Source: Sphingomonas morindae (lineage in GTDB: Bacteria; Pseudomonadota; Alphaproteobacteria; Sphingomonadales; Sphingomonadaceae). From it: 64,000 bases of DNA. The notes under the pieces were generated by a model that did no database searches, was not told where the DNA came from, and saw only the letters and a program-made list of their open reading frames with translations. Shown here piece by piece: positions 1 to 64,000 of this stretch; position 1 is the first letter of the stretch; the number at the start of each line of letters is the position of its first letter. The position numbers were made by a program, and so were the translations under genes. The stretch covers positions 1,380,001 to 1,444,000 of the forward strand of contig NZ_CP084930.1 of the NCBI RefSeq assembly GCF_023822065.1, written 5' to 3'.

Positions 1-1031
1 TCGACTTCCGCACCCAGGGCCGCGCCAATCTGGTGGCGGCGGCGGCGGGCGCGATCACCGCGCCGCTGTGTGCGCTCGCCGGGTTCGGCGTCTGGACGCT
101 GGTCGCGGCGCCGCTCGCCCTGTTCGGAACGCGCGCGCTGATGCTGGGGCTGCTCGGCCGCTGGTGGATCCGCCCGCGCTTCGCCATCGCCGGCGCGGGC
201 GATCTGCTCGCCTATGGCGGCACGGTGCTGGTGAGCGACATTCTCTGGTTCGTCCAGAACCAAGCCGATATCGTGATCGCCGGCCGGCATTTCGGCGCGG
301 CGGCGCTCGGCTGCTATTCCGAGGGCCTGTTCCTCACCCAGCTTCTCGTCAACAAGTTCGTGCCCGCGCTCAACGAGGTCGCCTTTCCCAGCTATGCCCG
401 GCTCCAGGCCGAGCAGGGCGCGGTGGGGGAGAGTTTCGCGCGCGCGGCGGGCGCGATCATGCTGGTGGCGCTGCCCTGCTATGCCGGGCTGGCGGCGACG
501 GCGGCGCCGCTGATCCTGGCGGTGATGGGCCCGCGCTGGGCGGACGCGATCCCGATCGTGCGCGTGCTCGCGCTCGCCATGCCCTTTGTGACGCTGCACA
601 TCCTCTACCCGCCCGCGACCAACGCGCTGGGCCGCCCCGGCATTGCCGCGCGCGCCACCGCGGCCGGCGCGGTGCTGCTGCCGCTCGCCTTTCTGGTCGG
701 CGTGCGCTTCGGGCCGGTCGGCATGGCGGCGGCGTGGCTGGCGACGATGCCGGTGCTGCTCGCCATCTCCACCTATTTGTCGCTGCCGGTGCTGGCGCTG
801 CCGGCGCGCCGGCTGGGCGCGCAGATCCTGCCGCCGTTGCTGGCGGCGACGCTGATGGGGCTCGCGGTGGCGCTGGCCGATCGGCTGCTGCCCGCGCTCG
901 GGCCCTGGCCGAGGCTGGGCCTGCTCGTGGCGTTGGGCGTCCTGAGCTATGGCGCGCTCGCCTGGCTGGTGGCGCGGCCGGTGGTGAGGACCGCCTTCGC
1001 CATGGTGCGCGGGCGCGGCGCGGCGGCCTGA
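1..1031 (+). CDS. Polysaccharide (Wzx/MOP-type) flippase, C-terminal part
   Basis: The gene is cut by the left edge of the window; the frame is open from base 3 and gives about 342 residues. The first visible residues (DFRTQGRANLV) resemble the cytoplasmic loop of oligosaccharide flippases of the MOP superfamily. The rest is a chain of hydrophobic helices, including the stretch VSDILWFVQNQADIVIAGR that is usual where the second half of such flippases begins. Family members move lipid-linked glycan units across the inner membrane for exopolysaccharide or O-antigen assembly. The remaining glycan genes would lie to the left of the window. The family is fairly certain; the substrate is unknown. 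Confidence 0.8.
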   Translation, partial: DFRTQGRANLVAAAAGAITAPLCALAGFGVWTLVAAPLALFGTRALMLGLLGRWWIRPRFAIAGAGDLLAYGGTVLVSDILWFVQNQADIVIAGRHFGAAALGCYSEGLFLTQLLVNKFVPALNEVAFPSYARLQAEQGAVGESFARAAGAIMLVALPCYAGLAATAAPLILAVMGPRWADAIPIVRVLALAMPFVTLHILYPPATNALGRPGIAARATAAGAVLLPLAFLVGVRFGPVGMAAAWLATMPVLLAISTYLSLPVLALPARRLGAQILPPLLAATLMGLAVALADRLLPALGPWPRLGLLVALGVLSYGALAWLVARPVVRTAFAMVRGRGAAA

Positions 1032-1055
1032 GCGCCCGCGCGACCGGCGCGCCGC

Positions 1056-1487
1056 CTAATTGCCCGCGATATAGTGACGCATCGCCTCGGCTTCGGCCTC
1101 GATCCGGTCGATCCGCAGCTTGACCAGATCGCCGATCGAGATGAAGCCGACCAGCGCCTCCCCCTCGATCACGGGCAGGTGCCGGATGCGGCGGTTGGTC
1201 ATCACCGCCAGCGCCGAAAGCAAGGGCGTGGTGGGGCTTACCGTCACCACCGGGCTCGTCATCACCTCGCCCACGCTGCGCGCGAGCAGGGCGGCGCCCT
1301 CGCGCGCCAGGCCATAGATGATATCGCGTTCCGAGATGATGCCGCTCACCCGGCCGACCTCGTCCAGCACCGGCATCGCGCCGATCCGCTGCTCGGCCAG
1401 CCGCGCCACCACCTCGGCGACGCGCTCATCGGCACGCGCCGATAGGATGGACTTGCCTTTCCGCTCCAAAATCGCTGCGACCGTCAT
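1056..1487 (-). CDS. CBS-domain protein
   Basis: This 143-residue protein is made almost entirely of two CBS motifs: residues about 8-62 (ILSARADERVAEVV to SERDIIYGLA) and about 75-130 (MTSPVVTVSPTTPL to FISIGDLVKLRID). CBS pairs bind adenine nucleotides such as AMP or ATP and act as energy sensors. Stand-alone versions like this are common in alphaproteobacteria and have no fixed partner. The ATG at 1487 was chosen because GAGGAGG lies just before it; the frame is open further upstream but has no ribosome site there. It converges on the flippase gene. Confidence 0.88.
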   Translation of the reverse strand: MTVAAILERKGKSILSARADERVAEVVARLAEQRIGAMPVLDEVGRVSGIISERDIIYGLAREGAALLARSVGEVMTSPVVTVSPTTPLLSALAVMTNRRIRHLPVIEGEALVGFISIGDLVKLRIDRIEAEAEAMRHYIAGN

Positions 1488-1560
1488 CGCCGCCTCCTCT
1501 CGTCCACCGGTCTGGCGCCGGCGCGGCGATGATCCCATGTATGGCGACGGAAGGAAAGCC

Positions 1561-1893
1561 ATGGCCGATCCTGAACCTGCCCCGCCACGGCCCGGCATCG
1601 CGAGCCAGGCGGCCTGGGCGCGCTATCGCCGCATCATGCGCGGCATGACCGCGCTCGCCCTGGTCTGCGTGCTGGTCGCGCTGGGGGTGCTGCGCGCGAG
1701 CGGGCCGCTGCATCTGCACGAGGCGATCGCCACCGCGCTCGGCGTCTTCTTCACGGTGCTGGTGGGCACCGGCCTGATGAGCCTCGCCTTCCTCTCCTCG
1801 GGCAGCGGGCACGACGCCGCCGCCGGCGCGGTCTTCACTCCCGAACGCCCGACGCGCAAACGCCGCCGTCCCGGCTGGGACGACGGCGTCTGA
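1561..1893 (+). CDS. Small two-helix membrane protein, unknown function
   Basis: A 110-residue protein with an acidic/proline-rich start, two hydrophobic helices (residues about 30-47 and 57-83) and a basic tail (PTRKRRRPGWDDGV). It resembles short conserved inner-membrane proteins of sphingomonads with no assigned role. The ATG at 1561 follows GGAAGG by a normal distance; an in-frame ATG at 1537 is possible. It is divergent from the CBS gene and converges on the DUF4167 gene. Confidence 0.7.
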   Translation: MADPEPAPPRPGIASQAAWARYRRIMRGMTALALVCVLVALGVLRASGPLHLHEAIATALGVFFTVLVGTGLMSLAFLSSGSGHDAAAGAVFTPERPTRKRRRPGWDDGV

Positions 1894-1927
1894 ATTCGCT
1901 TCCGCGCCGGAGCGCGGGCGCGGCGGC

Positions 1928-2641
1928 TCAGGCGGCGGCGACGCTGTCGCCACCCTCCTTCACCACGCGGCGGGTACGGCGCTTCTTGGGCGCAGGCTCG
2001 TCCCCGCCCTCGCCGGGCGCCTCGGCGGCGGCATGGCCGTTGGCGAGCGGCGGCGTCTGCGGCTCGGCCTCGGAGAAAGCGGGCGGCAACCGGTCCATCT
2101 CGAGCCGGGGCTGCTCGTCGCCGCCCTCGGGGCGACGGCTGCGGCGGCCACGGCGGTTGCGACGCGCCTCGCCTTCCTCGCTCGTGTCGGCGGCGATCGG
2201 CGCCTCGGCGCCATTGGCCGCCGGCGCGGCGACGGGCTCCGGTGCCGGCTCGTAGCGACGATCGGCGCGGGGTTCGCGGCGCGCCGGCGCGGGCCGCTCG
2301 AACTCGCCCTCCTCGCCGTCATTATCGTCGCGATCGCCATCGTCATAATCGAAATCGTCGCGCGGACGGCGCTGCTGGTTCTGCTCCTCGAAGCGCTGCC
2401 GGCTCTCGCCCAGAACGCGGAAATAATGATCGGCGAACTGCAGATAATATTCGGTCATCACGCGATCGCCCTGCATCTGGGCGTCGCGCGCGAGATTCTT
2501 GTACTTCTCGTGAAGCTGGGCGGCGTTGCCGCGCGCCCGGTTATCGATCCGATTGCCCCGGTCCGAGCCATTACCCGCGCCGTTACGCACCTGCGGGCCG
2601 CCGCGGCCACGGCGGCGGCCGTTCTGCCGATTGTTGATCAA
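1928..2641 (-). CDS. DUF4167 protein (alphaproteobacterial, probably nucleic-acid associated)
   Basis: A 237-residue protein. The N-terminal third is the conserved DUF4167 block: a basic start NNRQNGRRRGRGG, then a helix with HEKYKNLARDAQMQGD and YYLQFADHYFRVL. The remainder is low-complexity, rich in Arg, Glu, Asp, Pro and Ala, ending in a basic cluster (KKRRTRRVVKEG). The family has no proven biochemical function; its composition suggests RNA or ribosome association. No ATG or GTG is available upstream before the stop at 2669-2671, so the start is most likely the TTG at 2641, preceded by GAGGA ten bases away. It lies downstream of prmC on the same strand, a recurrent order in alphaproteobacteria. 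Confidence 0.85.
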   Translation of the reverse strand: MINNRQNGRRRGRGGPQVRNGAGNGSDRGNRIDNRARGNAAQLHEKYKNLARDAQMQGDRVMTEYYLQFADHYFRVLGESRQRFEEQNQQRRPRDDFDYDDGDRDDNDGEEGEFERPAPARREPRADRRYEPAPEPVAAPAANGAEAPIAADTSEEGEARRNRRGRRSRRPEGGDEQPRLEMDRLPPAFSEAEPQTPPLANGHAAAEAPGEGGDEPAPKKRRTRRVVKEGGDSVAAA

Positions 2642-2944
2642 CGTCTGCTGGTCCTCGTCACTGGTGGACTAAGCTCACCGCTCCTGCCGGAAATCCCCTC
2701 CGGCTCACCCTCCGGAACATCCGGACGGTCGGTTTCGCCGATCGCACAGCGTGCGCAGGGCCATCCGGGAGCCGGAACTCCCAGCCCGCGTCCCGCCGGG
2801 GTGGCGGCCGCCAAAGGCTACGGCTTGGGGTCGGGGCGCGCCATGTGCGCGAAAAACACCTCGCGCAGACATCGGCCACTCGCTGACCCCCGATGCCCCA
2901 TGTAGTGTGGGAAGGTTACGAAACCAAGCACATTCTCGCGAAAA
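2642..2944 (-). other. Gene-free stretch: long leader before the DUF4167 gene
   Basis: About 300 bases between the stop of prmC and the TTG start of the DUF4167 gene, both on the minus strand. The short open frames here have no ribosome site and no recognisable sequence. GC-rich inverted segments built on CCGGAGGG / CCCTCCGG are present around 2695-2730. This is the longest non-coding stretch in the window and presumably holds the promoter and leader of the DUF4167 gene. No known riboswitch was recognised. Confidence 0.5.
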
Positions 2945-3769
2945 TCAACCTGTGATGGCAAGGCAGCGGGCATGTCCGGCGAGATCGTGACGCACCGCCA
3001 CGCTCAGGCCCTGCGCCCGCGCCAGCGCCGCCACGGCATCCGCTTGGGACCAGCCGATTTCCACGCAGGCGACCCCGGCCGGCGCCAGCTGCGCCGGGAG
3101 CAGCGGCAGCAGCGCGCGATAGGCGTCCAGCCCGTCTTCCCCGGCGAACAGCGCGCCGTGCGGCTCATGCTCCACCACGTCGCGGGGCAGGGTCTCGCCC
3201 GTGCCGATATAGGGCGGGTTGCACAGGATGAGATCGAACCGATCGCCCGTGCCGCTCCAGTCGCCGGCGCGGATCTCGGCGCGCGCGGAGAGGCCGAGCG
3301 CGGCGGCATTGGCGGCGGCGGTGGCGAGCGCCGCCTCGGCGCGATCGATCCCGACGCCGCGCGCGGCCGGCCAGTGGCGCAGCGCCGCCAGCAGCAGCGC
3401 GCCCGAGCCGGTGCCGAGATCGAGGATGGTGCGCGGCCCGGCGCTTCCCGCGAAATGCGCGATCGCGGCTTCGATCAGCGTCTCGCTGTCCGGCCGCGGG
3501 ATCAGCACGCCCGGCCCCACCGCCAGGTGCATGTCCCAGAAATCGCGGCCGCCCACGATATAGGCGATCGGCTCGCCGGCGGCGCGCCGGGCGAGCCGCG
3601 CGGCGAAGCCGTCGGGCACCGGTCCGTCCGCGCCGAGGAGCAGCGTCTCGCGCTCGATGCCGAGCGCGTCGGCCATCAGCAGCTCGGCGTCGAGCCGGGG
3701 CGTGGCGCTGCATGCGGCGAGCTGGGCGGCGGCGCGGCGCAGTGCGGCGCGGCGCCCCTCAGCCGGCAT
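2945..3769 (-). CDS. prmC: Release factor glutamine N5-methyltransferase
   Basis: PrmC (HemK) methylates the glutamine of the GGQ motif in class I release factors using S-adenosylmethionine. The 274-residue product has the N-terminal helical substrate domain (1-70), the SAM-binding motif DLGTGSGA at 117-124 and the catalytic NPPY at 184-187. Its substrate gene prfA lies immediately upstream; the two frames overlap by 11 bases, so translation is probably coupled. Length and motif order match the family. Confidence 0.96.
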
Positions 3770-4835
3770 CCAGCGCGGCGAGCCGGCCCGCCTCGTCCTC
3801 GGCGATGAGCGCGCCGATCAGCTCGTCCATCTGCCCCTCCAGGATTTCGGGAAGGCGGTGGAGGGTGAGGCCGATGCGATGATCGGTCACGCGGCCCTGG
3901 GGAAAATTATAGGTGCGGATCCGCTCCGAGCGATCGCCCGAACCGACCATGGAGCGGCGCGCGCCGGCCCGCTCGGAGGCGAGCCGCTCGCGCTCCAGCT
4001 CGTACAGCCGTGCGCGCAGCACCTTCATCGCCTTGGCCTTGTTCTTGTGCTGGCTCTTCTCGTCCTGCTGGCTCACCACCAGGCCCGAGGGCAGATGGGT
4101 GATGCGCACCGCGGAATCGGTGGTGTTGACCGATTGGCCGCCCGGCCCGGACGAGCGGAACACATCGATGCGCAGATCCTTGTCGTCGATCTGCACGTCC
4201 ACATCCTCGGCCTCGGGCAGCACCGCCACCGTCGCCGCCGAGGTGTGGATGCGGCCGCCGCTCTCGGTCACGGGCACGCGCTGCACGCGGTGCACCCCGC
4301 TCTCGAACTTCAGCCGGGCGAACACGCCCTGGCCGGTGACGCTGGCGACCACTTCCTTGAAGCCGCCCAGCTCGGCCGCGCTGGCCGAGATCAGCTCCAC
4401 CCGCCAGCCATGCTGCTCGGCATAGCGGCCATACATGCGGAACAGATCGCCCGCGAACAGGGCGGCCTCGTCGCCCCCGGTCCCGGCGCGGATCTCGAGT
4501 ATGGCCGAACGCTGGTCCGCCGCGTCGCGCGGCAACAGGCTGAGCGCGAGCTGGCGCTCGGCATCGGGCAGGCGCTCGCGCAGCGCCGCCGCTTCCTCGG
4601 CCGCCATGGCGCGGATCTCGGGATCGGGATCGCCGTCCATGCCGGCCAGCACCGCCAGCTCGGCGCGCAGCCGGCGCACCTCGGCGGCGGCCACCGCGAC
4701 CGGCTCGATCTCGGCATAATCGCGCGACAGCTGAACGAATTGCTCGGCGGCGAGGTCGCCGCGCGCCATGGCGGCGGCCAGCTCGTCGCGCCGCGCCTCG
4801 ATCGCGGCGATCCGCTCCGACGTGATCGTAACCAT
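3759..4835 (-). CDS. prfA: Peptide chain release factor 1
   Basis: RF1 reads UAA and UAG stop codons and triggers peptide release. The 358-residue protein has the tripeptide anticodon element PVT at 188-190 (RF1 type, not the SPF of RF2) and the catalytic GGQ at 232-234, followed by conserved [15 protein letters not shown] and the [10 protein letters not shown] segment. The ATG at 4835 overlaps the hisS stop by one base (TGATG). Nine further upstream codons are open, but the family start matches MVTITSERI. Confidence 0.97.
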
Positions 4836-6091
4836 CAGCCGCGCGTCTCGAGCCCGACCCATTCGGCCAGGCGATCCAGCGGCACCGCCGCCTGCTCGCC
4901 GGTGTCGAGCCGTTTCACCGCCGCCTCGCCGCGCGCCAGCTCGTCCTCGCCGAGGATGACGGCGAAGCGCGCGCCGGCGGCGTCCGCCTTCTGCATGCGC
5001 CGCTTCATATTGCCCTTATACGCCATGTCGCAGGCCAGACCCGCGCGGCGCAGCGCGGCGAGGATGCCGCCCGCCGCCGCCTCGCCCGCCGCGCCCATCG
5101 GCACCACCGCCACGTCGATCCCCGGCGCGGCCGGCGCGTCGATCAGCATCGCCAGCCGCTCGATCCCCGCCGCCCAGCCGACGCCCGGCGTGGCCGGGCC
5201 ACCCAGCGCCTCGATCAGCCCGTCATAGCGGCCGCCCGCCAGCACCGTGCCCTGCGCGCCCAGCCGATCGGTCACGAACTCAAAGGCGGTATGGCGATAA
5301 TAATCGAGCCCGCGCACCAGCCGCGCATTGCGCGTCCAGGCGACACCGGCCGCGTCCAGCCCGCGCGTCACCGTCTCGAAGAAGAGCGCCGCCTCGTCAG
5401 TCAGGAAGCCGTCGATACCGGGCGCCGAGTCCGCCACGGGGCGGTCGCGCGGGTCCTTGGAATCGAGGATGCGCAGCGGGTTCTTCTCCAGCCGGACCAG
5501 GCTCTCCTCCGAAAGCTGGTCGCGATGCGCGGCGAAATGGGCGACCAGCGCCGCGCGCCAGGCATCGCGGGTCGGCTGGTCGCCGAGCGTGTTGAGCTCC
5601 AGCGTCACCCCCGCGATGCCGAGCGTGCGCAGCAACTGATCGGCCATAGCGAGCAGCTCGATGTCCGCCTGCGGCTCGGCCGCGCCGATGATCTCGGCGT
5701 CGATCTGATGAAATTGCCGGTAGCGTCCCTTTTGGGGACGCTCATAGCGGAAGACCGGGCCGTGCGTGGCGAGCTTGAGCGGCACGAATTGCTGCCAGCC
5801 TTCGCTCAGAAAGGCGCGCGCGAGGCCGGCGGTGAATTCCGGCCGCAGCGTGATGGAGTCGCCCCCGCGATCAGTGAAGCTGTACATCTCCTTGGAGACG
5901 ACGTCGGTGGTTTCGCCGATGGAGCGGGCGAAAACCGCGGTTTGCTCGATCACCGGCACCGCCACCGGCGCGAAACCGTAGAGGCGCGAAACCTGGGCGA
6001 AGGCGGTCGTCACGGCCTGGTGCCGGCGTACCGCCTCGCCCAGCAGATCCTGCGTGCCACGAATGGGGTGGGGAATATCGGCCCGGCTCAT
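4835..6091 (-). CDS. hisS: Histidyl-tRNA synthetase
   Basis: Class II synthetase charging tRNA-His. The 418-residue chain has motif 1 around residues 40-70, motif 2 ([20 protein letters not shown]) near 115-130, the histidine-specific LVRGLDYY and AGGRYDGL signatures, motif 3 ([11 protein letters not shown]), and a C-terminal alpha/beta anticodon domain. It is the first gene of the minus-strand run hisS-prfA-prmC. Its promoter must lie in the 106 bases shared with the divergent ppa gene. Confidence 0.97.
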
Positions 6092-6197
6092 AGCGGCGGC
6101 GTCCTAAAGGAAAATATGGAACGGGAAAATAGCTTCGCACATGCACAAAAGAGCCGCTTGTCCGGCCCCCGCCCGGCAAGCTATGTCCGGCAGCGCT

Positions 6198-6767
6198 ATG
6201 AACATCGATCTCATCCCCATCGGGACCAACCCGCCCCACGAGCTCAACGTCATCATCGAGGTGCCGGTCGGCGGCGAGCCGGTGAAATATGAGTTCGACA
6301 AGAAGTCCGGCGCGCTGTTCGTCGACCGGATCCTCCACACGCCGATGCGCTACCCGGCCAATTACGGCTTCGTGCCGCACACCCTCTCGCCCGATGGCGA
6401 CCCGCTCGACGCGCTCGTCGTCGCGCGCTCGCCCTTCATCCCGGGCTCGGTGGTGCGCGTGCGGCCGGTCGCCGTGCTCAAGCTCGAGGACGAGGCCGGC
6501 GGCGACGAGAAGCTGCTCGCCGTGCCGGCGGACGCCACCTTCCCTTATTATTCCAAGGTCGGCGAGCGTAACGATCTGCCCGAGATCGTGATGCAGCAGA
6601 TCGAGCATTTCTTCACCCACTACAAGGATCTCGAGCCGAAGAAGTGGGTGCGCGTCGGCTCGTGGGGCGATGCCGAGGAAGCGCGCCGCATCGTCGTCGA
6701 GGCGATCGAACTGGCCGCCAAGAAGCGCGCCGAACACGGCACCGACGCCGGCGTGAAGCAACTCTGA
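6198..6767 (+). CDS. ppa: Inorganic pyrophosphatase (family I)
   Basis: Soluble hexamer-type pyrophosphatase that hydrolyses PPi to phosphate. The 189-residue product carries the family signature DPLDALV (aspartates binding the metals) and the upstream YEFDKKSGALFVDRIL substrate-binding segment. Length is close to the usual 175-190. The ATG at 6198 begins MNIDLIPIG, the usual family start; an ATG at 6183 is in frame. The gene is divergent from hisS. Confidence 0.96.
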   Translation: MNIDLIPIGTNPPHELNVIIEVPVGGEPVKYEFDKKSGALFVDRILHTPMRYPANYGFVPHTLSPDGDPLDALVVARSPFIPGSVVRVRPVAVLKLEDEAGGDEKLLAVPADATFPYYSKVGERNDLPEIVMQQIEHFFTHYKDLEPKKWVRVGSWGDAEEARRIVVEAIELAAKKRAEHGTDAGVKQL

Positions 6768-6819
6768 TCCGGCGCCCGGCGCGCCGCTATATGTAGAATC
6801 CGAAATATGTGAAATCTGA

Positions 6820-6849
6820 CCGCCGCGCTCTGGACCTGGGGCGCGGCGG
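6820..6849 (+). terminator. GC-rich hairpin after ppa
   Basis: Stem CCGCCGCGC (6820-6828) pairs with GCGCGGCGG (6841-6849) around a 12-base loop. No T run follows. It may end ppa transcription or simply shape the leader of the next gene. Confidence 0.3.
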
Positions 6850-6856
6850 ACGGCAT

Positions 6857-6878
6857 CCCTGGCTGATAACCGCCAGGG
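6857..6878 (+). promoter_or_regulatory. Hairpin covering part of a ribosome-binding site
   Basis: CCCTGGC (6857-6863) pairs with GCCAGGG (6872-6878) over an 8-base loop. The 3' arm contains most of the AGGGAG ribosome-binding sequence of the M61 peptidase gene starting at 6892, so the fold could limit translation. A regulatory role is inferred only from position. Confidence 0.3.
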
Positions 6879-6891
6879 AGACCCCCGACAG

Positions 6892-8820
6892 ATGACCCGC
6901 TTCGCCCGTGCGCTCGCCAGCGCCGCGCTCTTCGCTCTCGCCGCGCCGCTCGCGGCCCAACAGCCCGCCACCAACAGCCTGCCCCAGCCGCTGCCGATCC
7001 CGGATACGATCCCGGCGGCGCAGGATACGCCCTATCCCGGCACCATCCGCCTGGCGGTCGACGCCAGCGACACCAGCCAGGGCATCTTCAAGGTGCGCGA
7101 GACGATCCCCGTCGCCGCCGCCGGGCCGCTGGTGCTGCTCTACCCGCAATGGATCCCCGGCACCCACAGCCCCACCGGGCCGATCTCCAAGCTGGCGGGG
7201 CTGCGCTTCACCGGCAACGGCCAGGTCATCCCGTGGACGCGCGACAAATACGATGTCTATGCCTTCCATCTCGACGTGCCCGCGGGCGTGACGAGCGTCG
7301 AGGCCGTGTTCGACTATCTCTCGCCGACCGATGACAATCAGGGCGGGCTGGTGATGACCCCGGACATGCTCAACCTGGATTGGAGCGCCATGTCGCTCTA
7401 CCCGGCGGGCCATTTCGTCCGCCGCATCCTGGTGAGCCCAAGCGTCTCCTACCCCGCCGGCTGGAAGTCGGCGAGCGCGCTGATCCCGGGCCTGTCGGGC
7501 GACAAGGTCGCCTATCCCACGGTGGATTACGAGACGCTGGTCGATTCGCCCGCCATGGCCGGCCGCTATGCCCGGTCCGAGCCGCTCTCGCCCAAGGTCA
7601 ATCTGAACATCATCGCCGATCGCCCGGACCAGCTGGTGATCAAGCCGGAGCAGCTCAAGCCGCATAAGGAGCTGGTCGTGCAGGCGCGCAAGCTGTTCGG
7701 CGCCGAGCATTACGATCATTACGACTTCCTCTTCTGGCTGTCCGACACGATGGGCGGCCAGGGGCTGGAGCATCACCGCTCCTCGGAAGACGGCGTCGAC
7801 GGCGATTATTTCACCGATTGGGATGGCGCGATCCGCGATCGCAACCTGCTGCCGCACGAATATACCCATAGCTGGGACGGCAAATTCCGGCGCGGCGCCG
7901 ATCTCTGGACGCCCGATTACCGCCAGCCCATGGGCGACAGCCTGCTCTGGGTCTATGAGGGCCAGACCCAATATTGGGGCTATATCCTCCAGGCGCGCTC
8001 GGGCCTCGTCAGCAAGGCCGATACGCTGGATCAGCTCGCCGCCACCGCCGCCTATTACCAGAACTCGCCCGCCAAGACGTGGCGCACGGTGGTGGATACC
8101 ACCAATGATCCCACCATGTCGCAGCGCCGCCCGCTCGGCTGGCGCAACTATCAATGGTCGGAAGATTATTACGAGGCCGGCAAGCTGGTGTGGCTCGATG
8201 CGGACCAGCTGATCCGCGAGAAGACCGGGGGCAAGAAATCGCTCGACGATTTCGCACGGCTCTTCTTCGGCATGCGCGATGGCGATTGGGGCGTGCTCAC
8301 CTATCGCTTCGAGGATGTCGTCGATACGCTCAACAAGGTCATGCCCTATGATTGGGCGAGCTTCCTGAAGGAGCGCATCTATGCGGTGCGCGATCAGGCG
8401 CCGCTCGATTGGATCACGCGCGGCGGCTATAAGCTCGTCTATACCGATACGCCGGGGGCGGCCTGGAAGGCCGGCGAAACCCGCCGCAAGATGAAGGATT
8501 TCAGCTACTCGATCGGGTTCGCCGTGGGCCGCGAGGGCCGGCTCGCCTCGGTCGCCTGGGATAGCCCCGCCTTCAAGGCCGGCCTCACCCAGGGCACCAA
8601 GCTGCTGGCGGTGAACGGCCACAGCTATGACGACGACCAGCTCAAGGTGGCGATCGTCGCGGCGCAGACCAGCAAGGCGCCAATCCGCTTCGTGATCCTG
8701 CAGAATGATCAGGTCCGCACGATCGACATCCCTTATGCGGGCGGCCTGCGCTACCCGCATCTGGAAAAGACCGGCAAGGGCGAGGGCGGCCTCGACAAGC
8801 TGCTCGCCCCCAAGGCCTGA
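6892..8820 (+). CDS. M61-family metallopeptidase with C-terminal PDZ domain, exported
   Basis: A 642-residue zinc peptidase of the glycyl-aminopeptidase (M61) type. A signal peptide of about 22 residues ends LAAPLAAQQ. A beta-rich N-terminal domain is followed by the catalytic helix HEYTH (His322, Glu323, His326) and the downstream glutamate in VYEGQTQYWG (Glu356), the expected third zinc ligand. The last 120 residues form a PDZ-like domain (SIGFAVGREGRLASVAWDSPAFKAGLTQGTKLLAVNG). Family members cleave N-terminal Gly or Ala and act in the periplasm. The substrate here is unknown. AGGGAG precedes the start. Confidence 0.93.
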   Translation: MTRFARALASAALFALAAPLAAQQPATNSLPQPLPIPDTIPAAQDTPYPGTIRLAVDASDTSQGIFKVRETIPVAAAGPLVLLYPQWIPGTHSPTGPISKLAGLRFTGNGQVIPWTRDKYDVYAFHLDVPAGVTSVEAVFDYLSPTDDNQGGLVMTPDMLNLDWSAMSLYPAGHFVRRILVSPSVSYPAGWKSASALIPGLSGDKVAYPTVDYETLVDSPAMAGRYARSEPLSPKVNLNIIADRPDQLVIKPEQLKPHKELVVQARKLFGAEHYDHYDFLFWLSDTMGGQGLEHHRSSEDGVDGDYFTDWDGAIRDRNLLPHEYTHSWDGKFRRGADLWTPDYRQPMGDSLLWVYEGQTQYWGYILQARSGLVSKADTLDQLAATAAYYQNSPAKTWRTVVDTTNDPTMSQRRPLGWRNYQWSEDYYEAGKLVWLDADQLIREKTGGKKSLDDFARLFFGMRDGDWGVLTYRFEDVVDTLNKVMPYDWASFLKERIYAVRDQAPLDWITRGGYKLVYTDTPGAAWKAGETRRKMKDFSYSIGFAVGREGRLASVAWDSPAFKAGLTQGTKLLAVNGHSYDDDQLKVAIVAAQTSKAPIRFVILQNDQVRTIDIPYAGGLRYPHLEKTGKGEGGLDKLLAPKA

Positions 8821-8826
8821 TCCACC

Positions 8827-8858
8827 CCGCCCGCGCGCCTGTGCCGGCGCGCGGGCGG
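8827..8858. terminator. Perfect 13-bp hairpin between convergent genes
   Basis: CCGCCCGCGCGCC (8827-8839) pairs perfectly with GGCGCGCGGGCGG (8846-8858) over a 6-base loop. It sits between the M61 peptidase stop and the convergent SMR gene stop. It lacks a T run, so it could be a weak bidirectional terminator or a transcript-end stabiliser. Confidence 0.45.
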
Positions 8859-8882
8859 CCCCGCGGCGCGCGCGCCGCCACC

Positions 8883-9197
8883 TCAGCCCGCCAGGCGCAG
8901 CCCCGCGACGCAGGCGATCAGGCCCGCGATCAGCGCCATCCGCGCGGCGCCCAGCGGTTCGCCGAAGCAGAGCGCGCCCACCAGCACCGTGCCCAGCGCG
9001 CCGATCCCGCCCCACACCGCATAGGCGGTGCCCATCGGGATGGTGCGCGCCGCCCATTCCAGCGCGCCCATGCTCAGCGTCACCGAGGCGAGGAAGCCGG
9101 CGGTCCAGCCGATATTGCGGAACCCATCCACGAAGCGCAGGCAGGTGGTGAAGCCGACTTCGCCCAGCCCCCCGATGATGAGCAGCACCCAGGCCAT
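8883..9197 (-). CDS. Small multidrug resistance (SMR) family transporter
   Basis: A 104-residue protein with four hydrophobic helices. Glu13 in GGLGEVGFTTCLR corresponds to the essential membrane glutamate of EmrE/SugE-type proteins, and PMGTAYAVWGGIGALGT is the family signature. SMR proteins work as dimers exchanging protons for cationic compounds such as quaternary ammonium or guanidinium. A single gene implies a homodimer. CAGGAG sits seven bases before the ATG. It is divergent from the DUF1345 gene. Confidence 0.92.
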   Translation of the reverse strand: MAWVLLIIGGLGEVGFTTCLRFVDGFRNIGWTAGFLASVTLSMGALEWAARTIPMGTAYAVWGGIGALGTVLVGALCFGEPLGAARMALIAGLIACVAGLRLAG

Positions 9198-9258
9198 CGT
9201 CCAACTCCTGACGAAATTGTCACATGCGCCGGCCGCGCCGCCGCCTATGCTCGCCGCC

Positions 9259-9921
9259 ATGGCATCCCCCTCCTCGCTCGGCAATCGCATCGCCCCCGCG
9301 CGCTTCCTCGTCTTCTTCGCGCAGCTGGTGGTGCTGGCGCCGCTGCTCACGCCGTGGATGGGCGGCCGGCATGCGGTGATGGCGGCGTTCGATGCCAGCG
9401 CGGCGCTGTTCCTGCTCTCGCTCTGGCCGCTGTTCCGCGATGGCCGGCCCAAGGGGATGCGCGCCCACGCCGCCGCCAACGATGCCAATCGCGCGCTGCT
9501 GCTGGCGATCACCGTGTCCGTCACGCTGGTCATCCTGATCGCGATCGGCTCCGAGCTGGCCGATCGCCACGGCCTGCGCCCGGCCACCATCACGCTGCTG
9601 ATCGCCACGCTCGCCTGTGCCTGGCTGTTCGCCAACACCGTCTATGCGCTGCATTACGCGCACATCTACTACAGCCAGGGCGATACCGACGGGGATGGCA
9701 GCGAGGAGGATCTCGGCGGGCTCGACTTTCCCAAGACGCAGGAGCCCGGCTACTGGGATTTCCTCTATTTCGCCTTCACGCTCGGCATGACCTTCCAGAC
9801 ATCGGACACCCAGCTCACCACCACCAAGATGCGCATCGTGGTGGTCTTCCACTGCCTCGCCGCCTTCGTCTTCAATCTCGGCGTGGTCGCCTTCACCGTC
9901 AACGTTCTGGGGAGCAGCTGA
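9259..9921 (+). CDS. DUF1345 membrane protein
   Basis: A 220-residue integral membrane protein with five or six hydrophobic segments and the family's hallmark ending: DFPKTQEPGYWDFLYFAFTLGMTFQTSDTQ, then a final pair of helices. The family is widespread and its function is unknown; the central segment faintly recalls ion-channel pore regions. The start may be the ATG at 9247 (MLAAMASP) or 9259. The 3' end overlaps the convergent next gene by 23 bases. Confidence 0.85.
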   Translation: MASPSSLGNRIAPARFLVFFAQLVVLAPLLTPWMGGRHAVMAAFDASAALFLLSLWPLFRDGRPKGMRAHAAANDANRALLLAITVSVTLVILIAIGSELADRHGLRPATITLLIATLACAWLFANTVYALHYAHIYYSQGDTDGDGSEEDLGGLDFPKTQEPGYWDFLYFAFTLGMTFQTSDTQLTTTKMRIVVVFHCLAAFVFNLGVVAFTVNVLGSS

Positions 9922-10837
9922 GCGCGGCGATCGCGGCGGCGGTGCGGCGGCGATATTCGCCGCGCGCATAGCGGTGGGTGCCGACGAAATGGAGGAAGCG
10001 CGCGTCCGGCGCGACCGGCTCGGCCCAGTAATTGCTGTAGCGGGCATAGGGCAGCAGCACGGGATCGGCGCTGTTGGCGATCAGGAAATTGGAAGCGACC
10101 TGCTCGCTGCCCCAGCGCGCCCAGCTCGCCGCGCCGACCACCGCCTCGGCGGCGCGGCTGAACCGCTCCGCCGCCTCGGCGCCGAAGCCGCCCCGCGCGA
10201 AGCCGGCAAAGCCCGCGCAGCCCCGCACATAGCGCGCGTCGCGCCAATCGGGCAGGCGATCCCAATTGCTCTCGATCGCGCGCTGGACATGCGCCGGCCC
10301 GCGCGGATCGACCCCGCCCTGCGGATGATAGGCGGCCAGAAAGCCGGGCAAATCGAGCAGGCCGTGCCGCTCCACCCCGGCATCGCCGAGCAGGGTGAAG
10401 CTGCGATTGGCGGCGATCGCCGCCGCCACCTCCGGCACCGGCCCGAGCGTCACCGTGTCCGAATCGAGCTGGACGACATAATGGTCGCCGGTGCGGCCGA
10501 GCAGCGCCAGCAGCCGCTCCCAGCAGCCGCCCTGCGGGCACGCGCCGCGCGCCACCGCGGCGATCGGGACTATCTCCGCGCCGCCGCACTGCCGGTCCAG
10601 CAGCGCGCGATCGGCGGCGGTGAGGCTGCCATCGTCGAGCAGCACCACCCGCCCGCGGCCGAGCGCGGCATGGAGCGATTTCACGGCCACCAGATAGGGC
10701 AGCACCACCCGCGTGCCGATCATGGAGAAGAGCAGCACGCCATCGTCACGCGCGGCGATCGGCGGCGCGGCCAGCACCCGGCGCGCCGTCCAGCGATGGC
10801 GACGCGCCTCCACGGCGCGGAAAAGGCGGGCGATCAT
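9899..10837 (-). CDS. Glycosyltransferase-like protein of unknown specificity
   Basis: A 312-residue soluble protein. LLFSMIGTRVVLPYLVAVKSL and VVLLDDGSLTAADRALL resemble the nucleotide-binding half of GT-A folds, and YVVQLDSDTVTLG (Asp125-Ser-Asp127) looks like the DxD metal site. There is no signal peptide or membrane helix. Its C-terminal part (SEQVASNFLIANS, FLHFVGTHRYARG) resembles no subfamily I can name. It ends by overlapping the DUF1345 gene tail to tail. It could make or modify a surface glycan, but no partner genes lie beside it. Confidence 0.6.
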   Translation of the reverse strand: MIARLFRAVEARRHRWTARRVLAAPPIAARDDGVLLFSMIGTRVVLPYLVAVKSLHAALGRGRVVLLDDGSLTAADRALLDRQCGGAEIVPIAAVARGACPQGGCWERLLALLGRTGDHYVVQLDSDTVTLGPVPEVAAAIAANRSFTLLGDAGVERHGLLDLPGFLAAYHPQGGVDPRGPAHVQRAIESNWDRLPDWRDARYVRGCAGFAGFARGGFGAEAAERFSRAAEAVVGAASWARWGSEQVASNFLIANSADPVLLPYARYSNYWAEPVAPDARFLHFVGTHRYARGEYRRRTAAAIAALSCSPER

Positions 10838-10860
10838 GCGCCCGGCCTAAGGCGCAGGGG

Positions 10861-11328
10861 TTAAGATATGCTGGCCCCGCTCGGCTCGTCCGCGAGCAGG
10901 CCCGCGAGCAGATCGCGAATCGCGCGCAGCTCGTCGAGCAGCGGATCGGGCGCGGCGGACGCGGGCGAGCCCGGCTGCGGAGCGGCGGACGCGGACGGCG
11001 CGGGTGGAGCGGTCGCCGCATGCCCGTTGGCGCCGGCGCCGCCACCCTCCGGCGCGGGCGCAGACGTAGGCGTAAGCGTGGGCGGGGCGGGCGCGTCGGC
11101 GAGCAGCTTCTGCACGCCGCGCACCGTATAGCCCTGCTCGCCCAGCAGCGACTGGATATGGCGCGCCAGCGCCACGTCCTCGGGCCGGTAGTAGCGGCGG
11201 TTGCCGGCGCGGGTCAGCGGCTTGAGCTGCGGGAACCGGGTTTCCCAATAGCGCAGCACATGCTGGGGCACACCCAGCGCCGCCGACACCTCACCGATGG
11301 TTTTGAAGGCCGTGTCAGACTTGGTCAC
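10861..11328 (-). CDS. MerR-family transcriptional regulator
   Basis: A 155-residue protein with an N-terminal MerR winged helix-turn-helix (residues 8-75; [22 protein letters not shown], then RYYRPEDV). A low-complexity Pro/Ala/Gly linker leads to a C-terminal helix ([16 protein letters not shown]) that probably dimerises. No metal-binding cysteines are visible. The GTG at 11328 was chosen because GCGAGGGAC is directly upstream and the domain begins here. It follows ihfA by 14 bases, an order common in alphaproteobacteria. Confidence 0.88.
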
Positions 11329-11342
11329 GTCCCTCGCAACGC

Positions 11343-11642
11343 TCAGCCCGCGCGCGCGATCCGATCCCGCAACATGGTGGAGGCGCGGAAGGTAAGCACG
11401 CGGCGCGGCGCGATCGGCACCTCGACGCCGGTCTTGGGATTGCGGCCCACCCGCTCGCCCTTGTCGCGCAGCACGAAGGTGCCGAATCCCGAGATTTTCA
11501 CATTCTCGCCCTTGGCCAGGGCTTCGCACATATGGGCGAGCACGCGCTCCACCATCCCGGCCGAATCGGCCCGCGACAGGCCCACTTCGGAATGAATACG
11601 ATCGGCGATGTCCGCCCGTGTCAGCGTTCCAACTTCTGCCAC
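11343..11642 (-). CDS. ihfA: Integration host factor subunit alpha
   Basis: A 99-residue HU/IHF-family DNA-bending protein. It carries the subunit-alpha style start ([20 protein letters not shown]), [27 protein letters not shown], and the intercalating beta-arm proline in [16 protein letters not shown]. It starts at GTG 11642 after GGAAGG. IHF bends DNA for recombination, replication and sigma-54 promoters; two such promoters are proposed in this window. Confidence 0.93.
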
Positions 11643-11712
11643 ACCCTTCCCCCTGGTTACGGAGATTAGCTTTTAACGCGGGGATTTCCGGGATGAAAAG
11701 ACCGTAAGACTA

Positions 11713-12702
11713 TCAATATCGTATGATCGCGGCGCCCCAGGTGAAGCCGCCGCCCATCGCCTCCAGCGCGAGGATCTGGCCCGGCTGCACGCGCCCGTCG
11801 CGCACCGCCGCGTCCAGCGCCAGCGGCACCGAGGCGGCCGAGGTGTTGGCGTGGCGATCCACCGTCATCACCACCCGATCCGGCGAAAGCGCGAGTTTCC
11901 GGGCGGTTGCCTCAAGGATCCGGGCATTGGCCTGATGCGGCACCAGCCAGTCGATCGCGTCGGCGGCAAGGCCGATCTCGTCCAGCACCTCGCCCAGCAC
12001 GGCGGCGAGATTGACGACCGCGTGCCGGAACACCTCGCGTCCCTTCATCCGCAGCTTGCCCACCGTCCCGGTGGTGGACGGGCCGCCATCGACATAGAGC
12101 AGGCCATTGTGCCGGCCATCGGCGTGCAGCCGGGTGGCGAGCACGCCGCGCGCCTCGGCGGGGTCGGCCGGCTCCATCGCCGCCGAAAGCACCACCGCGC
12201 CCGCGCCGTCGCCGAACAGCACGCAGGTGGCGCGGTCCTCCCAATCGAGGATGCGGCTGAACGTCTCGGCGCCGATCACCAGCGCGTGACGGAAGCCGCC
12301 GCCGCGAATCATGCTGTCGGCCACCGTCAGCGCGTAGAGAAAGCCCGAGCAGACCGCCGCCACGTCGAACGCGACGCAATCGTCGATGCCGAGCAAGGTC
12401 TGCACCTTGGTGGCGGTGGCCGGGAAGGTCTGGTCCGGCGTGGCGGTGGCCAGCACGATCAGATCGATCGACTCGGGCGCCAGCCCCGCCGCCGCCAGCG
12501 CGGCCCGCGCGGCCTCGGCGCCCAGCGTCGCCGTGGTCTCGCCCTCGCCGGCGATGTAGCGCGCGCTGATGCCGGTGCGCTCGACGATCCACTCGTCGCT
12601 CGTGTCCACCCGCTGCGCCAGTTCCGCATTGGTCACCCGCCGCGCCGGCAGCGCCGATCCGGTTCCACTCAGCACGGCGCGGCGAATCAGGGCGTCGGTC
12701 AT
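11713..12702 (-). CDS. fabH: 3-oxoacyl-ACP synthase III
   Basis: KAS III starts fatty acid synthesis by condensing acetyl-CoA with malonyl-ACP. The 329-residue protein has the Cys-His-Asn triad: Cys118 in AAVCSGF, His256 in VPHQANARI and Asn286 in RHANTSAAS. The gene overlaps plsX by four bases (ATGA), so the two are co-translated. Length and motifs are standard. Confidence 0.96.
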
Positions 12703-13748
12703 TGCGCGGGGATCGCCTCGCTGGGGGTGGCGGCGCGGTAGACATCCAGATCGCGCGCGATGCGCCGCACGAGATCCTCGCGCGCGAGCTTGGCCGCGAG
12801 CGCCACCGCATTGGCCACGCCCTTGGCGTCGGCGCCGCCATGGCTCTTCACGACAATGCCATTAAGCCCCAGAAAAATGGCACCATTATGGTTATTCGGA
12901 TCCAGATGCACCTTGAGCAGGTGCAGCGCCGGCCGCGACAGCAGGAAGCCCAGCTTGGAGCGGAGCGAACTGGTGAAGGAGCGGCGCAGCAGATCGGTGA
13001 CGAACCGCGCCGTGCCTTCCGCCGTCTTGAGCGCAATATTGCCCGAAAAGCCATCCGACACGATGACATCGACCTCGCCGCGCGAAAGCCGGTCGCCCTC
13101 GATGAAGCCGCTGAAGCTGAGCGGCAGCGGGCCGGCGGCGCGCAGCGCGGCGGCGGCGTCCTTCAGCTCCTCGGTGCCCTTCAGCTCTTCCGTGCCGATA
13201 TTGAGCAGCGCCACGCGAGGCGTCGGCAATTCCATCGCGGTGCGCGCATAGGCCGCGCCCATCAGCGCGAACTCGATCAGATTGCGGGCGTCGCACTCGG
13301 TATTGGCGCCGAGATCGAGCATCACCACGTCGTTGGCGCCGAAGGTCGGCAGCAGCGCGGCGAGCGCGGGCCGATCGATCCCCGGCATCGTCCTGAGCGC
13401 GAGCTTGGCCATGGCCATCAGCGCGCCGGTATTGCCGGCGGACACGGCGGCGCTGGCGCGCCCCTCCTTCACGGCGGCGATGGCGAGCCCCATCGAGCTG
13501 GTCTTGGCGCGCCGGATCGCCTGGCTCGGCTTGTCGTCGCCCAGGATGCGGTCGGGCGCGTGTTCGATCTCGCAGGCGTGCGCGAGCGACCGGTGCCGAT
13601 CAAGCTCGGCCCGGATCGCCGGCTCGTCGCCGACCAGCAGGAAGCGCAAGGACGGATCGGCGCTCAGCGCCCGGGAGACCCCGGCGAGCATGATGGCCGC
13701 GCCACGATCTCCGCCCATCGCGTCGATGGCGATTCGCGGCGTGTCCAC
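12699..13748 (-). CDS. plsX: Phosphate acyltransferase PlsX
   Basis: PlsX converts acyl-ACP to acyl-phosphate for phospholipid synthesis. The 349-residue protein opens with [12 protein letters not shown] and contains the family segments [32 protein letters not shown] and [16 protein letters not shown]. It starts at GTG 13748. It lies 26 bases after rpmF and overlaps fabH, giving the classic rpmF-plsX-fabH operon. Confidence 0.96.
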
Positions 13749-13774
13749 GCCCCGTCCTTTCGCAGTGACGCCGA

Positions 13775-13954
13775 TCAGGCTTCGACCGAGACGATCTCGC
13801 GCCCGTTATAGTGGCCGCAGGCGTTGCACAGATTGTGCGGACGCTTCAGCTCGCCGCAATTCGGGCATTCCTGGAAGGACTCCACGGTCAGCGCGTGGTG
13901 GCTGCGACGCATGTTGCGCCGCGAGGGCGAGGTCTTTCGCTTGGGGACGGCCAT
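13775..13954 (-). CDS. rpmF: Ribosomal protein L32
   Basis: A 59-residue basic protein: [20 protein letters not shown] at the start, then two CxxC pairs ([12 protein letters not shown] and [11 protein letters not shown]) forming the zinc ribbon, ending EIVSVEA. It is the first gene of the rpmF-plsX-fabH run, with its promoter in the 195-base gap before the divergent MAPEG gene. The lysine-rich start and cysteine spacing make the assignment firm despite the small size. Confidence 0.97.
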
Positions 13955-14149
13955 CTCGGCACCTATTCTGATCTACACAAGGATGCGGGGCCGATATGCC
14001 ACCGAACGTGCCCGGGGCTCCCACCCACGGATTCGCAGGCAGCCGGCCTCGACGCGAAGCGCGGCCTATAGCGATTTCGGCCGCTGTTGCAAGCGCGCGT
14101 GCGCCATGCGAGCGAGACGCTCCCTCCTCCTCCTGATCGGAGCCCGTCC

Positions 14150-14566
14150 ATGCTGCCCGTCTCGCTCACTCTGGCCGCCGCCTTGGGCCTGCTCAGCCTC
14201 TGGCTCGCCTTCCGCCTCTCGCGGATGCGCATGGCGGGCAAGGTGATGATCGGCGATGGCGGCGATCCGCGCCTCGCGGCCCGCATGCGCGCCCATGCCA
14301 ATTTCGTGGAATACAGCCCCTTCGTCCTCGCCCTGGTGGTACTGATCGAGCTTGCCGGCGCGCCCCGCCGCGCCTTGTGGCTGGTCGCCGCGCTGTATGT
14401 GGTGGCGCGCGTCGCCCACGCCTTCGGCATGGACAATCCGCGCCGCAACGCCGCCCGCGCCGGCGGCGCGCTGGTCACCTGGCTGGTCCTGCTCGGCCTG
14501 TCGCTCTGGGCGATCGTCATCGCCAGCCACGCCCCCGGCGCCACCGGCCATGTGACGCTGTTCTGA
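14150..14566 (+). CDS. MAPEG-family membrane protein
   Basis: A 138-residue protein with four hydrophobic helices. The family signature is visible as AARMRAHANFVEYSPFVLALVVLIE (glutathione-binding loop of MAPEG proteins) and YVVARVAHAFGM. Bacterial members are membrane glutathione transferase-like proteins of mostly unknown substrate. The ATG at 14150 follows GGAG by eight bases. It is divergent from rpmF and converges on the MBL hydrolase gene. Confidence 0.9.
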   Translation: MLPVSLTLAAALGLLSLWLAFRLSRMRMAGKVMIGDGGDPRLAARMRAHANFVEYSPFVLALVVLIELAGAPRRALWLVAALYVVARVAHAFGMDNPRRNAARAGGALVTWLVLLGLSLWAIVIASHAPGATGHVTLF

Positions 14567-14588
14567 GCCGCAGGCGGCCGCCGCCACC

Positions 14589-15263
14589 TCAGCCGGCGGC
14601 CGCCGCCAGAACGTGATCGGCCACGAAGGGATTGCTGCGCCGCTCGATCCCGAAGCGCGAGGCCTGGCCATGGCCGGGCACGAACACCGTATCGTCGCCG
14701 AGCGGCCAGAGCTTGCCCGTGATCGACGCGATCAGCGCGTCATGATCGGACCGGGGAAAGTCGGTCCGTCCGATCGAGCCCTGGAACAGCACGTCGCCGA
14801 CCTGGGCGAAGCGCGATTCGGGATGGTGGAAGATGACATGGCCGGGGGTGTGGCCCGGCGTGTGGTAGACGTCGAGCGTCAGCGCGCCCACCGTCACCTG
14901 ATCGCCATCCTCCAGCCAGCGATCGGGCTCGAACACCCGGCCTTCCAGCCCGAAGCCGCGCGAATCATCCTCGAGCCGCGCGATCCAGAAGCGATCCTCC
15001 TCCTGCGGCCCTTCGATCGGCACGCCCCGTTCGGCGGCGAACACGCCCGCCAGCCCGCAATGGTCGATATGGCCGTGGGTGAGGAGGATCTTCTCCAGCG
15101 TCACGCCATGCTGCGCGATCGCCGCCGCGATGCGATCGAGATCGCCGCCGGGGTCGATCACCGCCGCGCGCCGGGTGGCGGTGCACCAGATCAGCGTGGC
15201 GTTCTGCTGAAAGGCCGTCACCGGGATCACGGCGGCGCGCAAGGGGGGCTCGATCTCGCTCAT
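14589..15263 (-). CDS. MBL-fold hydrolase (glyoxalase II-like, YcbL type)
   Basis: A 224-residue metallo-beta-lactamase-fold protein with the metal-binding THGHIDHCG motif (His-x-His-x-Asp-His), the further His in HTPGHTPGHVIFH, the Asp of VGDVLF and the C-terminal His of VPGHG. Length and the GSIGRTDFPR segment fit YcbL-type thioester hydrolases, a short branch of the glyoxalase II family. The physiological substrate is not known. It is divergent from the pabBC fusion. Confidence 0.9.
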   Translation of the reverse strand: MSEIEPPLRAAVIPVTAFQQNATLIWCTATRRAAVIDPGGDLDRIAAAIAQHGVTLEKILLTHGHIDHCGLAGVFAAERGVPIEGPQEEDRFWIARLEDDSRGFGLEGRVFEPDRWLEDGDQVTVGALTLDVYHTPGHTPGHVIFHHPESRFAQVGDVLFQGSIGRTDFPRSDHDALIASITGKLWPLGDDTVFVPGHGQASRFGIERRSNPFVADHVLAAAAG

Positions 15264-15344
15264 CCGTCAGACGATGGGGGAGCGCGCCGGCCCGCGCAAG
15301 CGCGCAGGCTTGCGGCGGCCGGCCCGATCGCGGCAGGAGGCGCC

Positions 15345-17105
15345 ATGCTCGATCCCGCCTCCTGCTTCGTCCTGCTCGATGATGCCAGCGGCCCCGATGC
15401 CGCGCCGGCGCGGCTCTACCAGCATCCGCGCGACCAGGTGATCGCCCACGCGCCGGAGGAGATCCCGGCTGCGCTCGCCCGGCTGCGCGCCGCGCGCCAC
15501 GCCGGCCTGCATGCCGCCGGCTATTGCGCCTATGAGGCGGGCCCCTTCGGCGACGGCGCCGCCCGCCCGGGCGACGGCGCGCCGCTGCTCTGGTTCGGCC
15601 TGTTCGACGGCTATCGCACGATCGCGTCCGACGCCGTGCCCGCGCTGCTGCCGGATGGCGCCGGCGCCTGGGCGAGCCCGCCCGCCCCGCTGATCGATCG
15701 CGACGCCTATATCGCCGCCGTGGCGCGCATCCAGGCCTGGATCGCGGCGGGCGACATCTATCAGGCGAACCTCACCTTCGCCGCCGCGCTGCGGATCGTC
15801 GGCGATCCGCTGGCGCTCTATGCGCGCATCCGGCGCCACGCCGCCGCCGGCTGGGGCGGGATCATCCGCGACGGGACCGAGCGGCTGATCCTGTCCTTCT
15901 CGCCCGAACTCTTCTTCCGGCTCGACCAGGGCCGGATCACCGCCCGGCCGATGAAGGGCACGGCGCCGCGCGGCGTCGATGCGGCGTCCGACGCCGAGGC
16001 CGCCCGCGCGCTGGCGCGCGATCCCAAGCAGCGCGCCGAGAATCTCATGATCGTCGATCTGCTGCGCAACGATCTCGCGCGGGTGGCGGTGCCGGGCAGC
16101 GTGGCGGTGCCGGCGCTGTTCACCGTGGAACGTTATCCCACGCTCCACCAGCTCACCTCCACCGTCACCGCCGCGCTGGCGCCGGGCCTCGACGCGGTGG
16201 CGGTGCTCGAGGCGGCCTTTCCCTGCGGCTCGATCACCGGCGCGCCCAAGCTGCGCGCCATCGCCCTCACGCAGGAGGTGGAGTCCGCCCCGCGCGGCCT
16301 CTATACCGGCGCGATCGGCCGGATCGACGCCGATGGCGACGCCGCCTTCAATGTCGCCATCCGCACGCTGGTGGTGACGGGGGAAGCGGCGCGCCTGGGC
16401 CTGGGTTCGGGTATCGTCGCCGATTCGCACGGGGCCGCCGAATGGCGCGAGTGCCGCGCCAAGGGAGAATTTGTGAGCCGCGCCTGCCCGCCTTTCGACC
16501 TTCTCGAAACCATGCGCTTCGATCCGTTCGACGGGCTGCTCGAAACCGAGCGCCATCTCGCGCGGCTCAAGGCCTCGGCCGAGGCGCTAGGCTTCGCGGT
16601 GGATCGTCACGCGGTGCGCAACGAGCTTCAGGCCGCCACCTTCCGCCTGCGCGAGCCGGCGCGGGTGCGCGTGCGCGCCGCGCCGAGCGGGCGGGTGGCG
16701 ATCGAGGTCCGGGCGCTGCCCGCCACCCCCGCCGCGCCGGTCGCGGTGGCGATCGTGCCGCTGCCCGTCGCGCCCGAGGATTTCCGGCTGCGGCACAAGA
16801 CCAGCGCCCGCGATTTCTACGACGAGGCGCGCCGCGCCGCCGGCTGTTTCGAGGTGGTGTTCGCGCGGAGCGATGGCTGGCTCACCGAGGGCAGCTTCAC
16901 CTCGCTGTTCGTCGAGCGCGACGGCCGGCTGCTCACGCCCCCGCTCGCGCACGGGCTGCTGCCCGGCATTCTGCGCCAGGCCTTGCTCGAGTCCGGCCGC
17001 GCGATCGAGGCGCCGCTGCGCGCCGAGGATCTGCGCGATGGATTCTTGCTCGGCAACGCCGTGCGAGGATTGATTCAGGCACGGTTGAACGATCGGGCGC
17101 CATGA
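15345..17105 (+). CDS. pabB: Aminodeoxychorismate synthase component I fused to 4-amino-4-deoxychorismate lyase
   Basis: A 586-residue fusion that makes 4-aminobenzoate for folate. Residues about 1-375 are the chorismate-binding PabB enzyme: AGDIYQANLTF, the PMKGTAPRG loop, AENLMIVDLLRNDLARV and FPCGSITGAPKLRAI. Residues about 385-586 are a PLP-dependent lyase (PabC): FDLLETMRF start, catalytic Lys in RHKTSARDFYD, and EGSFTSLFVE. The glutaminase PabA is not in the window. AGGAGG precedes the ATG perfectly. The fusion occurs in several alphaproteobacteria. Symbol given for the N-terminal half. Confidence 0.94.
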   Translation: MLDPASCFVLLDDASGPDAAPARLYQHPRDQVIAHAPEEIPAALARLRAARHAGLHAAGYCAYEAGPFGDGAARPGDGAPLLWFGLFDGYRTIASDAVPALLPDGAGAWASPPAPLIDRDAYIAAVARIQAWIAAGDIYQANLTFAAALRIVGDPLALYARIRRHAAAGWGGIIRDGTERLILSFSPELFFRLDQGRITARPMKGTAPRGVDAASDAEAARALARDPKQRAENLMIVDLLRNDLARVAVPGSVAVPALFTVERYPTLHQLTSTVTAALAPGLDAVAVLEAAFPCGSITGAPKLRAIALTQEVESAPRGLYTGAIGRIDADGDAAFNVAIRTLVVTGEAARLGLGSGIVADSHGAAEWRECRAKGEFVSRACPPFDLLETMRFDPFDGLLETERHLARLKASAEALGFAVDRHAVRNELQAATFRLREPARVRVRAAPSGRVAIEVRALPATPAAPVAVAIVPLPVAPEDFRLRHKTSARDFYDEARRAAGCFEVVFARSDGWLTEGSFTSLFVERDGRLLTPPLAHGLLPGILRQALLESGRAIEAPLRAEDLRDGFLLGNAVRGLIQARLNDRAP

Positions 17106-17154
17106 GGCTATAGGCGCGCCCGCGTCTCCCGCCTTCATGGAAAGTGTCTGTCCC

Positions 17155-18357
17155 ATGCGAACCACGTCGCTCGCGCTCGGCCGCATCGCGCCCTCCCCCA
17201 CGCTCGCCATGACGTCGCGCGTGCTGGATCTGAAGCGTCAGGGGGTCGATGTGATCGGCCTCAGCGCCGGCGAACCGGATTTCGACACGCCGGACTACGT
17301 GAAGGCCGCCGCGATCGAGGCGATCCAGGCCGGCAAGACCAAATACACCAATGTCGACGGCACCGCCGAGCTTAAGGCCGCCATCGCCGCCAAGTTCGAG
17401 CGCGACAATGGCCTGCGCTTCACCGCCGATCAGATCAGCGTCAATGTCGGCGGGAAGCACACCCTGTTCAACGCGCTCGTCGCCACCATCGACGCGGGCG
17501 ACGAGGTCGTCATCCCCGCGCCCTATTGGGTGAGCTATCCGGATATCGTCCAGTTCGCGGGCGGCGTGCCGGTGTTCGTCCCCGCCGGCGCCGATCGCGC
17601 CTACAAGATCACCCCCGAGCAGCTGGACGCGGCGATCACGCCGCGCACCCGCTGGGTGATCCTCAACTCGCCCTCCAATCCCACCGGCGCCGCCTATAAC
17701 GAGGCCGAGCTAGCGGCGCTGGGCGAGGTGATCGCGCGGCATCCGCAGGTCTTCGTCCTGTCCGACGATATCTACGAGCATGTCGTCTACGACGATTTCC
17801 GCTTCACCACGCTCGCCCAGCTCCGCCCCGATCTGGCCGACCGGATCCTGACGGTGAACGGCTGTTCCAAGGCCTATGCGATGACCGGCTGGCGGATCGG
17901 CTATGCGGGCGGCCCGGCCTGGCTCATCAAGGCCATGGCCAAGCTCCAGTCGCAATCCACCTCCAATCCCTGCTCGATCGCCCAGGCGGCGGCGGTGGCG
18001 GCGCTGAACGGTCCGCAGGATTTCCTCGCGGAGCGAAACGCCGCCTTCAAGCGGCGGCGCGACATGGTGGTGGCGCGGCTCAACGCCATTCCCGGCATCA
18101 GCTGCCCGACGCCCGAGGGCGCCTTCTACGTCTATCCCGACGTGTCCGGCGTGATCGGCAAGACCGCGCCCGACGGCACGCGGATCGAGAATGACGCCGT
18201 GCTGGCCGATCAGCTGCTCGCCGCCGGCCGCGTCGCGGTGGTGCACGGCGCCGCCTTCGGGCTCGAGCCGGCCTTCCGCATCAGCTACGCCACCTCGGAC
18301 GAGGCGCTGGCCAGCGCCTGCGATCGCATCGCGGAATTCTGCACCGCGCTGCGCTGA
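17155..18357 (+). CDS. Aspartate aminotransferase (class I, subgroup Ib)
   Basis: A 400-residue PLP enzyme interconverting aspartate and oxaloacetate with 2-oxoglutarate. Visible are LSAGEPDFDTPDYVK, the SPSNPTG loop, and the PLP lysine Lys239 in NGCSKAYAMTGWRIGY. The RTTSLALGRIAPSPTLAMTSR start is typical of rhizobial and sphingomonad AatA/AspC. The ATG at 17155 aligns with the family start; one at 17137 is in frame. The stop is only six bases from the convergent nuclease stop. Confidence 0.94.
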   Translation: MRTTSLALGRIAPSPTLAMTSRVLDLKRQGVDVIGLSAGEPDFDTPDYVKAAAIEAIQAGKTKYTNVDGTAELKAAIAAKFERDNGLRFTADQISVNVGGKHTLFNALVATIDAGDEVVIPAPYWVSYPDIVQFAGGVPVFVPAGADRAYKITPEQLDAAITPRTRWVILNSPSNPTGAAYNEAELAALGEVIARHPQVFVLSDDIYEHVVYDDFRFTTLAQLRPDLADRILTVNGCSKAYAMTGWRIGYAGGPAWLIKAMAKLQSQSTSNPCSIAQAAAVAALNGPQDFLAERNAAFKRRRDMVVARLNAIPGISCPTPEGAFYVYPDVSGVIGKTAPDGTRIENDAVLADQLLAAGRVAVVHGAAFGLEPAFRISYATSDEALASACDRIAEFCTALR

Positions 18358-18363
18358 GCCGGC

Positions 18364-19251
18364 TCAGCCGCCGCGGCGGCGCGGCGGCACCCGGCCCGCC
18401 ACCGCCGCGTCGAGCATCGCCGCGAGGCGGAGGCCGCCCTTCGCGATCTGCGCCCGCACCAGCGGCGTGAGGCGCTGGATCGCGGCCTCGTCGAGATGGC
18501 CCGGGCCGGGCTGCGCCGGGCAGGCGGGCGCGCCGCCGCTCGCGCTGGGATAGACGGTGTCGCGCGCGATCCCCCAGCTTTCGCGCGCCCAGTCGAGCGG
18601 GCGGCCGGCCACCACCGCCGCCCGCTCGGCCGGCGGCACGGCCGAGAGCAGCCCCGCCACGCCGGCCGGCGGCGTCGTCAGCGCGCGCTCGGCGAGCAGC
18701 CCGTCCCAAATCGAATGGAGGTTGCTCGGCACGCGACCGTACAGCGCCTTGGCTTTGTTGCCGCCCTGATCGCCGTCGCGCTCGGCGGCATGCAGCGGCT
18801 GGTGCAGATCGCCGACGAGATGGACCAGGAAGATCAGCGCCATCAGCCGCTCGCGCGGGTTGAGCGTGCGATCCGCGAGCAGCCGCTGGTTGCGCTCGAT
18901 CTGCGCGGTCACGCACTGGCCGCCGGGGCAGGTGCCGCGCTCGGTGAAGGCGGTGCAGACGTCGAAATCCTGATAGTGCCAGGCATAGGCGTAGCTGAAC
19001 CGGTCCCCCAGCGTCTTCACGCAGTCCGGCCAGGTCGAAGCCTGGGCGAGCGTGCGCGCCGGACAGGTCGGCGTGTCGAGCCGGCGGGACTGCGCCAGCA
19101 GCCGCTGCAGCGCGGCGCGCGTGGCGGGGCGGATCTGCGCCCAGGCGATCCGCGCCACCATCTGGTGGCCATAATCCCACCAGGCCGCCGCCGGCGAAAG
19201 CGGCAGCAGGGCAAGCAGCAGGGCGAGCAGCGCGGATCGGATGCGAATCAT
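18364..19251 (-). CDS. S1/P1-type nuclease, exported
   Basis: A 295-residue secreted zinc nuclease of the S1/P1 (phospholipase C-like) family. A signal peptide ends PLSPAAAWW; the mature N-terminal Trp is itself a zinc ligand in this family. Further ligands are His in WWDYGHQMVARIAW, HYQDFDVC, LVHLVGDLHQPLHAAE and NLHSIWD. These enzymes cut single-stranded DNA and RNA to 5'-mononucleotides, probably for phosphate or nucleoside scavenging. GAGGG precedes the start. Cysteines suggest disulfides, consistent with export. Confidence 0.92.
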   Translation of the reverse strand: MIRIRSALLALLLALLPLSPAAAWWDYGHQMVARIAWAQIRPATRAALQRLLAQSRRLDTPTCPARTLAQASTWPDCVKTLGDRFSYAYAWHYQDFDVCTAFTERGTCPGGQCVTAQIERNQRLLADRTLNPRERLMALIFLVHLVGDLHQPLHAAERDGDQGGNKAKALYGRVPSNLHSIWDGLLAERALTTPPAGVAGLLSAVPPAERAAVVAGRPLDWARESWGIARDTVYPSASGGAPACPAQPGPGHLDEAAIQRLTPLVRAQIAKGGLRLAAMLDAAVAGRVPPRRRGG

Positions 19252-19307
19252 GTCGCGCCCTCTACTGGATTGATCCCGCGCCACAATGCCAGCGCTGCAA
19301 CAGAGGC

Positions 19308-20219
19308 TCAGCGATAGATGGCGATTTCGGCGGGCGTATCGGCCGCGATCCGGCCGCGATACATGCCGGGCGTGTTGAACCGCCAGCACGCCTCGCCTCT
19401 GGGCGTGACGAGGATGAAGCCGCCCTTGCCGCCGAGCTGGCCCAGCTCGGCCAGCACCGCGTCCGCCGCCGCGTCCGGGGTGGCGCCGGCGAGCCGCAGC
19501 CGCGCGCACAGTTCGTGGGCAAGGCCCATGCGGATGAAATGTTCGCCCGATCCCGTGCAGGAAATCGCGGCGGCGCGATCATCGGCGTAGGTGCCGGCGC
19601 CGATCAGCGGCGAATCGCCGATCCGGCCCCAGCGCTTGGCGGTGAGGCCGCCGGTCGAGGTGGCCGCCGCGACATGGCCGGCGGAGTCGCGCGCCACCGC
19701 GCCGACCGTGCCGTATTTCATGCCCGAATCGAACGGCAGGTCGGGCCGCGCCTTGATCTCGTCGAGCTGGCGCCGGCGCTCGGGCGTGGCGAACCAGTCC
19801 GGCGGCGCCTGTTCGGCCCCGCGCGCCCTGGAAAAGGCGTCGGCGCCCGCGCCGGCCAGCAGCACATGCGGCGTATCGCGCATCACCGCGCGCGCCAGGC
19901 TGACGGGATTGCGGGTGGCGGTCAGCCCGGCGGCGGCGCCGGCGCGGCGATCCCGCCCGTCCATGATCGCCGCGTCGCACTCGATGCCGCCCTCCCAGGT
20001 GAAGACGGAGCCGCGCCCGGCGTTGAAATGCGGATCATCCTCCAGCACCCGGACCGCCGCCTCGACCGCGTCCACGGCGCTGCCGCCCGCCTCTAGCAGC
20101 GCGGCGGCGGCGGCCAGCGCGGCCCGCAGCCCGGCGGCGGCGCCCTGCTCCTCCGCGGCGCTGAGCCGGCCGGGCGCCATCGCCCCGGAACCGCCATGGA
20201 TCATCACCGTCCAAGCCAT
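19308..20219 (-). CDS. Isoaspartyl peptidase / L-asparaginase (Ntn hydrolase)
   Basis: A 303-residue self-cleaving threonine hydrolase. It begins VMIHGGSGA, has FNAGRGSVFT, and contains the autocleavage site MKYGTVGAVA, where Thr171 becomes the nucleophile after cleavage. STGGLTAKRWGRIGDSPLIGAGTYAD carries the substrate-binding segment. Such enzymes remove beta-aspartyl dipeptides from damaged proteins and hydrolyse asparagine. It is 56 bases upstream of the nuclease on the same strand and divergent from ispG. Confidence 0.94.
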   Translation of the reverse strand: MAWTVMIHGGSGAMAPGRLSAAEEQGAAAGLRAALAAAAALLEAGGSAVDAVEAAVRVLEDDPHFNAGRGSVFTWEGGIECDAAIMDGRDRRAGAAAGLTATRNPVSLARAVMRDTPHVLLAGAGADAFSRARGAEQAPPDWFATPERRRQLDEIKARPDLPFDSGMKYGTVGAVARDSAGHVAAATSTGGLTAKRWGRIGDSPLIGAGTYADDRAAAISCTGSGEHFIRMGLAHELCARLRLAGATPDAAADAVLAELGQLGGKGGFILVTPRGEACWRFNTPGMYRGRIAADTPAEIAIYR

Positions 20220-20294
20220 CGCTCTCGTCCACCCGCTTACTTTACGCCGTGCGAGCGCCTATAGAGGCGCGGAGAGCAACCGTTAAGGCATCCC

Positions 20295-21422
20295 ATGTCG
20301 CTTCGTCCTTGGCGTGACATCACGCGCCGCCAGAGCCGCCAGATCATGGTCGGGAACGTCCCCGTCGGCGGCGATGCGCCGATCACGGTGCAGACCATGA
20401 CCAACACGCCCACGCCGGACATCCGCGCCACGGTGGACCAGATCCGCCGCTGCGAGGAAGCGGGCGCGGATATCATCCGCGTGTCGTGCCCGGACGAGGA
20501 AAGCTCGGCCGCGCTGCGCCAGATCACGCGCGCCGCCCGCGTGCCGATCGTGGCGGATATCCACTTTCACTATAAGCGCGCGCTCGAGGCGGCCGATAAC
20601 GGCGCGGCCTGCCTGCGGATCAATCCCGGCAATATCGGTTCGGCCGCGCGCGTGGCCGAGGTGGTGCGCGCCGCCAAGGCCAATGGCTGCTCGATCCGGA
20701 TCGGCGTCAATGCCGGCAGCCTCGAGAAGGATCTGCTCGAAAAATATGGCGAGCCCTGCCCCGAGGCGCTGGTGGAAAGCGCGCTCGATCACATCAAGCT
20801 GCTGCAGGACGCCGATTTCCACGAATATAAGGTGGCGGTGAAGGCATCCGACCTGTTTCTCGCCGTGGCCGCCTATCAGCAGCTCGCCGAGGCGGTGGAT
20901 TGCCCGCTGCACCTCGGCATCACCGAGGCCGGGGGCCTGATCGGCGGCACGGTCAAATCCGCGATCGGCATTGGATCGCTGCTCTGGTTCGGCATTGGCG
21001 ATACGATCCGCGTCTCGCTCTCGGCGGAGCCCGAGGAGGAGGTGCGCGTCGGCTACGAGATGCTCAAGGCGCTGGGCATCCGCACGCGCGGCGTGCGCGT
21101 CGTCTCCTGCCCGTCCTGCGCGCGCCAGGGCTTCGACGTGATCCGCACCGTGGAGGCGCTGGAATCGCGGCTCCAGCACATTTCCACGCCGATCTCGCTC
21201 TCGGTGCTGGGCTGTGTCGTCAACGGCCCCGGCGAGGCGCGCGAGACGGATATCGGCGTCACCGGCGGCGGCAATGGCAAGCACATGATCTATCTCTCGG
21301 GCGTGACCGATCACACGATCGGCGACGAGGCGATGATCGATCATGTCGTCAAGCTGGTCGAGGCCAAGGCCGCCGAGATCGAGGCCGCCAGCGCGGCGGC
21401 GACGGCCCAGGCCGCCGAATGA
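20295..21422 (+). CDS. ispG: 4-hydroxy-3-methylbut-2-enyl diphosphate synthase
   Basis: IspG (GcpE) catalyses the penultimate step of the MEP isoprenoid pathway with a [4Fe-4S] cluster. The 375-residue protein has a TIM-barrel ([17 protein letters not shown]) and the cluster ligands Cys272 and Cys275 (SCPSCARQ) and Cys307 ([11 protein letters not shown]), with Glu314 as the fourth ligand. The C-terminus has an alanine-rich tail. Its stop overlaps the next gene's start (ATGA). Confidence 0.96.
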
Positions 21423-21913
21423 GCGTGCACGTCCGGCGCGCGGCGCCGGAGGATGTGCCCGCCTTGCTCGGCCTCGTCCGCGCGCTCGCCGCCTATGAGC
21501 GCGCGCCGGACGCGGTGGAAGCCGATGCCGCGGCGCTCGATCGCGCGCTGTTCGGCGCGACCGCCCACGCCCATGCGCTGGTCGCCGAACGGCATGGCCG
21601 CGTCGTCGGCATGGCCATCTGGTTTCTCAGCTTCTCCACCTGGACGGGGCGCCCCGGCCTCTATCTCGAGGATCTTTTCGTCGAGCCCGAGGCGCGCGGC
21701 CTCGGGCTGGGCCGCGCGCTGTTCGCGGCGCTGGCGCGGGAGGCGGTGGCGCGCGGCTGCGCGCGGATGGACTGGGCGGTGCTCGACTGGAACCGCCCCG
21801 CCATGGATTTCTACGAGCGGCTCGGCGCCGCGCCCAAGGCCGAATGGCAGGGCTGGCGGCTGGAGGGCGCGGCGCTGCGCGCCTGCGCGGCGGACGGTGG
21901 CGCCGCCGCCTAG
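21419..21913 (+). CDS. GNAT-family N-acetyltransferase
   Basis: A 164-residue acetyltransferase. The acetyl-CoA loop is [16 protein letters not shown] (motif A, Q/RxxGxG/A) and the later [20 protein letters not shown] is motif B. The pattern resembles the diamine/thialysine acetyltransferase branch (SSAT-like: [14 protein letters not shown]). The start overlaps the ispG stop by four bases, so the two are co-translated. Its stop overlaps the convergent phosphatase by four bases. Confidence 0.9.
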
Positions 21914-22458
21914 CCGCGTTCCGGGCCGAGCGTCGGATCGAGATCGCGCGGGCGGACGAAGCGGATCAGCTGGCCCCCGCCCGGCGCCACCGCGCTCCAC
22001 CGATCGGCCTCGAAATGCAGCTCGGCGATCGCGGCGGTGGGATATTTATCCTCCACCGAACCGCGCGTCGCCAGCTCCTCCTCGCCGCCGGCGCCGGCCA
22101 GCAGCAGAACCAGCTCCTCGATCCCGGGATTATGCGCCGCGATCATCAGCGTCTCGACGCCATCATCGGCCTCCTGGATCGCCTCGAGCAGCGTCTGCGC
22201 GGTGGCGAGATAGAGGCGGCGGTCCCAGGCGGGGGTGATCCGCCGGCCATAGCCGTCCGCCATCGCGTCCAGCGTCTCGGCCACGCGCACCGCCGGCGAG
22301 GCCAGCACCGCATCGAAGACCAGCCCCAGCGTCCGCATATGACGGCCCATGGTGGCGGCGGCGCGGCGGCCCTTGGCGTTCAGCCCGCGATCGAAATCGC
22401 GCATGGTCGGCTGGTCCCAGCCGGATTTGGCGTGGCGGAAGGTGATCAGACGCTTCAT
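21910..22458 (-). CDS. SixA-like histidine phosphatase
   Basis: A 182-residue member of the histidine phosphatase (phosphoglycerate mutase) superfamily. The catalytic histidine lies in FRHAKSGW near the start, the partner arginine in LASPAVRVAETLDAM, and the second histidine in IAAHNPGIEELV. SixA proteins dephosphorylate phosphohistidine on regulatory domains; the target here is unknown. GGGAG precedes the ATG at 22458. It starts 18 bases before the end of the helicase gene, so the two form a minus-strand pair. Confidence 0.88.
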   Translation of the reverse strand: MKRLITFRHAKSGWDQPTMRDFDRGLNAKGRRAAATMGRHMRTLGLVFDAVLASPAVRVAETLDAMADGYGRRITPAWDRRLYLATAQTLLEAIQEADDGVETLMIAAHNPGIEELVLLLAGAGGEEELATRGSVEDKYPTAAIAELHFEADRWSAVAPGGGQLIRFVRPRDLDPTLGPERG

Positions 22459-22475
22459 GCCGCGCTCCCCGCCGC

Positions 22476-25181
22476 TCAATCTCCGGAGGCCTGATGCCCG
22501 ATGGCGACCGGCTTGGGAAGGCCGCTCGCCACCCGCGCCACCACCTCGTCGAGCGGGAGGCGCCGGATCGGCACGCCGGCGGGAAAGGCGGTGAGCAGCC
22601 GCGAGGGGGTGGCGGAGGAGAGCAGGACGAACTGGCCGCGATCGCGCGCCGAGCGGATCAGCCGGCCAAAGCCCTGCGCCAGCCGCGCCCGCACCACCTC
22701 GTCGTCATAGCTGCCGCCGCCGCCGGCGGCGCGCCGCGCGGCGTGCAGCACCGTCGGCCGCGGCCAGGGCACCTGCTCCATCACCACCAGCCGCAGCGAT
22801 TCGCCGGGCACGTCGATGCCGTCGCGCAGCGCATCGGTGCCGAGCAGCGAGGCGCGCGGATCGTCGCGGAACATGTCGACCAGCGTGCCCGTGTCGATCG
22901 GATCGACATGCTGCGCGAAGAGCGGCAGCCCCTCGCGCGCGAGCCGGTCCGCGATCCGCGCATAGACGGCCTTGAGCCGCGCGATCGCGGTGAACAGTCC
23001 GAGCGCGCCACCGCCGCTCGCCGCGATCAGGCGGAAATAGGCATGGGCGAGCGCCACCGGATCGCCGCGCGGCACGTCGGTGGCGATCAGCACCTCGGCG
23101 GCGGCGGCATAGTCGAACGGGCTCGCCACCGCGAACCGTTCCACCGGCGCGTCGAGATGGCGCACGCCGGTGCGCGCCTCGGCATGATCCCAGCCGCCGC
23201 TGCCGGTGAGCGTCGCCGATGTCACCAGCACGCCCTGCGCCGGCGCGAGCACCGCGGCGGCGAGCGGCCGGCCCGGATCCAGCCAGCGGCGATGCACGCC
23301 GATGTCGAATTCGCGGCCTTCCACCCGATCCACCGCCAGCCAGTCGACGAAATCGGGATCGGGCGCGCCGCCCAGCCGGCCGAGCAGCGCGATCCACGCC
23401 GCCAGGGTCCGCGCGCGCTGCGCCAGCCCCGCCGCCGCGCCCTCGATCCGCGCCCGCGCCGGCCCGTCCAGCCAATCGGGCGCTTCCTCCAGCACCGCCA
23501 GCAGCCGGCCGCCCAGCGCCACCATCGGCCGCATCAGCTGCTCCAGCGCCGCCGACGCGGCGGTGGCGGCCTCAATCACCGGCCCGTCGAGCGCGGCGAC
23601 CTCGGTCTCGATGCCATAGCCGGCATCGGCGGCGGTGGCGCGGGCCAGCACCACCTGCCGCACCGCGCCGAGCAGCGCCTCGATCGGGCCGCGCGGCGCG
23701 CCTTCCGCCAGCCGGCCGAGCCATTGGTCGGCGGGCAGCGCCTCGGCCGCCTGGATGATCGCGTCGAGCGCCGCCGCGCCCGCCTCGTCATAGGAGACGA
23801 CATCGGCGAGCCGCGCCGCCAGCCCGCGCCGCCGCCCGCGCGAGGCGCGCTCCGGCCCCACGATCCAGCGGCGCAGCTCGATCCCCTCCTGCCCGGTCAG
23901 CGCCGCCGCGAAGGTCGAATCGGCGGCGTCGTGGAGATGATGGCCCTCGTCGAAGATGATCCGCCCGAGCGCGCGCCCCTCGTCGCGCCGGCGTTCCGCC
24001 AGCAGCATCACCAGCGCATGGTTGGCGATCACGATGTCCGCCTCCTCGGCGCGGCGGATCGAGCGCTCGATGAAGCAGCGGCGATAATGGGGGCAGCCGG
24101 CATAGACGCATTCGCCGCGCCGGTCGGTCAGCGCGGTGGCGCCGGCGCGCCGGAACAGGCTGGGCAGCCAGCCGGGCAGATCGCCGCCCACCATATCGCC
24201 GTCGCGCGTATAGGCCGCCCAGCGCGCCACCAGCTGCGCCAGCACCGCCGCGCGCCCGGCGAAGCCGCCATAGAGCGCGTCTTCCAGGTTGAGGAGGCAG
24301 AGATAATTCTCGCGCCCCTTGCGCACCGCCACCTTGGCGTGGCGCGCCGCCGGATCGGGGAAGAGCCGGTGCGTCTCCTTGTCGAGCTGGCGCTGGAGCG
24401 CGCGCGTATAGGTGGAGACCCAGACGCTGCCCGACGCCGCCTCGGCCCAGAGCCCGGCGGGCGCGAGATAGCCCAGCGTCTTGCCGATGCCGGTGCCCGC
24501 CTCCGCGAGCAGCAGCCGCGGCCGGCCCTCGGCCGCGCGCGGCGCGAAGGCATGGACCGCCGCCGCCGCATAGGCCTGCTGCCCCGGCCGCGCCTCGGCA
24601 CCCTGGCCGGTGAGGCGGGTGAGCGCCGCCTGCGCCTGATCGGGCGTGATCACCACGCTGCGCGGCTGCGGGCGCGGCGCCGCCTCCTCCCATTCGGGCA
24701 GCCGCGCGAACAGCCCGCGCTCGCTGCGCTCGGGCATGGTGAGCCGGGCGAGCAGCTGCTGCGCCCAGGGCCAGCGCAGCCGCGCCAGCGCCTGCGCGAC
24801 CGTCCAGGCGCCGTCGCGCTCGGGCCAGTCGGCCGCGCCGGTACGGGCCAGCAGCGCATCGGCGATGTCGAGCAGCGTGGCGGCGGCGACATCGTCGCCG
24901 GCCGGCGGCGCGAGCCCGAGCATGCGCGCCAGGCCCGCCGGCGTCGGCACCGCGAAGCGGGCGGGATGCACGAAGGCGAACAGCTCGAGCAGATCGAGCC
25001 CGGACAATTCGGCATAGCCCAGGCGCTGGCCGACCAGAGGCGCGTTGAGCAGCACCAGCGGCTGCTCGGCGGCACGCGCGATCGCCTCGCCGCGCGCCAG
25101 CGGCCGCACCGGCGCGCCACGCTCGGCCAGCCAGATGCCGCCATGGGTGGCGTGGAGCGCGGCGGAAACAGGAGGAAGCAT
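22476..25181 (-). CDS. DinG/XPD-type ATP-dependent DNA helicase with degenerate exonuclease-like N-terminus
   Basis: A 901-residue superfamily 2 iron-sulfur helicase. Walker A is AEAGTGIGKT (227-236); four cysteines at 295, 358, 363 and 369 fit the [4Fe-4S] domain; the DEAH-box equivalent is DEGH at 411-414; the C-terminal motor has LLGTDALRDGIDVPG and QGFGRLIRSARDRGQ. These helicases unwind DNA 5' to 3', resolving R-loops or damaged forks. Residues about 1-190 have no motor motif. The segment LLNAPLVGQRLGYAELSG to DDVAAATLLDIADALL matches the layout of a DnaQ-type exonuclease, but the acidic catalytic residues are missing. Confidence 0.9.
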   Translation of the reverse strand: MLPPVSAALHATHGGIWLAERGAPVRPLARGEAIARAAEQPLVLLNAPLVGQRLGYAELSGLDLLELFAFVHPARFAVPTPAGLARMLGLAPPAGDDVAAATLLDIADALLARTGAADWPERDGAWTVAQALARLRWPWAQQLLARLTMPERSERGLFARLPEWEEAAPRPQPRSVVITPDQAQAALTRLTGQGAEARPGQQAYAAAAVHAFAPRAAEGRPRLLLAEAGTGIGKTLGYLAPAGLWAEAASGSVWVSTYTRALQRQLDKETHRLFPDPAARHAKVAVRKGRENYLCLLNLEDALYGGFAGRAAVLAQLVARWAAYTRDGDMVGGDLPGWLPSLFRRAGATALTDRRGECVYAGCPHYRRCFIERSIRRAEEADIVIANHALVMLLAERRRDEGRALGRIIFDEGHHLHDAADSTFAAALTGQEGIELRRWIVGPERASRGRRRGLAARLADVVSYDEAGAAALDAIIQAAEALPADQWLGRLAEGAPRGPIEALLGAVRQVVLARATAADAGYGIETEVAALDGPVIEAATAASAALEQLMRPMVALGGRLLAVLEEAPDWLDGPARARIEGAAAGLAQRARTLAAWIALLGRLGGAPDPDFVDWLAVDRVEGREFDIGVHRRWLDPGRPLAAAVLAPAQGVLVTSATLTGSGGWDHAEARTGVRHLDAPVERFAVASPFDYAAAAEVLIATDVPRGDPVALAHAYFRLIAASGGGALGLFTAIARLKAVYARIADRLAREGLPLFAQHVDPIDTGTLVDMFRDDPRASLLGTDALRDGIDVPGESLRLVVMEQVPWPRPTVLHAARRAAGGGGSYDDEVVRARLAQGFGRLIRSARDRGQFVLLSSATPSRLLTAFPAGVPIRRLPLDEVVARVASGLPKPVAIGHQASGD

Positions 25182-25289
25182 CGGCCGCCGCTATAGCGCG
25201 GTCGCGAACGAAAGGAAAACGCGGAAGCCGCATCGCGGCCCTGCCACAGGGCTGCTATAAGACCATCATCCCTGATCGAGGCGTGCGCC

Positions 25290-26057
25290 ATGTCGATGCT
25301 CCTGCCCTTTGCCGTGCCCCTGATCCTGCTGCTGATCGCCGCGCTGAAAAGCTTCGGCATCAACCAGGAATATGAACGTGCCGTGGTGTTCCGGCTCGGC
25401 CGGGTGATCGAGCCCAAGGGGCCCGGCTGGTATTGGCTCGTGCCCTTCATCGATCGCGCGCAGCGGATCGACACGCGCACCATCACGGTCGCGCTCGATA
25501 CGCAGGAAACGGTGACGCGCGACGGCGTGCCGGTGCGCGTCAATGCCGTGCTCTGGTTCCGCGCCACCAATCCGGTGCGCGTGCTGACCGTGGTGGAGCA
25601 ATGGCAGCGCGCGGTGCTCCAGGCGGCTGAGACCGGCCTGCGCGACGCCATCGGCCAGTCCGATCTCGACCAGCTGCTCAAGGATCGCAGCGCCATCAAC
25701 GAGCGGCTGATGGGCATGCTGGGCCGCGCGGTGGCGCAATGGGGCGTCGCGATCGACGCGGTCGAGATCAAGGATCTCGACATTCCCGAGGCGATGCAGC
25801 GCGCGATCGCGCGCGAGGCCGAGGCGATCCGCGAGAAGCGCGCGCGGATCATCAAGGCCGAGGGCGAGCGCGAGGCGGCGCAGACGCTGGCCGATGCCGC
25901 CGCCACCATCGGCACGAGCAGCGGCGCGCTCGAGCTGCGCCGCCTGCAGACACTGAGCGAGATCGGCGTGGAGCATAACAGCACCGTCATCGCGCTGCTC
26001 CCGGTCGAGCTGCTGGAGGCCGCCAAGGCGATCGGCACCCGCGCCAGCGGCGGCTAA
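25290..26057 (+). CDS. Slipin (stomatin/SPFH family membrane protein)
   Basis: A 255-residue SPFH-domain protein: one N-terminal membrane helix (residues about 3-20), then NQEYERAVVFRLGRV, GPGWYWLVPFIDRAQRID and a long helical region (EAMQRAIAREAEAIREKRARIIKAEGEREAA) that forms coiled-coil oligomers. Slipins organise membrane microdomains. They are often paired with an NfeD protease regulator, but no NfeD gene is adjacent here. It is divergent from the helicase gene. Confidence 0.92.
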   Translation: MSMLLPFAVPLILLLIAALKSFGINQEYERAVVFRLGRVIEPKGPGWYWLVPFIDRAQRIDTRTITVALDTQETVTRDGVPVRVNAVLWFRATNPVRVLTVVEQWQRAVLQAAETGLRDAIGQSDLDQLLKDRSAINERLMGMLGRAVAQWGVAIDAVEIKDLDIPEAMQRAIAREAEAIREKRARIIKAEGEREAAQTLADAAATIGTSSGALELRRLQTLSEIGVEHNSTVIALLPVELLEAAKAIGTRASGG

Positions 26058-26182
26058 GTCCGGGAAAGCTTGCGGATTGCTGACAAAGCAATTCAGTCGC
26101 GCGTCAGCGCCGCCGCGCCAGAAGGAAAGCCTGGGGCGCGGCACGCTCGCCGCCGCCCGCCGAGTCCGGAAAGGCTCATCCG

Positions 26183-27025
26183 ATGCGTCCCTGGCTTGCC
26201 GCGCTTCTCGTTACCGCCGCCACACCGCTCCTCGCCCAGCCGCCCGCCCCGCCCGCCGGCCCCGCGCCCGCGCAGCATCCGGGTGGCGGCGGCTGGCATC
26301 ATGACGGGCCGTCCCCCGGCGGCGCGCGGCCGGCGCCCCCGCCCGGTGCACCGGGCGGCCCGGGCGCGCCCGGCGGCGTCAACCCGGGCGCGCCGCGCGG
26401 CTGGGGCGATCATCCCGGCGGCGCGGGCGATCCGCGCGGCCAGGGCTGGAACGGCGGCCGGCCGGGCGGCGCCCCCGCGCCGTCCCCCGCCGATCGCGGC
26501 GGCTGGCATGATGGCCGCCAGCCCTGGCCCGCGGGCGGGTGGAACGGCGCGCGTCCGCAGGGCAATGGCTATCCGGCGCAGGCCGATGGCGGCTGGCGCG
26601 ACGGCCGTGGCGCGGACCGCCGACCCGATGGATGGCGCGACGATCGCCGCGGCTGGGGCGGCGGCGCGCCCGGCTGGACCGGCGATCGCCCCCTCCCGCC
26701 CGGCGCGGGCCGCGGCGGCTGGGATCGGAGCTGGCACGATCAGCCCCGCTATGATTGGCGCGGCTGGCGCGACACGCATCGCGATCTCTACCGCCTGCCC
26801 CCCTATCGTCCGCCGCTCGCCTATGGCTATCAGCGCTTCGGCATCGGCGTCCGGATCGCGCCCGCCTATTTCGGCGAGCGCTACTGGATCGGCGATCCCG
26901 AATATTACCGCCTGCCTCCGGCCTATGGGCCCTATCGCTGGGTGCGCTATTTCAACGATGCGTTGCTCGTCGACATCTATACCGGACAGGTGATGGACGT
27001 TCTGCCGGACTTTTTCTGGTACTGA
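26183..27025 (+). CDS. RcnB-like periplasmic protein with Gly/Pro/Trp-rich middle
   Basis: A 280-residue exported protein. The signal peptide ends TPLLAQPP. Residues about 20-185 are low complexity, rich in Gly, Pro, Arg, Trp and Asp with repeated GGW and DGR units. The last 90 residues form the RcnB-like domain (IAPAYFGERYWIGDPEYYRLPPAYGPYRWVRYFNDALLVD). RcnB in E. coli affects nickel and cobalt balance, but the alphaproteobacterial relatives are uncharacterised. It is followed by a shorter paralogue. Confidence 0.85.
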   Translation: MRPWLAALLVTAATPLLAQPPAPPAGPAPAQHPGGGGWHHDGPSPGGARPAPPPGAPGGPGAPGGVNPGAPRGWGDHPGGAGDPRGQGWNGGRPGGAPAPSPADRGGWHDGRQPWPAGGWNGARPQGNGYPAQADGGWRDGRGADRRPDGWRDDRRGWGGGAPGWTGDRPLPPGAGRGGWDRSWHDQPRYDWRGWRDTHRDLYRLPPYRPPLAYGYQRFGIGVRIAPAYFGERYWIGDPEYYRLPPAYGPYRWVRYFNDALLVDIYTGQVMDVLPDFFWY

Positions 27026-27137
27026 TCTTTCGGAAAGATGAAGCAGACGTTCCGCCGTCATTCACCGGCGGCGCCCTATACCGGGCTCATGGCCAGTCCG
27101 GCCATGCCGATACAGTCTTTGATTGAAGGGAGAGTTC

Positions 27138-27611
27138 ATGCGTAGGCTTATTTTCGGCGCGCTGCTCGCCGCCACCCTCGCTCCCGCCGCCATGGCGCAA
27201 TCCTATGGCGAGGTGCGTCGCGATGATCGCGATGTCGCCCGCAGCCAGCGCGATCTCGACCGTGCCTATGCGCGCGGCGATCGCGACGATATCCGCGACG
27301 CCCGCGCGGACTTGCGCGATGCCCGCGCCGAACGCCGGGAGGATTGGCGCGATTTCCGCCGCAGCCATCCCGATGTCTATCGCGGCCCCGCCTATGTCGG
27401 CCCGACGGGCGACTGGCGCTATCGCCCGATCAACCCGGGCTATCGCTTCGAGCCCGCCTATTATCAGCGGCGCTACTGGATCGATCCCGCGCGCTACCGC
27501 CTGCCCGCCGTCTATGGCCCGCAGCGCTGGGTCCGCTACGGCAATGACGTGGCGCTGGTCGATATCCGCAGCGGCCGCGTGCTGCGCGTCTATCCCCGCT
27601 TCTTCTACTGA
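27138..27611 (+). CDS. RcnB-like periplasmic protein, short paralogue
   Basis: A 157-residue exported protein. The signal peptide ends APAAMAQS. An Asp/Arg-rich helical segment follows (RDDRDVARSQRDLDRAYARGDRDD), then the RcnB-like end: YQRRYWIDPARYRLPAVYGPQRWVRYGNDVALVDI. That ending is clearly homologous to the end of the preceding gene, so the pair arose by duplication. The ATG at 27138 follows GGGAGAG. Function unknown. Confidence 0.87.
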   Translation: MRRLIFGALLAATLAPAAMAQSYGEVRRDDRDVARSQRDLDRAYARGDRDDIRDARADLRDARAERREDWRDFRRSHPDVYRGPAYVGPTGDWRYRPINPGYRFEPAYYQRRYWIDPARYRLPAVYGPQRWVRYGNDVALVDIRSGRVLRVYPRFFY

Positions 27612-27635
27612 CCGGCGCCGTGCGCTTCGGCCGGC

Positions 27636-28376
27636 TCAGCCGAGCTGGCCGAAGGGCAGGAGCTGCTTGGCCAGGCTCGCCGCCGCCGCGCCGTCGCCCC
27701 GGCGCAGCGGCGGCAAGAGCCGCACCGCCGCGCGCTGCACGATCCGGTCGAGCGGCGTCGGCGCCGGCGCCGCGGCGGCGCGTTCCGCCAGCGTGAGCGG
27801 GGTCTGCGTGTCCTTGGGGTCGATCCGGGCGCGGATCAGCGCGGCATAGGCCGGGAAGAAGGCACGGCCGCCGCCGAGCGCCAGCGCCCGGTCCAGCGCG
27901 GCATAGCCGCTGCTTTTGTCCGCGCCCAGCAGCGTGCGGGCCAGGAACGGGCCGAGATCGCTCACCGCCGTCAAATGCCAGCCCGCCACCGCGACCTGCA
28001 CCTCGGGATCGCGGGGATAGGCCTGGGCGAGCGCGAACAGCGCGGTACGGGCCGCCTTGGCGTCGCCGGGCGAGCGGCGCAGCTGGCCGCGATAGCCGGT
28101 GCCGAGCGCCTGTTGCAGCCGCGCCTCCTTGTCGCCGGGCCGCGCCGTCAGCTCGCCCCGCGTCTCGTCGATCGCCTGATCCACCAGCGCCAGCGCCGCC
28201 GCCTTGTCGTGCGTCTCGAAGGCGGCGCGCAGCAGCGTGTCGCGTGGGCTGGCCGCCATAGCCGGCGCCACCGCCAGCAGCGTGGCGGCGGCGAACAGGC
28301 CGAGGCGGCGGGCCAGAGGCGGCGGACGAAGAGCGGAGGTGCGGCGCCCCGGTCGGGCCGAAAGGAAGCTATCCAT
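27636..28376 (-). CDS. Exported protein with repeat-like helices, unknown function
   Basis: A 246-residue protein. The basic start and hydrophobic helix LGLFAAATLLAVAPAMAAS look like a signal peptide with a long n-region. The mature part is Ala/Leu-rich helices (LALVDQAIDETRGELTARPGDKEARLQQALGTGY, AARTALFALAQAYPRDPEVQ) that resemble TPR-type helical repeats. The ATG at 28376 was preferred to the TTG nine bases upstream; neither has a clear ribosome site. It converges on the RcnB pair and lies 43 bases after lysS. Confidence 0.65.
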   Translation of the reverse strand: MDSFLSARPGRRTSALRPPPLARRLGLFAAATLLAVAPAMAASPRDTLLRAAFETHDKAAALALVDQAIDETRGELTARPGDKEARLQQALGTGYRGQLRRSPGDAKAARTALFALAQAYPRDPEVQVAVAGWHLTAVSDLGPFLARTLLGADKSSGYAALDRALALGGGRAFFPAYAALIRARIDPKDTQTPLTLAERAAAAPAPTPLDRIVQRAAVRLLPPLRRGDGAAAASLAKQLLPFGQLG

Positions 28377-28419
28377 GCCGGTCAACGCGGAAACCGGCCA
28401 CAGGTTCGTGGCTTTTCGG

Positions 28420-30009
28420 TTACACCGTAGTGGAAACGGCCTGACCGATCAGCGCCCGCGTGTTGCCGAGACCGTAGAGCGCGGCGAAGCTGCCCATGCG
28501 CGGCCCCTGGCTGGAGCCGAGCAGCACCTCGTAGAGCACGCGGAACCAGTCGCGCAGCGGCTCATAGCCGGCGGCCTTGCCCGCCTCATAGACTTCGGTC
28601 TGGATCGTCTCCGCCGATGCCGTCTCGGGCAGCGCGGCGAGCCGCGCGTCGAGATCGCGCAGCGCCGCCGCCTCGCGCGCGTCGGGCGCCCGCCGCACCA
28701 GCGATCCCGCCACGAAATCGCGGAAATAGGCGATGGCATGGCCGATCAGCGCATCCAGCACGGGATGCGTTTCGGGCGAGGCCTGGGGCGCGTAGCGGCG
28801 GACATAGCGCCACAGCAGCGCGCGATCGTCGGTCGCGGCGACGCCGACCAGGTTGAGCAGCAGCGAGAAGCTCAGCGGCATGTCCACGCGCGGCACGCGG
28901 CCGAGATGCACATGGTGCACCGGATTGCCCAGCTTCTGCTCGATCGGCTGATCGGGATAGGCGGCGAGGAACTGGAAATATTCGTCCACCGCCTTGGGAA
29001 TGACGGAGAAGCTCAGCGCCCGCGCCTTTTTCGGCTCGCGATAGATGTAGAAGGCGAGGCTCTCGATCGGCGCGTAGCGCAGCCATTCCTCGATCGTCAG
29101 GCCATTGCCCTTGGTCTTGGAGATCTTGGCGCCATGCTCGTCGAGGAACAGCTCGTAATTGAAGCCCTCGGGCGGCCGCGCGTCGAGCACGCGCGCGATC
29201 TTGCCCGATTGCGTCACCGAATCGATCAGATCCTTGCCGGCCATCTCGTAATCGACGCCCAGCGCGACCCAGCGCAGCGCCCAATCGACCTTCCACTGCG
29301 CCTTGGCCTGACCGCCCAGCACCGACTGGACGCGCCGCGCGCCGGTGTCCGGATCGGCATAGGCGATCAGCCCGGCCTCGGCGTCGACCACCTCGATCGG
29401 CACCTGCAGCACCTTGCCGCTGTCGGGATGGATCGGGAAGATCGGCGAATAGGTCTTGCGGCGCTCCTCCCCCAAAGTGGGCAGCATCACCGCCATGATC
29501 GCCTCGTACCGCGCCAGGATCGTCTTCAGCACCGCATCGAAGCGCCCCTCGGGATAGGCTTGGGACGCGGCGAGAAATTCATAGTCGAAGCCGAAGGCGT
29601 CGAGAAAGGCGCGCAGCCGGGCATTGTTGTGCGCGGCGAAGCTCTCGTGCGTGCCGAAGGGATCGGGCACGCGGCACAGCGGCTGATCGAGATAGGCGAG
29701 CAGCCGCTCGGCATCCGGCAGATTGCCGGGCACCTTGCGCATCCCGTCCATATCGTCGGAAAAGGCGATCAGCCGGCTCGGCGCGTCGGAGAGTTCGGCG
29801 AGTGCGTTGCGCACCATCGAGGTGCGCGCCACTTCGGTGAAGGTGCCGATATGCGGCAGGCCCGAGGGGCCATAGCCCGTCTCGAACAGGATCGGCGCGC
29901 CGCCCGGCTTGCCCTCGGGCCAGCGCTTCAGCAGCTTGCGCGCCTCCTCATAGGGCCAGGCCTTGGAGCTGTGGGCGGCGGCGCGCAGCGCGGGATCGAT
30001 GTCGCTCAT
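28420..30009 (-). CDS. lysS: Lysyl-tRNA synthetase, class I
   Basis: A 529-residue class I-type LysRS, the form found in archaea and many alphaproteobacteria, unrelated to the class II enzyme. The HIGH-type motif is GPSGLPHIGTFTEV near the N-terminus and the KMSKS equivalent is KISKTKGNGL. The C-terminal part is a helical anticodon-binding domain. The ATG at 30009 begins MSDIDPALRAAA; further upstream in-frame sequence is unrelated. Confidence 0.96.
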   Translation of the reverse strand: MSDIDPALRAAAHSSKAWPYEEARKLLKRWPEGKPGGAPILFETGYGPSGLPHIGTFTEVARTSMVRNALAELSDAPSRLIAFSDDMDGMRKVPGNLPDAERLLAYLDQPLCRVPDPFGTHESFAAHNNARLRAFLDAFGFDYEFLAASQAYPEGRFDAVLKTILARYEAIMAVMLPTLGEERRKTYSPIFPIHPDSGKVLQVPIEVVDAEAGLIAYADPDTGARRVQSVLGGQAKAQWKVDWALRWVALGVDYEMAGKDLIDSVTQSGKIARVLDARPPEGFNYELFLDEHGAKISKTKGNGLTIEEWLRYAPIESLAFYIYREPKKARALSFSVIPKAVDEYFQFLAAYPDQPIEQKLGNPVHHVHLGRVPRVDMPLSFSLLLNLVGVAATDDRALLWRYVRRYAPQASPETHPVLDALIGHAIAYFRDFVAGSLVRRAPDAREAAALRDLDARLAALPETASAETIQTEVYEAGKAAGYEPLRDWFRVLYEVLLGSSQGPRMGSFAALYGLGNTRALIGQAVSTTV

Positions 30010-30093
30010 GATCGCGCGGGCATAAACAGCCGCGTCGCGCGAAACAATGGCGGAGCGCCCGGGTGCCGCGCGCCGCACCCAAGGCCGCGCATG

Positions 30094-30127
30094 AAAAAGC
30101 CCGGCCCGCGCGTGGCGGACCGGGCCT
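30094..30127 (-). terminator. Rho-independent terminator of the cold-shock gene
   Basis: Read on the minus strand, GCCCGGTCCGC (30125-30115) pairs with GCGGGCCGGGC (30109-30099) with one G-T pair and a 5-base loop, followed by five T. It lies 24 bases after the stop of the cold-shock protein gene. Confidence 0.85.
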
Positions 30128-30148
30128 TTCAGCCGAAGCGGGCGGTGC

Positions 30149-30943
30149 TTACTGCGCCGCCTGCAGGTTCACGGCGGCGTACTTGCCGCGGCGATCCACC
30201 TCGAGCTCGAACTCGAGCCGATCACCCTCGTTGAGGGTGGTCATGCCGGCGCGCTCGACGGCCGAGATGTGGACAAAGGCGTCCGGCTGGCCATCATCCC
30301 GCTGGATGAAGCCGAAGCCCTTCATCGGGTTGAAGAACTTCACCACGCCCGAGGCGCGCTCGCCGGTCAGCTGGCGGGCCGGGGCGCGCGGCGCCTCGGC
30401 CACGGCGATCGGCTCGCCCTCGATCTTCAGCTCGGTCGCAGAGATGCGGCCGCCGCGATCGACGAGCGTGAACTCCAGCGGCTGGCCCTCGGCCAGCCCG
30501 GTGAGGCCCGCCTGCTCGACCGCCGAGATGTGCACGAACACATCCTCGCCGCCATCATCGCGCACGATGAAGCCGAAGCCCTTCTGGCCGTTGAAAAACT
30601 TCACGGTGCCCTTGGCGGTGCCAACGATCTGCGCGGGCATGCCGCGGCCGCCGCCGCCAAAGCCGCCACCGCCGCCCCGGCCACCGCCGAAACCACCGCC
30701 GCCGCCGAAGCCGCCACCACCGCCGCCATAGCCGCCGCGACCACCGCCGCCGCCGCCACCGAAACGGTCACCGCCGCCGCCGCCGCCGAAGCGGTCACCA
30801 CCGCCAAAGCCGCCACCGCCGTAGCGATCGCCACCGCCGAAGCCACCGCCGCCATAACCGCCGCCGCCGAAATCGTCGTCGCCGCCGAAGCCGTCGCGCT
30901 TGTCCCTGCCGCGCTGCCCGCGCCGCCCACGATCAAAACTCAT
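30149..30943 (-). CDS. Double cold-shock-domain protein with glycine-rich N-terminal arm
   Basis: A 264-residue RNA/DNA-binding protein. A short basic start ([20 protein letters not shown]) is followed by about 80 residues that are mostly Gly with spaced Phe, Tyr and Arg. Two cold-shock domains follow: residues about 108-175 ([17 protein letters not shown]) and about 197-262 ([17 protein letters not shown]). Twin-domain CSPs are usual in alphaproteobacteria; the long arm is not. It resembles FG/RGG arms that drive RNA binding and condensation, but that role is inferred. An internal ATG (residue 102) could yield a 163-residue form without the arm. GGAAAG precedes the first ATG. Confidence 0.93.
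30641..30889 (-). repeat. Glycine-codon repeat tract inside the cold-shock gene
   Basis: About 250 bases of imperfect GGC/GGT repeats interrupted by TTC, TAT, CGC and GAC codons. It encodes the Gly-rich arm with recurrent units GGGFGGG and GGGDRFGG. Such tracts can change length by slippage or recombination. Confidence 0.8.
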
Positions 30944-31184
30944 CTGAGACGTATCTTTCCCGGTGTGCCCGTAATCAAATGAAGCGCGCGAGAGGACACA
31001 GCCCGCGTCTCCGGGCGCGAAATCTTGCACGCCTGCGTCTGTCATAGCGCATCTACCCACAGGCGGCGAGCCATTTTGTCGCCACAATAGGACGCCCAGC
31101 CGCAATCGGCGCGTCTGATGCAGCCGCGCCACGGCGGGCGCGACGCTTGCGGCTTTCCGCGCTTTTCGGCAGCACGAGCGGGTC

Positions 31185-31949
31185 ATGTCCAGCCTCCTCG
31201 CCAGCTTCGCCGCGCCTTCCACCTGGCTCGCGCTTGTCACCTTGATCGTGATGGAGGTGGTTCTTGGGATCGACAATCTTGTCTTCATATCGATTCTTTC
31301 GAATCGCCTGCCGCCCGCCCAGCAGCAGAAGGCGCGGCGGCTGGGGCTCGGCCTGGCGCTGGGGCTGAGGCTGGCGCTGCTCTCCACCATCGCCTGGCTG
31401 GTCGGCCTCACCGAGCCCGTGCTCGATCTCGGCCTCACCGGTCCGCTGGTCGATGGTCATCCCGCCTTCGAGACGGCGCTCTCGCTGCGCGATTGCATCC
31501 TGCTGGCGGGCGGCCTCTTCCTGATCTGGAAGGCGACGCGCGAAATCCACCACAGCCTCACGCCCGAGGAGGAGAAGGCCGGCACCGCCAGCCCCGCGCC
31601 GGGCTTCGGCGCCGCGATCGTCCAGATCCTCGCGCTCGATCTCGTCTTCTCGATCGATTCGATCCTCACCGCCATCGGCATGACCAATGATCTGCCGGTC
31701 ATGGTGGTGGCGGTGATCGTCGCGGTCGGGCTGATGCTGCTCGCGTCCGGGCCGCTCGCCCGCTTCATCCAGCGCAACCCCACGGTGGTGATGCTCGCGC
31801 TCGGTTTTTTGCTGATGATCGGCGCGGTGCTGATCGCGGATGCGCTCGGCGTCCATGTGCCCAAGGGCTATATCTATGCCGCCATGGCATTTTCCGCGCT
31901 GGTCGAGGCGCTCAACATGGCCGCGCGGCGGCGGCGCGCAAAGCATTGA
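31185..31949 (+). CDS. TerC-family integral membrane protein
   Basis: A 254-residue membrane protein with about seven helices. Conserved acidic residues within helices mark the family: [16 protein letters not shown] and [17 protein letters not shown]. TerC proteins include tellurite-resistance proteins and manganese exporters of the Alx/MeeF type, which help metallate exported proteins. No TPP-like or manganese riboswitch sequence was recognised upstream. It is divergent from the cold-shock gene. Confidence 0.92.
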
Positions 31950-31982
31950 GCCGCGGCCGCCAAGTCTTTATGCGCGGACTCC

Positions 31983-32600
31983 ATGACCGTCTATTTTCAT
32001 GAAGAGGATCTGCCCGAGGACGCGCTCGCGCCCGGGGCGGTGGCCGTGGACACCGAGACGATGGGGCTCATCACCCCGCGCGATCGGCTTTGCGTGGTGC
32101 AGATCGCCGATGGCCGGGGGGATGAGCATCTCGTCCGCTTCGGGCCCGGCAGCCGCTTCGAGGCGCCGCGGCTCAAGGCCGTGCTCGCCGATCCGGAGCG
32201 CACCAAGCTCTACCATTTCGCCCGCTTCGATCTCGCGGCGATCCGCCATTATCTCGGCGTGGTGGCGGCACCCGTCTATTGCACCAAGATCGCCTCGCGC
32301 CTCACCCGCACCTATACCGATCGCCACGGCCTGAAGGAGCTGGTGCGCGAGCTCCTCGGCATCGAGATCTCCAAGCAGCAGCAATCCTCCGATTGGGGCG
32401 CCACCACGCTGAGCGACGCCCAGAAGGATTATGCCGCGTCCGACGTGCGCTATCTCCACCAGCTGCGCGAGCGGTTCGACGAGCGGCTGGTGCGCGAGGG
32501 CCGGATGGCGCTGGCGCAGGCCTGTTTCGATTTCCTGCCCGCGCGCGCCGAGCTTGATCTCGCCGGCTGGCCCGAGATCGACATTTTCGCCCATGCCTGA
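31983..32600 (+). CDS. Ribonuclease D-type 3'-5' exonuclease
   Basis: A 205-residue DEDDy exonuclease: VDTETMGL (Asp23, Glu25) is Exo I, the HFARFDLAAI segment Exo II, and YAASDVRYLHQL Exo III with the tyrosine. It lacks the HRDC domains of E. coli RNase D, so it is the short form common in alphaproteobacteria. It trims RNA 3' ends. Its last eight bases overlap the start of lptC. Confidence 0.93.
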   Translation: MTVYFHEEDLPEDALAPGAVAVDTETMGLITPRDRLCVVQIADGRGDEHLVRFGPGSRFEAPRLKAVLADPERTKLYHFARFDLAAIRHYLGVVAAPVYCTKIASRLTRTYTDRHGLKELVRELLGIEISKQQQSSDWGATTLSDAQKDYAASDVRYLHQLRERFDERLVREGRMALAQACFDFLPARAELDLAGWPEIDIFAHA

Positions 32601-33264
32601 GGCCGCCGCCGGCCCGCTCTCGGCGGCGGCGCGCGAAGGCCGCGCCCGCCGCCGGCGCTGGGCCGTGCCCGGCTCCGGCCATGATCGCCTGATCGCGGTG
32701 GCGCGGGTGGTGCTCCCCGCGCTGGCGCTGGTGCTGGTGCTGGTGCTGGCCCTCACCCCCGTCACCACCGGCCATGAGATCAGCTTCGTCCTGTCCAAGA
32801 ACCGCGTCGCCACCGCGCCGGAGCGGATGCGCGTGACGCGCGCTTTGTACCGCGGCGAGGATGATTCGGGGCAGCCCTTCGCGCTCTCCGCCGCCTCGGC
32901 GGTGCAGGCGCGCTCGGCCGATCCCGTCGTCCAGCTCAAGACGCTGCGCGCCCGCATCGGCCTGGCCGGCGGCCCGGCCACGCTCACCGCGCCCACGGGC
33001 GCGTACAATATGGACAATCAGAAGGTGGCGCTGAACGGCGCGGTGCAGTTCCGCAGCCAGGACGGCTATCATATCGATACCCATGACGTGGATCTCGACA
33101 TGAAGACGCGGGCGCTTTCCAGCCGCACTCCGGTCACCGGCCGCATGCCGCTCGGCACCTTCTCGGCGGATCGGATGCAGGCCGATCTCGACGCCAGATC
33201 GGTGGTGCTTACCGGCAACGCCCGCTTGCATATCGACCAGGGACACGGCAAGGCGCAGCCATGA
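32593..33264 (+). CDS. lptC: LPS export protein LptC
   Basis: A 223-residue bitopic inner-membrane protein: basic cytoplasmic start, one helix (about residues 33-54), then a periplasmic beta-jellyroll (SAASAVQARSADPVVQL, PTGAYNMDNQKVAL, NARLHI). LptC passes lipopolysaccharide from LptBFG to LptA. It overlaps RNase D by eight bases and lptA by four. Sequence conservation is weak, as usual for LptC; position before lptA-lptB supports the call. Confidence 0.9.
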   Translation: MPEAAAGPLSAAAREGRARRRRWAVPGSGHDRLIAVARVVLPALALVLVLVLALTPVTTGHEISFVLSKNRVATAPERMRVTRALYRGEDDSGQPFALSAASAVQARSADPVVQLKTLRARIGLAGGPATLTAPTGAYNMDNQKVALNGAVQFRSQDGYHIDTHDVDLDMKTRALSSRTPVTGRMPLGTFSADRMQADLDARSVVLTGNARLHIDQGHGKAQP

Positions 33265-33803
33265 TCCGGCGTTCGCTCGTGCTGCTCCTTCTCCCCGTCG
33301 CGAGCGCGCTCGCGGCGCAGGACAAGCCGCATGACAGCAACGCGCCGATCGATTGGGAAGCCGATCGCATCGAGGTGCAGGATCGCGAGCACAAGGCCAC
33401 GCTGATCGGCAATGTCCATGTCCGCCAGCAGGAGATGACGCTCACCGCCGATCGCGTCGTCGCGCTCTATACCGGCAGCATCGCCAACAGCCAGGGCAAT
33501 AGCGGCGGCGAGGCGCTCAAGGTGCAGCGGCTCGATGCCAATGGCCATGTCGTCGTCACCCGTCCCAACGAAGTGGCGCGCGGCAATTACGGCATCGATG
33601 ATCTGCAGAAGAAGCTGATCACGCTGATCGGCAATGTCAGCCTCGATCGCAACGGCTCGGTCGTGCGCGGCGGCCGGCTGGTGATCGATCAGACCACCGA
33701 TCGCGCCACCGTCGATGGTTCGGCGGTCGGCGGCGCGGGCACCACCGGCAAGGGCGGCCGCGTCTCGGGTCGCTTTGTCGTGGATCAGGATTCGAAGAAA
33801 TAG
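33261..33803 (+). CDS. lptA: LPS transport periplasmic protein LptA
   Basis: A 180-residue exported protein: signal peptide to ASALAAQD, then the OstA-like domain (IDWEADRIEVQDREHKATLIGNV, MTLTADRVVALYTG, GNVSLDRNGSVVRGGRLVID) that stacks into the periplasmic LPS bridge. It overlaps lptC by four bases and lies 81 bases before lptB. Confidence 0.94.
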   Translation: MIRRSLVLLLLPVASALAAQDKPHDSNAPIDWEADRIEVQDREHKATLIGNVHVRQQEMTLTADRVVALYTGSIANSQGNSGGEALKVQRLDANGHVVVTRPNEVARGNYGIDDLQKKLITLIGNVSLDRNGSVVRGGRLVIDQTTDRATVDGSAVGGAGTTGKGGRVSGRFVVDQDSKK

Positions 33804-33884
33804 CCGCCGCGCCGCGCGGGCGAGGCTTGATCGCGCCCCCGCAAAGCTGCCACATGCCCGTCCTATGGTCTTGGTTCGCCCCGC

Positions 33885-34661
33885 ATGACGACAATCGCGC
33901 TCCCCGCCCGCGACACCGCCGCACCGCCGGCCACGGCGCAACGCGGCCTCGCCATCGTCTCGATCGCCAAGGCCTATGACAATCGGCCGGTGCTGCAGGA
34001 TGTCAGCCTCGAGGTGGCGCGCGGCGAAGTGGTGGGCCTGCTCGGCCCCAATGGCGCCGGCAAGACGACCTGCTTCTATTCGGTGATGGGGCTGGTCAAG
34101 CCCGATGCCGGCCGCATCCTGCTCGACGGCGAGGATATCACCGGCCTGCCCATGTATCGCCGCGCCGTGCTGGGGCTCGGCTATCTGCCCCAGGAAACCT
34201 CGATCTTTCGCGGGCTCACGGTGCAGCAGAACATCTCCGCGGTGCTCGAGATGAGCGAGCCCGATCCCCGCGTCCGCGCCGATCGGCTGGAGCAGCTGCT
34301 CGGCGAATTCCATATCGGCCATCTTCGCGATGCGCGCGCCACCGCGCTGTCCGGCGGCGAGCGGCGGCGCTGCGAGATCGCGCGCGCGCTCGCGGCCGAG
34401 CCCTCGATCATGCTGCTGGACGAGCCGTTCGCCGGCATCGACCCGATCTCGATCGCCGACATCCGCGATCTGGTGAAGGATCTCAAGCGCCGCGACATCG
34501 GCGTGCTGATCACCGATCACAATGTCCGCGAGACGCTCGACATCGTCGATCGCGCCTGCATCATCTATGATGGCAAGGTGCTGTTCCAGGGCGCGCCGGC
34601 GGCGCTGATCGCCGATCCGGACGTGCGCCGCCTCTATCTTGGCGAGGGCTTCGCGCTCTGA
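33885..34661 (+). CDS. lptB: LPS export ATPase LptB
   Basis: A 258-residue ABC ATPase: Walker A GPNGAGKT (54-61), Q-loop [12 protein letters not shown], signature [13 protein letters not shown], Walker [14 protein letters not shown] and the H-loop histidine in [10 protein letters not shown]. The [11 protein letters not shown] and [11 protein letters not shown] segments are characteristic of LptB. Its partners LptF and LptG are not in this window. About 20 extra residues precede the standard domain. Confidence 0.96.
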
Positions 34662-34703
34662 TCATGCAGCGCCGCCGCTCACTGTCCGGGCTCGGCTGAC
34701 ACA

Positions 34704-36155
34704 ATGGGCCTCGGCCCGCGCCTCGATCTCCGCCAGACCCAGTCGCTGGTCATGACGCCGCAGCTCCAGCAGGCGATCAAGCTGCTGGCGCTCTCCAATC
34801 TCGAGATCGAGGCGTTCGTCGCCGAGGAGCTGGAGAAGAATCCGCTGATCGAGGCGGGCGGCGAGGATGGCGCGGCGGAGATCGCCGAGACGATCGAGCC
34901 CGTCGCCGATCCGCTGCCCGATTCGCTCGCGGGCGGCGGCGAGCAGGCGCTGGACATCGATCCCGGCGAGGAGCGATTTCAGGATTCGGCGGCGGACGCC
35001 ATGGCCGGTATGGCCGCCACGGCCGGCGGCAGTGGCGAGGATGCGCCCGATCTCGATCAGTTCGCCGCCGCCCTGCCGACGCTGGCGGAGCATCTGGACC
35101 AGCAGATCGGCACGCTCTGTTCGGGTGAGGATCTCGCCATCGCCCGGCATCTGATCGCCTGTCTCGACGAGGCGGGCTATGTCGCCGTGCCGCTGGACGA
35201 GGTGGCGGCGCGGCTCGGCCAGCCGCTCGCCCGCGTCGAACGCGCGCTGGCGGCGGTGCAGAGCCTCGATCCCACCGGCGTCGGCGCGCGCGATCTCGCC
35301 GAATGCCTGGCGCTCCAGGCGCGCGAGGCGGACCGCTATGATCCCGCCATGGCGACGCTCATCGGCCATCTCGATCTGCTCGCGCGGGGGCAGATCGCCG
35401 CGCTGCGACGGCTGTGCGGCGTCGACGAGGAGGATTTCGCGGACATGGTGCGCGAGCTGCGCGCCTATGATCCCAAGCCCGGCGCGCGCTTCGCCGCCGC
35501 CGAGGCGAGCCCGGTGGTGCCCGACATCTTCGTCACCGCCACCACCGCCGGCGGCTGGTCGGTGGAGCTGAACGCCGCCACCCTGCCGCGGCTGATCGTC
35601 AACCGCCGCTACCAGGCCGAGCTGGGCCATGCCGCGCGCGATCCGGCGAGCAAGGCGTGGCTGGCCGAATGCGCCACCAGCGCCAATTGGCTCATCAAGG
35701 CGCTGGATCAGCGCGCCCGCACCATCGTGCGTGTCGCCACCGAGATCGTCCGGCTCCAGGATGGCTTTTTCCGCCACGGCGTCGAGCAGCTGCGCCCGCT
35801 CACGCTGCGGACCGTGGCCGAGGCGATCGGCATGCACGAAAGCACCGTCAGCCGCGTCACCTCCAACAAATATCTCGCCTGCGGGCGCGGCCTGTTCGAG
35901 CTCAAATATTTCTTCACCAGCGCCATCCAGGCGGCGGATGGCGGCCAGGCGGCCTCGGCGGCGGCGGTGAAGAACCATATCGCGCGGCTGATCGCCGAGG
36001 AGCCGGCCGATGCGGTGTTGTCGGACGATGCGCTGGTCGATCTGCTGCGCGCGCGCGGCTTCGATATCGCGCGCCGCACCGTCGCCAAATATCGCGAGGC
36101 GCTGGGGCTCGGCTCGTCGGTGCAACGGCGGCGGCAGCGGCGCATCGCCGGATGA
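34704..36155 (+). CDS. rpoN: RNA polymerase sigma-54 factor
   Basis: A 483-residue RpoN. Region I is Gln/Leu-rich (LRQTQSLVMTPQLQQAIKLL), an acidic linker spans about residues 50-110, then the core-binding domain, the helix-turn-helix (LRTVAEAIGMHESTVSRVTSNKY) and the RpoN box ARRTVAKYREALG near the C-terminus, which contacts the -24 element. It follows lptB by 42 bases. In many proteobacteria hpf and ptsN follow; here the next gene is an ABC exporter on the opposite strand. Two candidate sigma-54 promoters lie 2-7 kb away. Confidence 0.96.
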   Translation: MGLGPRLDLRQTQSLVMTPQLQQAIKLLALSNLEIEAFVAEELEKNPLIEAGGEDGAAEIAETIEPVADPLPDSLAGGGEQALDIDPGEERFQDSAADAMAGMAATAGGSGEDAPDLDQFAAALPTLAEHLDQQIGTLCSGEDLAIARHLIACLDEAGYVAVPLDEVAARLGQPLARVERALAAVQSLDPTGVGARDLAECLALQAREADRYDPAMATLIGHLDLLARGQIAALRRLCGVDEEDFADMVRELRAYDPKPGARFAAAEASPVVPDIFVTATTAGGWSVELNAATLPRLIVNRRYQAELGHAARDPASKAWLAECATSANWLIKALDQRARTIVRVATEIVRLQDGFFRHGVEQLRPLTLRTVAEAIGMHESTVSRVTSNKYLACGRGLFELKYFFTSAIQAADGGQAASAAAVKNHIARLIAEEPADAVLSDDALVDLLRARGFDIARRTVAKYREALGLGSSVQRRRQRRIAG

Positions 36156-36170
36156 CAGCCTTGTCATCGC

Positions 36171-36199
36171 AAAAAAAAGGCCGGCTTCGAGAGCCGACC
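36171..36199 (-). terminator. Strong rho-independent terminator on the minus strand
   Basis: On the minus strand GGTCGGCT (36199-36192) pairs with AGCCGGCC (36186-36179) with one G-T pair and a 5-base loop, followed by eight T. It lies about 130 bases after the stop of the ABC exporter. On the plus strand the same hairpin after rpoN is followed only by TTTGAAAG, so it may also slow rpoN transcription. Confidence 0.85.
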
Positions 36200-36329
36200 T
36201 TTGAAAGTTTAGGAGAGGATGCCTGAAAGGCCCGATCCTTTTGCCTTTAACCAAGATGAGTTGCAAGACGGAACATAGTCTCGGTCGTTGCGCGCTTCGT
36301 ACCTGCGGATGCGCGCGATGCAATCGTCA

Positions 36330-38156
36330 TCAGGCGGCCGCGCGCGCCTCGCCCTTCTCCGCCTCCGCCGCCTGGCGCGCCCATAATTCGGCATAGCGGC
36401 CGCCCGCCGCCATCAGCGTGGCGTGGCTCCCGCGCTCGATCACGCGGCCGGCATCGAGCACGACGATCTGATCGGCCTGGGTGATGGTGGAGAGGCGGTG
36501 CGCGATGCTGATCGTCGTGCGGCGCTGCGCCACGCGGTTAAGCGTCTCGAGAATTTCCGCCTCGGTCCGGCTGTCGAGCGCGCTGGTCGCCTCGTCCAGC
36601 ACCAGGATCGGCGGGTTCTTCAGCAGGGTGCGTGCGATCGCCACGCGCTGCTTCTCGCCGCCCGAAAGCTTGAGCCCGCGCTCGCCCACCTCGGTGTCCA
36701 TGCCCGCCGGCAGGCTGGCGATGAAGCCGTCGATCGCCGCGCCGGCCGCCGCCGCCTGGATCGCCGCGGCATCGGCGCCATCGCGGCCATAGGCGATGTT
36801 ATAGCCGATCGTGTCGTTGAACAGCACCGTATCCTGCGGCACGATGCCGATCGCCGCGCGCAGCGAGGCCTGGTCGACCTGCGCGATATCCTGGCCGTCG
36901 ATGGTGATGCGGCCGCCCTGCGGATCGTAGAAGCGGAACAGCAGCCGCGCGATCGTGGATTTGCCCGCGCCCGAGGCGCCGACGATCGCCAGGCTGGTGC
37001 CGGCGGGCACGTCGAGATCCACGCCATCGAGGATCAGCCGCTCCGGCTCATAGCCGAAGCGCACATTCTCGAAGCGGACATGCCCCGCCGCCACGTGCAG
37101 CGGCGGCGCGCCGGGGCGGTCCACCACCTCCGCCTCGGTATCGATCAGCGCGAACATGGCGGCCATGTCGATCAGCCCCTGGCGCACGGTGCGATACACC
37201 ATGCCGAGCAGATCCAGCGGCCGGAACAGCTGCGACAGCAGCGTCGAGACGAGCACCGCGTCGCCCGGCGTGAAGCGGCCCTTGGCCCAGCCCCACGCGA
37301 CCATCGCCATGCCAATCGCCAGCATCGCGTTGGTGATCAGCGACTGGCCGATATTGAGCCAGGCGAGCGAGGTCTCGTTGCGCGTGGCGGCGCGGGCATA
37401 GGCCGTGATCGCTCGGTCATAGCGTTCGGCTTCGCGCGCCTCGGCGTTGAAATATTTGACCGTCTCGAAGTTGAGCAGCGAATCCACCGCATGCGCCACC
37501 GAGCGCGTGTCGAGATCGTTCATCTTCACCCGCAGCGCGTTGCGCCAATCGGTGACGATGCGGGTGAAGGCGATATAGGCGATCACCATCGCGATCGTCG
37601 TCATCACCAGCCAGCTGCCGAAGCGGCTGCCGAAGATCTGCAGCACCAGCACCAGTTCGAGCAGCGTCGGCCCGATGTTGAACAGCAGGAAATAGAGCAT
37701 CGTGTCGATGCTCTTGGTGCCGCGCTCGACGATCTTGGTGACGGCGCCCGTGCGCCGCGACAGGTGGAAGCGCAGCGAGAGCGCGTGGAGATGGCGGAAG
37801 ACATGCGCCGCCAGCCGCCGCCCGGCATCCTGCCCCACCCACTCGAACACCGCGTTGCGCAGATTGTCGAACAAGGTGGTGCCGAAGCGCGCGGCGGCGT
37901 AGCCCGCGACCAGCGCCAGCACGAGGCCGATCTCCCCGCGCGATCCCGCCGCCATCCGGTCCACCGCGCCCTGCAGCGCGAAGGGCGCGCCATAGACCTG
38001 CACCAGCTTGGACAGCAGCACGCAGACAAAGGCGGCGACGATCCGCAGCTTCAGCCCCGGCGCGTCGGCGGGCCAGAGATAGGGAAGGAATCGGCGCAGG
38101 GCGGCGAGCCCCGCCTCGCGCGGCGCCGGGCCGGTGGTCGGTGCGTCAGGTGGCAT
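36330..38156 (-). CDS. ATM1/HMT-type ABC exporter (fused membrane domain and ATPase)
   Basis: A 608-residue half-transporter. Six helices occupy residues about 45-330, with the ATM1-like segment [24 protein letters not shown], then the ATPase: Walker [10 protein letters not shown], signature [13 protein letters not shown], Walker [14 protein letters not shown]-loop IAHRLST. Relatives in mitochondria and alphaproteobacteria export glutathione-linked sulfur or metal compounds and protect against heavy metals. It acts as a homodimer. The ATG at 38156 gives the usual length but lacks a good ribosome site. Confidence 0.92.
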
Positions 38157-38234
38157 GATGGTTGAGAGATAGGCGGTGCGCGCAGCGAGGCCAATGGCCG
38201 ATCCACAAAGATCGCGGACAAAGAACGCCATTGT

Positions 38235-38251
38235 TCGGTGACGTACACCGA
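38235..38251. promoter_or_regulatory. Perfect inverted repeat, possible operator or enhancer site
   Basis: TCGGTG (38235-38240) and CACCGA (38246-38251) flank ACGTA. The repeat lies in the 235-base region between the ABC exporter and the 43-residue peptide gene, 73 bases upstream of the candidate sigma-54 promoter. That is a normal place for an activator such as PspF. It could instead serve the divergent exporter. Confidence 0.45.
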
Positions 38252-38323
38252 TAGTCGGCGCGATCCGCGCGTTCCCCGCGCGCCACCGCCCCAAAAGCCC
38301 CCGCCGCACGGCGCTTCGGGCAG

Positions 38324-38340
38324 TTGGCACGGCCCCTGCA
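38324..38340 (+). promoter_or_regulatory. Sigma-54 promoter before the 43-residue peptide and PspC gene
   Basis: TTGGCACGGCCCCTGCA matches the sigma-54 consensus (TGGCACG, four bases, TTGCA/T) with the GG at 38326-38327 and GC at 38338-38339, the required 12-base step. Transcription would begin near 38351, 41 bases before the first ATG. It is intergenic and correctly oriented. Confidence 0.82.
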
Positions 38341-38391
38341 TAATGATGGGCAGGCCGCCAATCCGGCGGCCACGAAAAAGGGATCATCGCC

Positions 38392-38523
38392 ATGTTCGCC
38401 AAGTTCACCAGCCTCCGCGACACCGCCGTCTCCGCCGCCGCGTCGCTGCTCTTCTCGGGCCTGCTCGTCGCCGCCGCCGTGGTGCCCGCGCAGACCGCCA
38501 TGGCCGCCACCTTCGGCCTCTGA
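38392..38523 (+). CDS. 43-residue membrane or exported peptide
   Basis: A small gene encoding a basic start (MFAKFTSLRD) and a hydrophobic alanine-rich stretch (AASLLFSGLLVAAAVVPA), ending AATFGL. It has one potential membrane helix or signal sequence. It starts 41 bases after the predicted sigma-54 start site and is 30 bases upstream of the PspC gene, so both are probably in one transcript. No family is recognised; a role in envelope stress is a guess from context. The upstream GGGA gives a weak ribosome site. Confidence 0.65.
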   Translation: MFAKFTSLRDTAVSAAASLLFSGLLVAAAVVPAQTAMAATFGL

Positions 38524-38553
38524 GCCTTCCGCATCCCATCAAGGATCCGTGCC

Positions 38554-38739
38554 ATGTCTTCCTTTGTCAGCGATCGCCGCCAGGGCCTGTGGCTCGGCGT
38601 GTGCCAGGGTTTCGCCCAGGCGACCGGCGCGCCCGTCGGGCTGGTGCGGCTGGCCGTGCTCTTCCTGACGCTGGCCGGCCTCGGCCTGCCCGGCATCCTC
38701 GCTTATGTGCTGATCGGCTGGCTCACCGGGCCGCGCTGA
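38554..38739 (+). CDS. PspC-domain protein
   Basis: A 61-residue protein that is just the PspC domain: SDRRQGLWLGVCQGFAQATG, then VRLAVLFLTLAGLGLPGILAYVLIGWL, one membrane helix. PspC in the phage-shock system senses inner-membrane stress and binds PspA. The E. coli psp operon is driven by sigma-54 and PspF, which fits the promoter at 38324. No pspA, pspB or pspF gene is nearby. Confidence 0.85.
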   Translation: MSSFVSDRRQGLWLGVCQGFAQATGAPVGLVRLAVLFLTLAGLGLPGILAYVLIGWLTGPR

Positions 38740-38769
38740 GCCCTTGCCGAACCCCGCGCCCGACCCAAG

Positions 38770-39210
38770 ATGAACGGGATGGACAGCGCCCGCGACCTGA
38801 TCGAGACCCTCGCCCTCTCCGAGCATCCGGAAGGCGGCTGGTATCGCGAGACCTGGCGCGCGGAGGCGGCGCCCGGCATCCGTCCCTCGGCCACCGCGAT
38901 TCTCTTCCTGCTCGAGGCGGGGCAGCGCTCGCACTGGCATCGCGTCGACGCCGCCGAAATCTGGCTATGGCACGCCGGCGCGCCGCTCACCCTCCGCATC
39001 GCCGCCGCCGATTCGGCGGGGGTGGAGGCGGTGACGCTGGGCGGCGATGTCCGCGGCGGCGCCCGCCCGCAGCAGCTCGTGCCCGCCTATCACTGGCAGG
39101 CGGCCGAGGCGGACCAGGGCGGCTGGAGCCTGGTGTCGTGCATCGTCTCGCCCGGCTTCGATTTCGCCGGCTTCACCTTGGCGCCGCCCGATTGGGCGCC
39201 CGGTGCATGA
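38770..39210 (+). CDS. Cupin (DUF985-type) protein
   Basis: A 146-residue cupin. The start LIETLALSEHPEGGWYRETWR and the segment AILFLLEAGQRSHWHRVDAAEIWLWHAG are the hallmarks of the DUF985/cupin_5 family, with the histidines of HWHR likely binding metal. SCIVSPGFDFAGFTLA closes the barrel. Biochemical function is not established. A start at 38779 (MDSARD) is equally possible. Its stop overlaps the next frame by eight bases. Confidence 0.88.
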   Translation: MNGMDSARDLIETLALSEHPEGGWYRETWRAEAAPGIRPSATAILFLLEAGQRSHWHRVDAAEIWLWHAGAPLTLRIAAADSAGVEAVTLGGDVRGGARPQQLVPAYHWQAAEADQGGWSLVSCIVSPGFDFAGFTLAPPDWAPGA

Positions 39211-39592
39211 GGCGATCGCGGATGCGCCCCGCATCCGCGCGCTGCTCATCGCCGCCGCGCGCGATGGCCGGGCGCTGAGCTATTCGGAGCTGCTCGCGCA
39301 GCTCGGGCTCGGTTTTTCGCGGCCCAAGATGCGCGCGCTGTGCAAGACTTTGGGCCGGATCGATGAGGAAGGCGCCGCGCTCGGCGAGCCCGGGCTCGCG
39401 GTGCTGGTGGTGCGCCAGTCCGATGGCCTGCCGGGCCAGGGCTGGTGGACGGGCGGCCAGGCGCTCGCGCTCGGCCATGACGGGCTGTGGACGGGCCCCG
39501 AGGCGGAGGCGCTGGTGCGGCGGCTGCAAGGCGCCGCCTTCCGCTATTGGCGGGATGCCGATCCCGCCGGAAAGGAGAAGAGGGCGTGTTGA
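39203..39592 (+). CDS. Small protein with winged-helix-like fold, unknown function
   Basis: A 129-residue protein starting at GTG 39203, overlapping the cupin gene by eight bases. The segment RALSYSELLAQLGLGFSRPKM followed by RALCKTLGRID looks like a winged-helix unit, and LAVLVVRQSDGLPGQGWW is reminiscent of a short conserved family in sphingomonads. No catalytic motif is visible. Tight packing with the cupin and the next membrane protein suggests one operon. Confidence 0.6.
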   Translation: MHEAIADAPRIRALLIAAARDGRALSYSELLAQLGLGFSRPKMRALCKTLGRIDEEGAALGEPGLAVLVVRQSDGLPGQGWWTGGQALALGHDGLWTGPEAEALVRRLQGAAFRYWRDADPAGKEKRAC

Positions 39593-39807
39593 ACCTTGTC
39601 TCGCTCTGCGTCGGCGGCATCGCGCTGTTCTGGGCGATGCTGGCCTTCCTGCCGCTGTTCGGCTGGATGTACTGGTTCATCCTGCCGTTCGCGCTGTTCG
39701 GCCTCGCGCTCGGCGCGCTCTCGCGCCGCTCGGCCGGCCGCACGCTCAACCTCATCGTCCTCGCGGTCGGGCTGATGCGCCTGATGATCGGGGGCGGGCT
39801 CGTCTAG
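39586..39807 (+). CDS. Small two-helix membrane protein
   Basis: A 73-residue hydrophobic protein starting at GTG 39586 after GGAGAAGAGG, overlapping the preceding gene by seven bases. Helices span residues about 3-40 (broken by PLFGWMYW) and 52-70. No family recognised. It converges on thiC. Confidence 0.6.
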   Translation: MLNLVSLCVGGIALFWAMLAFLPLFGWMYWFILPFALFGLALGALSRRSAGRTLNLIVLAVGLMRLMIGGGLV

Positions 39808-39825
39808 CGGCCCGCCCCCCCTGCC

Positions 39826-41828
<2,003 letters not shown>

Positions 41829-41945
41829 GCAAACTAGGGCAAAGCCGGCAGCCGGTCAAAGCCTCGCTTGGCGACGGAGACCCGCAGGACATCGCGCGTT
41901 CAGCCGCAGCGGTGGATCGGGATGGCCGTGAAGGAGGAGGAGGAT

Positions 41946-42596
41946 ATGCAGGTTCGACGTCCATGGAAACTGGCGGGCGCGCTGGTGGCGCTGCTGCCGC
42001 TCGCGGGCTGCTACGAGGATGGCTATGGCGCGGGCGGCTACGGCGCGCCCCCGCCGCCGCCGCCTCCGCCCGGCTATTATCAGGATCGGCCGCCGCCGCC
42101 GCCGCCCGGCTATTATGGCGATCGGCCGCCGCCGCCCGGCTATGATCGCGGCTATGACAATCAGGCCGCCCCGCCCCCGCCGCCGCCCGGCACGCGCGGC
42201 GATGACGGTTATCGCGACGAGCCGCCGCCCCCGCCCCCGCCGCCGCAGGATGGCGGCTATCGCCAGGCGCCCCCGCCCGCCGATTGGCAGCGCTATGACG
42301 AGGGCCGGCCCCCGCCCGGCCAGGACGCCTATTATGCGGATCGCTACTACCGGCCCGATCCCGGCCAGGGCCGCGCGCTCGGCCGTGACGATCGCGTCTA
42401 TCGCGGCCAGGACGGGCGCTATTATTGCCGCCGCTCGGACGGCACGACCGGGCTGATCGTGGGCGCGGTCGCCGGCGGCATCCTCGGCAATCTCATCGAC
42501 GGCGGCCATAGCCGCGTGCTCGGCACGCTGCTCGGCGGCGGCGGCGGCGCGCTGCTCGGCAAGTCGATCGATCAGGGCCAGGTGGTCTGCCGCTGA
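41946..42596 (+). CDS. Proline-rich lipoprotein with C-terminal glycine zipper
   Basis: A 216-residue predicted lipoprotein: signal sequence LVALLPLAGC with the lipidated Cys22. Residues about 35-115 contain repeated runs of Pro separated by GYY, DR and GD units. Residues about 166-207 form a glycine zipper (GLIVGAVAGGILGNLIDGG, VLGTLLGGGGGALLGKS) that resembles the 2TM glycine-zipper family of outer-membrane proteins. GGAGGAGGAT precedes the ATG. Possibly a structural envelope protein; function unknown. Confidence 0.8.
   Translation: MQVRRPWKLAGALVALLPLAGCYEDGYGAGGYGAPPPPPPPPGYYQDRPPPPPPGYYGDRPPPPGYDRGYDNQAAPPPPPPGTRGDDGYRDEPPPPPPPPQDGGYRQAPPPADWQRYDEGRPPPGQDAYYADRYYRPDPGQGRALGRDDRVYRGQDGRYYCRRSDGTTGLIVGAVAGGILGNLIDGGHSRVLGTLLGGGGGALLGKSIDQGQVVCR
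42036..42292 (+). repeat. Proline-codon (CCG/CCC) repeat region
   Basis: Five or six imperfect units of four to eight proline codons followed by GGCTATTAT or similar. It encodes the PPPPPPGYY-type repeats of the lipoprotein; the GGCGATCGGCCGCCG segments recur almost unchanged. Confidence 0.75.
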
Positions 42597-42603
42597 CGGA
42601 CCC

Positions 42604-42625
42604 GGGGCGGGCTCTGGCCCGCCCC
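42604..42625 (+). terminator. GC hairpin after the lipoprotein gene
   Basis: GGGGCGGGC (42604-42612) pairs perfectly with GCCCGCCCC (42617-42625) over a 4-base loop. Only GCCATTTG follows, so it is a weak or stem-only terminator eight bases after the stop. Confidence 0.5.
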
Positions 42626-42712
42626 GCCATTTGCCGGTGCGATTTCCCGAAGCTTGGCGCGATCGTCACGGACCCTAAACGGACTTGGGCCGGATTCCGG
42701 GCGATCGGCCAA

Positions 42713-42729
42713 TTGGCACGGCTCCTGCA
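42713..42729 (+). promoter_or_regulatory. Sigma-54 promoter before urcA-like gene
   Basis: TTGGCACGGCTCCTGCA, with GG at 42715-42716 and GC at 42727-42728, is 16/17 identical to the promoter at 38324. Transcription would start near 42740, 35 bases before the ATG at 42775. A direct repeat ACGGAC lies at 42668-42673 and 42679-42684, one helical turn apart, upstream. Confidence 0.82.
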
Positions 42730-42774
42730 ACGCTCCTGGCATCCGCAGCGTCGCGGAAAGCCAAGGAGCCTGCC

Positions 42775-43059
42775 ATGTCGAAGATCCTGTCCCGCCTGCT
42801 CGTCGCCGCCACCGCCGGCGTCGCGCTGCTGCCCCTCGCCGCCCCGGCCCAGGCCGAGGATGTCCGCCAGGTCGAGGTGCGCTTCAACGATCTCAACCTG
42901 CAGAGCAGCGCCGGCCAGGCCCTGCTGCACCGCCGGCTGAGCAGCGCCACCAGCACGGTCTGCGAAGAGACGAGCGCGCTCGCCACCCAAACCTGCCGGC
43001 TCGAGTCGCTGCGCCGCGCCCGCGCCGAGCTTGCCAAGAAGGGCGTGCCGGCGGCGTGA
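42775..43059 (+). CDS. UrcA-family exported protein
   Basis: A 94-residue secreted protein: signal peptide ends AAPAQAED, then the UrcA-like pattern VEVRFNDLNLQSSAGQALLHRRLSSA with two cysteines (TVCEET and QTCRLE) likely disulfide-bonded. The family is abundant in sphingomonads and caulobacters and has no known function. AAGGAG lies seven bases before the ATG. It appears to be driven by the sigma-54 promoter at 42713. Confidence 0.85.
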   Translation: MSKILSRLLVAATAGVALLPLAAPAQAEDVRQVEVRFNDLNLQSSAGQALLHRRLSSATSTVCEETSALATQTCRLESLRRARAELAKKGVPAA

Positions 43060-43072
43060 CGCCGTCCGCCTC

Positions 43073-43552
43073 TCAGAGAAAGTAGCGCAGCTTGACCATC
43101 TCGTCCGTGGCTTGGCCCGTCACCGTGATTTCCGCCGCGCGGAAGCTGGGCGGGCCAAACCAGAGGCGCGGATTGTTGGAGAAGCCCACGCCCTCGATCG
43201 GGATGCCGAAGCGCGTGTCGATCCGGCCATTGCCGTTCTCGTCATGGAACAGCGCCACGGCATAGTGGCCGCTCGGCAGATCGTCGAAGCGCATCCGCGT
43301 GGCGGCGGCCGCCGCCACGGTGCGCCGGCGCGCCACCGGATCCTTGTCGCACGCCGGGAAATGCGCGGGATCGGCGGTGATGCACACCTGCACCAGCCCC
43401 TTGGTGGAGCGCAGCCCCTCAAGCCCGATGTCAAGACTGGCGAGCGGGGCGGCGCCGCCCAGCCCGCCCGCCGCCAGGACGAGCAGCGTCGAACGAGCCC
43501 AGCCCCTGATCGGTGCCGCAGGCGCGGTCCCAGAAACGGAAATAGAGTCCAT
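43073..43552 (-). CDS. DUF2141 exported protein
   Basis: A 159-residue protein. The first 40 residues hold a hydrophobic stretch (STLLVLAAGGLGGAAPLAS) likely to be a signal peptide with a long start. The mature part has the DUF2141 pattern: GLVQVCITADPAHFPAC, FDDLPSGHYAVALFHDENGNGRIDTRFGIPIEGVGFSNNP. The family is uncharacterised. The only usable ATG gives a 122-base overlap with the end of the upstream sterol desaturase gene. Confidence 0.82.
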   Translation of the reverse strand: MDSISVSGTAPAAPIRGWARSTLLVLAAGGLGGAAPLASLDIGLEGLRSTKGLVQVCITADPAHFPACDKDPVARRRTVAAAAATRMRFDDLPSGHYAVALFHDENGNGRIDTRFGIPIEGVGFSNNPRLWFGPPSFRAAEITVTGQATDEMVKLRYFL

Positions 43553-44204
43553 AATTGCACCTATAGTGCTCGTGGTGGCGCTGGTGATGGCTGGCGGTGA
43601 TCAGCCAACGCCCGGCCGGCCCTTCCACCAGCGCGCGCGGAAAAATTTCCCAGCCCATGTGATTGGTCACGCCCATCACGGTCATGATCGTCAGCACCGT
43701 GGCGAGCGCGGTGACATGGATGGGGATGAGGAAGACGAGCGCGGGGATCACGATCGCCCCGCTCACCGCCTCCCAGGGATGGAAGCTCATCGCCGCCCAG
43801 GCGGTGGGCGGGCGGCTGGCATGGTGCACGGCATGGGCGATGCGGAACAGCCGCGGCCGGTGCATCAATCGGTGCGTCCAGTAGAACCAGCTGTCGTGCA
43901 GCAGCAGGAAGAGCAGCACCGAAGCCGGCCACCAGAGCAGCGGATAGGCGTGGATATCGGCATAGATGCGCGTGAGCCCGCGCGCGCGCCACGCCCAGGC
44001 GACCAGCCCGGCCGGCACGCCGTAGATCGCGGCCGACACCAGCGACCAGCCGATCTCGCGCCGGATCTGGCGGGCGAGGCCGGCATAGCGGCCGGGATGC
44101 CGCAGCCGCGTCGCCAGCGCGAAACCGCCGCTCGCGAGCAGATAGCGCACCGCCACGATCATCGTCATCGCGACGGCGGACAGGGCCAGGGCAGCGATCG
44201 GCAT
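43431..44204 (-). CDS. Sterol desaturase / fatty acid hydroxylase family protein
   Basis: A 257-residue membrane di-iron enzyme with three to four helices. The histidine boxes are complete: His103-x7-His111 (HDSWFYWTHR), His124-x2-His127-His128 (HAVHHAS), and His206-His207-x2-His210-His211 (HHQRHHEHY). Family members hydroxylate or desaturate lipids, carotenoids or sterol-like compounds; the substrate is open. The last 20 residues after GTDQGLG are non-conserved and encoded within the DUF2141 overlap. Confidence 0.92.
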   Translation of the reverse strand: MPIAALALSAVAMTMIVAVRYLLASGGFALATRLRHPGRYAGLARQIRREIGWSLVSAAIYGVPAGLVAWAWRARGLTRIYADIHAYPLLWWPASVLLFLLLHDSWFYWTHRLMHRPRLFRIAHAVHHASRPPTAWAAMSFHPWEAVSGAIVIPALVFLIPIHVTALATVLTIMTVMGVTNHMGWEIFPRALVEGPAGRWLITASHHQRHHEHYRCNYGLYFRFWDRACGTDQGLGSFDAARPGGGRAGRRRPARQS

Positions 44205-44246
44205 GAGCCCCTTATACAGAGGGGGCGGCCCTCGGCCAGCCCCGGC

Positions 44247-44999
44247 TCAGCGCGCCAGCCGCCCGTCGTGCAGCGCCTCGACGGCGAAGGGGAAGAGCGT
44301 GGCGGGATCGGGATCGGCGATCTCGGCGGCGATCGCGGGCGGCGCCGCGACGCGCAGGATATGCCGGATCACCGCCAGCCGCGCGCGCTTCTTGTGATCG
44401 GCGCGCACGCACATCCACGGCCCCAGCGGCGTGTGGGTGCGCTCCAGCATCGTGTCGCGCGCGGCGGAATAGCCGTCCCATTTCTCCTGGGCGACATTGT
44501 CGAGCGGCGAGGTCTTGAGCGCCTTGAGCGGATCGGTGCGGCGCGCGGACAGGCGCTTTTCCTGCTCTTTTTTGTCGATATCGAGCCAGATTTTGACCAG
44601 TTTGATGCCGCTTTCGACCAGCATCCGCTCAAAATCGGGCGCATCGCGCAGGAATTCGGCCTGTTCGGCGGGAGTGGAGAAGCCCATCACCACCTCCACC
44701 CCGGCGCGGTTGTACCAGCTGCGGTTGAAGATCACGATCTCGCCCGCCGCCGGCAGCTGCGCCACATAGCGCTGGAAATACCATTGGGTGCGCTCGCGGT
44801 CCGAGGGCTTGGGCAGGGCGACGCTGCGCGTAAGGCGCGGGCTGAGATGCTCGGTGATGCGCTTGATCGTGCCGTCCTTGCCGGCGGCGTCGCGCCCTTC
44901 CAGCACGATCACCAGCCGCTCGCCGCTGTCCGCCATGGCCTGTTGGGTCCGCACCAGCGCCAGTTGCAGCGCGGCAAGCTCATCCTGATACTCGCTCAT
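44247..44999 (-). CDS. ppk2: Polyphosphate kinase 2
   Basis: A 250-residue PPK2 of the single-domain type, transferring phosphate between polyphosphate and nucleotides. Walker A is EGRDAAGKDG (34-43), the lid contains RSVALPKPSDRERTQWYFQRYV, and Walker B-like FNRSWYNRAGVE follows. PPK2s usually phosphorylate GDP or ADP. It lies 42 bases upstream of the desaturase gene. Confidence 0.95.
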   Translation of the reverse strand: MSEYQDELAALQLALVRTQQAMADSGERLVIVLEGRDAAGKDGTIKRITEHLSPRLTRSVALPKPSDRERTQWYFQRYVAQLPAAGEIVIFNRSWYNRAGVEVVMGFSTPAEQAEFLRDAPDFERMLVESGIKLVKIWLDIDKKEQEKRLSARRTDPLKALKTSPLDNVAQEKWDGYSAARDTMLERTHTPLGPWMCVRADHKKRARLAVIRHILRVAAPPAIAAEIADPDPATLFPFAVEALHDGRLAR

Positions 45000-45030
45000 C
45001 GCGCCACCATGGGTGGCCGCCCGTTTCCGG

Positions 45031-46059
45031 TCAAACCCTTAAGCGGCGAACGATCCGTCGCGCGGCACCGATCACCGCGTCGCGCACGGGCGGGGCGGCG
45101 GCGCGCGCACGGGCGAAGCCGGGGCAGGCGGCGCGCAGCGCGCGCGGGCCATAGGCGCCGGCGCGCAGCCCGCGCCGGGCGATCGCCCACCAGGTGGCGG
45201 CGGCGGCGCCGGGCGCATAGTCGGGCGCGATCGCGCCTTGCGTGGCGAGCAGGCGATCGAGCACCGCGCCGCACGCCGCCAGCGTCGCGGCGTCGGGCGG
45301 GGCGTGGGCGGCGGCGGCGTGGCGGCTCATCAGCACCCCCGCCGCCGCCGCCTCCGCGCCGAAATCCGCCGCATAGCGCTCAGCCAGCACCGCGCCGGCC
45401 GCCAGGATCATGCGCTCCTCGAACAGGCGCGAGCTGCCGCCGGCGTGCAGCCGGTAGCGCACCAGCGGCTCGGCGAGCCGGCCGATCCGCCCGAAGGCGC
45501 GGATGCGGTGGTAAAAGTCGAAATCCTCGGCATAGCGCCGCGCATCGCGCTGGAAGGGCTGCAACCGCAGCGCCGGCTCGGCGCGCATCATCACGCTCGA
45601 CCAGGCGAGCGGGTTGGCGACCAGCAGCTGCCAGTCGATCGCATCGGGATCGGTGAGCGCGGGAAAGGGATCGGCCCCCGCCTGCGGGCCAAAGGGCGCG
45701 ATGGTGGAGGCGAGCAGCACCGCCTCGGGATGCGCCTCCAGCCAGGCCACCTGCTTGGCGAAGCGGGTGGGATGGCAGAGATCGTCCTGGTCCAGCCCGG
45801 CGATGTAGCGGCCGCGCGCCAGCGGCGCGCCGAGGCTGCGCGCGCGGGCCGGGCCGCCATTTTCGGGCGCGCGCACCACGCGGATGCGGGGATCGCCCAG
45901 GCTTTCCACCAGCGCGACGGTGTGATCGGGCGAGCCATCGTCGATCACGATGATCTCGAAATCCTGCACCGTCTGCGCGCGCACGCTGTCGATCGTCTCG
46001 CGGATCAGCGCCGCGCCCTTGTAGCTCGGCATCACCACGCTGATGAGCGGCGCCGTCAT
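45031..46059 (-). CDS. Family 2 glycosyltransferase
   Basis: A 342-residue GT2 enzyme: ISVVMPSYKGAALIRETIDSV, then FEIIVIDDGSPDHTVAL (nucleotide site), ENGGPARARSLGAPLARGRYIAGLDQDD with the DQDD metal site. The C-terminal 120 residues are helical and variable. It adds a sugar to a glycan or lipid in the cytoplasm; no partner other than the fusion gene four bases upstream is seen. The two probably share a transcript. Confidence 0.9.
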   Translation of the reverse strand: MTAPLISVVMPSYKGAALIRETIDSVRAQTVQDFEIIVIDDGSPDHTVALVESLGDPRIRVVRAPENGGPARARSLGAPLARGRYIAGLDQDDLCHPTRFAKQVAWLEAHPEAVLLASTIAPFGPQAGADPFPALTDPDAIDWQLLVANPLAWSSVMMRAEPALRLQPFQRDARRYAEDFDFYHRIRAFGRIGRLAEPLVRYRLHAGGSSRLFEERMILAAGAVLAERYAADFGAEAAAAGVLMSRHAAAAHAPPDAATLAACGAVLDRLLATQGAIAPDYAPGAAAATWWAIARRGLRAGAYGPRALRAACPGFARARAAAPPVRDAVIGAARRIVRRLRV

Positions 46060-46063
46060 GGCG

Positions 46064-48553
46064 TCAGGCGACCGCGCGGGCACAGGCGGCCTCGGCGCGG
46101 GCGAGCAGCTGCGCCGCGATCCGCTGGCCGACATCGTTCTGCCAGAGCCACAATCCGTTGGCCTGGCCCCGGAAGCTCGGCTCGCCGCCAAGCGCGCCGC
46201 TCGGCACGAAGCCGGCGGCGAGACCGATGCCGAACACCCCGTCCAGCGGCTCGCCCGCGGCATCGACGACGCGGCACTGATCGTCCACCATCGGCCCGTG
46301 CGCGGGCGCGTCGGCGCGCAGCCGGATCGCGCGGCCGGCCTGATCGATCAGCGGCAGCGCATGGGGGCGGTAGCCGAACGCCGCCACCACCAGATCGGCC
46401 TCGTCCAGCAGCCGCGCCGCCACGGCATCCTCGGCGCCGCCGAGCCGGTGAAGACGCAGCCGGGGATCGCCCGCGCGGCCGCCAATGCCGAGCGCATGGA
46501 CGACCAGCTCGCGCGCCTCCAACCGGAAGCCGGCCAGGCGGTAGACGAAGCCCGAGACGGGGCAGATATCGTCGGGCCCGAAATCCTCGAAGCCATCGGC
46601 GCGCGCCGCCGCCGCCGAGGGATAGAAGGGCCGGAGCGGCCGGCGGTGCAGCAGCGCCAGCCCGCCCGGCGCGAGCGGCACGCCCGCCTTGAGCAGCCGC
46701 ACCGCCGCCGTGACCGCGCTGGTCGAGCCGCCGACCAGCGCGATCCGCAGCGGCCGGCCGGTGGGCAGCGACGCGAGCGCCGCCTCGACCCCGCCCTCGC
46801 GCAGCAGCGCGTCCGACTGGATCAGCCGGTCGCCGCAGCGCTCGATCAGCGAACGGCCCGCCACCAGCTCCTCGGCGAGCCGCGTCGCCGGCTGGTGGCC
46901 GCCGGTGGCGAGCACGAGGCTGTGCCCATGAAGCTCGATCGCCTCGCCATCGGCGCGGCGGCGCGCGCGCACGCGCCAGCCGCCGCCACCCAGCTGCTGC
47001 GCCGCCACCACCTCATGGCCGGTGAGCAGCACGCCGCCGAGATCGTCGAGCCGCTGCGCCAGCCGCGCGCCGAGCCGATCGAGATAGGCGCCGACCTTGG
47101 CCAGCGGCACGCCAAGGCCGCCGATATGCGCGCGCAGCGCCTTGGCGACCGCCTCGTCCTCCAGCCGCAGCGCCGGCGGCAGCGCGGTATCGGCGGTGAG
47201 GAAGGTCTCGGCGGTGGAATCGGACGCGATCGCATAGGCGCCGAGCTTGCCCGATCCGATGTGCGGCGCGCGCTCGATCACCGCCAGACCGGCGGCGGCG
47301 AGCGGCTCGAGCTGGCCGGCCTTGGCGGCGGCGCCGATCAGCGCGCTGCCCGCCGGCCCGCCGCCGACCAGAATCGCGCCGAACAGCCGCGAGCGCGGCG
47401 TGGCGGGCTGCGCACGCGGCAGGCGCGGCTGGCGGCGACAGGCCTCGATCAGCGCGTCGGCGACGCGGTCGACATCGGCGATCGTCATCGCGTCCGTCAC
47501 CGGCAGCACCAGCATGCGGCTGGCGATCGCGTCCGTCACCGGCAGCGGCTCGATCAGACAGGTGTCGCGGAAATGCGGCTGCTCGGCCAGATGCGGGCTG
47601 AAATAGCGGCCGGCGCCGATCCCGGCCTCGGCGAGCCGGGCGATGATCGCCTCGCGGTGCGGCGCCAGCGCGGCGGGCAGCAGCACGGGCATGAACTGGA
47701 GCGCGGGCCGGCGACCGCGCGGAACCTGCAGGGTGAAGCCCGCCAGCCGGCGGCGATAGTGGTCCGCCAGCGCGGCGCGGTGCGTCGCCACCGCCTCGAT
47801 CTCGCCCAGCTTCTCCAGCGCGAGCAGCGCGGGCACCTCGGCCAGCTTGGCGTTGAGGCCCGGCAGCGTCGCGCTGCGCCCCGCCTCGAAGCCGAAATTG
47901 GCCATGGCGCGGAGCCGCTCGACCAGCGCCTCGTCGCGGCAATAGATGAGCCCGCCCTCGCCGGTGGCGAAGGTCTTGGTGGCGTGCATCGAGAAGACGA
48001 CGGGGAAGGGGCAATCGGTGCCGAAGCCGCGATCCGCCTCGTCGCGCGCGCCGAGCGAGGCGGCGGCATCGATCACCACCGCCAGATCGTGGCGCCGCGC
48101 GAGCCAGGCATAGCGTTCCCAATCGAGCCCGTTGCCGAAGGTGGCATAGGGGAGGATCGCCCCGATTCGCGCGCCGTGCCGCGCGAGCAGCCGCTCCTCC
48201 TCGGCCGCCGCCAGCGCCCAATCATCGGGATCGCAATCCGCCAGCACCGGGGTGAGCCCCACCCATTGCGCGGCGTGCGCGGTGGCGGCGAAGGTGAAGG
48301 CGGGGAGGATCGCCAGCGTCCGGTCGCGGCGGCCGAGCAGGCCGTGGCGCAGCGCCAGCATCAGGCCGAGCGTGGCGTTGGCGACGGCGACGCAGGCACC
48401 GCGCCCGCCGAACAGCCGCGCCGTCGCCTCCTGCTCGAAGCGCCGCGCGACCGGGCCGGAATTGCTGTAGATGCCGCTCTCCTCGATCGCCTCGAGCGCG
48501 GCGCCGAGCCGGCTCAGCCGGGGCGGAAAGGGGCGGATCAGCGGCAAATCCAT
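46064..48553 (-). CDS. Fusion: DegT/DnrJ-type aminotransferase plus FAD/NAD(P)-binding oxidoreductase
   Basis: A single 829-residue frame. Residues about 1-375 are a DegT/DnrJ/EryC1/StrS-type PLP enzyme: SNSGPVARRFEQE start, ILPAFTFAATAHAAQWVG, and PLP lysine Lys193 in FSMHATKTFATGEGGL. A Pro/Arg-rich linker leads to residues about 393-829: an FAD Rossmann motif (LVGGGPAGSALIG), GSGKLGAYAIASDS, a second nucleotide motif (IALVGGSTSAVTAAVRLL) and the closing FAD segment GVFGIGLAAGFVPSG. No start codon with a ribosome site is visible in the linker. The pairing with GT2 suggests amino-sugar or secondary metabolite modification, but function is inferred. Confidence 0.85.
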   Translation of the reverse strand: MDLPLIRPFPPRLSRLGAALEAIEESGIYSNSGPVARRFEQEATARLFGGRGACVAVANATLGLMLALRHGLLGRRDRTLAILPAFTFAATAHAAQWVGLTPVLADCDPDDWALAAAEEERLLARHGARIGAILPYATFGNGLDWERYAWLARRHDLAVVIDAAASLGARDEADRGFGTDCPFPVVFSMHATKTFATGEGGLIYCRDEALVERLRAMANFGFEAGRSATLPGLNAKLAEVPALLALEKLGEIEAVATHRAALADHYRRRLAGFTLQVPRGRRPALQFMPVLLPAALAPHREAIIARLAEAGIGAGRYFSPHLAEQPHFRDTCLIEPLPVTDAIASRMLVLPVTDAMTIADVDRVADALIEACRRQPRLPRAQPATPRSRLFGAILVGGGPAGSALIGAAAKAGQLEPLAAAGLAVIERAPHIGSGKLGAYAIASDSTAETFLTADTALPPALRLEDEAVAKALRAHIGGLGVPLAKVGAYLDRLGARLAQRLDDLGGVLLTGHEVVAAQQLGGGGWRVRARRRADGEAIELHGHSLVLATGGHQPATRLAEELVAGRSLIERCGDRLIQSDALLREGGVEAALASLPTGRPLRIALVGGSTSAVTAAVRLLKAGVPLAPGGLALLHRRPLRPFYPSAAAARADGFEDFGPDDICPVSGFVYRLAGFRLEARELVVHALGIGGRAGDPRLRLHRLGGAEDAVAARLLDEADLVVAAFGYRPHALPLIDQAGRAIRLRADAPAHGPMVDDQCRVVDAAGEPLDGVFGIGLAAGFVPSGALGGEPSFRGQANGLWLWQNDVGQRIAAQLLARAEAACARAVA

Positions 48554-48805
48554 CAGGCGCTCCCGAGCGGCGGCCGCCGGGCGCGACGGCGCCCCTGGCC
48601 GGCACCGGCGCCTGTCCAAACACGGCACAGTCTCGCGCTCCGCTATGCCAAAGCGGGTGCTAAGAAAGGCTTACGCCAGCACGCCGAAGGGATCGAGCGC
48701 ATCTCGGGACTTCGCAGTTGCACAAGCCGGCGCTATCACGGCGGTGTCATGGGAAGCTGCGCGGGCCGTCGGGCGCGCCACGGCGCGGAGCGAGCGGGAG
48801 ACGGC

Positions 48806-50383
48806 ATGAGGAAAGCGGGCGGCCTTATCGCGAGCCCGGTGGCGCTCGCGCTGCTGGCAAGCGCCTGCACGGTCGGCCCGCGCTACCGGCCCCCCGCGCC
48901 GGGGTCGCTGGGCGTGCCGGACGCCTTCGCCGCCGCCAGCCCCGCCTTCGCCGCGCCCGCCGATGCCGCCGAGCTGGCGCGCTGGTGGACCGGGCTCGGC
49001 GATCCCGTGCTCGATGCGCTGATCGGCGAGGCGCTGGCGCGCGGGCCGGATATCGTCGCCGCCGGCGCGCGGCTGCGCGAGGCGCGCGGTTCGCTGCGCA
49101 CGGCGCGCGCCACCCTCTTCCCCAGCCTCAGCGGATCGGCATCGGCCGGCCATACCACGCTGCTGGGCAAGGGCGGCGACGTGCTGATCGCGCCGCCCGG
49201 CAGCGGCCTTGGCGCGGGCGGCACCGGCGGCGCCGCCACCTTCAGCACCGGCGGCAGCAGCACCAACATCTCGGCCGGGCTCGACGCCAGCTACGAGGTG
49301 GATCTGTTCGGCGGCGTGCGGCGCGGCGTGGAAGCGGCGCGCGGCGACGAGGCCGCCGCGCTCGAGGCGCTGCGCGATACGCAGCGCACCATCGCCGCCG
49401 AGGTCGCGCTGGATTACATCACCGCCCGCGCCGCGCAGGAGCGGCTGGCGATCGCCCGCGCCAATCTCGCCAGCGAGGACGAGACGGTGGCGATCGTCGG
49501 CTGGCGGGTGCAGGCGGGGCTCGTCTCCGCGCTCGATCTCGCCCGCGCCCGCGCCCAGCGCGAGCAGACCGCCGCGACCATCCCCTCGCTCGAGACGAGC
49601 CTGGTCGAGGCGGGCAGCGCGCTGGCGATCCTGTGCGGCCTCACCCCCGAGACGGTGCGCGCGCGGCTGGCGGCGGCGGCGCCGATCCCGCCCGCCGACC
49701 GGATGCTGGGCGCCGACGTGCCGCTGGCGATGCTGGAACGCCGCCCCGACGTGCGCGCCGCCGAGCGCCAGCTGGCGGCGGCGAGCGCGCGCATCGGCGT
49801 GGCGCGCGCCGCGCTCTATCCCGCGCTGCGGCTCAGCGGCACGCTGGTCGGCAATGGCGGCTCGATCGGCGATCTCACCCGCTTCGCCACCGGCACGCTG
49901 CTCGCCAACCTGACCGCGCCGATCTTCGACGGCGGCGCCATTCGCGGCCGCATCGAGACGGCGCGCGGCGCCGCCGACGAGGCGCTCGCGACCTATCGCA
50001 AGACGGTGCTGACCGCGCTCGGCGATGTCGAGAATGCGATGACCGCGCTCGCCAACAGCCATGAGCGCGCGGTGTCGCTCAGCCTCGCGGCGGATCAGTC
50101 GCAACAGGCGCTGCTGCTCGCGCAGAGCCAGTATCGCGCCGGGCTGGTCGATTTCCAGACGCTGCTGGACAGCCAGCGCACCCTGCTCGGCACGCAGGAC
50201 GCCGCCGCCAGCACCCGCGCCGATCGCGCCACCGCGCTCGTCCAGCTCTACAAGGCGCTGGGCGGCGGCTGGCAGGCGGCGCCGATGCCCGTCTCGGCCC
50301 TGCCCCTCACCCCGGCGGCGATCGAGCTGCCCGACCTCGCCGCGCCGGCCCCCGCCGCGCCGGCCAACCCGCAAGGCCAGTGA
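48806..50383 (+). CDS. RND/ABC efflux outer-membrane lipoprotein (NodT/TolC-like)
   Basis: A 525-residue outer-membrane channel. The lipoprotein signal ends LALLASACTVG (Cys at about 21), then VGPRYRPP typical of NodT-family factors. Helical repeats follow: ELARWWTGLGDPVLDALIGEAL, AARADLREARG-like segments, ERRPDVRAAERQLAAASARIGVARAALYP and AQSQYRAGLVDFQTLLDSQRTL. It starts at ATG 48806 after GGGAG. It overlaps the adaptor gene and heads the seven-gene export operon. Confidence 0.94.
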   Translation: MRKAGGLIASPVALALLASACTVGPRYRPPAPGSLGVPDAFAAASPAFAAPADAAELARWWTGLGDPVLDALIGEALARGPDIVAAGARLREARGSLRTARATLFPSLSGSASAGHTTLLGKGGDVLIAPPGSGLGAGGTGGAATFSTGGSSTNISAGLDASYEVDLFGGVRRGVEAARGDEAAALEALRDTQRTIAAEVALDYITARAAQERLAIARANLASEDETVAIVGWRVQAGLVSALDLARARAQREQTAATIPSLETSLVEAGSALAILCGLTPETVRARLAAAAPIPPADRMLGADVPLAMLERRPDVRAAERQLAAASARIGVARAALYPALRLSGTLVGNGGSIGDLTRFATGTLLANLTAPIFDGGAIRGRIETARGAADEALATYRKTVLTALGDVENAMTALANSHERAVSLSLAADQSQQALLLAQSQYRAGLVDFQTLLDSQRTLLGTQDAAASTRADRATALVQLYKALGGGWQAAPMPVSALPLTPAAIELPDLAAPAPAAPANPQGQ

Positions 50384-51717
50384 TGACCGAGCCGATCGCG
50401 CCCCCGGCCGACCAGGATATCGACAGCTTCCTCGGCGTGGAGCGTCCCACGCGGCGGCGGCGCATCGCCCGCCGCCTCGCGATCGGGGTGGCGCTGGTGC
50501 TGGTGCTGCTGTTCGTGGTGCGCTGCGCCTTCGGCACGCGCGAGCCGGAGCATTATGCCACCGCGCCGGCGCGGCGCGCGGATCTCACCGTGTCGGTGGC
50601 GGCCACGGGCAATCTCACCCCGACGCGCCAGGTGAATGTCGGGTCGGAAGTCTCGGGCATCGTGACCCAGGTGTTCGTGCAGAACAACGATCATGTCGCC
50701 AAGGGCCAGCCGCTGGCGCGGCTCGACACGGCGCGGCTCGAGGATGCGCTGCGGCTCAGCATCGCGCAGCTGCGCGCGGCCGAGGCGGCGGTGGCGCAGA
50801 ACCAGGCGACGCTCGACCAGTCCGCCGCGACCTATCGCCGCTATCAGGAGGTGGCGCGGCTTTCGGGCGGCAAGGTGCCCTCCAAGACCGAACTCGACAC
50901 CGCCCGCGCCGATTTCGAGCGCGCCCAGGCGAATCTCGCGGCGGCGCGCGCGCAGGTCGACCAGAACCAGGCGACGGTGAGCAGCAACCGCACCAATCTC
51001 GCCAAGGCGACGATCTACTCGCCCGTCGACGGCGTGGTGCTGTCGCGCCAGGTCGAGCCCGGACAGACGGTGGCGGCGCAGTTCAACGTCGCGACGCTCT
51101 TCACCATCGCCGAGGATCTCGCCGCGATGAAGCTGGACGTGAAGGTGGACGAGGCCGATGTCGGCGAGGTCCATGCCGGCGATCCCGCCAATTTCACGGT
51201 CGACGCCTATCCCGGCCGCGTCTTTCCGGCGCGGGTCGAGCGGATCGATTTCGGCGCCAACGCCACGCCCACGGTGAACAGCGCCGGCAGCAGCACCAGC
51301 AACGCCACCACCGCCGTGGTCGCCTATACGGCGTCGCTCTCGGTCGCCAATCCCGATCTCGCGCTGCGGCCGGGGATGACGGCGAGCGCCACGATCATCA
51401 CCGCCGTCCGCCGCAACGTGCTGCTCGTGCCCAATGCCGCGCTGCGCTTCCGCCCGCGCGACCAGGCCGAAAGCGGCGGCTTCCTGCTCGGCGGGCCGAA
51501 GGATGGCAGCGGCGGCTTCGGCCAGGCCGGCCAGGACAAGAGCGGCGCGATCGGCCGCGGCAGCCGCCAGGCGGTGTTCGTGCTGCGCAAGGGCAAGCCC
51601 GTGGCGGTGCCGGTGGTGGTGGGCGACAGCAATGGCAGCCTCACCGCCGTCTCCGGCGCGGGGCTGCGGCCGGGGGTGGCGGTGATCACCGGCACGCTCG
51701 CCCATGCCGCGAGCTGA
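50383..51717 (+). CDS. macA: MacA-type periplasmic adaptor protein
   Basis: A 444-residue membrane-fusion protein: N-terminal helix (ALVLVLLFVVRCAFG), lipoyl halves around residues 70-110 and 195-215 (ATGNLTPTRQVNVGSEVSG; TIYSPVDGVVLSRQVEPGQTV), a helical hairpin (about 120-195) and beta-barrel with IDFGANATPTVN. ATG 50383 overlaps the previous stop by one base. It links the MacB pump to the outer-membrane channel. Confidence 0.94.
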   Translation: MTEPIAPPADQDIDSFLGVERPTRRRRIARRLAIGVALVLVLLFVVRCAFGTREPEHYATAPARRADLTVSVAATGNLTPTRQVNVGSEVSGIVTQVFVQNNDHVAKGQPLARLDTARLEDALRLSIAQLRAAEAAVAQNQATLDQSAATYRRYQEVARLSGGKVPSKTELDTARADFERAQANLAAARAQVDQNQATVSSNRTNLAKATIYSPVDGVVLSRQVEPGQTVAAQFNVATLFTIAEDLAAMKLDVKVDEADVGEVHAGDPANFTVDAYPGRVFPARVERIDFGANATPTVNSAGSSTSNATTAVVAYTASLSVANPDLALRPGMTASATIITAVRRNVLLVPNAALRFRPRDQAESGGFLLGGPKDGSGGFGQAGQDKSGAIGRGSRQAVFVLRKGKPVAVPVVVGDSNGSLTAVSGAGLRPGVAVITGTLAHAAS

Positions 51718-51726
51718 GCGGACGCC

Positions 51727-52434
51727 ATGGCCGATCCGCTGATCCGGCTCACCGCCGTCACCAAGCGCTACGGCAGCGGCGACGCCGCCGTGCATGCGCT
51801 GCGCGGGATCGATCTCGCGGTGGAGCGCGGCGCCTTCCTGGCGGTGATGGGCCCGTCGGGCTCGGGCAAATCCACCGCGATGAACATTCTCGGCTGTCTC
51901 GACGTGCCGAGCAGCGGCAGCTTCCTGTTCCGCGGCCAGGCGGTGGAGGCGCTCGACCGGGATCAGCGCGCGCTGCTGCGGCGGCGCTATCTCGGCTTCG
52001 TCTTCCAGGGGTTCAACCTGCTGCCCCGGACCAGCGCGCTCGAGAATGTGGAACTGCCGCTGCTCTATCGCGGCGCCGGCCGGCATGCGCGCTATGCGCT
52101 GGCCATGGCCGCGCTGGAGCAGGTCGGCCTCGCCGACCGCGCCGACCACACGCCCGCCGAACTTTCGGGCGGGCAGCAGCAGCGCGTCGCCATCGCGCGC
52201 GCCATCGTCACCCAGCCCGACGTGCTGCTCGCCGACGAGCCGACCGGCAATCTCGATTCGGAGCGCTCGGTGGAGATTATGGGGCTGCTCACGCGGCTCA
52301 ACGAAGAGCAGGGGCTGACCATCCTGATGGTGACGCACGAGCCCGAGATGGCCGCCTATGCCCGCACCATCGCGCATTTCCGCGATGGGCTGGTCGAGCG
52401 CATCGCCGCGCCGCCGGCGCGCGCCCCGGCATGA
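51727..52434 (+). CDS. macB: MacB-type ABC transporter ATPase
   Basis: A 235-residue ATPase of the LolD/MacB class: Walker [32 protein letters not shown], signature [14 protein letters not shown], Walker [13 protein letters not shown]. In many species MacB is one chain; here ATPase and permease are separate genes overlapping by four bases. It lies 9 bases after macA. Confidence 0.94.
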
Positions 52435-53693
52435 CGCACGCGCCGCTTCCCGCGCCGCCGCCCGTGCGCCGCATCGCCACCGGCCGGCTGATCGCCACCT
52501 CGGCGCTGCTGGCGGCGCGCGCCATCCGCCGCCACCTGCTGCGCTCCTTCCTCACCGTGCTCGGCATCGTGATCGGCGTGTTCGCGGTGGTGACGATGGT
52601 GACGCTGGGCAATGCCGCGACCCGATCGGTGCGCGAACAGATCAGCAGCCTTGGCGCGAACGTGCTGACGATCCTGCCGGGCGGGGGCGCCGGGCGCGGC
52701 GGCGGCCAGGTGCCGCCGCCCTTCAAGATCGCCGATGCCGAGGCGGTGCGCGACCAGATCGCCGGCGTGACCGAAGTGGCGCCGCAGGTGCAGACCAGCG
52801 CCACCGCCGTGCGCAACGCCGCCAACTGGTCCACCACCGTCACCGGCGCGGGCAACGCCTTTCTCGATACCCAGACCTGGCTCGTCAGCGACGGCCGCCG
52901 CTTCACCCAGAGCGAGGAGGAGGCGGGCAAATCCGTATGCCTGCTCGGCAGCACGGTGCGCGCGCGCCTCTATCCCACCGAAAACGCGCTGGGCAGCCGG
53001 CTGCGCGTGGGCGGGATCAGCTGCGTCGTCGTCGGGCTGCTGGCCACGCGCGGCCAGGGCGGGTTCGGCCAGGATGGCGACGATATGGTGATCATGCCGC
53101 TCAAGGCGGTTCAGCGCCGCTTCACCGGCAACCAGGATATTCGCGTGATCACCGTATCGGCCGATCCCGCCTATGACAGTGCCGCCATCCAGAACGCCAT
53201 CGCCGCGCTGCTGCGCGAGCGCCGCAACATCACCGGCACCAAGCAGGATGATTTCACCATCTTCGACCAGCGCCAGATCGCGGACACGCTGTCGGGCGCG
53301 ACCACGATGCTGACGACCTTCGTGGGCGCGGTGGCGGCGATCTCGCTGCTGGTCGGCGGCATCGGCATCATGAACATCATGCTCGTCTCGGTGACCGAGC
53401 GGACGCGCGAAATCGGCATCCGGCTGGCGATCGGCGCGGTCGCCGCCGAGGTGCGCATGCAGTTCCTGGTCGAGGCGGTGGTGCTGTCGATGCTGGGCGG
53501 GCTGATCGGCATCGTGCTGGCGCTGGGCGCCTGTTTCGGGCTGACCCGCGCCTTCGGGCTCGGCTTCGCCTTCGAAACCAAGATCAATCTCGCCGCCTTC
53601 CTCTTTTCGGCGCTGATCGGCGTGGTGTTCGGCTATTTCCCGGCGCGCCGCGCCGCCCTGCTCGACCCGATCGACGCGCTGCGCCACGAATGA
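52431..53693 (+). CDS. MacB-type ABC transporter permease
   Basis: A 420-residue FtsX-like permease. A long N-terminal helix (LLRSFLTVLGIVIGVFAVVTMVTLG), a periplasmic MacB-core domain of about 220 residues, and three C-terminal helices (ISLLVGGIGIMNIMLVSVTERTREIGIRLAIGA). Together with the preceding ATPase it forms a mechanotransmission pump. Possible substrates are macrolides, peptides or lipid-linked compounds; not determined. It overlaps both neighbours by four bases. Confidence 0.94.
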   Translation: MTHAPLPAPPPVRRIATGRLIATSALLAARAIRRHLLRSFLTVLGIVIGVFAVVTMVTLGNAATRSVREQISSLGANVLTILPGGGAGRGGGQVPPPFKIADAEAVRDQIAGVTEVAPQVQTSATAVRNAANWSTTVTGAGNAFLDTQTWLVSDGRRFTQSEEEAGKSVCLLGSTVRARLYPTENALGSRLRVGGISCVVVGLLATRGQGGFGQDGDDMVIMPLKAVQRRFTGNQDIRVITVSADPAYDSAAIQNAIAALLRERRNITGTKQDDFTIFDQRQIADTLSGATTMLTTFVGAVAAISLLVGGIGIMNIMLVSVTERTREIGIRLAIGAVAAEVRMQFLVEAVVLSMLGGLIGIVLALGACFGLTRAFGLGFAFETKINLAAFLFSALIGVVFGYFPARRAALLDPIDALRHE

Positions 53694-54385
53694 TCCGCCG
53701 CCTGCTGCCGCTCCTGCTGCTCGCCGCCGCGCCGCCCCCGCCGGCGCCGCCCGCGCCGCCGCCGGCCAGCGCGGGCGACGATATCCTCGTGCAGGGCCGA
53801 CCCTATGGCCCGTGCGGGCCGCGCTACGCGCCGCTCTATATCGCGCCGATGGGCGAGCCGGTGCGCACCAACGGCCATAGCGATCCGATGGCGCGCTGGT
53901 TCGCCGCCGCCGACGCCGACCATGACGGGCGGCTCACCCAGGCCGAGCTGGCCGCCGACGCCGAACGCTATGCCCGCACGCTCGACACGGATGGCGATGG
54001 CGAACTCGATCCCCAGGAGGTGAGCGCCTATGAGAATGACGAGGCGCCCGAGATCAAGCTGTACCAGCCCGGCCTGTTCCGCGAGCCGCACGACAGCAAG
54101 GGCCGGCGCGCGGCCAAGCGCGAGGCGCGCGAGCGGGTGGACTATGTCGCCGCCTATGGCGCGGGCCATTATGCCTCGCTCAACGTGCCCGAACCGATCG
54201 CCTCGGCCGACCTCGACATCAACCGCGGCGTGTCCATGAGCGAGATCAGGACGGTCGCCGCGCAGCGCTTCGCGCTTCTCGATCCCGGCGCGCGGGGCTA
54301 TCTCAGCCTTGATGCGTTGCCCCGCTCGCCTGCCCAGCAGGCGATCGACGCCTGCTTCGCGCGCCAGGAGAGCCAGAAGAAATGA
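53690..54385 (+). CDS. EF-hand domain exported protein
   Basis: A 231-residue exported protein with a Pro-rich signal region (MIRRLLPLLLLAAAPPPP). EF-hand loops: residues 75-86 (DADHDGRLTQAE), 99-110 (DTDGDGELDPQE) and a third, probably degenerate, at 174-185 (DLDINRGVSMSE). It likely binds calcium in the periplasm. It overlaps the permease stop by four bases and the response regulator by four, so it belongs to the same translated run. A calcium link to the pump or kinase is inferred. Confidence 0.87.
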   Translation: MIRRLLPLLLLAAAPPPPAPPAPPPASAGDDILVQGRPYGPCGPRYAPLYIAPMGEPVRTNGHSDPMARWFAAADADHDGRLTQAELAADAERYARTLDTDGDGELDPQEVSAYENDEAPEIKLYQPGLFREPHDSKGRRAAKREARERVDYVAAYGAGHYASLNVPEPIASADLDINRGVSMSEIRTVAAQRFALLDPGARGYLSLDALPRSPAQQAIDACFARQESQKK

Positions 54386-55092
54386 ATGATGCGGCCGCCC
54401 CCCGATTGCTGGTGGTCGACGATGACGCCGAACTGGTGGATCTGATCGCCGGCTTTCTGCGCGATCATCACCTCACCGTCGACACCGCCGCCGATGCCAC
54501 CGCCATGGACGCCGCGCTGGCGCGCCAGCGCTATGTTTGCGTGATCCTCGATCTGATGATGCCGGGCGAGGACGGGCTTTCGGTGCTGCGCCGGCTGCGC
54601 ACCCGCGATCGCACGCCGGTGATCATGCTGTCGGCGATGAGCGAGGATGTCGATCGCATCGTCGGGCTCGAAGTCGGCGCCGACGATTATCTCGGCAAGC
54701 CCTGCAATCCGCGCGAGTTGCTGGCGCGGGTGCGGGCGCTGCTGCGGCGCGCGGCCGAGCGCGGCGCCGAGCCCGCGCCGGGATCGCCGCGCCGCCGCTT
54801 CGGCGATTGGGGGCTCGATCTGGTCGAGCGGGTGCTGCATCGCACGGGCTTTCCGCAGGCCCCGCTCACCGATGCCGAGTTCCGCGTGCTGACCGCCTTT
54901 CTGGACCGGCCGCAGCGCGTGCTCTCGCGCGATACGCTGATCGAACTCGCCAAGGGCTCCGACGCGGACGTGTTCGACCGCGCAATCGACGTGACGATCA
55001 GCCGGCTGCGCAAGAAGCTCGGGCCGGGCGATCCCATCCGCACCATCCGCAATGAAGGCTATATGTTCGCGCTGCGGCCCGAGGAGGGCTGA
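54382..55092 (+). CDS. OmpR-family response regulator
   Basis: A 236-residue regulator: receiver with phospho-acceptor Asp57 (CVILDLMMPGED) and Lys107 (YLGKPCNP), then a winged-helix DNA-binding domain (TDAEFRVLTAFLDRPQRVLSRDTLIELAKG, AIDVTISRLRKKLG). It probably controls this operon. It overlaps the EF-hand gene by four bases and is directly followed by its kinase. Confidence 0.95.
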   Translation: MNDAAAPRLLVVDDDAELVDLIAGFLRDHHLTVDTAADATAMDAALARQRYVCVILDLMMPGEDGLSVLRRLRTRDRTPVIMLSAMSEDVDRIVGLEVGADDYLGKPCNPRELLARVRALLRRAAERGAEPAPGSPRRRFGDWGLDLVERVLHRTGFPQAPLTDAEFRVLTAFLDRPQRVLSRDTLIELAKGSDADVFDRAIDVTISRLRKKLGPGDPIRTIRNEGYMFALRPEEG

Positions 55093-55093
55093 G

Positions 55094-56422
55094 ATGCCGG
55101 CGCGGTTCCGATCGCTGCCGATCTTCTGGCAGACGCTGGCGCTGCTGCTGGGCGGGCTGGTCGTCTCGCAGATCGTCGCCATCCTGCTCATCATGTACCT
55201 GCCGGCGCCGCGACCGGACTTCTACACGATGAGCGAGATCGCCGAGGCGCTGGCGAGCGAGGATGCGACGCCGAGCCCGCTCGCGGCGCAGCGCCGCGCC
55301 ACCGCGCCCGGCCCCCAGCCGGGCATGATCGCGACGCCCGGCCTGAGCCAGCGGCTGGCCGGCATGGTCCATCGCCCGCTCGGCGAGGTGCGGCTCTTCT
55401 TCCAGGCGGATCAGTCGGAAAGCTTCCCCTGGGGACGGCGCACCGGGCGCGGCGCGGTGCCCATCCACCATGGGCAGCCCTATTTCTTCAACACGGTGGA
55501 GGCGGCGCTGGCGCTGCCCGAGGGCGGCTGGCGGGTGGTGCGCACGCCGCCGCCGCCGCTGATCTCCTCCTGGCAGAAGCGGACCATCATCTGCTTCGGC
55601 TTCTCGGCGCTGGCGATGCTGCCCTTCGCCTTCCTGTTCGCGCGCGCGCTCACCCGGCCGATCCGCCGGCTGGCGGCGGCGGTGGAGCGGATCGATCATG
55701 ACGCCGCCGCGCCGCCGGTGCCGGCGGAAGGGCCGAGCGAGCTGCGCCTCACCGCCCACGCGCTCAACACGCTGCGCACCAATCTCCACGCCTATCTGCG
55801 CGAACGCACCGCGATGATCGGCGCGATCGCGCATGATCTGCGCAGCCCGCTGGCGCGCATCGCCTTCCGCATCGAGCGCGCGCCGCAGGCGATCCGCGTG
55901 CCGGTGCAGCACGATATCGAGCAGATGCAGGCGATGATCGCGACCACCATCGGCTTTGTGCGCGATGGCGCGGGCGTGGGCGAGCGGCGCCCCGTGGAAT
56001 TGTCGGCGCTGGCGCGGCGGCTGGCGCAGCAGGCGCGCGAGACCGGATCGGAGGTGCGGCTGGGCAGCGTCGTCGCCGCCACGGTGGAGGGCGATCGCGG
56101 CGCGCTGGAACGGCTGGTGCAGAATCTCATCGACAATGCGGTGAAATATGCCGGCGGCGCCGAGCTGACGATCGAGCGCGCCGAGGATCGCGCACGGCTC
56201 TGCGTCACCGATCGCGGCCCCGGCATCGCCGAGGAAGCGCTGGAGCGCATGTTCGAGCCCTTCGCCCGCGCCGATCCCTCGCGCAGCCGCTCCACCGGCG
56301 GGATCGGGCTTGGCCTGGCCATCGCCCGCTCGATCGCCGCCGCGCATGGCGGCAGCATCACCGCCGCCAACCGCCATGCCGGCGGCCTGGCGATGACCGT
56401 GGAACTGCCGCTGGCCGATTGA
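55094..56422 (+). CDS. Sensor histidine kinase
   Basis: A 442-residue kinase: helix at about 14-36, a periplasmic domain of about 130 residues, second helix at about 164-186, HAMP (TRPIRRLAAAVERID), H-box with His247 (AIAHDLRSPLARI), N-box NLIDNAVKYAGG and G boxes DRGPGIAEE and GGIGLGLAIARS. The short acidic and Pro-rich sensor domain has no recognised ligand. It forms a pair with the preceding regulator. Confidence 0.95.
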   Translation: MPARFRSLPIFWQTLALLLGGLVVSQIVAILLIMYLPAPRPDFYTMSEIAEALASEDATPSPLAAQRRATAPGPQPGMIATPGLSQRLAGMVHRPLGEVRLFFQADQSESFPWGRRTGRGAVPIHHGQPYFFNTVEAALALPEGGWRVVRTPPPPLISSWQKRTIICFGFSALAMLPFAFLFARALTRPIRRLAAAVERIDHDAAAPPVPAEGPSELRLTAHALNTLRTNLHAYLRERTAMIGAIAHDLRSPLARIAFRIERAPQAIRVPVQHDIEQMQAMIATTIGFVRDGAGVGERRPVELSALARRLAQQARETGSEVRLGSVVAATVEGDRGALERLVQNLIDNAVKYAGGAELTIERAEDRARLCVTDRGPGIAEEALERMFEPFARADPSRSRSTGGIGLGLAIARSIAAAHGGSITAANRHAGGLAMTVELPLAD

Positions 56423-56457
56423 GGCGGGGCCGAGGCGGGTCGCCGCCCCGGCGCGCC

Positions 56458-59136
56458 TCAGCCGCTGTTGCGCAGCGCGGTCGCGATCGCGTTGATCGAA
56501 AGCTCGATGCCCTCGCGGATGCGGGGATCGTCCTCGCCCGCGCGGTGGCGCTTGAGCAGCTCCACCTGGAGCAGGTTGAGCGGCTCGATATAGGGAAGGC
56601 GCAGCCGGATCGAGGCGTCGAGCGAGGGATGTTTCTCGAGCAGCCGCGTCTGGCGGGTGATAGCGAGCAGGCTGTCGTGCGCGCGCGACCAGCCGGCCTT
56701 GATCCGGCCGAAGATCGCCTCGGCGGCGGCGCGATCCTCGACCAGCGGCAGATAATGTTCGGCGATGGCGAGATCGGATTTGGCGAGCACCATCTCCATA
56801 TTGGCGAGGGTGGAGGCGAGGAAGGGCCAGGCCTCCACCATCTCGCGCAGCAGGGCCATGTCGCCGAACGCCGCCAGCGCATCGCCCACGCCGTACCAGC
56901 CGGGCAGCATGATCCGCGCCTGCGCCCAGGAAAACACCCAGGGGATGGCGCGCAGATCCTCGATGCGATCGGATTTGGTGCGGCTGGCGGGGCGCGATCC
57001 GATCTTCAGCCCGGCGATTTCGGGCAGCGGCGTGATCTGGCGGAAGAAGTGGCGGAAGCCCTCGGTGCCGTAGACAAGATCGCGATAGCTGGCGAAGGCG
57101 GCCTCGGAGATGCGCGCCATGGCGTCGCCGAAGCGCGCCTGATCGGCGGCCGAGAGCGCGGGCGCCTCAAGGCTCGCCAGCAGCGTCGCCGAGGCCATCG
57201 CCTCCAAATTGGTCGCCGCGCTTTCAGGCGTGCCATATTTGGCGGCGATCACCTCGCCCTGCTCGGTGATGCGGATACGGCCCTGCACCGATCCCGGCGG
57301 CTGGGCGAGGATCGCCGCGAAGGAGGAGCCGCCGCCGCGCCCGACCGCGCCGCCGCGGCCGTGGAAGAGCTGCATCGTCACCCCGGCTTCCTCGAACACC
57401 GGGGCCAGCGCCTGGCCGGCGCGGTGCAGCGACCAGACCGAGGTGAGATAGCCGCCATCCTTGTTGCTGTCCGAATAGCCGACCATCACTTCCTGATGGC
57501 CGCGCGCGCGGGCGAGCGCGCCGATCTCGGGCAGCGCGAACCAGGCGCGCATCACATCGGGCGCGTTCTGGAGATCGGCGATCGTCTCGAACAGCGGCAC
57601 CGCCATGATCCGCGCCTCGGGGGGCGCCTCGCCCTCGCCCGGCCGGTACAGCCCCGCCTCCTTGAGCAGGACATGGACCTCGAGCAGATCGGACACGCTT
57701 TCGGACTTGGAGATGTTGTAGATCTGGATGCAGCCGGCGCCGTAGCGCGCCTGCGCCTCGGCGGCGGCGCGCACGATCGCCAGTTCGGACAGGGTTTCGT
57801 CCGAATAGCGCGCGAAGGGGCTGGCAAGCAGGCGCGGCGAGGCCAGTTCGCGGCGCAGCAGCGCGATGCGTTCCGCCTCGTCGAGCGTGGCATAATCGGG
57901 CGTCACCCCGGCATGGGCGAGCAGTTCGCCCACCACCCGCTCGTGGACATCGGCATTCTGGCGCAGATCGAGCGTGGCGAGGTGGAAGCCGAAGCAATCC
58001 ACCGCGCGGATCAGCCGCGACAGCTTGCCGCCGGTGGCAAGCGCGCCCGCGCCCGCGCGCAGCGACTGGGCGATCGTCACCAGATCGGCGCGGAAGGCGG
58101 CGGGATCGGCATAGGGCTCTCCGGAGACGCGCGCCGCGCGCGGCGGGGCCTGGCCGGTGAGCGCCTGATAGGTGGCGGCGAGCCGGGCATAGAGGCCGGT
58201 GAGCGCGCGGCGATAGGGCTCGTCGCCGCGCGCGCGGCCGGGATCCTGCGCCGCCTCGGCCAGCGCCGCCAGCTCGGGCGTCACCGCCGCCAATTCGGTG
58301 GAGATGGACAGTTCGGCGCCGAGTTCGTGGACGCCCTCGAGATAATAAGCGAGCACCGCCTCGGCGGCGCGCGCCAGCACCAGCCGCAGCGTCTCAGCAT
58401 TGACATAGGGGTTGCCGTCGCGATCGCCGCCGATCCAGTTGCCGACGCGCAGGAAGGACGGCGCGCGCGCGCCGAGCGCGCGGTCCCAGCGCGCGTAGAG
58501 GGCGGGCAGCGCGGGCAGGAACACCTCGCGCAGATAGGCGAGCACGGTGTCGATCTCGTCGGCCACGAACAGCCGCTCGCGGCGCAGCGCGCGCGTCTGC
58601 CAGAGCAGCGCCACCTGCCGCGCGATGGCATCCTCCACCCGATCGCCGCTGGCCGTCTCGGCGACGCCGCGATCGCGCAGCGCCATCAGCTCGGCGATAT
58701 GGTTGCGGTGATCGATCATGCTCTTGCGCCGCACCTCGGTGGGGTGGGCGGTCAGCACGGGCACGATCAGCGCGCGCTCGAGCAGCGCCATCACAGCGGC
58801 GCGGTCCAGCCCCTTGGCCTCGAGCCGGGCGAGCGCATGGGCGAGATCGGCCTCGGGCTCGGCGGCGACGCCCTGCCGATCCTCGGCGAGGTTGGCGAGC
58901 ATGGAGAAGAGCATGAAGCCCCGCACAAAGGCCAGCATGTCGTCGAGGCCGAGCGATTCCAGGCCGCTCGCGATCGAATCGCCGCTGAGTATGCCGCGCG
59001 CCCGGTCCACCGAGGTGGAGCGGATATATTCGATGCGGCGGAACAGCGCCTCGCCCGAGGTTTCGCGAATGACATCGCCGAGCACGCGGCCCAGGAAGCG
59101 GATGTCGGGGTTCTGCGTGATCGAAGGCGCGGCCAT
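56458..59136 (-). CDS. ppc: Phosphoenolpyruvate carboxylase
   Basis: An 892-residue PEPC forming oxaloacetate from PEP and bicarbonate. VLTAHPTEVRRKS contains the catalytic His131; GYSDSNKDGGY and FHGRGGAVGRGGG are the other signatures; the C-terminus is RNSG (the conserved tail inserts into the active site). The ATG at 59136 gives MAAPSITQNPDIRFLG. It is divergent from the dehydrogenase gene and converges on the kinase gene. Confidence 0.96.
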   Translation of the reverse strand: MAAPSITQNPDIRFLGRVLGDVIRETSGEALFRRIEYIRSTSVDRARGILSGDSIASGLESLGLDDMLAFVRGFMLFSMLANLAEDRQGVAAEPEADLAHALARLEAKGLDRAAVMALLERALIVPVLTAHPTEVRRKSMIDHRNHIAELMALRDRGVAETASGDRVEDAIARQVALLWQTRALRRERLFVADEIDTVLAYLREVFLPALPALYARWDRALGARAPSFLRVGNWIGGDRDGNPYVNAETLRLVLARAAEAVLAYYLEGVHELGAELSISTELAAVTPELAALAEAAQDPGRARGDEPYRRALTGLYARLAATYQALTGQAPPRAARVSGEPYADPAAFRADLVTIAQSLRAGAGALATGGKLSRLIRAVDCFGFHLATLDLRQNADVHERVVGELLAHAGVTPDYATLDEAERIALLRRELASPRLLASPFARYSDETLSELAIVRAAAEAQARYGAGCIQIYNISKSESVSDLLEVHVLLKEAGLYRPGEGEAPPEARIMAVPLFETIADLQNAPDVMRAWFALPEIGALARARGHQEVMVGYSDSNKDGGYLTSVWSLHRAGQALAPVFEEAGVTMQLFHGRGGAVGRGGGSSFAAILAQPPGSVQGRIRITEQGEVIAAKYGTPESAATNLEAMASATLLASLEAPALSAADQARFGDAMARISEAAFASYRDLVYGTEGFRHFFRQITPLPEIAGLKIGSRPASRTKSDRIEDLRAIPWVFSWAQARIMLPGWYGVGDALAAFGDMALLREMVEAWPFLASTLANMEMVLAKSDLAIAEHYLPLVEDRAAAEAIFGRIKAGWSRAHDSLLAITRQTRLLEKHPSLDASIRLRLPYIEPLNLLQVELLKRHRAGEDDPRIREGIELSINAIATALRNSG

Positions 59137-59274
59137 GCGGCGATGCTGCAATGCGAAGCGGGCCGGGTCAATCGCGCACTGCGCCGCGGCGTGCGCGGCG
59201 GCCACGCCATGGCTCGCTTCGCCGCGCGCGGACCGCTAGGAGCGGGGCAACGGACAAGAAGCGAGGAGGCGGAG

Positions 59275-60144
59275 ATGCGGACCATCGGCGTGATCGGAGC
59301 GGGGCAGATGGGGGCGGGGATCGCCCAGGTCGCGGCGCAGGCGGGCTTTCAGGTGCTGCTCGCGGACCGCGCGATCGAGCTGGCCGAGCGCGGCAAGGCG
59401 GGCATCGCCAAGCGCCTGGGCAGCGCGGTGGAGAAGGAGAAGATCAGCGCCACCGATGCCGAGGCGGCGCTCGCCCGCATCGAGGCACTGGGCGATACCA
59501 GCGGCTTCGGCGCGGCCTTTCTGGTGATCGAGGCGGCGACCGAGCGCGAGGAGATCAAGCGCGCCATCTTCGCCGAGGTCGGGCCGCGGCTGGACGCGGA
59601 CGCCGTGCTCGCCACCAACACCTCGTCGATCCCGATCACCCGGCTCGCCCAGGCCGCGCCCGATCCGGCGCGCTTCCTCGGCGTCCATTTCTTCAATCCC
59701 GTGCCGGTGATGAAGCCGATCGAGCTGATCCGCGGCCTCGCCACCTCCGATGCGGCGGTGGCGGTGGTGCGCGACTTCGCGGCGGCGATCGAGAAGGTGA
59801 TCGTCACCGTCGAGGATGCGCCCGGCTTCGTGGTGAACCGCGTGCTGATGCCGATGCTCAACGAGGCGATCTTCGCGCTGGGCGAAGGCGTGGCGGGCGT
59901 GGCCGATATCGACGCGGCGGTGCGGCTCGGGCTCAACCATCCGATGGGCCCGCTCACTTTGGCCGATTTCATCGGGCTCGATACCTGTCTGGAAATCTGC
60001 CGCGTGCTCTTCACCGGCACGGGCGATCCCAAATTCCGCCCGGCGCCGCTGCTGGTGAAATATGTCGAGGCCGGCTGGCTCGGCCGCAAGACCAAGCGCG
60101 GCTTCTACGATTATAACGGCGCCGAGCCGGTGCCGACGCGCTGA
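59275..60144 (+). CDS. 3-hydroxybutyryl-CoA dehydrogenase
   Basis: A 289-residue NAD-dependent 3-hydroxyacyl-CoA dehydrogenase of the short (PaaH/Hbd) type: Rossmann motif GVIGAGQMGAGIAQ, catalytic His in GVHFFNPVPVMKP, Glu in IEAATEREEIK, and GFVVNRVLMPMLNEAI. It oxidises 3-hydroxybutyryl-CoA in fatty acid or PHB metabolism. GAGGAGG precedes ATG 59275. No other beta-oxidation gene is nearby. Confidence 0.94.
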   Translation: MRTIGVIGAGQMGAGIAQVAAQAGFQVLLADRAIELAERGKAGIAKRLGSAVEKEKISATDAEAALARIEALGDTSGFGAAFLVIEAATEREEIKRAIFAEVGPRLDADAVLATNTSSIPITRLAQAAPDPARFLGVHFFNPVPVMKPIELIRGLATSDAAVAVVRDFAAAIEKVIVTVEDAPGFVVNRVLMPMLNEAIFALGEGVAGVADIDAAVRLGLNHPMGPLTLADFIGLDTCLEICRVLFTGTGDPKFRPAPLLVKYVEAGWLGRKTKRGFYDYNGAEPVPTR

Positions 60145-60157
60145 GCGCCCGCGCCGC

Positions 60158-61399
60158 TCAGGGCGCGAGCAACAGGCCGGCGAAGGCGGCCGACATGAGA
60201 TTGGCGAGGCTGCCCGCGATCAGCGCGCGCAGCCCCAGCCGCGCGATCGTCGGCCGCTGATTGGGCGCGAGATTGCCCGTCACCGCCATCTGGATCGCGA
60301 TCGAGGAGAAATTGGCGAAGCCGCACAGCGCGAAGGTGACGACCGCCACGGTGTGCGGGCTGAGCCGGCCCAGCTCCTTGCCGAGCGAGATATAAGCGAC
60401 GAACTCGTTGAGCACGATCTTCTCGCCGAACAGGCCGCCCGCGATCCCCGCCTCGTTCCACGGCACGTTCAGCAGGAACATGACCGGCGCGAAGACATAG
60501 CCCAGCAGCCGCTGGAAGGTGAGATCCTCGATCCCGAACCAGTGGCCGAAGCCGGTGAGCAGGCCGTTGCCCAGCGCCACCAGCGCGACGAAGGCGAGCA
60601 CCATCGCGCCGACCGCGACCGCCAGCCGCACCCCGGTCTGCGCCCCCTGCGCCGCCGCCATGATGAGGTTGGCGGGCACCTCGTCGCCATGCGGCGCCTC
60701 CGCCACGGCGACCGCGTCGGTCTCGTCGAGCGGCGCGCCGCGGACGCGGTCGGGCATGATGATCTTGGCCATCAACAGCCCGCCCGGCGCCGACATGAAG
60801 CTGGCGGCGAGCAGATAATCGATCCTGATCCCCATCGCCGCATAGGCGGCGAGGATGGTGCCGGCCACGCCCGCCATGCCGCTGGTCATCACCGCGAACA
60901 CCTGGCGCTCGTCGAGCGCCGCGAGATAGGGGCGGATCACCAGCGGGCTCTCGCTCTGGCCGACGAAGATGTTCGCCGCCGCGCACAGCGATTCGACCTT
61001 GGAGGTGCCGACGACGCGCTCGATGCCGCCGCCGATCCAGCGCACCACGAACTGCATGATGCCGAGATGGTAGAGAATGCCCACCAGCGCCGCGAAGAAG
61101 ATGATCACCGGCAGCGCCTGGATGGCGAACATCTGGCCGAGCCGATCGCTGGCGAGCGCGCCGAACAGGAATTGCGTGCCGGCGCTGGCATAGCCGAGCA
61201 GATTGGCGACTCCGGCCGAGAGCACGCCGAGCGCGGCGCGCCCCCAAGGCACGTGCAGCACCAGCACCGCGATGCCGGCCTGGAGCGCGAAGGCGCTGCC
61301 GACGACGCGCGGCCGGATCGCGCGGCGATCCACGGACAGTGCGTAGGCGATCGCCAGGATCACCAGGATGCCGGCCAGACCAATGAGATATTTGAGCAT
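60158..61399 (-). CDS. NupC-type nucleoside transporter
   Basis: A 413-residue concentrative nucleoside transporter with about nine helices plus re-entrant loops. [55 protein letters not shown] and [16 protein letters not shown] are the family signatures around the substrate and cation sites. It brings in nucleosides with protons or sodium. It fits the secreted S1/P1 nuclease in this genome, which would supply nucleotides, although they are 41 kb apart. The start at 61399 fits the family. Confidence 0.93.
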
Positions 61400-61562
61400 G
61401 CACCGCCGCGGGAAGAGACTGAACGAAGCACCGGCGCCCCCGCCCATGCCGGGCGCGATACTACACGCCCCGCCGGCCGGGGCCAGCCCGTTCAACGCGG
61501 GTTCAGTCGTCCGCGCCATCATGGCGCCGGCATTCGATGCTTCTGCAAGAGAGAGGGAGACG

Positions 61563-62132
61563 ATGCGCTTTTCCAAGACTGTGGCGCTGGCCGGCTCGGC
61601 CGCGCTGCTCGCCGGCCTCGGTGTCGCCGCGACGGCCGAACGGCCCGCCGATCATCTTCTGCGCGTGCTGCTGCCGGACGGATCGGTGCGGCAGATCCGC
61701 TATAGCGGCGATGCCCCGCCCCGGCTGGTGATGCTGGCGCCGGTGGCGCCCGACCCGCTGGACGCGATCGCGGCGCTGATGGCCGACGAGGCCGAGGCCA
61801 TGTCGGCGCAGATGGCGGCGCTGCACCAGGCCGCGCTGGCCGGCATGGCGGCCACCCCGGCGGCGCCCGGCGCGCCGCTCAGCCTGACCGGCGCCACGGC
61901 AGGGGCGCTGCCCGCCGGCACCGGCTATAGCTATGTCTCGACCGTGACGGTGAACGGCAAGACCTGCACCACCCGCATCCACAGCGTCGCCGGCGCCCAG
62001 GGCGCGGCGCCGCAGCTGCTGCGCCAGGTGTCGGGCGATGGCTGCACCGCCGCCGCGCCGAGCGCGCCGAAGCCGCCGGTGCCGCCCGCGCCGCCCGCCA
62101 CGCCGCGCCCGCCGGCGCCCGACACGATCTGA
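61563..62132 (+). CDS. Exported protein of unknown function
   Basis: A 189-residue protein with signal peptide ([20 protein letters not shown]). Segments: [20 protein letters not shown], Met/Ala-rich helix ([22 protein letters not shown]), then [21 protein letters not shown] with Cys and a later Cys (GDGC) that may form a disulfide, and a Pro-rich tail. No family recognised. GAGAGGGAG precedes the ATG. A strong terminator follows the stop. Confidence 0.7.
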
Positions 62133-62141
62133 TCGCCGGCC

Positions 62142-62184
62142 GCGCCCCGCCCGCCATCGCGCCGGGCGGGGCGCTGTTTTTCTT
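62142..62184 (+). terminator. Strong rho-independent terminator
   Basis: A perfect 12-bp stem, GCGCCCCGCCCG (62142-62153) with CGGGCGGGGCGC (62163-62174), 9-base loop, then TGTTTTTCTTT. It ends the preceding exported-protein gene. Confidence 0.9.
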
Positions 62185-62217
62185 TGCGAAGGCGCGCCGC
62201 CGCGGCTAGCCAGACCT

Positions 62218-62874
62218 ATGGCATCTTCCGCCCCGGCGACGGCCCTGCCCCGCTCGCTCTTCTTCTTCGCGCTGCTCTATGGCGGCATGGTGTGCATGGC
62301 CGGCGTGCTGGGCAACAAGCTGCTCGCGCTCGGGCCGCTGGCGGTGGAAGGCGGCATCTTCGCCTTTCTGATCCTGGTCGTCACCTCGAGCGCGGTCGCC
62401 GAGCTGCACGGCGCGGCCATGGCCAATCGGCTGGTGCGCTGGGGCTTCGTGCCGATGCTGGTGGCGATCGCGCTGATCCAGCTGATCCTCGCCCTGCCCG
62501 CCGCCGGCGCGATGGAGCCGAGCCGGCTGGCCGCCTTCCACACCATCCTCGCGCAGGGCGCGCGGCTGATGTTCGCCGGCCTGATCGCCTATGGCACGTC
62601 GCAGACGCTCAACGTCACCCTGTTCAGCGCGCTCAAGGGGCGCGAGGGCGGGCGGCTGCTGTGGCTGCGCGCGGGCATCGCCAGCATCGCCAGCCAGGTG
62701 GTGGATACCTTCCTGTTCGTGACGATCGCCTTTTACGGCGTGTTCCCGATCACCGGGATCATCATCGGCCAGATGATCGCCAAGGTGGTGCTCTCGGCGG
62801 TGCTGGTGCCGCCCGCCGTCTACGCCATGGTCGCGCTCGGCCGCCGGCTGGACGCCGGAATCCCGGTTGGATAA
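62218..62874 (+). CDS. Queuosine precursor transporter (YhhQ/VUT-1 family)
   Basis: A 218-residue membrane protein with six helices. FFFALLYGGMVCMAGVLGNKLLALG and the later SQVVDTFLFVTIAFYG (family segment ASQ.VDT) identify the VUT-1/YhhQ family, which takes up preQ0 or preQ1 for tRNA queuosine. No queuosine synthesis gene is adjacent. It follows the terminator at 62142 and is 27 bases before argB. Confidence 0.9.
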   Translation: MASSAPATALPRSLFFFALLYGGMVCMAGVLGNKLLALGPLAVEGGIFAFLILVVTSSAVAELHGAAMANRLVRWGFVPMLVAIALIQLILALPAAGAMEPSRLAAFHTILAQGARLMFAGLIAYGTSQTLNVTLFSALKGREGGRLLWLRAGIASIASQVVDTFLFVTIAFYGVFPITGIIIGQMIAKVVLSAVLVPPAVYAMVALGRRLDAGIPVG

Positions 62875-62901
62875 GCGCGGCGGCGCCGCTATGGCGCGGC
62901 C

Positions 62902-63813
62902 ATGACCAGCTTTCCCGATATGGCGCCCGATCCGGCGCTGCTCGCCAAGGCCGAAACGCTGACCGAGGCGCTGCCCTATCTGCAGCGCTATGCCGGGCAG
63001 ACCTTCGTGGTCAAATATGGCGGGCACGCCATGGGCGATCCCGACATGGCGCGCAGCTTCGCCGAGGATGTGGTGCTGCTCAAGGCGGTGGGCATCAACC
63101 CGGTGGTGGTGCATGGCGGCGGCCCGCAGATCGGCGCGATGCTGAAGCGGCTGGGCGTGCAATCGCGCTTCATCGACGGGCTGCGCGTCACCGATGCCGA
63201 GACGGCGCAGATCGCCGAAATGGTGCTGGCGGGATCGATCAACAAGGAGATCGTCTCCTGGATCGGCCAGGCCGGCGGCAAGGCGGTGGGCCTGTCGGGC
63301 AAGGACGGGCGGATGGTGGTGGCGGACAAGGTGGGCCGCGCCGCGCCCGATCCGCTCCAGGGCATCGAGCGCCATGTCGATCTCGGCTTTGTCGGCGAGC
63401 CGCGCCGGGTCGATCGCGCGCTGCTGGACACGCTTTCGGGCCAAGGCTTCATCCCCGTGGTCGCGCCGATCGCGATCGGCGAGGACGGCCATACCTACAA
63501 CGTGAACGCCGATACCATGGCCGGCGCCATCGCCGCCGCGCTCGGCGCCGCGCGCTTCTTCCTGCTCACCGACGTGGCGGGCGTGATGACGAAGGACAAG
63601 CAGCTCGTCTCCGATCTCACCCCCGCGCTGATCGCGGCGCTGCGCGAGGACGGCACCATCTCGGGCGGCATGATCCCCAAGGTGGAGACCTGCGTGCGCG
63701 CGGTGGAAGCCGGGGTGGACGCGGCGGTCATTCTCGACGGCCGGGTGCGCCACGCCATGCTGCTCGAAATCTTCACCCGCCGCGGCGCGGGCTCGCTCGT
63801 CCGCGCGGGCTGA
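62902..63813 (+). CDS. argB: Acetylglutamate kinase
   Basis: A 303-residue amino-acid kinase, second step of arginine biosynthesis. [10 protein letters not shown] (about 35-44) and [11 protein letters not shown] bind substrate; [20 protein letters not shown] and LLTDVAGVM follow. A long N-terminal helix and the conserved C-terminal segment suggest the hexameric, arginine-inhibited type. Its stop lies in a palindrome shared with the convergent gluQ stop. Confidence 0.96.
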
Positions 63814-63819
63814 GCCGGC

Positions 63820-64000
63820 TCAGCCGGGCGCGGCGGCGAGCCGCGCCGCCTCGGCGCGGATCTCGGCCAGCAGCGCCGCCGGCGCCACGCCCGCCGCACG
63901 CAGCGCCGCCAGCGCGGGCGCGCCGTCGCGCTTGGCGAGGCGGCGGCCATCGGGCCCGCGCATCAGCCCATGATGGTGGTAGAGTGGCGTCGGCAGCCCC
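63820..64000 (-). CDS. gluQ: Glutamyl-Q tRNA(Asp) synthetase, C-terminal part
   Basis: The gene runs off the right edge; 59 C-terminal residues are visible. GLPTPLYHHHGLMRGPDGRR and RLAKRDGAPAL fit the region around the KMSKS-like loop of GluQ-RS, which attaches glutamate to queuosine at position 34 of tRNA-Asp. It ends with a short helical tail (AEIRAEAARLAAAPG). A link to the nearby YhhQ queuosine-precursor transporter is plausible: both act in queuosine use. The call rests on the short end only. Confidence 0.82.
   Translation of the reverse strand, partial: GLPTPLYHHHGLMRGPDGRRLAKRDGAPALAALRAAGVAPAALLAEIRAEAARLAAAPG

Follow-up and report, generated by a model that had tools for sequence, protein, structure and literature searches.

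A DegT aminotransferase–flavoprotein fusion of sphingomonads as a candidate bifunctional enzyme for amination and N-hydroxylation of nucleotide sugars

Two types of enzyme are known to oxidize the nitrogen of sugars: P450 enzymes and enzymes with an acyl-CoA-dehydrogenase-like fold. CalE10 is a P450, and in the route that it shares with CalS13 a TDP-sugar is aminated and then N-oxidized to a hydroxyamino sugar. The nitrososynthases ORF36, RubN8, KijD3 and DnmZ are flavin enzymes that oxidize the nitrogen of TDP-amino sugars, and their fold is acyl-CoA-dehydrogenase-like. FrbH, of the FR-900098 pathway, is a PLP enzyme as well as a transferase. Excerpts of PMC7347517 describe how FrbG, in FR-900098 biosynthesis, acts on a CMP-linked substrate by hydroxylating its amine, and recognizes the nucleotide through its NADPH domain; a figure legend among them names the FrbG substrate differently. 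Cytidylyl transfer in FR-900098 biosynthesis is assigned to FrbH in excerpts of PMC6697681, and CalE10 appears with CalS13, for calicheamicin, in the title of a reference in PMC4851618.

The window analyzed here is a whole stretch of 64,000 nucleotides from Sphingomonas morindae. On its minus strand, a gene at 46064..48553 encodes a DegT-type aminotransferase and a flavoprotein as a single chain of 829 amino acids, as assigned from the open reading frame, Pfam matches and comparison of loci. The open reading frame (46064..48628, minus strand) holds this product and its stop codon, with the start ATG at 48553 and the stop at 46064. The preliminary description of the region gave no strand; the fused frame is placed here on the minus strand, and the plus-strand frame across the same bases (46064-48553) has no match in Pfam.

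The N-terminal half is a complete DegT/DnrJ/EryC1/StrS aminotransferase domain, as the preliminary description had proposed. It spans residues 18–368 (47450..48502, minus strand), where PF01041 matches with an E-value of 3.4e-68 and 230.9 bits, above the cut-off of 19.8. The nearest solved chains in a PDB search are 3ju7 (E 2.2e-56) and 2po3 (9.5e-40). The best NCBIfam model is DesI (TIGR04427), whose 182.5 bits miss the equivalog cut-off of 650 bits by far. Lys193, which had also been pointed out, is present within the motif HATK (47975..47977, minus strand) and is a lysine in 80 of 80 aligned full-length proteins; by analogy with the family, it is expected to be the PLP-binding lysine.

The two halves are joined by a variable linker (about residues 369–391; 47381..47449, minus strand) that differs in length and sequence among the 80 aligned proteins while the frame stays open throughout. 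The flavoprotein domain covers about residues 392–829 (46067..47380, minus strand), as judged from its fold matches and a model of this half alone with a pLDDT of 87.2. Both of the nucleotide motifs claimed for it are found: the FAD motif GGGPAG at residues 397–402 (47348..47365, minus strand), in which G397, G399 and P400 occur in 80 of 80 proteins, and the NAD(P)H motif GGSTSA at residues 608–613 (46715..46732, minus strand), which aligns with GGGQSA of the N-hydroxylases. A family signature, DICPVSGFVYRLAGFR, follows at residues 662–677 (46523..46570, minus strand). The sequence GYRP at residues 727–730 (46364..46375, minus strand) aligns with the ATGY motif of N-hydroxylases. Pyr_redox_2 scores 17.4 bits on residues 394–631, under its cut-off of 26.1. 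The full-length model of the fused protein has a pTM of 0.57, so no reading of the interface or of a channel is possible.

We scanned one genome per species with the full-length query and obtained 110 matches, of which the best 80 were kept; with the S. morindae locus they form a set of 81 loci, which favours fusions because the matches were ranked by the full-length query. A single frame across both halves is kept in 80 of the 81 loci. The exception (L081) is split over two frames, and another genome of its species (L036) is intact. The statement that aminotransferase and flavoprotein are fused without an intervening stop is therefore confirmed: read-through on this scale rejects a read error or frameshift that joins two genes, and relatives do not always carry the halves as separate genes, since fusions are common to most loci compared.

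The spread of the gene was followed in an even draw of 249 Sphingomonadaceae genomes, that of S. morindae included. The flavoprotein occurs in 10 of them, and in eight of these it lies in open frames of 834 amino acids or more. In five of the eight long frames (G000, G223, G241, G692 and G973), a profile or a search confirmed the DegT half; in the other three (G854, G865 and G953), fusion was judged from frame length only. In G664, flavoprotein and DegT are two genes overlapping at ATGA, and in G935 the locus is cut by contig ends. These counts indicate that the gene is patchy in the family, yet mostly fused where present. A phage origin was rejected: three matches in phage records all lie over the DegT half only, and the flavoprotein profile has no match in viral contigs. 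We found no description of the fused layout in the open-access literature, which does not prove its absence; the layout is unfamiliar, built from known parts and new as a combination.

Directly downstream of the fused gene, a 342-residue GT2 glycosyltransferase (PF00535, 118.5 bits) is encoded at 45031..46059 on the minus strand, its start lying 4 bases after the fused gene's stop. Of the 81 loci, 80 have a GT2 homologue directly downstream, on the strand of the fused gene, and L030 is the exception. GT2 starts, estimated by alignment to the GT2 of the window, range from 7 bases inside the fused gene to 77 bases past its end, and in 39 loci the two genes overlap. With the fusion and the GT2 gene each present in 80 of 81 loci, the two genes together form a cassette. 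The neighbourhood beyond these two genes is less conserved across the 81 loci, and the conserved cassette itself includes neither a dehydrogenase nor a dehydratase. The same GT2-type neighbour accompanies a plasmid-borne copy in Sphingomonas parapaucimobilis. On a Granulicella plasmid that carries the halves in reverse order, a glycosyltransferase gene follows directly and polysaccharide export genes lie nearby.

The surroundings of the cassette have features of their own. On the strand of the GT2 gene and after it lie a PPK2 polyphosphate kinase gene (44247-44999), 31 bases from GT2, and a fatty-acid-hydroxylase-family gene (43431-44204). The window also contains a 36-base tandem repeat of about 2.3–2.8 copies (42053-42147) and overlapping GCC-rich tandem repeats with periods of 24, 27, 33 and 48 bases (30641-30896).

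Relatives of the flavoprotein, drawn from searches of sampled genomes and plasmids, are usually adjacent to a DegT gene when the halves are not fused. Such a separate gene adjoins the flavoprotein in L092, L093, L094, L095, L108, L110, L111, L162 and L183 and in 14 of the 15 loci L184–L198. The DegT gene comes first in most separate pairs and second in L093, L094, L095 and L162. Fusions of the opposite order, with the flavoprotein first and DegT second, occur in L106 (Granulicella) and L109. Adjacency and reversed fusion give good support to the functional coupling suggested earlier. Among the separate DegT partners, those of L092 (7908-9389), L111 (7627-9117), L184–L196 and L198 carry an N-terminal extension of at least 115 residues; that of L092 resembles a CBS domain, at 20.8 bits against a cut-off of 24. 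Three plasmid relatives of the DegT half (L167, L168 and L169) share 33–36% identity with it and have no flavoprotein among their annotated neighbours; two of them, at 35–36% identity, lie near rfb genes.

PLP enzymes of other types accompany further relatives. On plasmids of Rahnella (L104) and Erwinia (L105), an aminotransferase-class PLP gene lies next door; the one in L104 encodes a CobD/HisC-like domain joined to a nucleotidyltransferase. A nucleotidyltransferase–CobD/HisC-like fusion is also found one gene away from the flavoprotein on a Priestia plasmid (L165). In Shinella (L166), a Cys/Met-type PLP enzyme adjoins the flavoprotein within an NRPS/PKS cluster, and in L112 and L113 a PALP-type enzyme is encoded a few genes upstream. 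No DegT or PLP partner was seen by L096, L161 and L197, PLP genes other than DegT having been noted without a systematic search. What the partners share is a PLP enzyme that would yield an amine-bearing product, several of them beside nucleotidyl chemistry, a setting reminiscent of FR-900098 biosynthesis.

Two of these plasmid settings form larger clusters. The L104 (13911-24818) and L105 (13911-24903) clusters are near-identical and contain the flavoprotein, the PLP enzyme, a CDP-alcohol phosphatidyltransferase, HAD proteins, an ATP-grasp protein and an MFS protein. On Priestia megaterium plasmid pBM700 (L165, 6575-14679), the flavoprotein is found with two ATP-grasp proteins, an AAC(3)-like acetyltransferase, the nucleotidyltransferase–PLP fusion and DXR. 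DXR is the target of fosmidomycin, and this cluster looks like a route to a DXR-directed hydroxamate. The annotation of the stretches examined lists no phosphoenolpyruvate mutase, so the likeness to an FR-900098 route is only partial.

In phylogenetic trees of the two halves, three widely separated DegT clades each have a matching clade of flavoproteins: L092/L111; L093/L095/L162; and the sphingomonad set together with L106, L108, L109 and L110. The flavoprotein tree places the separate genes L108 and L110 and the reverse fusions L106 and L109 outside the sphingomonad fusions. The DegT tree has lower resolution, with 13 of its 31 inner branches starred, and places all four inside the sphingomonads. 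Between them, the trees give no single direction of change; the two opposite fusion orders still imply at least two fusion or rearrangement events.

The fold of the flavoprotein half lies near that of the group B monooxygenases. In a Foldseek search of the PDB, SidA ornithine N-hydroxylase occupies ranks 1–29 of the best 50 of 1238 matches (best E 2.7e-13); DfoA comes in at rank 34, and a lysine monooxygenase follows at rank 42. TM-scores are about 0.5, however, and a dihydrolipoamide dehydrogenase also appears, with an E-value of 5.7e-12. The Foldseek list also holds the name DiatB, on which we found no relevant paper in the open-access literature. Reductases likewise match this half in the PDB sequence search. 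The protein has the group B feature of FAD and NAD(P)H Rossmann domains in one chain, as seen in fold, motifs and profiles, a feature that reductases share. The FMO fingerprint is an HS pair ahead of the NADPH motif; in the window protein, QSD aligns with the 'lHS' of FMOs, and the HS pair of FMOs and BVMOs is missing.

Family models and motifs set the domain apart from known N-hydroxylases. The window protein reaches the cut-off of no N-hydroxylase family model, and PF13434 has no match in it at E 0.01. Two of 49 family members match PF13434 weakly, the best with E 0.00068. Our family alignments A1 and A2 comprise 49 sequences, the window protein and 48 of the 80 loci. When eight separate relatives were scanned, L165 and L166 passed (23.6 and 26.2 bits against 21.3), L104 fell below the cut-off and five had no match. 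L166 is annotated as a SidA/IucD/PvdA family monooxygenase, and NCBIfam gives only weak, mixed flavoprotein matches for the relatives. In an alignment with three of 11 N-hydroxylases, GGGPAG, GGSTSA and AFGY are in register with GxGPxN, GxGQSA and ATGY but differ from them. The signature DxCPxSGxVxRxxGFR is missing from all three of these N-hydroxylases. Its D, C, R, G and R (D662, C664, R672, G675 and R677) are invariant in 80 of 80 fusion proteins, and it is recognizable in all 10 divergent rows checked (nine by pattern, L112 by eye), with L166 ending in Y. From profiles and the modelled fold, we read the flavoprotein as a distinct subfamily close to the group B flavin monooxygenases, among them SidA-type N-hydroxylases and FMOs; the window protein is not filed as a SidA-family member. 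A stray siderophore N-hydroxylase was rejected as an explanation, PF13434 at E 1e-15 being found in 0 of 119 family genomes.

Profile comparison (hhalign) with small sets gave scores of 132.0 for FMOs, 102.8 for N-hydroxylases and 55.6 for thioredoxin reductases, and 107.4, 81.9 and 43.7 with the narrower profile A1. The sets contained 11 of 11 N-hydroxylases, 12 of 14 reductases (without L134 and L137) and eight of 10 FMO-like proteins (without L142 and L143); L137, L142 and L143 had no clean frame, and L117 and L139 keep extra N-terminal residues. A thioredoxin-reductase-type protein, the lowest of the three scores, was rejected, although the comparison used small sets and a shorter reductase. 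Because the FMO profiles outscore those of the N-hydroxylases, nitrogen is not singled out as the oxidized atom. The flavin half could thus be a group B monooxygenase or NAD(P)H-dependent reductase that acts on a carbon or another substituent of a nucleotide amino sugar, and the reductase folds among the Foldseek and PDB sequence matches would fit this as well. We consider it somewhat unlikely, given that the recurrent partners make an amine and that the top fold matches are N-hydroxylases.

We favour, with a probability of about 0.5, a bifunctional enzyme for amination and N-hydroxylation of a nucleotide sugar. With PLP and an amino donor, the DegT half would convert a keto-sugar linked to a nucleotide into the amino sugar. 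We infer that the keto-sugar would most simply be dTDP-4-keto-6-deoxyglucose, which should be available because the S. morindae genome contains a dTDP-glucose 4,6-dehydratase (one protein above its cut-off). The flavin half, using FAD, NAD(P)H and O2, would then place a hydroxyl group on the newly formed amine; the resulting hydroxyamino sugar, still linked to its nucleotide, might be oxidized further. The GT2 enzyme encoded directly downstream would move the product onto a surface glycan. The data show both domains, the conserved fusion, the adjacent GT2 gene, the repeated association of the flavoprotein family with PLP enzymes and a fold close to that of group B monooxygenases; the N-hydroxylation, the sugar, the order of steps and the glycan are proposed on that basis. 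Counting against the proposal are the lack of an N-hydroxylase family match in the window protein, the TM-scores of about 0.5, the departures from classical motifs, the higher FMO profile scores, the flavoprotein loci in which no PLP partner was seen and the DegT relatives with no annotated flavoprotein neighbour.

The reverse order, in which the flavin half first oxidizes a sugar hydroxyl to a ketone that the DegT half then aminates, with channelling, is clearly unlikely. DegT enzymes need a keto-sugar, for which the cassette has no dehydrogenase or dehydratase, and fusion and adjacency fit this order equally. The flavoprotein has an NAD(P)H domain, though, and its fold and profiles lie near NAD(P)H- and O2-dependent group B monooxygenases; several relatives (L104, L165 and L166) lie near PLP enzymes other than keto-sugar aminotransferases, and the 4,6-dehydratase is already encoded in the genome. 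Accordingly, of the two proposals in the preliminary description, an oxidation coupled to amination is plausible, and a flavoprotein that supplies or channels the keto substrate fits less well. Loss of oxygenase chemistry, leaving a structural or redox-sensing role for the aminotransferase, is very improbable: the motifs depart from their classical forms (GGSTSA for GGGQSA, AFGY for ATGY) and C664 and C760 are two invariant cysteines (80 of 80 proteins), but the FAD and NAD(P)H motif residues of the aligned fusion proteins are invariant or nearly so and the flavoprotein family also exists as a separate gene.

Coupled amination and N-hydroxylation would make the fused protein, at somewhat short of even odds, a sphingomonad one-protein factory for nucleotide-activated N-oxidized sugars (hydroxyamino and perhaps nitroso, oxime or nitro) that GT2 places in a surface glycan. 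If true, this would add a further, unrelated enzyme type for sugar N-oxidation to the P450 and acyl-CoA-dehydrogenase-like types, and would put an N–O sugar in a bacterial surface polysaccharide. The protein would then belong to a broad unnamed flavoprotein family that oxidizes amines from neighbouring PLP enzymes, and N–O chemistry would reach beyond siderophores and antibiotics into the surface sugars that environmental bacteria make. The DegT–flavoprotein pairing, fused in two opposite orders, could in that case serve as a genomic signature for N-oxidized sugars in other polysaccharide loci. A cassette of two genes is small enough for expression and testing.

Each of the known systems resembles the fusion in part. 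DesI and 3ju7, the best NCBIfam model and best solved chain for the DegT half, have no flavoprotein domain. A PDB search with the DegT half also matches CalS13 (4zas, E 0.0002); in the CalE10/CalS13 system, however, the oxidase is apart from the aminotransferase and the pathway makes an antibiotic. The fold of ORF36, RubN8, KijD3 and DnmZ is not the two-Rossmann fold modelled for the flavoprotein of the window. SidA, PvdA and IucD (PF13434) provide the best fold matches, and in alignment their FAD, NAD(P)H and GY motifs fall in register. They differ from the window protein in their substrate, a free amino acid or diamine, and the window protein lacks a PF13434 match and carries a signature that those enzymes lack. 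No chain named FrbG is among the PDB matches listed, and FrbG is compared here by its description in the excerpts only. The substrate of FrbG and FrbH is a phosphonate rather than a sugar and the two proteins are separate, but N-hydroxylation of a nucleotide-tethered amine is the precedent that FrbG offers for the reaction proposed here.
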